Below the pieces are notes generated by a model. The model ran no database searches. It was not told the origin of the DNA and saw only the letters and a program-made list of their open reading frames with translations. Both the position numbers and the translations under genes were made by a program. From the NCBI GenBank assembly GCA_031290625.1, contig JAITND010000043.1, forward strand, positions 1 through 32,614: DNA of 32,614 nt, given 5' to 3'. Origin of the DNA: Endomicrobium sp. GTDB lineage: Bacteria > Elusimicrobiota > Endomicrobiia > Endomicrobiales > Endomicrobiaceae. Positions 1-32,614 of the stretch are shown here, in pieces (within the stretch, counting starts at the first letter, position 1; each line of letters starts with the position of its first letter).

Positions 1-485
1 ATAATGGAAAAGGGATGCCCAAAGAGATGGCGGAAAAGTTAGTAAAAGGGCTGGAAGTAGGAACAACAAAAGAAGATGGACATGGGATAGGAACGCAGCA
101 GATAATGAGTACGATAAAAGATATGAACGGGCGGGTAAAGATAGAGTCTAAAGAGAATGTAGGAACAGAGTTTATACTCGCTTTTGCGAAATCGGAAACC
201 CGAGACGGTTTGCGGATAAGATAGAAATAAGGAAGGGGATATACGATAGTTGCGCTTGACGATGGGGATGCGCGCGCATGAAGCGTGGAAAGAGAGGTTT
301 TCAAAATATAAAGAAGACGTAGAGGTTAAGTGTTTCAGAGAAGGGAAAGAAGCAATATGAAAGACAGACATGTTCTTGTTACAGGACTACATTTGTCAAA
401 GATAAAAGAGTTTAATGAAAATAGCGGTTATTTAAAGATACTTAATAAAAATTTGTTGCAAGAGATTCCTTTTGTAAAGTGTTAG
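1..485 (+). pseudogene. Hybrid histidine kinase, C-terminal remnant (ATPase plus receiver-like tail)
   Basis: The first open stretch (3-224) encodes the end of a GHKL ATPase domain: NGKGMP (N/G1-box type) near its start, then HGIGTQQI (G2-type) and GTEF near its end. After a stop, the sequence at about 245-360 still reads as a receiver-like start (IVALDD, then after a one-base shift HEAWKERFSKYKED), and about 361-485 reads as LVTGLHLSKIKEFNENSGY and ends at TAG. These pieces fit the C-terminal part of a sensor kinase fused to a degenerate receiver, with at least one frameshift and an internal deletion. The 5' part lies outside the window. The role would have been signal sensing; the gene cannot make an intact protein. 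The ATPase assignment is firm, the receiver-like tail moderate. Confidence 0.65.
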
Positions 486-587
486 ATAAAAAATCGTATT
501 ATGCTGCGGATAACGCCTTTAAAAATGTTGAATAGTCTTTCAGTAAGCGGCAAATATCAAATTAATTGACGGCAGGTCGTTAAAAAT

Positions 588-847
588 TTGGAATTTGCCC
601 GGCGCGCGATCGTTGGAATAAGTCCTTTTAATAGCTATTACGCGCAAGAAAATATAGAACAGATTGTTTATTTTTGTTCAACCGTTTTTAAGACTTTCAT
701 ATTGTTATCCCCGATGAAATTTCAGTATATACGCTTCAAGCGACGCTATATTCAAAAGAAAGAGCGGAAAAGAAAACAGGAAGCCAAGATCGTTGCCTAA
801 AGAATAAAGCGATTAGAGAGCTTAATGGAATCATCTCTGGAAAATAA
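588..847 (+). pseudogene. tRNA-dependent cyclodipeptide synthase, N-terminal remnant
   Basis: Residues read from 588 give AIVGISPFNSYYAQENIEQI, matching the conserved N-terminal beta strand and Ser-containing loop of cyclodipeptide synthases (GxSxxNSYF, where the Ser carries the aminoacyl intermediate). After a one-base shift near 700 the other frame continues IVIPDEISVYTLQATLYSKE, then RAEKK and LKNKAIREL, which matches the PD..YTL.A.GY...A..K and RAL blocks of the family. These enzymes are about 220-260 residues and make cyclic dipeptides from two aminoacyl-tRNAs. Only about the first 80-90 residues remain, and the relic runs out inside the start of lnt. No start codon can be fixed. It is clearly nonfunctional; the family call rests on motif order only. 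Confidence 0.68.
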
Positions 848-2366
848 GAAAATACTAGATTATAAAAAAGCTGTATTGTGCTGCGCCGCAGGCTTATTAT
901 CCGCATCTGCTTTCCCTAAGTTGAAATTGTTTTTTTTCATTTGGGTATCTTTTGTTCCATTAATTTCTGTAATAATGGAATCAAAGTTAACAAGCTCTTT
1001 TTTTTATGGATTTCTATCCGGATTTGTATTTAATGCAATCGGACTTTATTGGCTTGCGCCAATGCTTCATTTTAATACAGGTTCGTATATTGAGGCAATA
1101 ATAGCTTCGTGTTTTCTTTGGGGTTATCTTGCGCTTTATTGGGGCGTGTGGAGTTTTGGACTGCAAAAATACATTTCCTTTCAAAAAGATAAACTTTCAA
1201 ATTTCTTTACAGTTATTTTTGGTTCTTGTCTTTGGGTTTTGCTTGAATACGTAAGAACGTATCTTTTTACCGGATTCCCATGGATGCTGATAGGCTACTC
1301 GCAATTTGAGTTTACGGAAATTATACAAACGGCGGAGTTTACCGGAGTATATGGCGTTTCTTTTTTGATAATGTTTTGCAACCTATGCTTTTATTTCTGG
1401 CTTGCGGACAAAAATAAAAAAAAATATTTGCATACCGCTTTAATATTTATAATTTTGTTTACATTGTTTGGCGCGCGTAGGATATACAAATTCAGATTGC
1501 TTGGCGAAAAGGAGTATAATGTTTTAATATTTCAGCCAAACATTGACCAATATAAAAAATGGAATGAAGATTATAGACAAGAGATTTTTTCCAATCTTCA
1601 AAAGCAGGCTGTGGAAGTCGGCAAATCTGAAGCTGATTTAGCTTTATGGCCAGAAACTGTCCTTCCGGGCGTAGTTCCACAAGATCAACAGCTGTATGGT
1701 TTTACAAAAAAATTGGCGGCATCCGCCGGAAGTTTCAATATATTCGGTTCGTTTTACAACGAAGACAATGATAAGATGTTCAATGTCGTTTTAGGTTTTA
1801 AAGGCGCTGATGATTATAACTCTGTACACAAGAAAAATCACTTAGTGCCTTTTGGCGAGTTTGTTCCATTTAGAAAGGTTCTCGCAAAATTTTTTGGCGT
1901 TTTAAATAAAATGGGAGATGTTGACAGGGGCAGCGATGCGACTGTATTTAACGACGGCGAACTGTTTATCGGCGCTAGCATATGTTCTGAAAATTTTTTT
2001 CCGGATATAGCAAGAAGGTTTGTTCTAAATGGAGCAAAAGTTCTTACAAACCACACAAACGACGCTTGGTTTTTTGACACGGCGGCTCCATATCAACATT
2101 TTATGATGAATGTATTTAGAGCTGTTGAAAACAGAAAATTTGTTTTAGTTTCGGCAAATACGGGCGTTTCCGGCATTATTGAAGCTTCAGGAATAATTAT
2201 TGATAAGACTAAAGTGTCAAAAAGAGAATTGCTAAATGGAACGTTTTTTCAAAACGATTTTAAAACTTTCTATGCTAAATTGGGCGATGTTTTTGTAAAA
2301 ATATGCTGCGTTGTCCTGTTAGTATTGGTAGTATTTTTACGTTTCAAAAGGCGGGTAAGCGAGTAA
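825..2366 (+). CDS. lnt: Apolipoprotein N-acyltransferase
   Basis: This 513-residue protein is the usual length for Lnt, the inner-membrane enzyme that adds the third acyl chain to the N-terminal Cys of lipoproteins, using phospholipid as donor. The N-terminal half has several hydrophobic segments (about residues 15-215). The C-terminal half is a nitrilase-fold domain with all three catalytic residues visible in context: Glu in LALWPETVLPG, Lys in HKKNHLVPFGEF and Cys in GASICSENFFPD. A final hydrophobic segment lies near residues 485-505. The start at 825 is preceded by a weak AGAG and overlaps the decayed cyclodipeptide synthase. prfB follows after about 50 bases. Lnt implies a diderm envelope with triacylated lipoproteins, consistent with the lipoprotein at 13983. 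Confidence 0.95.
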   Translation: MESSLENKKILDYKKAVLCCAAGLLSASAFPKLKLFFFIWVSFVPLISVIMESKLTSSFFYGFLSGFVFNAIGLYWLAPMLHFNTGSYIEAIIASCFLWGYLALYWGVWSFGLQKYISFQKDKLSNFFTVIFGSCLWVLLEYVRTYLFTGFPWMLIGYSQFEFTEIIQTAEFTGVYGVSFLIMFCNLCFYFWLADKNKKKYLHTALIFIILFTLFGARRIYKFRLLGEKEYNVLIFQPNIDQYKKWNEDYRQEIFSNLQKQAVEVGKSEADLALWPETVLPGVVPQDQQLYGFTKKLAASAGSFNIFGSFYNEDNDKMFNVVLGFKGADDYNSVHKKNHLVPFGEFVPFRKVLAKFFGVLNKMGDVDRGSDATVFNDGELFIGASICSENFFPDIARRFVLNGAKVLTNHTNDAWFFDTAAPYQHFMMNVFRAVENRKFVLVSANTGVSGIIEASGIIIDKTKVSKRELLNGTFFQNDFKTFYAKLGDVFVKICCVVLLVLVVFLRFKRRVSE

Positions 2367-2418
2367 TAAATTAAGATTTTACTTTGAGCGTATAAGTTAT
2401 AAATAAAGAGGTTCTAAA

Positions 2419-3508
2419 ATGCTTCAACAGCAAAAAGAAAGGATAGAAGCTTTGAGGAGGTCTCTTTGACTTAGATTCAAAACTGAACAGAATCAAAGAG
2501 CTTGAAAAAGAAATATCAGATCCAAACTTATGGAATGACCAGAACAATGCAAAAAAAGTAATGTCTGAGCTTGACGGTTTAAAGAATACGCGTAAGTTGT
2601 GGCAGGATATGTATTTGCAGGTTAAAGATTTAATTGATTTAAAAGATCTTGCCAAGTCTGAAAATGACGACGATACTTTAAAAGAGGTAGAAAATGGAAG
2701 CAAGAAATTAGAGAAAGTTCTAGCTGCGTTTGAAACAAAAACAAAGCTTGGCGGAGAGCATGATAAAAGTAATGCCATAATGTCTATACACGCGGGAGCG
2801 GGCGGCACTGAGTCTTGCGATTGGGCGCAAACGCTTGTAAGGATGTATTCAAGATGGGCTGAAGACAAAGGTTTTGAAATTGAAGTAGTGGATAGTTTAG
2901 ATGGCGATGAAGCGGGAATCAAAAGCATCGCCATGATAATAAAGGGCGAGTATGCTTACGGTTTCTTGCAGTCGGAAATAGGAGTCCACAGGCTTGTAAG
3001 AATTTCTCCGTTTGACTCAAACAAGAGAAGACATACCTCTTTCAGTTCTGTTGACGTTATACCCGAAATTGAAGATACCATAGACGTAGTAATTGAAGAT
3101 AAAGACATAAGGATAGACACTTATAGAGCGTCGGGAGCAGGCGGACAGCATATCAACAAAACGGATTCTGCTGTAAGAATAATCCACTTGCCTACGGGAA
3201 TAATCGTTCAATCGCAAAACGATCGTTCGCAAATAAAAAATAGAGCCACAGCTATGAAGCTCTTGAAAGCTAAGCTTTACGAACTTGAACAAGAAAAACA
3301 ACGAGCTTCTTATGAAAAACATTATAATGAGAAAGGCGCTATAGAGTGGGGCAGCCAAATCCGCTCGTATGTCTTTATGCCTTATCAGCTTGCCAAAGAC
3401 CACAGAACAGGTTATGAGACTTCGCAAGTCAATGCGGTAATGGATGGCGAAATAGACGGTTTTATAGGCGCATATCTCTCTTGGAAATTGAAAAGTAAAA
3501 ATAAATAA
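2419..3508 (+). CDS. prfB: Peptide chain release factor 2, with programmed +1 frameshift
   Basis: RF2 recognises UGA and UAA and triggers peptidyl-tRNA hydrolysis. Translation starts at ATG 2419 (AAGAGG upstream) and runs 16 codons to an in-frame TGA at 2467-2469. A +1 shift at CTT-TGA continues DLDSKLNRIKELEKEI and the rest, giving about 362 residues, close to the usual 365. The anticodon-like tripeptide SPF (RISPFDSNKRRH) and the catalytic GGQ (RASGAGGQHINKTD) are both intact. The sensing loop is standard: low RF2 slows UGA recognition and favours the shift. It also shows that UGA is a real stop in this organism, which matters for the Panacea gene at 19739. A plain annotation starting at 2561 would miss about 47 N-terminal residues. 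Confidence 0.97.
2455..2470 (+). promoter_or_regulatory. RF2 programmed frameshift site
   Basis: The elements match the classic RF2 recoding site: an internal Shine-Dalgarno AGGAGG (2455-2460), a 3-nt spacer, then the slippery CTT followed by TGA and C (2464-2470). The anti-SD pairing three bases before the slippery codon is what promotes the +1 shift in known prfB genes. Confidence 0.95.
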
Positions 3509-3528
3509 TATTATTCATTTTTCAATAG

Positions 3529-3556
3529 TTTTTTGTGTTTAAAGTTTTGATATAAT
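3529..3556 (+). promoter_or_regulatory. Candidate sigma70 promoter for psd-pssA-ndk
   Basis: An extended -10 (TGATATAAT, hexamer 3551-3556) lies about 70 bases before psd. The -35 is only a T-rich TTTTTT/TTTTTG around 3529-3534 with 16-17 nt spacing. The -10 is good and the -35 weak. Confidence 0.42.
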
Positions 3557-3625
3557 TTGGCGTATTTAGTAAAATCCAAACGAATTTGAAAGATTTTGTG
3601 TTTAATGTGTTTAAAAGGAATAATC

Positions 3626-4252
3626 ATGCAAATTGTGAAAGAAGGCTATCCATTTATTTTAATTTCTCTTATTTTAGGAATACTGTTGATTGTTTCTGGT
3701 TTCGGTAAATTTTCGTCCGTAGCGGGCGTTTTGTGCATTGCGGCTTCGTTATTTTGCCTATATTTCTTTAGAGATCCCAAAATAAAGATAACTCAAGGGG
3801 AAAATCTTATCCTTTCTCCATGCAATGGCACTGTTTTAGAAGTAAGTGAGAATGAAACAGAAAAAGTTGTCAGGGTATTTTTATCTGTACTAGATGTTCA
3901 TCTTCAGAGGTCTCCCATTGCGGGTAAAGTTGTAAGCGTTGAACATAAACCCGGGAAGTTTTTGAAAGCTATGGATCCTGAGGCTCACATAGTAAACGAA
4001 CAAAACATAATTAGCATAGAAAATGAAAACGGAAAGTATTTGGTTAAACAGATAGCCGGCGTTCTTGCGAGACGTTGCATGTCTTGGGTAAAGCCGGGAG
4101 ATGTTTTAAAAACCGGCGACAAAATCGGCGTAATAAAATTTAGTTCTCAGGTTGACTTGCATATGCCAAAAAATGTTGAAGTTAAGGTAAAACAGGGATA
4201 TAAAGTTGTCTCTGGCGTGACTGTTTTTGCAAACATAAATAAAGGAAGTTGA
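3626..4252 (+). CDS. psd: Phosphatidylserine decarboxylase, short form
   Basis: This 208-residue protein belongs to the short, membrane-anchored decarboxylase class that converts phosphatidylserine to phosphatidylethanolamine after autocatalytic cleavage to a pyruvoyl enzyme. It has two hydrophobic segments (about residues 8-50), then YFFRDP, SPCNGTV, and VFLSVLDVHLQRSP with the conserved HxQR-type block. The self-cleavage region reads IKFSSQVDLHMP where the family usually has FGS; the Gly before the presumed pyruvoyl Ser is Ser here. I start at ATG 3626 (MQIVKEGYPF), which has AAAGGA upstream and fits the family N-terminus, rather than the upstream TTG. pssA starts two bases after the stop, so the PS-making and PS-decarboxylating steps are co-expressed. 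Confidence 0.9.
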   Translation: MQIVKEGYPFILISLILGILLIVSGFGKFSSVAGVLCIAASLFCLYFFRDPKIKITQGENLILSPCNGTVLEVSENETEKVVRVFLSVLDVHLQRSPIAGKVVSVEHKPGKFLKAMDPEAHIVNEQNIISIENENGKYLVKQIAGVLARRCMSWVKPGDVLKTGDKIGVIKFSSQVDLHMPKNVEVKVKQGYKVVSGVTVFANINKGS

Positions 4253-4254
4253 GC

Positions 4255-5049
4255 ATGGGCGAAAAAATGAAGAAGGGTATCTACATACTGCCGAGTCTTT
4301 TAACATGCGCAAACATGAGCTGCGGTTATTTGTCAATATTGTCGTCCATAGACGGGGATTTTGCTAAAGCGGCGTGGTTTCTTGCGCTTGCGGTAGCATT
4401 TGACATGACTGACGGAAAAGTTGCAAGACTTACAAAAACAACAAGCGAGTTTGGCGTTCAGCTAGATTCTTTAAGCGATTTAATTTCATTCGGACTTTCT
4501 CCGTCTGTTATGATGTATCAGCTTGTTTTAAGCTCAATGGAAAAAGTCGGTATGGCTATAGCCATACTATTTGTTTTGTGCAGCGCTTTAAGGCTTGCAA
4601 AATTTAATGTTCGCGCTCAAGACGGCGTAGTGCATAATTCTTTTATGGGTCTTCCTACGCCTGCGTCTGCGGGACTGTTGTTGTCTTTTGTTTTAAGCTA
4701 CGAGCTTTTTGCGGATCATGGACAGTCTTTGTCTTTCAAAACAATCCCAATTTTGATGAAAAACATGCCTATTTTCTTTAAGACAATGCCTGTTGTAATG
4801 GTTATTTTGTCTTTACTAATGGTTTCAAACATACCTTATTATTCTTTCAAAAAGATGAATTTGTCCAAACCTAAAACTTTCAGACTTTTGGTTTTGGTCG
4901 TATTGCTTTTATTTTTAATGATAACATTCCCGCAAAATATAATTTTTGTATTGTTTAGTTTATACGTTTTCTCAGGACTAATCGGCATTGGAATAAAATA
5001 TTACAGCGCTCGTAAAAAAAAGAATATAGGAGCGGGAAATGGCAATTGA
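4255..5049 (+). CDS. pssA: CDP-diacylglycerol-serine O-phosphatidyltransferase
   Basis: This integral membrane enzyme makes phosphatidylserine from CDP-diacylglycerol and serine, the substrate of the psd product encoded just upstream. The CDP-alcohol phosphotransferase signature is complete: DMTDGKVAR, then eight residues, GVQLDSLSD, supplying the metal-binding Asp residues. About six to eight hydrophobic segments span the protein, and the basic C-terminus (YYSARKKKN) is expected on the cytoplasmic side. ATG 4255 lies 8 nt after AAAGGA and two bases after the psd stop; a TTG at 4249 is less likely. The C-terminus overlaps ndk by 11 bases, implying translational coupling. Confidence 0.94.
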   Translation: MGEKMKKGIYILPSLLTCANMSCGYLSILSSIDGDFAKAAWFLALAVAFDMTDGKVARLTKTTSEFGVQLDSLSDLISFGLSPSVMMYQLVLSSMEKVGMAIAILFVLCSALRLAKFNVRAQDGVVHNSFMGLPTPASAGLLLSFVLSYELFADHGQSLSFKTIPILMKNMPIFFKTMPVVMVILSLLMVSNIPYYSFKKMNLSKPKTFRLLVLVVLLLFLMITFPQNIIFVLFSLYVFSGLIGIGIKYYSARKKKNIGAGNGN

Positions 5050-5560
5050 ACAGCTTTTAATTTTGATTAAACCTGACGGAGTAAAAAAATCTTTGACAGG
5101 AAATATTCTAACTAAGCTCTCTGAAGCAAGAATGCTTATAATAGGCGCAAAAGCTGTTAAGGCGAGTAAAGAACTAGCCGAGGAGCATTATTATCAGCTT
5201 AAAGACAAGTCTTTTTTTGGAGAATTAGTTGATTATATACAGGGCAAAATTTATGGCGAGCCTTGGGATAGAGTTTTGGCTTTCGTATATCAAGGCGAAG
5301 ACGGTATCGCAAGAATGAGAAAAATCGCTGGAGCTACAAACCCTGAAGAAGCCGATCCTGTGTCAATAAGAGGAGCTTACGGAAGAATAACCACAAAAGG
5401 CGTATATGAAAACGTTGTTCACTGCTCTTCAGAACCATCTGAAGCTGAAAGGGAAATCAAGTTGTGGTTTAAGCCTGAAGAAATAGTTAAGACTATATAT
5501 CCTACAAAGAAAGTTGTTGTAGAGAAAGAAGAAAAAGAGGTTTGGCTTAGTCTCTTTTAG
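5039..5560 (+). CDS. ndk: Nucleoside diphosphate kinase, extended form
   Basis: Ndk transfers the gamma phosphate between nucleoside tri- and diphosphates through a phospho-His. The N-terminus LLILIKPDGVKKS is typical, and the catalytic His lies in ENVVHCSSEPSEAEREI. At 173 residues it is longer than the usual 135-150. The extra length is an insertion between the substrate-binding and active-site segments (about residues 60-80, DYIQGKIYGEPWDR) and a charged tail (VVVEKEEKE). Similar long forms exist in other bacteria, so this is probably a lineage trait. It is the last intact gene of the psd-pssA-ndk run. Confidence 0.9.
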   Translation: MAIEQLLILIKPDGVKKSLTGNILTKLSEARMLIIGAKAVKASKELAEEHYYQLKDKSFFGELVDYIQGKIYGEPWDRVLAFVYQGEDGIARMRKIAGATNPEEADPVSIRGAYGRITTKGVYENVVHCSSEPSEAEREIKLWFKPEEIVKTIYPTKKVVVEKEEKEVWLSLF

Positions 5561-5585
5561 CTATAGCAATTTAATATGAAATATC

Positions 5586-5627
5586 GTCAAGGATGGTAAG
5601 TCCCGCCTTGACATGCTTTTTGTCAAG
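5586..5627 (+). promoter_or_regulatory. Two mutually exclusive hairpins (terminator/attenuator-like)
   Basis: GTCAAGG (5586-5592) pairs with CCTTGAC (5606-5612) and is followed by TTTTT at 5617-5621, forming a terminator-like hairpin after ndk. CTTGACA (5608-5614) can instead pair with TGTCAAG (5621-5627), which would break the first stem. The pair lies between the ndk stop and the start of the pckG pseudogene, so it may be simple termination or an old leader control of pckG. Confidence 0.5.
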
Positions 5628-5668
5628 AGAGCTGTTTCTGCAATAATACTCGTATAAGGAGCGATAAA

Positions 5669-6565
5669 ATGCCGATGCCAATAAGGAGATATTCGTAAAA
5701 GAAATGCGGGAGCTTTTTCAGTCTGACGAAGTTTATATTGCGGACGGTTCCCAAGAAGAAGCTGAAAGATTGACGGAAATTGCTCAAAAATCTGAAGTTG
5801 ACGGAAGAGTTGTCTTAGAAAAATTAAACGGACAAGAGTATCCAAATTCTTACTATCACCGCTCAAACCCTAACGATGCTGCCCGTACGGAACGCTTAAC
5901 CTTTGTTTGCGCTCCGACAAAAGACCAAGCTGGACCTAATAATAATTGGTTGGACACTAAAGAAGCTAAAGAAAAGATGACTGATCTTTTTAAAGACGCA
6001 ATGAAGGGAAGAACAATGTACGTTATTCCATTTGTCATGGGTCCGCCGAAATCAAAATACGCTAAAAACTGCGTTTAAATAACCGATTCTGCATATGCGG
6101 CTTTGAGCAGGCAAACCGGCTGCCCGCCCAAATTCAAGGTTTAGCGTTTCAATTTACAACTGTCCTACACTTTCGCCCGAGTACGACAATCCTAAAGGCG
6201 CGTCTATTTCCGGAATAATTTTTGGCGGACGCAGAAAAAGTACAATTCCGTTGGTATATGAAGCAAAAGATTGGAAGAGAGGAGTATTTACTGCGTCAAT
6301 AATAGGTTCTGAAACTACCGCCGCCGCAAGCGGTCAAGTGGGAACTGTAAGAAGAGATCCTATGGCTATGCTTCCTTTTTGCGGATACAATATGGGCGAT
6401 TATTTTCAACATTGGTTAAATATCGGCAAGAGAGCTAAAAAGCTTCCTAAAATATTTATGGTTAACTGGTTTAGAAAAGACGACGATGGTAAGTTTATGT
6501 GGCCATGTTTTAGAGAAAATTCCAGAGTTATAAAATGGATGATAGACAGACATGTTTTGGGATAG
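5669..6565 (+). pseudogene. pckG: Phosphoenolpyruvate carboxykinase (GTP), decayed
   Basis: The GTP-dependent enzyme interconverts oxaloacetate and PEP. A good start with AAGGAG remains at 5669 but runs into a stop at once. From 5701 one frame encodes the N-terminal part (YIADGSQEEAERL, SYYHRSNPNDAARTE, GPNNNW, KGRTMYVIPFVMGPP). About 6079-6110 still reads ITDSAYAAL. Then about 230 residues are missing, and from about 6220 another frame resumes with [41 protein letters not shown] and [12 protein letters not shown], stopping before the C-terminal domain. The full protein is about 600 residues; the P-loop/kinase-loop region and C-terminus are lost. It cannot be active, so this PEP-oxaloacetate route is lost unless another copy exists. 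Confidence 0.9.
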
Positions 6566-6645
6566 CTATTTGGGAGATCTTCAATAAGAATAATTAGATT
6601 AATAATCATTACGGCAAAAGAGTAACTGATGTTCAATCAAAAAAT

Positions 6646-6690
6646 TGAGAAATCTGGTTCTGAATTTCAGAACCAGATTTCTCATTTACT
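6646..6690. terminator. Long perfect hairpin terminator, probably bidirectional
   Basis: A perfect 19-bp inverted repeat (arms 6646-6664 and 6666-6684, one central base) is followed on the plus strand by TTTACTTTTTT. On the minus strand it is followed by AATTTTTTGATTG. It can end transcription coming from pckG and from the minus-strand remnant to its right. The stem is unusually long and the centre unusually tight. Confidence 0.75.
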
Positions 6691-6960
6691 TTTTTGCTGT
6701 AATAATTATTGTTGATCATGCTTGTAAAAATATCTTTACTTTGACCTAAAAAATGTCGCTTAAACTGAACCATGTCTGCCGATGTAAAAAGCAGTATTTT
6801 GTCGCTAGAATGTATAAGTAAGTCCAAAGGACCAGCAGCGCGCCCGTTGTTTTTAAAAAAATTGAAAAATCCGCCCTATGTCGTTATAAATTACGGCGTT
6901 GTCGGCATTTAAACTATACTCTTTAGAACCTGAGTTTATCGATTGGACCGCATTCTTTCT
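6685..6960 (-). pseudogene. Minus-strand coding remnant, family not recognised
   Basis: Read on the minus strand, 6960-6857 is open and looks like protein (NAVQSINSGSKEYSLNADN, then IYNDIGRIFQFF and a stop). A neighbouring frame at 6848-6685 continues GPLDLLIHSSDKILLFTSAD and RHFLGQSKDIFTSM. Composition is protein-like and the break is a single shift, so this is probably the end of a decayed gene that terminates at the hairpin. I do not recognise the family. It fills the otherwise gene-free stretch between the pckG relic and the Nudix gene. Confidence 0.35.
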
Positions 6961-6964
6961 GTTT

Positions 6965-6991
6965 TTGTTTTATAGTAAAAAATGATAAAAT
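6965..6991 (+). promoter_or_regulatory. Candidate -10 element directly before the Nudix gene
   Basis: GATAAAAT (hexamer TAAAAT, 6986-6991) ends six bases before the ATG at 6998, with a weak TTGTTT at 6965. No Shine-Dalgarno is present between it and the ATG, so if used it would give a leaderless or nearly leaderless mRNA. Confidence 0.4.
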
Positions 6992-6997
6992 ATCGCT

Positions 6998-7537
6998 ATG
7001 AGTAAAGATCTGATTGAAAAGCCTTTGAATAAGAAATTAATATATAAAGGAAAATTTACAGAGCTTTTTTGCGATGAAGTACAACTTCCAAACGGCAACC
7101 TTGCTATAAGGGAATATGTAAAACACCCTGAAGCAGCAGCGGTTCTTCCATTTATTGATAAAGAAAATATAGTTTTAGTTAAACAGTATAGATATGCTGT
7201 AGACAAAGTAACTTACGAGATTCCCGCGGGTAAAATTGATGCGGGAGAAACTCCTATTGAATGCATAACAAGAGAGTTGGAAGAGGAAACGGGATGTAGA
7301 GCCAAAAAGTTTGAACTTTTGTTGTCTTTTTATCCTACGGCTGCGCTTTCAACTGAGTTATTGCATATTTTTTCGGCTTTTGACCTTGAAGAAGGCAGCC
7401 TTAATCTTGATGAAGATGAGTTTGTTGACAAAGAAATAGTAAGCTTTAAAAATGCTTTAGATATGGTAAAAAGCGGGTATATAAAGGATTCAAAAACCAT
7501 TATAGCATTGCTGTATTTTGCTAATTTGTCAAAATAA
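6998..7537 (+). CDS. Nudix hydrolase, ADP-ribose pyrophosphatase type
   Basis: The 179-residue protein carries a complete Nudix box at about residues 76-98: GKIDAGE, seven residues, then RELEEETGC, which supplies the metal-binding Glu residues. N-terminal strands such as LPNGNLAIREYVKHP and VLVKQYRYAVD are typical of ADP-ribose/sugar-nucleotide pyrophosphatases (NudF-like), which clear ADP-ribose and related toxic metabolites in the cytoplasm. The exact substrate cannot be read from sequence. The gene stands alone between the pckG/minus-strand debris and aspS. ATG 6998 lacks a ribosome-binding site but fits the family start. Confidence 0.85.
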   Translation: MSKDLIEKPLNKKLIYKGKFTELFCDEVQLPNGNLAIREYVKHPEAAAVLPFIDKENIVLVKQYRYAVDKVTYEIPAGKIDAGETPIECITRELEEETGCRAKKFELLLSFYPTAALSTELLHIFSAFDLEEGSLNLDEDEFVDKEIVSFKNALDMVKSGYIKDSKTIIALLYFANLSK

Positions 7538-7648
7538 TTTGTATTTTTACAGTTTGCGAGTTAGTTCTATAATCTTGTATTTAATAGGTTTTTGCAAGAG
7601 TTGGCGGTTTTAATTTTATTATTTAAGATGTTTTAAGAGGCTTTTATT

Positions 7649-9415
7649 ATGAAGAGAAGCAGTTATTGTGGCGATGTCAGGGAAGATAGTATAGGTAAAG
7701 ATATTGTTGTTTGCGGCTGGGTGCATTCCCGTAGGGACCATGGAGGCGTAATTTTTATTGACTTAAGAGACAGAGAGGGGTTGTTGCAAATTGTTTTTCA
7801 GCCTGAAAATAAAGAGATATTTAAAATATCTGAGGATTTGAGAAGCGAATACGTAATATCCGTTAAAGGACTAGTAAGAAAAAGACCTGAAGGAACGTTA
7901 AACCCTAGTATGTCTACAGGTTCCGTTGAACTTGTAGCGTCTAAAATTGAAATTTTAAACACATGTCCTGGACTTCCTTTTGAAATATCGGATTATACGG
8001 AAGCTTCAGAAGAATTGAGATTAAAATACAGATATTTGGACTTGCGCCGTCCTAGTTTTCAGAAAAACTTTATAATGCGCCATAGAATTTCAAATGAAGT
8101 AAGAAACTTTTTAAACGACGAAGGCTTTTTAGAAATAGAAACGCCTTTCTTAACCAAATCTACGCCTGAAGGCGCGAGAGATTTTTTGGTGCCTTCAAGG
8201 CTGCATCACGGTAGTTTCTTTGCCTTGCCGCAGTCTCCTCAGCTTTTTAAACAGATTTTGATGGTTTCAGGTTTTGATAAATATTATCAGATAGCAAGAT
8301 GTTTTAGAGACGAGGACTTGCGCGCTGACAGGCAGCTTGAATTTACCCAAATAGATCTTGAAATGTCTTTTGTTGAAGAAAAAGACGTTATGAGCGTTAT
8401 TGAGAGAATGCTTTCAAGGGTATTCAAAAACGCGTTAAATATTGATATTAGAACCCCTTTTGAAAGAATGCCTTATGCCGATGCCATGCTGCGTTACGGC
8501 TCTGATAAGCCGGACGCAAGGTTTGAAGTGGAAATAAGAGATTTTTCAAGCGAGCTTAAAGATTGCGGGTTTGGCGTGTTTGCGTCGGTTATTTCTAACG
8601 GCGGTATTGTAAGGGGTTTATGTATTCCTAAAGGCGCTTCTTTTTCCCGATCGGATATTGACGGACTTATCAAGTTTGCAGGCGAATATGGAGCTAAAGG
8701 TTTGGCCTGGATGAAAATTACGGAATTTGGAGCCGAGTCCAACATAGTTAAATATTTTAAAGATGAAGATATAAAAACAATTATATCCAAGCTTGAAGCA
8801 AAAGCGGGCGATTTAATTGTTTTTCTTGCAGATGAAGAGAAAATCGTTGCTCAGTGTCTTGGAGCGTTAAGGCTTAAAATGGGCAAAGAACTTGGTCTTA
8901 TAGACAAGTCCAAGTTTAATTTTTTGTGGGTTGTGGATTTTCCTCTTATGGAATGGGACAAAGAAGAACGTAGATGGCGGGCATTGCACCATCCGTTCAC
9001 TTCGCCGCAAGACGCGGCTTTATTGAATAAAGAAAATGCTGGAATTGCAAAAGCTAAAGCTTACGATGTTATTTTGAACGGCGTTGAACTAGGCGGCGGC
9101 TCTATAAGAATGCATAGAAGCGACGTTCAAAAGAAGATTTTTGATATTCTAAATATTTCAGACGAATCTGCAAAAGAGAAATTTGGATTCTTGCTTGACG
9201 CATTGACCTATGGCGCTCCTCCGCATGGCGGTTTAGCTTTGGGTTTTGACAGAATGTGCGCGTTGATTGCAGGGGAAGATTCCATAAGAGAAGTTATAGC
9301 ATTCCCTAAAACGCAAAAAGCGTTGGATCCTCTTTCTAACGCTCCTGCTCCGGTAAGCGAAAAACAGCTTAAAGAATTAGGCGTGCGAATTGTTGTCAAG
9401 CAAGCAAAGACTTAG
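7649..9415 (+). CDS. aspS: Aspartyl-tRNA synthetase, bacterial type
   Basis: Class II synthetase charging tRNA-Asp (and possibly tRNA-Asn). At 588 residues it is the standard bacterial length. Domain order: an N-terminal OB fold that binds the anticodon (VVCGWVHSRRDHGGVIFIDL), the catalytic core start (motif 1 region near RHRISNEVRNFL), motif 2 (CFRDEDLRADRQLEFTQIDLE), the bacterial GAD insertion at about residues 285-410, and motif 3 (GGLALGFDRMCALI). ATG 7649 has AAGAGG at the right distance. Whether it is discriminating or also charges tRNA-Asn cannot be decided without knowing if gatCAB or asnS is present elsewhere. Confidence 0.97.
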   Translation: MKRSSYCGDVREDSIGKDIVVCGWVHSRRDHGGVIFIDLRDREGLLQIVFQPENKEIFKISEDLRSEYVISVKGLVRKRPEGTLNPSMSTGSVELVASKIEILNTCPGLPFEISDYTEASEELRLKYRYLDLRRPSFQKNFIMRHRISNEVRNFLNDEGFLEIETPFLTKSTPEGARDFLVPSRLHHGSFFALPQSPQLFKQILMVSGFDKYYQIARCFRDEDLRADRQLEFTQIDLEMSFVEEKDVMSVIERMLSRVFKNALNIDIRTPFERMPYADAMLRYGSDKPDARFEVEIRDFSSELKDCGFGVFASVISNGGIVRGLCIPKGASFSRSDIDGLIKFAGEYGAKGLAWMKITEFGAESNIVKYFKDEDIKTIISKLEAKAGDLIVFLADEEKIVAQCLGALRLKMGKELGLIDKSKFNFLWVVDFPLMEWDKEERRWRALHHPFTSPQDAALLNKENAGIAKAKAYDVILNGVELGGGSIRMHRSDVQKKIFDILNISDESAKEKFGFLLDALTYGAPPHGGLALGFDRMCALIAGEDSIREVIAFPKTQKALDPLSNAPAPVSEKQLKELGVRIVVKQAKT

Positions 9416-9446
9416 GCTTATCTGCTAAAACGATGTCGAGGAATAA

Positions 9447-9980
9447 ATGAATAATTTATTTAACAGCATAAGGTTTTGGATAAGAAGTTTTCTCTTAAAA
9501 CTTGCCAAAGATCTCAAGCCTTCCGAATCAAAAGGTCCTGCTATAAGGAAATCAAGAAGTTTATTTCAAAAGGAAATAAAAATTCCGGTCTTTATTCCTT
9601 TTATATTTACGATAATAACGGTTTACGGCATGCTTGTAACGGGCGTCGGCATATATTTAAAGATAATGTTTGCAGCCTTAATATTTATGATTGCAATTGT
9701 TGTTTTCTTTGCAGCTCAAATTCAAAACAAAGAAAAAGCCGTTTTGGATGATAATGACACGGTTGTTTTAATGTGTTTGCTCTTTATAAATTCTCTTTTG
9801 ACTTTTCAGGTTTCAAAAGAATATTTATCGCCTTTTGCTTCTCCAGTGTCGGCGTTTTCAATTATGGCTGCAATGTTGTTATCGTTGTGTCCAATAACGT
9901 TAAAAGATTTAGAACTAACGAGAGACAGTATTATTTCAACCATTATGGGCATATATCATGCAAGAATTGAATACAAATAA
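9447..9980 (+). CDS. Truncated PgpH-type membrane protein lacking the HD domain
   Basis: The 177 residues contain four hydrophobic segments (about 47-68, 70-92, 102-122, 130-150). The segment YLSPFASPVSAFSIMAAMLL matches the conserved xSPxxxPVxAxxMLLxLL stretch of the 7TM part of PgpH, the c-di-AMP phosphodiesterase, and pgpH genes normally sit just before ybeY. Here the extracellular domain (about 250 residues) and the whole C-terminal HD hydrolase are missing. The frame stays open with a good start and overlaps ybeY by 23 bases, so it may persist as a coupling leader or a membrane stub rather than an enzyme. It could equally be a deletion pseudogene whose frame survives because of ybeY. Confidence 0.6.
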   Translation: MNNLFNSIRFWIRSFLLKLAKDLKPSESKGPAIRKSRSLFQKEIKIPVFIPFIFTIITVYGMLVTGVGIYLKIMFAALIFMIAIVVFFAAQIQNKEKAVLDDNDTVVLMCLLFINSLLTFQVSKEYLSPFASPVSAFSIMAAMLLSLCPITLKDLELTRDSIISTIMGIYHARIEYK

Positions 9981-10392
9981 AAATTTTATAAACTTTGTTT
10001 ACTTTCCTAAGGAACATGTTGAAGTTTTAAAAAAAGCTGTAGAGCTTGCTTTAAAGTCTGAAAAAAAGAGAAAATATCAAATAAATTTTATAATGGTAAG
10101 CAATGAAGAAATAAAAAAACTAAATATAAAATACAGAAAAGTAAGACGCATAACCGACGTTATATCTTTTTTAATTATCCCTGAAAATTTTGCCGGAGAT
10201 ATTTATATATCAAAAAATCGCACTCAAAAACAGGCGAAAAGATACGGGAACTCTTGGCGGCAAGAATTGGCGTATCTTGTTATACACGGCGCGCTTCATC
10301 TTTGCGGGTATAGCGATTATGATGTTGAAAATAAATCTAAAATGTTTGCAAAACAGGATAAAATATTTCAATGTTTATTTTCGCAAGTCTAG
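9958..10392 (+). CDS. ybeY: Endoribonuclease YbeY (rRNA maturation factor)
   Basis: YbeY is a zinc endoribonuclease acting in 16S rRNA 3'-end maturation and ribosome quality control. The 144-residue length is normal, and NEEIKKLNIKYRKVRRITDV followed by SF is the typical core. The zinc motif reads VIHGALHLCGYSDYD, keeping the first two His (HxxxH) but with Asp at or near the position of the third His of the usual HGxLHLxGYDH. A similar loss (GYKD) occurs in Bacteroidetes YbeY as I recall it, so activity is not excluded. It overlaps the pgpH relic upstream and the first CNNM gene downstream. Confidence 0.9.
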   Translation: MQELNTNKNFINFVYFPKEHVEVLKKAVELALKSEKKRKYQINFIMVSNEEIKKLNIKYRKVRRITDVISFLIIPENFAGDIYISKNRTQKQAKRYGNSWRQELAYLVIHGALHLCGYSDYDVENKSKMFAKQDKIFQCLFSQV

Positions 10393-11378
10393 TTGCTTTA
10401 GTTTTTCTTTTAATTGTTTCGGCTTGGATATCTGCGGCTGAGATAGGCATTACTAGTTTGTCCAAGTACAGAATTAAAAAACTTATAGTTCAAATTCCTA
10501 ATCTTTTCAAACCTTTATTGTCTTGGATAGAACAACCTTATTATCTTCTTACAATTATTCTGACGGTAAATGTTATATGCGACATTCTTACAAGCTTTAT
10601 GTCCGCATATTTTATGACAACGTTGTTTTCTGGGATTAATAGAAATATTATTGACGTTGTTACTTGGATAATAACGTCTTTTGTTATTTTAATATTTGGC
10701 GAGCTTGTTCCTAAATTTTATGCTAGGGAAAATTCCGAGAAAATTACCGTTATGTCTGTTCCAATCCTTTCAAAAATAGAAAAGGTATTAAAACCATTTA
10801 CATATCCGGTTATTAAATTTACGGAATTTTTATCGCCGAAAACTTCAAATGTCGCTAGAAATTCTTATACTTTAAGCGAAGAAGAAGTAAAAGCTCTTCT
10901 TTCTGAAGGCGGATACAGCGGTGAAATAGACAAAGAAACAGGCGTTATGTTGGAAAGAGTTTTGGGTTTTTGCGGATTGTCGGTAAAAAAAATAATGGTT
11001 CCTTTTGAAGACATAGATTCGGTAGACTTGTCTTTAGAAGACAAAGAATTTTTGGATATAGCTGTTGAAACTTCAAGAAGCAGAATCCCAGTGTATCTTA
11101 AATCAAAAGATAATATTATCGGCTATGTCCATATAAAAGATATTTTAAAATTGCGGCAGGAAAATAAAGGACATTTTATAAGGTCTCTTGTTAAAGAGCC
11201 GTATTATATAAGCGAAGATCAAAAAGTAAACGAACTGTTGAAAAAATTTCAAAGCGGCAAAACTCATATAGCTTTTGTTAAAGATAAAAATGATAATATA
11301 ACAGGAATGGTTACGCTTGAAGACGTCTTGGAAGAAGTTGTCGGGGAAATTCTTGACGACTATGATTACGAACTATGA
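10371..11378 (+). CDS. CNNM/CorC-type transporter with CBS pair (first copy)
   Basis: The 335-residue protein has an N-terminal DUF21 membrane domain (segments at about 3-23, 57-80, 88-112; SAAEIGITSLSKYRIKKL is the typical first-helix region) and a cytoplasmic CBS pair (VKKIMVPFEDIDSVDL to HIAFVKDKNDNITGMVTLED). The CorC/HlyC C-terminal domain is absent, unlike the next gene. Members of this family are linked to magnesium/cobalt efflux, and older names call them hemolysins. It overlaps ybeY by 22 bases and the next gene by ATGA, so the three are translationally coupled. Adjacency of ybeY and corC-like genes is common in bacteria. Confidence 0.85.
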   Translation: MFIFASLVALVFLLIVSAWISAAEIGITSLSKYRIKKLIVQIPNLFKPLLSWIEQPYYLLTIILTVNVICDILTSFMSAYFMTTLFSGINRNIIDVVTWIITSFVILIFGELVPKFYARENSEKITVMSVPILSKIEKVLKPFTYPVIKFTEFLSPKTSNVARNSYTLSEEEVKALLSEGGYSGEIDKETGVMLERVLGFCGLSVKKIMVPFEDIDSVDLSLEDKEFLDIAVETSRSRIPVYLKSKDNIIGYVHIKDILKLRQENKGHFIRSLVKEPYYISEDQKVNELLKKFQSGKTHIAFVKDKNDNITGMVTLEDVLEEVVGEILDDYDYEL

Positions 11379-12634
11379 TATTAATCGTATTTAAAATCGT
11401 TTTTTTCTGCGCTCTATTGCTGATGCTTAGTTTTTTCAGCGGTTCCGAGACCGCTCTTACAAGTTTGTCAGTCGCTTTTTTGAGAAGAACAAAGGAAAAA
11501 GGAATAAAATATTCAAAGATTGCGGTTTTTTGGGAAAACCATTCTCAAGAAGTTATAACGGCTATGATTATGGGAATGAATTTGTCCGTTGTAGGAATGA
11601 GCGTTATTTTATCATCTCTTGCGGCGGATATTGCCGAGTATTCCAAAATCAATATTAATATTCTGAATTTTTCTTTTCCGGTTCTCTCAATAGTTTTGGC
11701 TTTAACAATAGGGAGTATTTTGCCTAAGACCATAGCAAGATATAACTCTGAAAAATGGGGCGTATTTGTTTTGCCTGCGATAATAAGGATTGCGTCGTTT
11801 TTTAAAATCCCAATTGGTTTTCTATTAACAATTTCAAACAAAATAATGAAGCTGTTTTTAAGACATAAAGAAAGCAGACATATCAAAGCCGATGAGATAG
11901 ATTTTTTGTTGTCAGACAAAAATACTTCTCCGCTTTCAGACGAGTCCAGAGAACTTGTAAGCAATATAATGGATTTCAAAAATATGAAAGTATCTCAAGT
12001 AATGATACCTGTTTCTGAGATTTTTTCTGTAGATATAGATCTACCCAAAGACGAGATGATTAAAAAAATTATTGACGCAAAGTATTCAAGAGTTCCCGTA
12101 TATAGCAAAAATATCGGCAATATTATAGGGATACTATATGCAAAAGATTTGGCCGTCGCTTGGCGCAATTCCGACATTATAATTATTGAAGATTTAATAC
12201 GTTCCGCGTATTTTGCTTCTGAAAACGCGAAAATCAGCAAAGTTCTTAAAGAGTTTAGAACAGGACGGCATCATATCGCTATTGTGGTCGACGAGTTCGG
12301 ATATACAATAGGTCTTGCTTCAATAGAGGATTTATTGGAAGAGATTGTTGGAGACGTATGGGACGAACATGATTTCAGAGAAAAAACTATAATACCAGCA
12401 GGCGACGGACGCATTATACAGGCGTATGAGTCTATAACAAATGTCAATGATGAATTAAATATCGGTATTCCCGAAGGAAACTATTCAACTATTAATGGGT
12501 GGATTTTAGAAATGTTTGGAAGAATACCTCAAGATGGCGAGAAAATTAACTGGAATGGTTATTTAATAGAAATTCAAGACGCTGATTCCAAGAAAGTAAA
12601 AAAAATAACTTTAAAAAAATGTACTACACAATAA
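11375..12634 (+). CDS. CNNM/CorC-type transporter with CBS pair and CorC_HlyC domain (second copy)
   Basis: The 419-residue paralogue has the same layout as the preceding gene plus a C-terminal CorC_HlyC domain. The DUF21 membrane part begins SFFSGSETALTSLS (residues about 20-33), further hydrophobic segments follow up to about 150, the CBS pair covers about 205-325 (VMIPVSEIFSVDIDL, HHIAIVVDEFGYTIGLASIE), and the final domain includes EGNYSTINGWILEMFGRIPQ. It begins inside the stop of the first copy (ATGA) and overlaps recO by 16 bases. Tandem copies with and without the last domain suggest a heteromeric pair; that is inference. Confidence 0.87.
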   Translation: MILIVFKIVFFCALLLMLSFFSGSETALTSLSVAFLRRTKEKGIKYSKIAVFWENHSQEVITAMIMGMNLSVVGMSVILSSLAADIAEYSKININILNFSFPVLSIVLALTIGSILPKTIARYNSEKWGVFVLPAIIRIASFFKIPIGFLLTISNKIMKLFLRHKESRHIKADEIDFLLSDKNTSPLSDESRELVSNIMDFKNMKVSQVMIPVSEIFSVDIDLPKDEMIKKIIDAKYSRVPVYSKNIGNIIGILYAKDLAVAWRNSDIIIIEDLIRSAYFASENAKISKVLKEFRTGRHHIAIVVDEFGYTIGLASIEDLLEEIVGDVWDEHDFREKTIIPAGDGRIIQAYESITNVNDELNIGIPEGNYSTINGWILEMFGRIPQDGEKINWNGYLIEIQDADSKKVKKITLKKCTTQ

Positions 12635-13275
12635 AAGGGCTTGTTTTAAATTCTAAAATACAGGGCGAGCATGACAAACTTATTACAGTTTATTCTTATC
12701 AATGGGGAAAGATTCAAGCTATCGTCCCTAGCGCTAAAAAGATAGCTGCAAAACTTTCAGCCGCTACGGAACCTCTTACGGAAAGCGAATTCCATATCTT
12801 TAACAGCTGCTTTTCAATAAGACCAAAAATTACTGGCGCTGTTATTATTAACAATAACACGACAATGAAAAGCAATTTTATGCGAAATTTGTACGCTTTA
12901 TATGCGGCTGAAGTTGGTGACAAATTTGCGCCTTCATATCTTGCAAATACCGAAAAATACGATTTAATAGTAAGGATTTGGGAAATACTTAACGTTTGCA
13001 AATACCCAAAAAGAGCTTTAATCGCATTCATTTTACGATTTTTGAAGCTTTCAGGGTATTCATTTTCAGACTATATAAGGAATAACGGGTCGTTTATTGA
13101 CAAACGCATAGCAATGAATATAAGAAAACTTTCAACTTGTTCCGGATACGATGTGGATTTTATTGAAGAAATAGAAGATGAAAAAATTTGGAATTACGTT
13201 GAATCTTATCTAACAAACTATATACGCCGCCCTGCGGTAAGTATATTCTTGCAAAAGATGAATGCCAAATCTTGA
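12619..13275 (+). CDS. recO: DNA repair protein RecO
   Basis: RecO helps load RecA in the RecFOR gap-repair pathway. The N-terminal OB-fold reads YTIKGLVLNSKIQGEHDKL and VYSYQWGKIQAIVPSAKK, both typical, followed by a helical domain. At 218 residues it is shorter than the usual 240-260, and the Cys-rich zinc cluster found in many homologues is not visible. The C-terminal SYLTNYIRRPAVSIFLQKM is the normal RecO tail. It closes the pgpH relic-ybeY-CNNM-CNNM operon, a neighbourhood common for recO. Confidence 0.85.
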   Translation: MYYTIKGLVLNSKIQGEHDKLITVYSYQWGKIQAIVPSAKKIAAKLSAATEPLTESEFHIFNSCFSIRPKITGAVIINNNTTMKSNFMRNLYALYAAEVGDKFAPSYLANTEKYDLIVRIWEILNVCKYPKRALIAFILRFLKLSGYSFSDYIRNNGSFIDKRIAMNIRKLSTCSGYDVDFIEEIEDEKIWNYVESYLTNYIRRPAVSIFLQKMNAKS

Positions 13276-13297
13276 TACCTAAGCTTGAACTGTGGAA

Positions 13298-13640
13298 TCA
13301 ATCGCTGGTTTCCAAGTTTCCGATTATAGCTGCGACTAGACCTGCGCCTGCGCCGTTAATTGCCCCCTGTATATGCTCCTGACGCAAGTCCAATTAATGA
13401 CCCAAAATACGACGATACATCCATCGCCGCGTTAGCATCATAAATAGAAATAGATCCATTTAAAAAATATCTTAATGCAAGTCCTGATAACATTCCTACA
13501 ACTCCTCCTAATAATGTTCCCATTATTGTTCTTCCTTTTTGCGTTGGCGGGTTGATCATAGAGTCGCTATTTTCACAAACCCCCTTTGTCGGCGTAAGTA
13601 GTAACATTAAAACAACTGCTAAACTTAAAATCTTTTTCAT
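13298..13640 (-). pseudogene. Small secreted glycine-zipper protein, frameshifted near its C-terminus
   Basis: From ATG 13640 (AAGGAT upstream) the minus strand encodes a signal peptide (MKKILSLAVVLMLLLTP) and then a Gly/Ala-rich part (GRTIMGTLLGGVVGMLSGLA, IGLASGAYTGG), ending at 13356. At a run of five G (plus-strand C 13363-13367) the next frame continues GAINGAGAGLVAAIIGNLET and stops at 13298, which keeps the glycine-zipper pattern. So the gene is either a recent frameshift pseudogene or a shortened protein of 94 residues. Glycine-zipper proteins are usually envelope-associated; no specific role can be given. Confidence 0.6.
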
Positions 13641-13982
13641 ATAAATATCCTTATAAAAATTGTCTTTAATATAAATACAATTTATCTTTCATCGCTTTTA
13701 ATTATTACATCCAAAAATTATGCGAACTTTTTACCCGAATTTATTGGTTGGATAGATGAAAAAAGAGGATTTTTGAGAGTGAAAAAGCTCCAAAAGGAAG
13801 GTCTGCTTAGATGAACTTAGGATAAATTTTTTATGCGCGCGTTCTTTCTTTATTTTTGTTAGGAAATAGATATATTTTTATCCTTGAAATAACAAAATAA
13901 AAGAATTGCTTGAAAAAGCCTAAGCTATATACTAAACTGTAGACGAAAAATTTCGTTAGAGTCTTTATAATAGAGGCGGATA
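13641..13982 (+). promoter_or_regulatory. Intergenic region with a candidate promoter for the lipoprotein gene
   Basis: No gene is seen in these 340 bases. A plausible sigma70 promoter, TTGCTT (13906-13911), 16 nt, TATACT (13928-13933), lies about 50 bases before the lipoprotein start, which has GAGGCGG upstream. The left part holds the leader of the minus-strand glycine-zipper gene. The middle (13740-13860) shows nothing I can assign. Confidence 0.45.
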
Positions 13983-14867
13983 ATGAAAAAAACGATTGTT
14001 GTTATTGTTTTCCTATGCGTCTCTTTTATTATTTCAGGTTGTTTGTCTATTGCCCAGAAACGCAAAACTTTAAAAACGACTCCTATGAAAGAAGTAGAAT
14101 TGAAAGATGTAGAACTAGAATCCGAGCGGAAGCAGTTTTTGCAATTTAGAAAACGTTCTGGATTTTTTCTTAAAAACAGCGTTAAGCTTTCTAACAATAT
14201 AAATTTCTTTACAGCAAATTCGGCAAGCAAATTTGAAAGTTTGCTCGGCATTGCCAAAACAATATTCAATACCGTTATTTTTCCAGATTTTGGCAAAAAT
14301 ATTCTAATTATTATTGCCGAGAAACCTTCCGTAACCCCGCGCAATATTGCTGTAAATCAAATTTACATGAGAAAAAATGATATTTATGTTGAATATGAAA
14401 TTAAAGAGCAAGAATCCGACAAAGGTTATTTTGTTCAGAATTTAGGAGTTTTTGAGGTACAAAAGCCTACCGTAGTATTGAACGTATATTTTGTCAATAA
14501 GGATAACAAAGCTTTGGTAGTTCCGTTCGGAAGCAGGCACGACAAATCTCCGTCGGATGTTTCAGATATGCTAGCCAATTACACAGGCGTATATAAGGGC
14601 GTTTTCCCTGCGGCGCGCAACGGTAAAATATTTACAGAGCTAAATTTAAAGCCGGATTATTCTTATACTTTAAGACAAGAATATTTGTCGGCCGGAGGCA
14701 GAGCTTTTGAATCTGCTGGAAAATGGTACCTGTCTGTAGATATAAGCTCTTTTATTTTAAACAAAAATAAAGATTTGATATTTTATTTCATCAATAAAAA
14801 CGCTATAGAAAAACTTAGCAATACGTGTGAAAGATTAGAATCCGACAACTATGTGCTGAAAAAATGA
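13983..14867 (+). CDS. Putative lipoprotein, unknown function
   Basis: The 294-residue protein starts with a lipoprotein signal peptide: MKKTIVVIVFLCVSFIISGC, with lipobox IISGC and Cys at residue 20. The mature part has no motif I recognise. A mixed strand/helix domain at about residues 55-170 is followed by a region that reads like a small beta domain (about 195-260, with NYTGVYKGVFPAARNGK and SYTLRQEYLSAGGR), reminiscent of copper-resistance NlpE-like or lipocalin-like modules, but this is only an impression. The gene is intact, has its own promoter, and would depend on Lnt for full acylation. Confidence 0.7.
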   Translation: MKKTIVVIVFLCVSFIISGCLSIAQKRKTLKTTPMKEVELKDVELESERKQFLQFRKRSGFFLKNSVKLSNNINFFTANSASKFESLLGIAKTIFNTVIFPDFGKNILIIIAEKPSVTPRNIAVNQIYMRKNDIYVEYEIKEQESDKGYFVQNLGVFEVQKPTVVLNVYFVNKDNKALVVPFGSRHDKSPSDVSDMLANYTGVYKGVFPAARNGKIFTELNLKPDYSYTLRQEYLSAGGRAFESAGKWYLSVDISSFILNKNKDLIFYFINKNAIEKLSNTCERLESDNYVLKK

Positions 14868-14876
14868 GGATATGGA

Positions 14877-15243
14877 ATGAAGTTTTCATCTTATGCGAAT
14901 ACGGCAATGGCAGCCGCCGTGTTTCCATATTATTTTAGAAAAGATAGCCAAAGAGTAATGAAAAAATTTTGACGATATAACCCATGAGTCTCAAGGCATT
15001 AGAAGACTCGGTTCTGCGGTTTTGGATTTACATTACGTTGCTTGCGGGCGTTTTGAGTTTTTCTGGGAAGAGGGATTAAAGCCTTGGGATATTGCTGCGG
15101 GTATCCTAATGGTTAAAGAGGCTGGCGGAACAATTTCAGACTATGACGGCGGTAAAAATCCTCTGTTTAACGGTGCTTTGCTTGCAACAAACAGTTTGGT
15201 TATGCATGATAAAATTCTTGGCGTTATAAATGGAAAAAGATAA
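14877..15243 (+). pseudogene. Inositol monophosphatase family protein, decayed
   Basis: The C-terminal third is clear: GIRRLGSAVLDLHYVACGRF, GLKPWDIAAGILMVKEAGG and FNGALLATNS are the conserved IMPase blocks, including the metal-binding Asp of PWD. Upstream, ATG 14877 begins an N-terminal-like MKFSSYANTAMAAA that jumps directly to FPYYFRKDSQRVMKKF, a block normally some 140 residues later. A one-base insertion after that (TTTTGA near 14970) breaks the frame. So an internal deletion removed the first two metal sites and a frameshift followed. SuhB/IMPase proteins hydrolyse inositol phosphate or act in rRNA transcription; this copy cannot. Confidence 0.85.
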
Positions 15244-15883
15244 AAAAAGATACGTTTTTAAAATAATAAAAATTTTGAAAAAAACATATGGAAATATAAA
15301 ATGCCCTCTAAAGTTTTCAAATCCTTTTGAGCTTTTAACGGCTGTAATATTGTCTGCCCAGTGTACTGATGAAAGAGTGAACAAAATAACGGAAAATCTT
15401 TTTAAGAAGTACAAAGATTTGAAGGATTATGCCGAAGCAAACGTATCTGAATTTGAAACTTGTATAAAATCGGCGGGGTTTTTTAGGAACAAAGCCAAAA
15501 ATATTATAAAGTCTGCCCAAATTGTATTAAGTTTATATGGCGGCGAAGTGCCGCAAACGATGAAAGAGCTTCTTGAGCTTTCGGGTGTCGCAAGAAAGAC
15601 GGCTAATGTTGTTTTAGGATATGCTTTTGGCAAAACGGAAGGGATTGCTGTTGATACGCACGTTATAAGAATAGCAAACTTGCTTAAACTTACAAAGTAT
15701 GAAGATCCTGTTAAGATAGAAAAGGATTTAATGGCGGTAGTTCCTAGTAAATATTGGACGGAATTTTCTTTGCTTGTGCAGACTTTGGGAAGAAGGATTT
15801 GCAAGGCAAGAAATCCGAGACATGCGGGTTGTCCTTTGAACAAAATTTGTCCTTGCGCAAAAAAGGTTGTTCCGACGGCGTAA
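15230..15883 (+). CDS. nth: Endonuclease III (base-excision DNA glycosylase/AP lyase)
   Basis: Nth removes oxidised pyrimidines and nicks the abasic site. The 217-residue protein has the helix-hairpin-helix LLELSGVARKTANVVLGYAF with the catalytic Lys, and the catalytic Asp in AVDTHVIRIANLL. Gly of the usual LPGVGRKTA is Ala here. The C-terminal 4Fe-4S motif, normally Cys-x6-Cys-x2-Cys-x5-Cys, reads CKARNPRHAGCPLNKIC: the second Cys is His, while a further Cys (CPC) lies two residues on. It starts inside the end of the IMPase relic. Its promoter is not evident, and it may rely on transcription from upstream. Confidence 0.93.
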   Translation: MEKDKKRYVFKIIKILKKTYGNIKCPLKFSNPFELLTAVILSAQCTDERVNKITENLFKKYKDLKDYAEANVSEFETCIKSAGFFRNKAKNIIKSAQIVLSLYGGEVPQTMKELLELSGVARKTANVVLGYAFGKTEGIAVDTHVIRIANLLKLTKYEDPVKIEKDLMAVVPSKYWTEFSLLVQTLGRRICKARNPRHAGCPLNKICPCAKKVVPTA

Positions 15884-15897
15884 GACATTTCTTGAAT

Positions 15898-15927
15898 TTG
15901 ACAAAAATCGTCGTATTTTTATATCAT
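15898..15927 (+). promoter_or_regulatory. Sigma70 promoter for gapA
   Basis: TTGACA (15898-15903), 18 nt, TATCAT (15922-15927), about 70 bases before gapA. The consensus -35 suits a highly expressed glycolytic gene. The gapA start has a strong GAGGAGG. Confidence 0.65.
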
Positions 15928-15959
15928 TTAAGACAAATGCGGTAAATGTCGCGCTATAA

Positions 15960-17012
<1,053 letters not shown>

Positions 17013-17153
17013 TTTGTTTTAAATAAATCAACAATGCCGGCGCTATGTATTACTTGCGTAACTAGTATTGTGAAACAAAAATAATAATAACGATAAGACC
17101 GCGCTTGCGCATTGGATTTGCGCCGCGCGTTCTTTGGTCGAACGGAGTCTTAA
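17013..17153 (+). promoter_or_regulatory. gapA-pgk spacer with a GC-rich imperfect hairpin
   Basis: The spacer holds a GC-rich stretch at about 17099-17130 (CGCGCTTGCGCA, then TGCGCCGCGCG) that can fold into an imperfect stem, unusual in such AT-rich DNA. There is no U-run after it, so it is not a normal terminator. It may be a processing or mRNA-stability element between gapA and pgk. CGGAG lies just before the pgk start. Confidence 0.35.
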
Positions 17154-18404
17154 ATGAAAAAGACGCTTGCTGATATTAATGTGAAGGGAAAGAAGGTTTT
17201 GGTTAGAGTGGATTATAATGCGCCGCTTGATGCGAATCTTAAAATAACAAATGATAAGAGGATTGTCGCCGCTGTTCCTACGATAGAATACCTTTTGAAT
17301 GAAGACGCCGCTATAATCCTTATGTCGCATTTAGGAAGACCAAAAGGCAAAGTTGTTCCTGAAATGAGTTTAAAGCCTGTAGCTGTGCGTTTAGGCGAAG
17401 TTTTGGGTAAGCCTGTTAAGTTTGTCGGCGGGGATTGCATAAGCGCTGAGTCTAAAAAAGCGGCTGCAGATTTGAAGTCTGGAGAAATACTCTTGCTTGA
17501 AAATTTAAGATTTCACCCTGAAGAAGAGGGGAAAAATGCTTCAGGTGAAAAAGATAAAGCGGCAATGGACGCTTTTGCAAAAGAACTTGCTTCAATGGGA
17601 GAAGTTTTTGTGCAGGACGCGTTTGGAACCGTTCACAGATTGCACGCTTCCACAGCAGGAATTGTTAAATATGTTAAAGATGCGGCTGCAGGTCTCCTAG
17701 TTGAGAAAGAATTGAAGTTCTTAGGCGAAACTCTAGACAATCCTGTAAGACCTTTCTTGGCAATTCTTGGAGGCGCAAAAGTATCTGACAAAATAAGCGT
17801 TATAGAAAATCTTTTGGGAAAAGTAGACGCAATTATTATAGGCGGAGCAATGGCTTATACTTTCTTGAAAGCTCAAGGCGTAAGCGCAGGTATTTCTTTG
17901 GTTGAGGATGATAAACTTGATTTGGCTCTTGAACTTTTGAAAAAAGCTAAGGAAAGCAAAGTTGATTTTTTGCTTCCCGTAGATCATGTTATAACTAATA
18001 AAGTTGATTTTGCGAACAAAGCTGTTCCTTCTGCCGCTAAAGTCGAAAGTACTGTTGACGAGGCTATCCATGAAGGTTTTATGGGCGTAGATATTGGAAG
18101 TAAATCAATAGAAAAATTTGCTGAAGTTATTAAGTCTGCAAAGACGATAGTGTGGAATGGACCTTTAGGAATTTTTGAAATAGACGAGTTTTCTAAGGGG
18201 ACGGTGGCTGTGGCTGAACTTGTGGCGGAAGCAACTGATGGCGGCGCGATATCTGTTGTCGGCGGCGGAGACTCTGTTTCAGCTGTTAAAAAAGCCGGAG
18301 TTGACAAAAGAATAAGCCATATTTCTACCGGCGGCGGAGCGTCGTTGGAATTCTTGGAAGGGAAAGAACTTCCAGGTCTAGTCGCTCTTCCGGATAAAGA
18401 ATAA
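17154..18404 (+). CDS. pgk: Phosphoglycerate kinase
   Basis: Pgk makes ATP from 1,3-bisphosphoglycerate, the step after GapA. At 416 residues it is a little longer than the usual 390-400. The N-terminal KKVLVRVDYNAPLD, substrate-binding LMSHLGRPKGK and LLLENLRFHPEEEG are present, as are FLAILGGAKVSDKI, the nucleotide-binding VWNGPLGIFEIDEF and the glycine-rich ISVVGGGDSVSAV and STGGGASLEFLEG. The basic Arg residues of the hinge are kept. It lies between gapA and secG, a common arrangement in which tpiA usually follows pgk. Confidence 0.98.
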   Translation: MKKTLADINVKGKKVLVRVDYNAPLDANLKITNDKRIVAAVPTIEYLLNEDAAIILMSHLGRPKGKVVPEMSLKPVAVRLGEVLGKPVKFVGGDCISAESKKAAADLKSGEILLLENLRFHPEEEGKNASGEKDKAAMDAFAKELASMGEVFVQDAFGTVHRLHASTAGIVKYVKDAAAGLLVEKELKFLGETLDNPVRPFLAILGGAKVSDKISVIENLLGKVDAIIIGGAMAYTFLKAQGVSAGISLVEDDKLDLALELLKKAKESKVDFLLPVDHVITNKVDFANKAVPSAAKVESTVDEAIHEGFMGVDIGSKSIEKFAEVIKSAKTIVWNGPLGIFEIDEFSKGTVAVAELVAEATDGGAISVVGGGDSVSAVKKAGVDKRISHISTGGGASLEFLEGKELPGLVALPDKE

Positions 18405-18488
18405 AAAGATGATTTTTTTGTCGGCGCTTTAATCGGTTCTCATCTTGAGAGCGCTATTAGAGCGACGACGGAACATAAAATAGTTTGA
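18405..18488 (+). pseudogene. Short coding-like stretch after pgk, possibly the end of a lost tpiA
   Basis: In the same frame as pgk and just past its stop, 18405-18488 reads KDDFFVGALIGSHLESAIRA and a few more residues before TGA. DFFVGA resembles the (D)GFLVGGASL C-terminal block of triosephosphate isomerase, and tpiA often sits exactly here in gapA-pgk-tpiA-secG operons. The resemblance is short and could be chance. The TGA overlaps the -35 of the secG promoter. Confidence 0.25.
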
Positions 18489-18513
18489 CAATTTTAATCT
18501 TTTGTTGTATAAT
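18485..18513 (+). promoter_or_regulatory. Perfect-consensus sigma70 promoter for secG and the tRNA pair
   Basis: TTGACA (18485-18490), 17 nt, TATAAT (18508-18513) is a full consensus. The secG ATG lies only nine bases after the -10, so the predicted start of transcription falls two to four bases before the ATG. The same transcript can carry tRNA-Leu and tRNA-Gly. Confidence 0.85.
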
Positions 18514-18522
18514 ACGGCTATT

Positions 18523-18831
18523 ATGAATCTTTTATTCTTTGCTTTTAAGTTTGTTCATTATTCAGTATGTATAGGATTGATTCTTATAGTTCTTCTGCAA
18601 GCTGGGAAAAGCGGGGGAATGGCTGGTATTTTTGGCGGTGGCGGTTCCGATCAGATTTTTAATGCGCCTTCTGGCATGGCTTTTATAAAGAAGTTTACGA
18701 TAGCTATGGCTTGTGTGTTTTTGTTTACATCTCTGATGCTTACAAAACTTTCCACAAATGTAAGCATGATGTCTATCGTAGATCGACTTTCAAATATCCC
18801 TTTAAGCGCTCCGGTGGAGCCTATAAGCTAG
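18523..18831 (+). CDS. secG: Preprotein translocase subunit SecG
   Basis: SecG is the small, two-helix subunit of the SecYEG channel. From ATG 18523 the protein has 102 residues: MNLLFFAFKFVHYSVCIGLI begins the first membrane helix, followed by the typical LLQAGKSGGMAGIFGGGGSD loop and a second helix (FTIAMACVFLFTSLML). An upstream TTG at 18502 would start inside the promoter and is rejected. No ribosome-binding site precedes the ATG, which fits a leaderless mRNA. tRNA-Leu begins five bases after the stop, so one transcript probably carries the gene and both tRNAs. Confidence 0.93.
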   Translation: MNLLFFAFKFVHYSVCIGLILIVLLQAGKSGGMAGIFGGGGSDQIFNAPSGMAFIKKFTIAMACVFLFTSLMLTKLSTNVSMMSIVDRLSNIPLSAPVEPIS

Positions 18832-18836
18832 CGAAC

Positions 18837-18919
18837 GCTGGGGTGGCGGAACTGGCATACGCGCACGTTTGAGGGGCGTGTCCTTAACCGGGATGCGGGT
18901 TCAAATCCCGTCCTCAGCA
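18837..18919 (+). tRNA. tRNA-Leu (anticodon GAG)
   Basis: The acceptor arms GCTGGGG and CCTCAGC pair with one G-U. The anticodon arm CACGT/GCGTG encloses TTGAGGG, giving anticodon GAG. A long variable arm (about TCCTTAACCGGGA) and the T arm GCGGGTTCAAATCCCG are typical of a class II tRNA-Leu. The discriminator base is A and CCA is not encoded, so it must be added enzymatically. Confidence 0.95.
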
Positions 18920-18925
18920 ATTTTT

Positions 18926-18997
18926 GCGGGTGTAGTTCAGCGGTAGAACGTCTCGTTGCCAACGAGAAGGTCGTGGGTTCAAGTCCCATCGCCCGCT
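18926..18997 (+). tRNA. tRNA-Gly (anticodon GCC)
   Basis: The acceptor GCGGGTG pairs with CGCCCGC, and the anticodon arm CTCGT/ACGAG encloses TGCCA with anticodon GCC. The T arm GTGGGTTCAAGTCCCAT is normal, and CCA is not encoded. It lies six bases after tRNA-Leu and is followed by a terminator. Confidence 0.96.
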
Positions 18998-19013
18998 TAT
19001 AATGAATAAAATC

Positions 19014-19045
19014 AAAACTCCGAGTAAAATCGGTTTTTTCTTTTT
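19014..19045 (+). terminator. Rho-independent terminator of the secG-tRNA operon
   Basis: AAAACTCCGA, GTAAAA loop, TCGGTTTTTTCTTTTT: a short GC core (CCGA/TCGG) extended by A-T pairs and a long T-run, directly after tRNA-Gly. Confidence 0.75.
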
Positions 19046-19368
19046 ATCCGACGCTTACCTCTTTTACCGCCTTGTAGTTCAGTTTGATTATTTCTTTGTT
19101 TTCTTTCATACCAAAATACATGACATATGTTTCCGTGCTTTTTTATTGTAACATTATCCCACTCAATTTTTGATGTTTCATTAGAGATATTTTCTAAATT
19201 AAACCAAATGGAACTATTCCTTATTCCCCATTGAGATTTAATATTACTATCCTCATATAAATACGTATCGCCTGCGTCATGGTTTAATATTTTAATCTGA
19301 AAATCTTTCCCATTAACTTCAACACTTTTAAAGGGAAGAAGATTTGCGAACAGGGTTGACAATTGCAA
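19044..19368 (-). pseudogene. Minus-strand remnant of a small secreted/lipoprotein-like gene
   Basis: The minus strand reads IKILNHDAGDTYLYEDSN, then WGIRNSSIWFNLENISNETS and KIEWDNVTIKK. This N-x-S/T-rich pattern (F.L.N.S..T.KI.W) is seen in small beta-sandwich lipoproteins. After KKHG the open frame turns into an odd basic sequence, while the neighbouring frame gives STETYVMYFGMKENKEI then a Lys-rich end and stops at 19044. So there is probably one frameshift near 19150. The 5' end runs into the next remnant. The family is not certain. Confidence 0.4.
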
Positions 19369-19601
19369 TCCGCGAACTCTGCTGCCGCTTTGATATTTTT
19401 ATCGTTGACGACTTAGATAAAACGAAAATAACAGAAAGTTTTGACAGCAATCTTTTTGCTTTTATTGACGAGCCATATAAAAATCAAAAAACAATCTACA
19501 TCAGCTCAAACAAGAGCTTGAAAGATCTCGTGGAAATAAGCGGATTTAACGGCGCGACAGTGCGTAAAATTCAGAATATGACAGATGTTGTAAGGTTCTA
19601 A
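19344..19601 (+). pseudogene. DnaC/IstB-type helicase-loader ATPase, C-terminal fragment
   Basis: The 85-residue open stretch begins in the middle of an AAA+ domain. FDIFIVDDLDK is a Walker B, KTIYISSN is sensor I, and the end FNGATVRKIQNMTDVVRF is the typical close of phage/plasmid DnaC-like loaders (G..VRRI..M..VV.F). The Walker A half and N-terminal domain are gone, so it cannot bind ATP. Such loaders come with prophage replication modules, which fits the other accessory debris up to 21800. Confidence 0.65.
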
Positions 19602-19635
19602 TCGCTGTTATATCAGCGATAAAACAGCGATAAAC
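19602..19635. repeat. Overlapping hairpin and direct repeat of CAGCGATAAA
   Basis: TCGCTG (19602-19607) can pair with CAGCGA at 19614-19619, or as TCGCTGTT with AACAGCGA at 19623-19630. CAGCGATAAA also occurs twice in a row. The element lies about 40-70 bases before the Panacea gene promoter and could be a regulatory site or the end hairpin of the DnaC fragment. Confidence 0.5.
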
Positions 19636-19672
19636 AAAAACGTTTCAGACGAGACCAAGAGTGCTAAAATAA

Positions 19673-19701
19673 TTGCGGTTTTGGGTATTTTGTGTTATAA
19701 T
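19673..19701 (+). promoter_or_regulatory. Sigma70 promoter for the Panacea/toxin pair
   Basis: TTGCGG (19673-19678), 17 nt, TATAAT (19696-19701), about 37 bases before ATG 19739, which has AAAAAGGG upstream. The promoter looks intact although both genes behind it are broken. Confidence 0.7.
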
Positions 19702-19738
19702 CTCCTCAAAGTTAAAATTGTGAAAAAAGGGTTGTAAA

Positions 19739-20305
19739 ATGAATTTCAAAAAATTGGTTCAGATTGTTAATTATGTTCTGAGCAAAAACAAGTATGAGTT
19801 TAACTATACAAAGCTCATCAAGTTGCTTTACATTGCCGACTGAGAAACTCTTGACAAATACGGGTTTGCAATATCAGAGGATAGCTATTGCTCAATGCAA
19901 CATGGACCGGTTTTATCAGGTTTATATGACTTAATACGCGAAAAGAGTAAGAACGCTATAGAGCAGGCGGAATGGAACGTTTATTTTTATAGAAATAATT
20001 ATGACTTGATATCGCGCATTAAGAGCGAATGCTCCTATGACGAATTAAGCGAAGCTGAGCTTGAAATGTTAGATAGGGTTAACAAAAAATATAAGACGCT
20101 TTCATACGACAAACTAATTGATAAAGTGCACGAGTTTCCGGAGTGGGACAGTAAGGCAAAAGATTGCTCAACTTCTTATCCATTGGATAAAATAAAAATA
20201 CTTAAAGCATTAAATAAAAGCAAGAAAGAAATAAATGACATAATTTCTCTTGAAAAAGAGTATGCTGAACGCGACAGAAACTTCAAAGAGAAAGGTTTAA
20301 TGTAA
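19739..20305 (+). pseudogene. Panacea-domain (SocA-like) antitoxin, nonsense-mutated
   Basis: From ATG 19739 the frame reads NFKKLVQIVNYVLSKNKYEF and KLIKLLYIAD, then TGA at 19841-19843, then ETLDKYGFAISEDSYCSMQH and GPVLSGLYDLIR to a stop at 20303. KLLY.AD..xL..yG..I..D.Y...xHGPV...LYDL is the hallmark of the Panacea antitoxin domain. The full product would be 188 residues. The TGA sits where homologues usually have Arg (CGA to TGA would be one transition), and the prfB recoding site in this window shows that UGA is a stop. Promoter and ribosome-binding site are intact, so decay looks recent. A probable toxin follows immediately. Confidence 0.8.
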
Positions 20306-20682
20306 TACCCCCTGTTTCCGGAGGATATAATCAAAGGGACAGCGTTTTGGGATTTAGACAAGTCAACAAAAAGGCATTTGTATTTTGTGATATCCGAGAC
20401 TGACATAGACGATAAAGTTTTAGTTGTTAATATGACTGACAGTTCTAACTTCCCTGCTTGCATAGATAAATCCTGTGAATTAAAACAAGGCGACACTCCC
20501 TGAAGTTATATTACAGGCTTGCAAGAGATCTCAATGCTGCAAAGATTTTTTCTGAAATTAGTAAAAAGGAGTTTATACAAGTGGCGAACTTGTCGCCTTT
20601 ATTGTTAAAGAAAATTCAAACAGGCGCAAAAAACAGTAAATTTTTACCCGTAAAATTCCAAAAATATTTTAAGTTTTTCTAA
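20306..20682 (+). pseudogene. Probable toxin partner of the Panacea antitoxin, frameshifted
   Basis: Directly after the Panacea stop and in the same frame, the sequence reads FPEDIIKGTAFWDLDKSTKR, HLYFVISETDIDDKVLVVNM and SCELKQGDTP, then TGA at 20501. The neighbouring frame continues YYRLARDLNAAKIF and KFLPVKFQKYFKFF to TAA at 20680. The H.YFVIS...KVLVVNMT...SC.L..GD...SY..YR.AR pattern is that of a small (about 125-residue) cytoplasmic toxin-like protein, and the antitoxin-toxin order fits Panacea operons. The toxin family is not certain. One frameshift near 20505 and the absence of a clear start codon make it inactive. Confidence 0.6.
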
Positions 20683-20685
20683 TAT

Positions 20686-20829
20686 ATGCTGCGTTCAAAC
20701 CGTAACGCTGGCGAATGGGACTTTGCAAAATTAAAAGACTTTAATTTTATAAAAGACATGGGCTTTTCAAGTTTTGAGTTGGACAAAATCTTTGAGAGAT
20801 TTTACAAAGAAGACGACTTTGACGCATAA
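20686..20829 (+). pseudogene. ParB-type phage DNA methyltransferase, short fragment
   Basis: This 47-codon stretch reads NRNAGEWDFAKLKDFNFIKD, then MGFSSFELDKIFERFYKEDD. It matches the segment N..(A/S)GEWD..KL......L.(L/M)GF...EL..(I/L) plus an acidic linker found between the ParB-like nuclease-fold domain and the methyltransferase domain of prophage modification enzymes. After the stop, another frame gives EYEKIKEPKTN, like the usual linker before the GDL-x-LG block. Everything else of the gene is gone. Confidence 0.55.
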
Positions 20830-20877
20830 AAGAATACGAGAAAATAAAAGAGCCAAAAACAAATCTTTTTTGCCAAT

Positions 20878-20989
20878 TCATACCTCTTTAAGCAAATGTC
20901 CTTTTATATCTAATCCTAACTCATTGTTATAATCAGCGTTAATCGATAAGATTAGCGCAGGTTGGCATTGCTTATCAGTCTGTAAAAAA
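20878..20989 (-). pseudogene. Short minus-strand coding remnant, unidentified
   Basis: On the minus strand one frame is open and protein-like: PALILSINADYNNELGLDIK then GHLLKEV and a stop at 20878. No start or family can be given. Between here and the NYN gene (20990-21088) a short plus-strand run reads SRLYMPISKEYVNRKFVKLT; it has no start and no known match. The whole 20830-21088 stretch is best read as debris. Confidence 0.25.
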
Positions 20990-21088
20990 CAGTAAATATA
21001 TGCTGAAAATTGAGCTTACGAGTCGGTTATATATGCCGATTTCAAAAGAATATGTTAACAGAAAGTTTGTGAAACTCACGTGGATATT

Positions 21089-21768
21089 TTAAGTTTTTAA
21101 CCAAGGATTCTGTAATCCGTGAAAATCATTTGGCAATTGGTTATTTAATATTATACTAAAATCTATAAACAGAGCGTTTTGTTGGCTTGCTTTTGATAAA
21201 GATTGTGCTTTATAATCTGACGGTTTTATAGATGTATTTATTATTGGAGGAGGGGGAGGAACCACTATAATGTTTTTATTGTCTCTTAATATTTTTGCTC
21301 TCTTAACAACGGAAACAAAATCACTATCACCTGACAACAAAAAACATTTATCATATTTATCAAGTATAGCATCTTCTATTAAGCGAATAGCATTCACATC
21401 AGATTCTTTTTCTTCGTGTCTTTGCAAACAACCAGTTGGAGTTAACAAACATTTAGTGCATTTTTCTCTATTAGTGCATTTTGTTATAGATTTATGTTTG
21501 AAGTTGCCTAACACTGTTTCTATATTTAGAAATTGCATGGCAGAGATAAATGTTTGATGCCTTTTGACAGGTTCAGTTCCTCTGAAAAGAGCTAAAGCTG
21601 AAAAATATACTATATTAGCATTTGTTTTATCATCATCATCTTTCAAAAAAGATTCTATTAAACTTCTGTAGGTTAACCATTTCACCGGTTTATGAATTTT
21701 TTTTGATAGTTATCTAATTTATGGTAATAGTTAAATCCGTCTACTAAAGCTAATATTCTGTTTTTCAT
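21089..21768 (-). pseudogene. NYN/LabA-type ribonuclease domain protein (copy 1), frameshifted at an A8 tract
   Basis: From ATG 21768 (GAGGAAC upstream) the minus strand reads MKNRILALVDGFNYYHKLDN, with VDGFN the first metal-binding Asp of a NYN (PIN-like) nuclease. At a run of eight A (plus-strand T 21697-21704) the frame breaks; one extra A would restore it to KPVKWLTYRSL and the rest. The continuing frame has NANIVYFSALALF, RHQTFISAMQFLN, a Cys cluster (CTNREKCTKC), KESDVNAIRLIEDA (second Asp) and CFLLSGDSDFVSVVKRA (third Asp), then a Pro run and a C-terminal LPN. The domain is otherwise whole, so slippage at the A8 tract could still yield protein. Probable role: RNA cleavage; target unknown. 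Confidence 0.75.
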
Positions 21769-21876
21769 AAGTTCCTCACTAAAGAGAGAAAGCCTAACTT
21801 TTGTTAGGCTTTCTCGACCCTTAAAAAGGGAGTGTATTGACAATAAATATATAGCCTATTTCAAAATTTTTGTCAA
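21769..21876 (-). promoter_or_regulatory. Promoter and two-hairpin leader of NYN copy 1
   Basis: On the minus strand TTGACA (plus 21871-21876), 17 nt and TATATA (21848-21853) make a good promoter. The leader then folds CCCTT/AAGGG (21818-21830) and a perfect 13-bp stem with a four-base loop (arms 21786-21798 and 21803-21815), then GAGGA and the ATG at 21768. There is no T-run right after the second hairpin on the minus strand (TCTTTAGTG). Confidence 0.65.
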
Positions 21877-21893
21877 GTTAGTGTAGTATCTCA

Positions 21894-21909
21894 TAACATA
21901 TTGGACTTT
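21894..21909. repeat. 16-bp repeat, inverted copy at 31148-31163
   Basis: TAACATATTGGACTTT here occurs as its exact reverse complement at 31148-31163, right where the coding sequence of the radical SAM gene begins. An exact 16-base match is unlikely by chance in a window this size, though AT-rich DNA weakens that argument. Confidence 0.5.
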
Positions 21910-21940
21910 TTGGCATTTAGGAGTTAGTCTTAAATAACTG

Positions 21941-22047
21941 TCCATCATAGCGGACTAGCTCTGCAATCTTGTTTCAGTTATCCGTCATTGCGGGCTAGAC
22001 CCGCAATCTCAGATGGTATAGAGATTGCGGCTTTTGCCGTAATGACG
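21941..22047. repeat. Dispersed palindromic repeat, one degenerate and one fuller copy
   Basis: Two similar units occur in tandem: TCATAGCGGACTAGC..GCAATCT (21945-21969) and TCATTGCGGGCTAGA..GCAATCT (21985-22009). The second is the left half of an imperfect palindrome: CGTCATTGCGG (21983-21993) with CCGTAATGACG (22037-22047), and GCAATCTC (22003-22010) with GAGATTGC (22021-22028). CGTCATTGCG.. palindromes of this kind are widely scattered as small non-coding repeats in many bacteria. The element lies in the gene-free stretch before der. Confidence 0.75.
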
Positions 22048-22119
22048 ATGACAAGTTTAGCATAACTATTTTATAGGAAGTATCTGCGCCCCAATGTCTG
22101 TTATTAAATGCAGAGTATG

Positions 22120-22147
22120 AAACTGGTCTTTACGACTAGTTTTTTTT
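22120..22147 (+). terminator. Rho-independent terminator before der
   Basis: AAACTGGTC (22120-22128), TTTAC loop, GACTAGTTT (22134-22142), then T to 22147: a 9-bp stem with one G-U pair and a T8 run. Nothing obvious upstream on the plus strand needs it, so it may insulate der or mark a lost gene. A -10-like TAAAAT follows at 22161. Confidence 0.7.
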
Positions 22148-22203
22148 ATTGCCGATATGGTAAAATATTGACGGTTTTAAGATAAAAATTTATGGGGTTT
22201 TTA

Positions 22204-23526
22204 ATGTTAACAAAAGTTGCTATAGTAGGCAGACCAAACGTAGGTAAATCTACTCTTTTTAACAGACTTATAGGCAGAAAAAAGGCTATTATACACGAGA
22301 CTCCCGGAACAACTAGAGACAGAAACGACTATGAAGTTTCGTGGAAAGATAAGAAATTTATCGTTACTGATACTGCAGGTTGGAGTAAAGACGTTTCTGT
22401 GTTTTCTGCGGATATGTCTCGCCAGTTAGATATAGCGGTTGAGCAGTCTAATATAATTTTGTTTGTAGTTGACGGGAAAACTGGCATTCACCCTACGGAT
22501 ACTCAAATTGCGCAACAAATAAGGCTTAGCAAAAAGAAAACAATTCTTGTAGTAAATAAAATAGATGCGCAAGCTGAAGAAGTTAAAGGATATGAATTTT
22601 ACGAGCTTGGTTTTGATGACATAGTTTTTGTGTCCGCAGACCACGGCAGAAGCATACACGATTTGCTTGATAAAGTTTGGGATAATATAAAGTATGACAG
22701 AAGAACAAAAAAAACTCAAGAGCTTTTAAAAATTATTTTTGTCGGTAAGCCTAATGTAGGGAAGTCGTCTTTTATCAATTCTGCTACAAAGGAAGAAAGA
22801 AGCATAGTCCACGATATGCCAGGCGCCACAAGAGATTCTCTTACGGCGCATGTCCGTGTAAAAGACAAAGAATATATCGTTATAGACACAGCGGGCTTAC
22901 ATAGAGGCGGCAAAACAAAAGATGATATGGAATATCTTTCCACTCTAAGCGCGGATTATGCCATTGAAGATGCTGATGTGGCCGTTTTGGTTGCCGACGC
23001 ATCGCAAGGCATTGGCGAGACAGAAGTGAAAATAGCAAGACTTTTAATGGAAAAGAATAAACCTGTTATAGTAGCTATAAACAAGTGGGATTTGATAGAA
23101 GAAAAAGAAGAAGCTGCAAAATATTTTGAAGAGCAGCTCAGAGAGAGGATGAAATTTATGAGTTGGGCGGATATTATTTTTATATCTGCAAAGACGGGGC
23201 AAAGGCTTGAAAGGGTTTTTCAAGAAGCTGAAATAGTTTTTCAACAATATTCAAAACAGTTGACTCAAGAAGAACTTAATGAAGTTATAAGAGACGCTTT
23301 AGCAAGAAAGCCCTATACCAGCAAAGGCAAAACTTTGAAGTTAAAAGAGTATGCTCAGGTTGCGGCAAGACCTCCCGTGTTTATCTTTTCTGTTAACGAC
23401 ATGGAACTTGTCCATTTTTCCTACGAGAGATTTCTTGAAAATTGTTTAAGAGACAGATTTGGTTTTCACGGTACGCCTATAGCGTTAAAGTTTAGAAAAT
23501 ACTACAGAAAAAAAATGGAACAATAA
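22204..23526 (+). CDS. der: GTPase Der (EngA), ribosome assembly
   Basis: Der has two tandem GTPase domains followed by a KH-like domain and acts in 50S subunit assembly. First domain: VGRPNVGKSTLF (G1), DTAGW (G3), NKID (G4). Second domain: VGKPNVGKSSFIN (G1), DTAGLHRG (G3), NKWD (G4). The KH-like end includes FIFSVNDMELVHFSYERFLE. I place the start at ATG 22204 (MLTKVAIVGRPNVG), which has GGGG upstream and fits the family, rather than ATG 22192, giving 440 residues. plsY starts two bases after the stop and gpsA follows directly, so the three probably form one transcript. Confidence 0.97.
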   Translation: MLTKVAIVGRPNVGKSTLFNRLIGRKKAIIHETPGTTRDRNDYEVSWKDKKFIVTDTAGWSKDVSVFSADMSRQLDIAVEQSNIILFVVDGKTGIHPTDTQIAQQIRLSKKKTILVVNKIDAQAEEVKGYEFYELGFDDIVFVSADHGRSIHDLLDKVWDNIKYDRRTKKTQELLKIIFVGKPNVGKSSFINSATKEERSIVHDMPGATRDSLTAHVRVKDKEYIVIDTAGLHRGGKTKDDMEYLSTLSADYAIEDADVAVLVADASQGIGETEVKIARLLMEKNKPVIVAINKWDLIEEKEEAAKYFEEQLRERMKFMSWADIIFISAKTGQRLERVFQEAEIVFQQYSKQLTQEELNEVIRDALARKPYTSKGKTLKLKEYAQVAARPPVFIFSVNDMELVHFSYERFLENCLRDRFGFHGTPIALKFRKYYRKKMEQ

Positions 23527-23528
23527 AA

Positions 23529-24128
23529 ATGTTAATAAAATTTCTATATTTGATTTTTGCTTATTTATGCGGTTCGCTCCCATTTGCTTATATAATAGCC
23601 AAAGCCGTAAAAAAAGTTGACATACGTAAAGTAGGTTCTGGAAATCCGGGAACTACAAACATTTTTAGGTCTATTGGTGCGGGCGCAGGTTTTGCGGTAT
23701 TCGTTTTGGATACTTTGAAAGGTTTTATTCCTGTTTATTTTGCAATATTTATAGATGATTCTTTTTCATATTCAGTCGCTGTAGCGGCGGGCGCTATAGT
23801 CGGGCATGTGTTTACTGTGTTTTTAAATTTTAAAGGCGGCAAAGGCATAGCTACGGAATTTGGAGTATTTTTGGCTTTAATGCCGTTGCCTTGCTTAATT
23901 GCTTTTGTTATTTTTGGATTAGTTTTTTTGCTTTGGGGATATGTGGCTTTGGGTTCAATTGTTGCGGTGGTAAGTCTTCCTTTGGCTGCATATTTTTCAG
24001 GATACGCAATGGAGACTATTCTTTTTTCTTTCGCGGCTTCATTGCTTAGTATTTATAAACACAGAGCAAACATTAAGAGATTAAAATATGGCGCGGAGAG
24101 TAGATTTAAAATATTTAAGAGGAAATAA
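23529..24128 (+). CDS. plsY: Acyl-phosphate:glycerol-3-phosphate acyltransferase
   Basis: PlsY is the membrane enzyme that puts the first acyl chain on glycerol-3-phosphate, using acyl-phosphate. The 199 residues have about five hydrophobic segments and the three conserved loops: SGNPGTTNIFR, LNFKGGKGIATEFG and the C-terminal HRANIKRLKYGAESRF. It lies between der and gpsA. GpsA makes glycerol-3-phosphate, the substrate of PlsY, and the two genes touch (stop 24128, start 24129), which links precursor supply and first acylation. Confidence 0.96.
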   Translation: MLIKFLYLIFAYLCGSLPFAYIIAKAVKKVDIRKVGSGNPGTTNIFRSIGAGAGFAVFVLDTLKGFIPVYFAIFIDDSFSYSVAVAAGAIVGHVFTVFLNFKGGKGIATEFGVFLALMPLPCLIAFVIFGLVFLLWGYVALGSIVAVVSLPLAAYFSGYAMETILFSFAASLLSIYKHRANIKRLKYGAESRFKIFKRK

Positions 24129-25121
24129 ATGAAAATAACTGTTTTGGGTGCTGGCTCGTGGGGGGCGACTTTAGCCGTTCTTTTGGCTGACAACGGACAT
24201 AAGGCAACTATTTGGGAGTTTGATGCAAAAAGGGCGGAAGATTTAAATAACAGAAAAATAAAACCGTTTGAAGCTGGCGTTGAATTGCCAAAAGGAATAG
24301 CTGTAACTAACATTTTGGAAAGCGTTGAGGCTGCGGAAGCTGTTTTGTTTGCCGTTCCGTCGCACTATATGAGGTCTACGTGCGTTTTGTTAAAAGATAA
24401 CGATATATCGTTAAAAGACAAACTTATAATGAGCGTTACGAAAGGCGTTGAGAACGGAACTCTTTTAAGAATGTCTGAAGTGATAGAAGATGTTTTTAAC
24501 GGGGTTTATAACGACATAGCCGTTCTTTCAGGTCCTAGTCATGCCGAAGAAGTCTGCAGGAAAATTCCGACTGTCGTTACGTCGGCTTCTGTAAGTCTTG
24601 AAACTGCTGAAAAATGTAGAAATCTTTTTGTGAACGATTATTTCAGAGTTTATACTCAAGACGATATTGTCGGCGTGGAGATAGGCGCGGCGTTAAAAAA
24701 TGTTTTTGCCGTGGCTTCTGGGATAGTGGACGGTTTAAAATACGGCGACAACACTAAAGCCGCCATAGTTTCAAGAGGTTTGAGAGAACTTGTAAAAATA
24801 GGCGTTGTTTTAGGCGGAAAAGAGCAAACTTTTTACGGTTTGTCTGGTCTTGGCGATTTAATGGTTACTTGTTTTTCTAGACATTCAAGAAACAGAGCTG
24901 TCGGGCAAGCTGTCGGCGAAGGCATATCGTTGGAAGAAGCGCAAAATAGACTCGGCATGATAGCCGAAGGCGTAAAAAATGCAGTTAGCGCTTATGAGTT
25001 GGGCAAAAAACTTAATATAGAACTTCCAATAATAAACGAGGTTTACTACGTTTTGTTTGAAAATAAAAAACCTGTTGACGCAGTAAACGATTTGATGAAA
25101 AGAGACGCTAAACAGGAATAG
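24129..25121 (+). CDS. gpsA: Glycerol-3-phosphate dehydrogenase [NAD(P)+]
   Basis: GpsA reduces dihydroxyacetone phosphate to sn-glycerol-3-phosphate for phospholipid synthesis. The 330-residue protein has the Rossmann start TVLGAGSWGATLAVLLADNG, the LSGPSHAEEV block, the catalytic Lys region GVEIGAALKNVFAVASGIVD and GDNTKAAIVSRGL. The length is normal. It follows plsY without a gap (AAGAGG lies in the plsY end). With PlsY, PssA and Psd in this window, most of the phosphatidylethanolamine route is represented except PlsC and CdsA. Confidence 0.97.
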   Translation: MKITVLGAGSWGATLAVLLADNGHKATIWEFDAKRAEDLNNRKIKPFEAGVELPKGIAVTNILESVEAAEAVLFAVPSHYMRSTCVLLKDNDISLKDKLIMSVTKGVENGTLLRMSEVIEDVFNGVYNDIAVLSGPSHAEEVCRKIPTVVTSASVSLETAEKCRNLFVNDYFRVYTQDDIVGVEIGAALKNVFAVASGIVDGLKYGDNTKAAIVSRGLRELVKIGVVLGGKEQTFYGLSGLGDLMVTCFSRHSRNRAVGQAVGEGISLEEAQNRLGMIAEGVKNAVSAYELGKKLNIELPIINEVYYVLFENKKPVDAVNDLMKRDAKQE

Positions 25122-25132
25122 GGCGATAAAAA

Positions 25133-25393
25133 ATGACAAAGAACGATATAGCTGCAGCGTTATCAAAAGTTTTGAGTTCTAAAAAAGAGGCGGATTTAGC
25201 TGTCAATAAGGTTTTTGAAGAGATGGCAGTTGCGTTAAAAAATTCGGAAAAAGTAGTAATAACCGGTTTTGGTAGTTTTAATGCCTTTGAAACAAAAACA
25301 AAAAACAGCAGAAATCCCAAGACTGGGGAAAAACTTGTAATTGGTCCGATGAAAAAGATAAGGTTTAAGCCGTCAAAAGATTTTTTTGACTAG
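25133..25393 (+). CDS. hup: HU/IHF-family DNA-binding protein
   Basis: The 86-residue protein is a histone-like dimeric DNA-binding protein: MTKNDIAAALSKVLSSKKEA is the N-terminal helical part, VVITGFGSFNAFETKTK the saddle strands, and SRNPKTGEKLVIGP the DNA-inserting arm with its conserved RNPKTGE. It organises the nucleoid and bends DNA. It starts 11 bases after gpsA and is followed by the MerR-type gene 11 bases later, so all may be co-transcribed. HU versus IHF subtype cannot be settled by eye. Confidence 0.92.
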   Translation: MTKNDIAAALSKVLSSKKEADLAVNKVFEEMAVALKNSEKVVITGFGSFNAFETKTKNSRNPKTGEKLVIGPMKKIRFKPSKDFFD

Positions 25394-25404
25394 AGAGGAA
25401 ATGA

Positions 25405-25779
25405 ATGCCTCAAATTCCGCCTATACCTGACAAAGAGTATTTTTCTATAGGAGAAGCGTCTCAGATAACTCTTGTTCCCAAGCATACGTTGAGATATTGG
25501 GAAAATGAGTTCGGTTTATTGCGACCTGTTAGAAAAACTTCGGGGCGCAGGAAGTATCGTAAGGAAGAAGTTGAACTGGTTTTTAAGATTAAAGATTTGC
25601 TTTACAATCAAAAGTACAGTATAGAGGGCGCAAAGAAATATTTAATAGGCGATAAACGCAAAAAACGTAAAGATACGCAGAAAAATTTAGAATTTAATTT
25701 AGAGAATGTTTCCGACAACGAATTTTTACAAAATATTAAAGATGAGTTGAAACATATTTTAAAATTGCTAAAAAAGTAG
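25405..25779 (+). CDS. MerR-family transcriptional regulator
   Basis: The 124-residue protein has a winged helix-turn-helix typical of MerR: YFSIGEASQITLVPKHTLRY, then WENEFGLLRPVRKTSGRRKY with the conserved RYWE..F..L.P.R...GRR.Y. After it come a Lys-rich linker (KRKKRKDT) and a short coiled-coil tail (FLQNIKDELKHILKLLKK). It lacks the Cys or ligand domain of metal- or drug-sensing MerR proteins, so the signal is unknown. MerR genes of this short type directly behind an HU/IHF gene are a common pairing. It lies upstream of tRNA-Pro. Confidence 0.88.
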   Translation: MPQIPPIPDKEYFSIGEASQITLVPKHTLRYWENEFGLLRPVRKTSGRRKYRKEEVELVFKIKDLLYNQKYSIEGAKKYLIGDKRKKRKDTQKNLEFNLENVSDNEFLQNIKDELKHILKLLKK

Positions 25780-25858
25780 TATAATGTCGCGGTTGTAGCG
25801 AAAACCCATTAGCGGCATTCTTTCTTTTAGTTGAGCTTTTCCAAAAAGGAATTATGCT
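25780..25858 (+). promoter_or_regulatory. Candidate promoters for tRNA-Pro
   Basis: TAGTATAAT (hexamer 25780-25785) lies about 78 bases before tRNA-Pro and overlaps the end of the MerR gene. TTGAGC (25831-25836), 16 nt, TATGCT (25853-25858) is closer, but its predicted start would fall inside the tRNA. The first is the better candidate, giving a leader of about 70 bases. Confidence 0.4.
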
Positions 25859-25862
25859 AGAT

Positions 25863-25936
25863 CGGGGCGTGGCGCAGTTGGCTAGCGCACTCCCTTGGGG
25901 TGGGAGAGGTCGCTGGTTCAAGTCCAGTCGCCCCGA
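25863..25936 (+). tRNA. tRNA-Pro (anticodon GGG), element integration site
   Basis: The acceptor CGGGGCG pairs perfectly with CGCCCCG, with discriminator A. The anticodon arm CTCCC/GGGAG encloses TTGGGGT, giving anticodon GGG. The T arm reads CGCTGGTTCAAGTCCAG. CCA is not encoded. Its last ten bases, GTCGCCCCGA, are repeated at 30889-30898, so an element integrated here and restored the 3' end. Confidence 0.96.
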
Positions 25937-25943
25937 TTTCACG

Positions 25944-25982
25944 AAGGCTTGGAAAAAATCCTTATTTTTCAAGCCTTTTTTA
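25944..25982 (+). terminator. Rho-independent terminator after tRNA-Pro
   Basis: AAGGCTT (25944-25950) plus GAAAAA pairs with TTTTTC plus AAGCCTT (25965-25977), with one bulged G, and a T-run follows. It lies inside the element's left end, so the element brought its own terminator for the tRNA. Confidence 0.75.
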
Positions 25983-26051
25983 TTTGTAGACGACTGATAG
26001 ATAATTCATGATATATTCAAAATAATTGAAAATAACTCAAAATAACATTAC

Positions 26052-26069
26052 AAGACTAAAATAAGACTA
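26052..26069 (+). repeat. 18-bp repeat, left copy (candidate integrase arm site)
   Basis: AAGACTAAAATAAGACTA, itself containing AAGACTA twice, overlaps the stop of the restored integrase frame. The identical copy is at 30851-30868, in the same orientation. Confidence 0.7.
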
Positions 26070-26752
26070 ATTTCTGAGGGTTAATAAATCTACGGAATCC
26101 TTTAAGTGTTCTTTTGATAAGCGAGCGTATATCATTGTGGTTTTTACATCAGAATGCTCCAATAATGGCTTACGGTGTAAAGATTAATGCCGCCTATCAC
26201 AAGCCAGCTGGCAAACGTATGCCTGAGCGTATGAAATGAAGCATCTTTAATATTCGCTTTTTTGAAAATTTGTTTGATTGATGTCTGTAATGCAGACATA
26301 GACATATCGTCATTTTTATCTTTAAATAAATAATCGCGACCTTTTTTATTTTCAGGAATGTTTTTAATAAGATACTCTTTTAATTCTTTATTGAGTGGAA
26401 TTGTGCGGAATTCATAGTTTTTTGGAGTAAATCCGTGTTTTGGGTTTACAGATATGGTGTCTTTGCTAAAATCAATATCTTGAACTTGCAAATTAAACAC
26501 TTCGGACAACCTAAAACCTGTATACAACGAAATCATAATCATTGTTCTTAGTGAGCCTGAGGAAGCTTTTATAAGGTTTTGAGCTTCTTCTTTAGACAAA
26601 AAGCGGGGTTGCTTTAGCGGGATTTTTAGAGGTTTAATAGGTTTTGCTGGGTTTTCTGCTATATATACTTCCACTCTGCAGCTTTTGTAAATAAGGCTTT
26701 TATTGTGTCTAATTCTCTGTTTACACTTAATGGGGAGAGTGCGAAATGGCGA
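26067..26752 (-). pseudogene. Tyrosine recombinase/integrase, frameshifted and 5'-truncated
   Basis: The catalytic domain is clear: FLSKEEAQNLIKASSGSLRT, SLYTGFRLSEVFNLQVQDID with the first Arg, and FHTLRHTFASWLVIGG with HxxR. The last part is in another frame: after YTVS the true continuation is LLEHSDVKTTMIYARLSKEH, with the second His and the catalytic Tyr, ending at 26067. A further shift near 26665 separates the core-binding part, which reads LSVNRELDTIKALFTKAAEW in another frame. The first 60-100 residues are missing. So at least two frameshifts and a 5' loss inactivate the integrase that presumably used the tRNA-Pro site. Confidence 0.88.
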
Positions 26753-26961
26753 TACACGGGCTGCCTGATGGGGGTAGTATAACTGTTTACGAGCAAGCTG
26801 GAGATTCTTCTTGGACAGTCGCAACTACGGATGGGATAACGCTGTTTGTCATTATGTCCAAAGGGGAACTGAAACGCAAGTTAAGGGTTGTAAACGAAAG
26901 AATTAAGTTGATTTATAGCGGCGATACGATACCTGAAGGATTAGAGGCTAGATTACATTAA
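26746..26961 (+). CDS. Small element-borne protein, unknown
   Basis: A 71-residue open frame (MAIHGLPDGGSITVYEQAGD, then ELKRKLRVVNERIKLIYSGD and a C-terminal EGLEARLH) with GGGGAGAG upstream of ATG 26746. It overlaps the decayed 5' end of the integrase on the other strand. It resembles the small proteins found between tail and lysis genes of phages only in context; no motif is recognised. It may be a truncated fragment. Confidence 0.45.
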   Translation: MAIHGLPDGGSITVYEQAGDSSWTVATTDGITLFVIMSKGELKRKLRVVNERIKLIYSGDTIPEGLEARLH

Positions 26962-26991
26962 AACATTAGTTATTGAAAGAGGATAACAGTT

Positions 26992-27258
26992 ATGGGCGGA
27001 CTAGAGATAAGAGGGATTGAGGCAGATAGCGACGGGCATATTATGACAGATAAAGAAGCTCTAATGCAAAAGAAAATAAGAGAGAAATATTCATTAATTG
27101 ATGAAAGAAGGATAATCAGAAGTAAGGAGAGAGATAAAAAAGCGTTTAAGGAATATGACGATTATGCGGAGAAATGCATAAAGGAAGTAAACGACATGAT
27201 TTTTGAAAGGAGCAACCCCGGCAGATTTGAGTGGATAAAACATAAAGTTTGGGGATAA
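26992..27258 (+). CDS. Small charged helical protein, unknown, element-borne
   Basis: An 88-residue open frame with GAAAGAGG about nine bases before ATG 26992. It is highly charged and mostly helical (KEALMQKKIREKYSLIDERR, RDKKAFKEYDDYAEKCIKEV), with Trp in the C-terminal EWIKHKVWG. No family is recognised. It is intact and follows the previous small gene in the same direction, suggesting a small phage-type operon running up to about 27810. Confidence 0.5.
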   Translation: MGGLEIRGIEADSDGHIMTDKEALMQKKIREKYSLIDERRIIRSKERDKKAFKEYDDYAEKCIKEVNDMIFERSNPGRFEWIKHKVWG

Positions 27259-27270
27259 AAAAGGACAGCT

Positions 27271-27606
27271 ATGAACGTATCATTTGAGTTGGGGATAGGG
27301 ATTTTAATCAACTTGATAACGTTGGGGGGGGGGGGACCCTGATAAGATTATAAAGCAGGGGCTTATAGCGGCAGATTTTGTAAAGAACAAGTTAAAAGAC
27401 AAAGAACACGTATATTTGGAATTTGACAAAAGGAAAAACGCGACCAATACAACAGGCTGCTTGCTTATATTTATGAAGAAGACAAGGAAGAGTTAGAATA
27501 CATGATTAATTGGTTATTGTTAAAAGAAGGCTATGCGACAGTATTGACGTATTATCCTAATGTTAAATACAAAAACATATTCCAAAAAGCGCAGGAAAGA
27601 GGCTAA
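27271..27606 (+). pseudogene. Staphylococcal-nuclease-like fragment behind a 12-G tract
   Basis: ATG 27271 (AAAGGACAG upstream) starts a short hydrophobic peptide, MNVSFELGIGILINLITL, that enters 12 consecutive G (27324-27335) and stops at 27340. Removing one G joins it to DPDKIIKQGLIAADFVKNKL and VYLEFDKRK; a second shift in an A-run near 27440 leads to RDQYNRLLAYIYEEDKEE, then LLKEGYATVLTYYPN and NIFQKAQERG, ending at 27606. R-D-x-Y-x-R-L-L-A-Y plus L..EGYA and F..AQ is the C-terminal half of the SNase fold. The N-terminal half with DGDT is missing, so an active nuclease is unlikely. Confidence 0.6.
27324..27335 (+). repeat. Homopolymer of 12 G
   Basis: Twelve consecutive G inside an open frame of a low-GC genome, the longest G run seen in the window. 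Runs of this kind change length by slippage and are used for phase variation in other bacteria. Confidence 0.9.
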
Positions 27607-27645
27607 GAAAAATAAAACAGGCTTTTGGGCTGACAACGAGCTTTA

Positions 27646-27810
27646 ATGATAAATAAATTAAAGACAGCTTTAATTATAATTGCAATAGTTTTTATTGTCA
27701 GCTTGCTTTGGCAGAACAAGACAAAGCAGGATAGGCTTGAGAAGTTAATGTTTGAAAAAGGCGTTATGGCTGACAACATAAAAAGTCAGGCAGTGATTAT
27801 ACAGAGATAA
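27646..27810 (+). CDS. Small single-span membrane protein, element-borne
   Basis: A 54-residue protein with one membrane helix (ALIIIAIVFIVSLLW, about residues 8-22) and a basic, helical cytoplasmic or periplasmic tail (NKTKQDRLEKLMFEKGVMAD). There is only a weak ribosome-binding site before ATG 27646. Topology and position among small phage-like genes would fit a spanin or holin accessory protein, but no motif confirms it. The frame is intact. Confidence 0.45.
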   Translation: MINKLKTALIIIAIVFIVSLLWQNKTKQDRLEKLMFEKGVMADNIKSQAVIIQR

Positions 27811-27833
27811 GATTGTTTACAAGGAGAAGAAAA

Positions 27834-28264
27834 ATGGAAATAACGCTGGAAATAATAAAGGAAATATACGAAAGCAAGGAACTGGCGGGAGCAGTGAAAG
27901 CGATAGAAGTTGTGTTAAAACCAGCGTTAGATACTTGCCGCCCGAAGGGAAAGCGGAAATATCTGTTGATTTAGAAGGCAATACGAATTTGAAGATAAAG
28001 AGTTTTAGTCCTGCAGTAAACGGTATCTGTTCGCTTAATAGGTTGAAGGTTGGTATTAGTTCAAGATTTGCATATTGGGGAAGATATGGACTGGGAGTTG
28101 GTATTAATCTTTGCTGTAGTTGTAATAACAACAATTATAATACTGTCAAACCGTTTCTTTCGGTAGACCGCAGAATTTCAGATTTTGTCCCGTTTATGAG
28201 AAATACGACTGTAGGAATTGTTTACGATGGGGATTTCGTGATTGAATTATCTGTCTTTTTTTGA
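27834..28264 (+). pseudogene. Element-borne protein with beta-rich C-terminus, frameshifted
   Basis: ATG 27834 has a good AAGGAG and reads MEITLEIIKEIYESKELAGA then VKAIEVVLKPALDT. After one missing base near 27935 the next frame continues PPEGKAEISVDLEGNTNLKI, FSPAVNGICSLNRLKVGISS and VKPFLSVDRRISDFVPFMRN to a stop at 28262. The later part has alternating hydrophobic strands ending in Phe, like a small beta-barrel. In a third frame ATG 28087 encodes a short hydrophobic peptide (MDWELVLIFAVVVITTIIIL), perhaps a nested small membrane gene or chance. No family is recognised. Confidence 0.45.
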
Positions 28265-28265
28265 A

Positions 28266-28953
28266 TCAAAGAGTTCTTCCTGTATCGGTTGTGTCGGTCG
28301 CTTTATCAAACATATAGTTTTCATATTGCCAGCTTTTTGGCATTTTAAGTGTTCCGCACGGATTTGGTAAAAGTGAACTTAATAAAGTCTTTGACTTCAT
28401 TTTGTATCTTTTATGAGCATTGTTGATTAAGTCAATTGCAGGGTTATTGATAGGAGGTAAAACCGATATTATTTTTTCAGGGAAATTTCCTTTTATTGCT
28501 TTAATTGGCGGTATTAAATCGCTGTCCGCTGAAACTATTATTGCTTCGTCAAATGTATTCTTTGAGGCATTTTCAAATAAATGTATAGCTAAATTTACAT
28601 CTGTAAGTTTTTCTTCATGTGCAGTAAATTTTTTTGAACATAATGGGCAAAATTTTGTTTTTGATTTAAATTGTCCGTATATTATTTCAATATTAGTTCT
28701 GCATTGAAACAAAAGAGCTTTTATGTAAACTGTCTGTCTTTCGCGGGATTCTGGTTTCCATGAGAGTGCTGTAAAATATTTTATCCCTACAAGTTTCTCA
28801 AAAGAGGTATCTATTACAGCGGTTGCACATTGCAAGCAGGTCAAGCCATTTGCAATCATTGAAGCTAGGGTTTGCTTTAGTGCTTCTTTTTATTGAATGG
28901 TACAAATTGTATCCATCAATAAAGAACATTTTGCGATTTTTCGGTCGGCACAT
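28266..28953 (-). pseudogene. NYN/LabA-type ribonuclease domain protein (copy 2), frameshifted
   Basis: From ATG 28953 (GAGGGGG upstream) the minus strand reads CRPKNRKMFFIDGYNLYHSI, where IDGYN carries the first Asp of the NYN fold, and then KWLDLLAMC, running out of frame by 28800. The next frame gives KLVGIKYFTALSWK, RQTVYIKALLFQ, a Cys2 pair (FCPLCSKKF), EEKLTDVNLAIHLFENA and EAIIVSADSDLIPPIKAIKG, then LLSSLLPNPCGTL. All three acidic motifs are present but split by one frameshift near 28810-28840. The layout matches copy 1 at 21089. The family is thought to cleave RNA; the target is unknown. Confidence 0.75.
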
Positions 28954-29068
28954 ATACCCCCTCAACAAAAATCCCCAAGCCACTTTCGCAACTCGGGGGA
29001 ACAGCTAAAGCTATAAACAATAGCTGTGATGATGATAACATGATAATTGTTTTTATTGATTTTGTCAA
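28954..29068 (-). promoter_or_regulatory. Promoter and two-hairpin leader of NYN copy 2
   Basis: On the minus strand TTGACA (plus 29063-29068), 17 nt, TATCAT (29040-29045) form a near-consensus promoter. The leader folds ACAGCTA/TAGCTGT (about 29000-29027), then a CCCC/GGGG stem with GAAA at its tip, followed by ATTTTTG as in an intrinsic terminator, then GAGGGGG and ATG 28953. The layout parallels the leader of copy 1. Confidence 0.65.
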
Positions 29069-29091
29069 ATTTTAATTAATTTAGGAGAATT

Positions 29092-29485
29092 ATGAAACAA
29101 GACTTAGAATTATTATTAAAGAGAACTGCATTTAAAGCAGATTATACGATAGGCAATTGGGATATATTGGCTATGACGAACACAATAATACAGTAGAGAA
29201 TGTCCATTTTCTTTGCAATACGTTAGGACTTAGTAAAGACGAAACGATTGCTAATGGGAAGTACAAAGTGATAATTAACCTTAGTTATAAGTTCAATAGA
29301 GAATTACCGTTATTGCTAGACGTAAGCTATATGTACACAGAGGCAACTGCCCAAAGGGCACGCAAGAGGGTATTCTTGTTGGATTAAACGACAAAGCGGG
29401 CTGGGTTAGCAATTCCAGCCAATATGAGCAAAGGATTGTAGATTTGATTAAACAATATAGGGAATGTCGGGTGACGGTTGCATAG
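29092..29485 (+). pseudogene. DUF5675-like phage protein, frameshifted
   Basis: ATG 29092 (TTAGGAG upstream) starts KQDLELLLKRTAFKADYTIG, then the frame shifts near 29155 to GYIGYDEHNNTVENVHFLCN, with IANGKYKVIINLSYKF and RELPLLLDV. It shifts again near 29330 to HRGNCPKGTQEGILVGLNDK, then SNSSQYEQRIVDLIKQY, ending at 29483. The R..F...YTIG...., GxYxVxxxxSxxFxRxLPxLLDV, H.GN...T.GCILVG order is that of DUF5675, a phage-associated family of unknown activity. At least two frameshifts inactivate it. Confidence 0.65.
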
Positions 29486-29635
29486 CATATCTGATAAAAA
29501 AAGATAAATACGTAAAATTTCGCAAAAAGTTCATATTACAATACAATTTATTGATTTCCTAAATCTTAAAATGCTAAAAGCTAAATCAAATGGAAGTTTT
29601 TAACTTCTGTAATTTAATTAAAGGAGCAAAGATTT
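29486..29635. other. Short spacer without an assignable gene
   Basis: About 150 AT-rich bases between the DUF5675 relic and the small secreted gene. Only the ribosome-binding site AAAGGAGC of the next gene, at about 29620-29628, is recognisable. Confidence 0.5.
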
Positions 29636-29858
29636 ATGAACAAATGTTTTATGTTGTACTTTTGGAATTAGCAACGCTTATGCGGATTGGTGGGGTAGAA
29701 CTTGGAAAAACATAAAGAGAGAAATAACTAATGCCGTCCAACCTGTTGAAAAACTTATTAACAGGAATCAAAAAGAGATTTTGACGGTGCTAGGATTGAT
29801 AAAAACAGGACAAGACATAAAGGATTTGAAAGATTTAAAGGATTCGTTGACCAAATAA
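29636..29858 (+). pseudogene. Small secreted protein, frameshifted in the signal peptide
   Basis: ATG 29636 (AAAGGAGC upstream) reads MNKCFMLYFWN and stops. In the neighbouring frame the signal-peptide end TFGISNAYA is followed by DWWGRTWKNIKREITNAVQP, VEKLINRNQKEILTVLGLIK and a Lys/Asp-rich end, stopping at 29856. AYA-D is a good signal-peptidase site, so the ancestral product was a secreted helical protein of about 70 residues. A one-base loss near 29650 breaks it. The family is not recognised. Confidence 0.5.
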
Positions 29859-30004
29859 AGACAAAGAAAATTAAATATAGAGTGACGCATGAAAAATAAT
29901 GCAGATTATGTATAGCTTTCTATAAAGAACGGTGGCAATACAAGAAGTGATGAGAAAAAGAAAATAGAACGTCCTGAGAAAGAAATATTATAGGGGGTGG
30001 TGTA

Positions 30005-30680
30005 ATGAAAATATTTATTAAGATGTTTTTATCTACAGTATTGTTTATATTAGCTTTTACAACAAATATATTTGCTCTAGGTGACATATCTTTGGGTTCA
30101 AGGGTGTTTCCGTTGCGCATAAATGGTGTAGACAACATGCTTGTCAATGATGTCAAAGATACTGACGGAGACAGGAACTTGGTAATGGGTGCAATAGGTG
30201 CAGAGTATTTTCACGATGTTAAAGGTGGATTTAAAATAGGAGTGGGATTAGAAGATGCTAACACCGGTAGAATGAACTTAAGAATCGGCTAGAAATAAAG
30301 ACAAATCCCAACGATGTTGATGGAAACTACGAAGTGTCATTAAAATCCGTTATGTTAGGCGGAAGTTACAATGAAAGTATAGGTGATAAAATTGATGTAA
30401 ATAGTAAATTATTTTTTGGTTCTGGTCGGGCTAATTTTAAATCAGAATTCTCTTTAAAAGAAAATAAAGAAATAGTCGATTCAAAGAAAATCAATGAAAA
30501 CGCCGATTGTTTTATAGCGGAGTTGTCAGTAGGAGTACGATATTTCTTTACAAAGACAAAGAAATTTGGAGTAGGAGTTGATTTAGGATATAGATACATA
30601 CCGAAAGTAGTACTGTCAAAAACATAGAATTAAATTCTTCAGGAATAATATCCACATTAGGTTTAATCTACAAAATATAA
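30005..30680 (+). pseudogene. Outer-membrane beta-barrel protein, frameshifted twice
   Basis: ATG 30005 (AGGGGGTGG upstream) begins a signal peptide (MKIFIKMFLSTVLFILAFTT, cleavage near IFA-LG) followed by GDISLGSRVFPLRI and MGAIGAEYFHDVKGGFKIGV. The frame stops at 30290; the next gives SLKSVMLGGSYNES, SKLFFGSGRANFKSE, AELSVGVRYFFTKTKKFGVG and VDLGYRYIPK to 30625. A third ends SSGIISTLGLIYKI at 30678, a typical last strand. Alternating hydrophobic strands fit an 8-stranded barrel of about 220 residues. Two frameshifts make it a pseudogene. For an integrated element the cargo is unusual. Confidence 0.65.
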
Positions 30681-30735
30681 AAGAAGAAGAGATTAAAAAT
30701 GAAATACTATCAATATAACTATTGTCGGAGATAAA

Positions 30736-30810
30736 ATGTTCGTTAAAATGTTAACAGGAAAATATGTTGTGAGATACTACAAGGGATTGAAAAATTATTA
30801 CAAAGTTTAG
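30736..30810 (+). CDS. Possible 24-residue peptide near the right end of the element
   Basis: ATG 30736 has CGGAG upstream and encodes FVKMLTGKYVVRYYKGLKNY followed by YKV and a stop. It is basic and aromatic-rich. It may be a small element gene or the stub of a larger one; nothing else in 30681-30850 looks coding. Confidence 0.25.
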   Translation: MFVKMLTGKYVVRYYKGLKNYYKV

Positions 30811-30850
30811 TATAATAATAGATATAGAATGTATTGGATTTTGGAGTTGT

Positions 30851-30868
30851 AAGACTAAAATAAGACTA
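30851..30868 (+). repeat. 18-bp repeat, right copy (candidate integrase arm site)
   Basis: AAGACTAAAATAAGACTA, identical to 26052-26069 and in the same orientation, 20 bases before the right core repeat at 30889-30898. Confidence 0.7.
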
Positions 30869-30888
30869 TTTGAGGAGAGAAAAATACT

Positions 30889-30898
30889 GTCGCCCCGA
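30889..30898 (+). repeat. Right attachment core of the tRNA-Pro element
   Basis: GTCGCCCCGA repeats the last ten bases of tRNA-Pro (25927-25936). In this AT-rich region a GC-rich 10-mer matching a tRNA end, next to the paired 18-bp repeat, is strong evidence for attR. Confidence 0.78.
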
Positions 30899-30900
30899 CG

Positions 30901-31059
30901 CTTAAAAATACCGACGACATTGAACTTCTTAAAGCAAAACAACGAGAAGGAATAATAGAGTTCTATAAACAGTATGTAATACAAGCAACAAAACAAGACT
31001 ATAAAATAAATGGGATTAAAAGATATATGATAACTGCAACAAATATTCAAATTTGGTAA
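30901..31059 (+). pseudogene. Coding remnant just outside the element, unidentified
   Basis: An open frame without a start reads LKNTDDIELLKAKQREGIIE, then FYKQYVIQATKQDYKINGIK and RYMITATNIQIW to a stop at 31057. It is protein-like but has no recognisable family. It is the first sequence to the right of the core repeat, so it may be the remains of what lay behind tRNA-Pro before integration, or of an earlier insertion. Confidence 0.3.
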
Positions 31060-31072
31060 AATCTGAGAGGAC

Positions 31073-31135
31073 AGCGATGACGGAGCGATTAAAAATTATG
31101 ACTTGGTAGAGATAATTTTTCTCGGCATCGTCGCT
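31073..31135. other. Imperfect stem-loop before the radical SAM gene
   Basis: AGCGA (31073-31077) and TCGCT (31131-31135) flank a perfect inner stem AAAAATTAT (31091-31099)/ATAATTTTT (31112-31120) with GAG and CTC beside it. It could be a structured leader, or a degraded palindromic repeat like the one before der. A 10-codon frame (MTERLKIMTW) starts inside it at 31083 or so; it has an AGAGG upstream but nothing else to support it. Confidence 0.35.
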
Positions 31136-31147
31136 TCTTGATCCCAT

Positions 31148-31163
31148 AAAGTCCAATATGTTA
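31148..31163. repeat. Inverted copy of the 16-bp repeat at 21894-21909
   Basis: AAAGTCCAATATGTTA is the exact reverse complement of 21894-21909. It sits right at the 5' boundary of the radical SAM coding sequence, where the start codon is missing. Confidence 0.5.
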
Positions 31164-32503
31164 GGAACCCTTATAATTTTATTGTTAACTTAGATGTAAA
31201 TAATTTATTACTTTATAATAGTAGAAATAATAATTTTATAAAACTAGAGAAAAATGTTTATTTTGATTATGTAATAAAAATTAATAAGGATAATATAAAT
31301 TTAAAAAAAGATAATAATTTTAAAAAGCTCTATGAGTTAGGTTTTTTTGTAAATTATAACCGAGATGAAAGAAATGAAATAATCATTAATTTTGAAAAAA
31401 ATAAATATTGCTTTGATAGCTTAAATTTAACAGTAGCAATTACGAATGAGTGCAATTTGAGTTGTATTTTTTGTTATGTGAATAAAGAAAAGATACATAA
31501 ATTATCATTGAGAACTTATAAAAACATTCTTAATTTTATAAAACAATACTATGAGGATTATAAAATTAAGAATTTATTTATAACATGGTCTGGTGGAGAG
31601 CCATTAATTGATTTTAATAAAATAATAAAGTTATCAGAAGAAGTTATTGGTTTTTGCCATAAAAATAATATTAAATTTGAGGCAAATATTATAACCAATG
31701 CCGTTTTGTTAAATAAGGAAGTTATAAAAAGTTTACAAAAGATAAGTGTTAGTAACATACAAATTTCTATAGAACCAACAGAAGTTTTGGATTCAATAAA
31801 TAGACCTATTAAAAATACAAATAAATCAAATTTTAATAATACTTATGAAAATATAAAAGACGTAGTCGGATTAATACCAATCGTTTTAAGAATTGCATTA
31901 TCAAAGAAAAATTTTACCAAAATTGTTAGTTTCGTTGAAAAACTAAAAAGCGATAACTTATTTTTCAATAAAGTAAATTTCGCTTTAGGTCCCTTGCATA
32001 TTCCTTACTTAAACTCAAATTTAGATTACAGTATTTTAAATGATGTTTTTGATTCTAGCGAATATGCTAAGGCATATTTTGATATTTATGAGGAGTTACT
32101 TAAAAAAAATATTATATATCTTACTCCTTATCCATCATTAGATAATGAATGCGGAGCTTATAAAAATAATGTATTCACTATAGATTCAAAGGGATATATT
32201 TTTAAGTGTTTTGAAAATGTATTTGATAAGTCGGAATCTATAGGAAATATCAAAAATAAAAAAATAAAATTAACTTACAAGCACACAAATTGGATAAAAA
32301 AAGATTTTGATTTTGAAAAACTAGAATGTTACCATTGCAAATTACTGCCTATATGCAAGGGTGGATGTAATATGGTAAGGAGATTTAAAAAAGAAACCAA
32401 TATAGGAAATTTTTTAGAATTAGGTTGTAATGAGTGGAAATATGAATATGAAAGAGGACTAAAACTATATTATCAAAGTCTTAAAGCAAATGAAAAAAAT
32501 TAA
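31163..32503 (+). CDS. Radical SAM/SPASM peptide-maturase-like protein, start codon unclear
   Basis: The coding frame runs from about RNPYNFIVNLDVNNLLLYNS (31163) to 32503, about 446 residues. Residues before the core resemble the N-terminal recognition-type region of RiPP maturases. The radical SAM motif is TNECNLSCIFCY (CxxxCxxC), followed by FITWSGGEPLIDF (GGEP). The C-terminal SPASM region supplies Cys ligands: NECGAYKNNVFTIDSKGYIFKCFEN in outline, and CYHCKLLPICKGGCNMVRR. These enzymes use SAM to cross-link or oxidise a precursor peptide. No ATG/GTG/TTG lies in frame upstream after the stop at 31139; ATG 31158 is out of frame. Base composition is far more AT-rich than the core genes, suggesting transfer. 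A likely ABC exporter gene overlaps its end. Confidence 0.85.
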   Translation, partial: RNPYNFIVNLDVNNLLLYNSRNNNFIKLEKNVYFDYVIKINKDNINLKKDNNFKKLYELGFFVNYNRDERNEIIINFEKNKYCFDSLNLTVAITNECNLSCIFCYVNKEKIHKLSLRTYKNILNFIKQYYEDYKIKNLFITWSGGEPLIDFNKIIKLSEEVIGFCHKNNIKFEANIITNAVLLNKEVIKSLQKISVSNIQISIEPTEVLDSINRPIKNTNKSNFNNTYENIKDVVGLIPIVLRIALSKKNFTKIVSFVEKLKSDNLFFNKVNFALGPLHIPYLNSNLDYSILNDVFDSSEYAKAYFDIYEELLKKNIIYLTPYPSLDNECGAYKNNVFTIDSKGYIFKCFENVFDKSESIGNIKNKKIKLTYKHTNWIKKDFDFEKLECYHCKLLPICKGGCNMVRRFKKETNIGNFLELGCNEWKYEYERGLKLYYQSLKANEKN

Positions 32504-32614
32504 TATTGTATTTAGTCTTTTTAGAAATTATAAAACAGAAGTTTCCCAGTATTTATGTATTGATTTTTTTTTAAAGTTCATCAATATAGTCACTGCTTTT
32601 TTTCTGATGATTTT
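32490..32614 (+). CDS. Start of a membrane protein, possibly an ABC exporter (cut by window end)
   Basis: ATG 32490 overlaps the end of the radical SAM gene by 14 bases and stays open to the window end: MKKINIVFSLFRNYKTEVSQ, then YLCIDFFLKFINIVTAFFLM. A short basic start followed by a long hydrophobic helix fits the first membrane segment of an ABC exporter or of another membrane partner. Only about 41 residues are seen, so the ABC call rests on this N-terminus and on the company of a SPASM maturase. The overlap implies coupled translation. Confidence 0.45.
   Translation, partial: MKKINIVFSLFRNYKTEVSQYLCIDFFLKFINIVTAFFLMI

Follow-up and report, generated by a model that had tools for sequence, protein, structure and literature searches.

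What does a radical SAM/SPASM gene at the very edge of a contig do in a bacterium with a small genome, and is the locus still able to do it? The stretch considered here (the window) is the whole of contig C6, 32614 bp long and ending at position 32614, from an Endomicrobium genome of 1.18 Mb (89% complete). Its relatives, named Endomicrobium or Ca. Endomicrobiellum in sequence collections, are symbionts of termite-gut flagellates, in agreement with the reduced, symbiont-like genome that a first-pass annotation had read from the DNA; the nearest locus (L042; 96.8% identity over 3.8 kb) is from Ca. Endomicrobiellum porotermitis. In the literature that we searched, no radical SAM peptide system is described for Endomicrobium, and the words radical, RiPP and bacteriocin are missing from the main text of PMC11257099, which treats the evolution of these symbionts. 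From what follows, it is likely that the window carries a copy of a RiPP cluster, truncated at the 5' end and probably inactivated not long ago; among the genomes searched, the cluster is confined to the genus Endomicrobium.

The radical SAM/SPASM reading frame

The gene itself, already recognized in the first-pass annotation, is real. Its CxxxCxxC and GGEP motifs (Table 1) are confirmed, and with the former and a score of 54.5 bits in the genome search (Pfam PF04055; cut-off 29.5) the protein belongs to the radical SAM superfamily. The Cys-rich end has the full seven-cysteine pattern of the SPASM subfamily and exceeds the cut-off of NCBIfam TIGR04085 (48.1 bits; cut-off 27), the Pfam SPASM model remaining below its own (15.5 bits; cut-off 21.5). 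The N-terminal extension, once put at 125 residues, is shorter: 96 residues precede CxxxCxxC when counted from 31163, or 103 from the upstream stop codon.

Table 1. Features at and near the maturase locus (positions in the window)
Feature	Position	Strand	Basis or remark
tRNA-Pro(ggg) beside the cluster, probable attachment site	25862-25937	+	
Integrated element between tRNA-Pro and maturase relic, ~5 kb	25938-30898		absent from the same place in L042
Tyrosine (phage) integrase of the element	26144-26824	-	PF00589, 93 bits
Deletion/rearrangement junction in place of precursor gene and maturase start	31130-31176	+	shared with L042 (7942-7988)
Radical SAM/SPASM peptide-maturase frame, 5'-truncated	31142-32503	+	446 aa from 31163; stop codon 32501-32503
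RRE-like N-terminal domain (YNFIVNLDVNNLLLYNSRNNNF...ELGFFVNYNRDE), first residues missing	31163-31438	+	profile homology
CxxxCxxC radical SAM cluster motif (CNLSCIFC)	31451-31474	+	motif reading
GGEP SAM-binding motif	31592-31603	+	motif reading
QISIEPTEVLDSINRPI segment, where QxT(I/L)DG..xH...R is usual	31760-31810	+	conserved in the genus
SPASM domain, seven cysteines	32150-32428	+	CX13GX4C 32150-32209; CX2CX5CX3CX19C 32327-32428
ABC exporter start, about 41 codons, cut by contig end	32490-32614	+	ATG 32490; 14-base overlap with the maturase stop

What might such an enzyme modify? In NCBIfam, the highest scores belong to models of RiPP maturases, with alignments spanning the full length, namely TIGR04463 (184.5 bits; cut-off 525) and Clo7bot/CtpM (TIGR04334; 177.5 bits; cut-off 600), followed, again over the whole length, by FlmE/OhkG (162 bits) and CefB (156 bits); the PapB ranthipeptide maturase model (NF047865) aligned through the core and SPASM regions (105.4 bits; cut-off 340), the SCIFF maturase model TIGR03974 gave 55 bits (cut-off 425), and no RiPP-maturase model in NCBIfam reached its cut-off. 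Alternatively, the enzyme might mature a cofactor or a protein, as do anaerobic sulfatase maturases, MoaA, PqqE and the heme d1 enzymes, its place next to a transporter being a coincidence. It shares the radical SAM/SPASM fold with these, and structures of anaerobic sulfatase maturases can be aligned to the family profile (E 6.6e-23). Against this, the sulfatase maturase model, at 64.5 bits (cut-off 349), is not the best match, MoaA scored 41.5 bits (cut-off 284), other cofactor radical SAM models were likewise far under their cut-offs, and the relatives have a conserved precursor gene before the radical SAM gene and an exporter gene after it. Because that precursor adjoins the enzyme gene, we consider a cofactor or protein maturase of this kind highly improbable.

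The first-pass annotation had also remarked that the segment usually reading QxxLDGP..HD..R is replaced. This is so throughout the genus: where other family members have QxT(I/L)DG...H...R, Endomicrobium has QISIEPTE(I/V)LDS...RPIKNTN, with small variations, and the segment is kept in every genus member covering that region. Since a genus-specific segment takes the place of the usual motif, the substrate side may differ, as had been suggested. Phylogenetic analysis groups the Endomicrobium proteins into a single long-branched clade with full support.

The N-terminal domain, which is also present in longer radical SAM proteins of Elusimicrobiota, is RRE-like as judged by homology. A profile built from the Elusimicrobiota proteins is collinear with PDB 8VPO (residues 9 to 455, E 1.1e-17) and finds its best solved relative in CteB, the SCIFF maturase (PDB 5WGG, E 1.4e-31), both of which belong to the set of structures against which RRE models were validated (PMC12710340). 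The N-terminal profile on its own gave E 0.085 against 8VPO, Pfam detected no RRE in this domain, and an AlphaFold model of the enzyme based on seven related sequences (pLDDT 48) was too poor for its N-terminal fold to be read.

The complete cluster in relatives and its likely product

The first-pass annotation expected the precursor beyond the right end of the window, but relatives carry it on the other side, upstream of the maturase gene. The order precursor, radical SAM gene, ABC exporter gene, gene for a 122-residue membrane protein is found in L037, L039 and L113 (the last from a near-complete genome, G069), with no unrelated metabolic gene within the operon; in L036 (G025) an intact precursor gene is followed by a radical SAM gene open for 402 codons up to the contig end, and in L115 (G110) by the start of one, again up to the contig end. 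The overlapping membrane-protein start noted in the window is that of the exporter, its first 41 residues being about 70-80% identical to the ABC exporters of relatives. Among the remaining contigs of the same genome the exporter is absent, the only ABC proteins there being unrelated ones (23-32% identity).

Six relatives have a precursor gene upstream of the radical SAM gene. The peptides (up to 71 residues) share a leader, (M)EIL.V.K.D.E, and an invariant core, C[AS]CAGYEGxCxxLV, followed by divergent tails, usually Pro-rich (from VPPPRPF to PERPKPKPNPPPRPKPNPPPMPMPPPYHPPPFGPPFG, 21-57% Pro). Three precursors are intact with an ATG start (G025, G110 and G009), that of G019 has a GTG start as read from the DNA, and those of G069 and G114 have, respectively, an amber codon and a frameshift in the leader. 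Of the 42 genus genomes, 6 contain the core pattern, and a search of other relatives and of viral contigs gave no match to it; phage and plasmid relatives reached at most about 32% identity. Thus, a conserved short peptide with leader and core adjoins the maturase gene in six relatives and is missing from the window, so that the earlier proposal of a RiPP modification and export cluster is supported for the Endomicrobium family, the window copy having neither enzyme start nor precursor.

Strong stem-loops lie between precursor and radical SAM genes in L036 (7916-7976), L039 (7910-7979) and L113 (9380-9470, minus strand), with z of -5.8 to -6.5; those of L037 (7880-7976) and L114 are weaker (z -2.2). 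Their sequences are unrelated among loci and show no clear T run. Preservation of position while sequence changes suggests a working RNA element, which may set the ratio of precursor to enzyme or protect the precursor message.

How does this arrangement compare with known systems? A close parallel is the Clo7bot/CtpM cluster on a Paraclostridium bifermentans plasmid (NZ_CP094934), in which genes for Cys-rich peptides are followed by those for CtpM, a peptidase, an ABC transporter and a DUF4097 protein: as in Endomicrobium, one or more short Cys-containing peptides precede a SPASM maturase with an N-terminal domain, an exporter and a small extracytoplasmic beta protein. The enzymes align over their whole length, yet at about 25% identity, and Clo7bot has several peptides with many cysteines, no Pro tail and an additional Peptidase_MA gene, whereas Endomicrobium has a single precursor with three core cysteines and a Pro-rich tail. 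The best NCBIfam model, TIGR04463/CefB, is matched along its whole length, N-terminal domain included, but the example CefB cluster (L129) encodes a long CefA precursor with a cysteine at every fifth position and other modifying enzymes; CteB combines an RRE with SPASM, an architecture that the Endomicrobium enzyme probably shares, but there is no SCIFF peptide in Endomicrobium. The Endomicrobium family adds a further form to the known radical SAM/SPASM peptide clusters.

Gene order, the conservation of the precursor, the motifs, the exporter, the losses in the window and the decay in relatives are all visible at the level of sequence, and they allow a pathway to be proposed for intact clusters. 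The RRE-like domain at the N-terminus of the maturase would bind the leader, and a SAM-derived radical would remove a hydrogen from an acceptor residue in the core, which the auxiliary clusters may help to bond to a cysteine sulfur. PapB joins Cys to Asp or Glu in CX3D/E units, with Glu linked through its gamma carbon (PMC9413430), and its substrate PapA has six such units; by sequence likeness to these, the most likely site for a thioether is the Cys-X3-Glu unit CAGYE. This CX3E unit is the one element of the ranthipeptide trait (a Cys thioether to a non-alpha carbon) that can be read from the core. The modified peptide would then leave through the ABC exporter. Only the membrane and ATPase domains of this exceeded the Pfam cut-off, and no peptidase domain was found, so leader removal would need another protease. 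The 122-residue single-pass membrane protein encoded beside the exporter may have an accessory or immunity role. An AlphaFold model gives it a single transmembrane helix and a beta domain (pLDDT 78); Foldseek found no fold match for this model (best E 0.33), Pfam yielded nothing useful for it or for the precursors, and no homologue turned up among known immunity proteins and toxins. It occupies the position of the DUF4097-type protein of the Clo7bot cluster, and in view of the Foldseek result a DUF4097-like role is only an analogy, by position alone.

Loss of the 5' end in the window

In the window, no in-frame ATG, GTG or TTG lies ahead of CxxxCxxC, the earliest being a TTG (31457) inside the motif. 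Relatives have their ATG some five residues before the point from which the 446 residues of Table 1 are counted (L036, 7977). Homology to the relatives starts only at about 31172, within the codons of YNFIVNL, and the DNA to the left is unrelated to the cluster. The identical junction is present in L042, which comes from a different assembly, so misassembly is improbable. The start of homology and the shared junction together imply that the 5' end and the precursor gene were deleted. With precursor and enzyme start codon gone, this copy has most likely become a pseudogene only recently.

Might the shortened enzyme nevertheless be made, from a non-standard start such as the ATT at 31181 behind AGGA (31163-31166), and modify a precursor encoded elsewhere in the genome? 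The frame does continue for 446 codons without stop or frameshift, the share of nonsynonymous changes on the window branch is low (15 synonymous, 14 nonsynonymous), and the sister locus L042 decayed further after sharing the junction, which the window copy did not. On the other hand, the enzyme has lost a standard start codon and the first residues of its N-terminal domain, and the DNA patterns used found no match to the precursor core in the same genome, which, the assembly being just 89% complete, is not proof of absence. Moreover, about 3.1% overall divergence from L042 corresponds to about 20 neutral substitutions, and the frame would have stayed free of stops by chance in ~23% of cases (indels uncounted), so its openness is no evidence of function. 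We therefore think it improbable that the truncated enzyme is still at work, and retain the view of a copy that died recently. Until then the gene was a selected one, as the branch changes and a dN/dS of 0.20 between window and G025 indicate: it has been under purifying selection through most of its history.

Between the tRNA-Pro gene and the maturase relic lies the integrated element of Table 1, whose last 17 bp partly repeat the 3' end of the tRNA (30882-30898; 82% identity). The element includes an NYN-domain gene (28266-28859) that looks frameshifted, and a second NYN-domain gene lies at 21089-21685. Elsewhere in the window, the N- and C-terminal domain pieces of PEP carboxykinase are in separate frames (5704-6078 and 6251-6565, plus strand), and the gene is apparently broken.

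Distribution, decay and role in the genus

Traces of the radical SAM gene, from several searches combined, were found in at least 14 of the 42 genus genomes, including that of the window. Among relatives in which most of the gene could be assessed, or in which it was plainly in fragments, it is unbroken in G025 alone. The exporter gene is intact in G009, G016, G018, G020, G033 and G069, and the gene for the 122-residue protein in these and G022. A broken radical SAM gene accompanies an intact exporter gene in five genomes (G009, G016, G020, G033 and G069), and the converse was never seen; with p = 0.06 in a paired sign test on these five, this is a trend, short of significance. The longer survival of the exporter and the 122-residue protein hints at self-protection kept after loss of the peptide, the 122-residue protein perhaps conferring immunity. 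The window copy is of value mainly as a snapshot of the death of a cluster, most clusters of its relatives being in decay as well.

In G069 (L113), the precursor leader (at about 9613, minus strand) and the radical SAM gene (at about 9212, minus strand) each have exactly one disabling TAG, the exporter gene and the small membrane-protein gene (120 residues in this genome) are intact, and adjacent genes terminate in TAG, TAA or TGA. Fragments of the radical SAM C-terminus are present in L074 (4672-4770), L078 (5002-5076) and L084 (4621-4695), from two genomes, directly upstream of genes that open with a CATACA-type tandem repeat; at 25-33 codons they were rejected as extra copies.

As to origin, the first-pass annotation had taken the very AT-rich composition as a sign of acquisition from another lineage. 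The composition is as described (22% GC in the radical SAM frame against about 36% across the window), and it recurs in relatives, in which the enzyme and exporter genes have 21-24% GC and the precursors 43-50%, flanking genes in L037 having 34%. The cluster occupies at least six chromosomal places. Low GC and scattered locations fit gene transfer, as would the lack of any close homologue in our searches outside the genus, but no donor was found. In L037 (7599-11307) and L040 (1-2241) the cluster adjoins priA in opposite relative orientation, which points to a local inversion.

What might the peptide be for? If bacteria inside protist cells do produce a modified peptide, competition or signalling within one cell could be put to the test. 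The precursor is unusual in its design, joining a fixed head to a Pro-rich tail that varies. It is tempting to see here a new RiPP family of protist endosymbionts, in which a radical-modified CxCAGYEGxC head and a fast-changing Pro-rich tail serve conflict between symbionts in termite flagellates, maturase and precursor being lost first and the exporter and a 122-residue immunity protein kept; taken as a whole, we put this forward tentatively, as a rather unlikely sum of parts. The product may instead be a secreted factor directed at the host flagellate, or a metal-binding peptide, with no part in competition and with the 122-residue protein as an export accessory. The CxC and three cysteines of the core could bind metal, the Pro-rich tail differs among species, and the 122-residue protein gave no fold match, nor was there a homologue among known immunity proteins and toxins; but the exporter and this protein outlive the maturase in several genomes, and self-protection fits that (non-significant) trend better than does a host-directed signal. 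We regard such a function as a possibility of some standing, if short of probable. Intact precursor genes suited to a heterologous test are available in G025, G110 and G009.

Finally, we draw attention to a different cluster with a radical SAM gene and a Pro-rich peptide in two relatives (L043, 1068-3762, minus strand; L072, 5995-8827, plus strand), with a trace in L080. Its precursor has a conserved leader, MAK.KKEKV.FF, and cores beginning CAYTLADDNPWKDRRPPNPPPTQPKPQ... and CGCGMRGDDRPWRDPP..., and it also encodes a 91-residue RRE-like protein, a 329-residue radical SAM protein that matches SPASM only weakly, and an ABC exporter.
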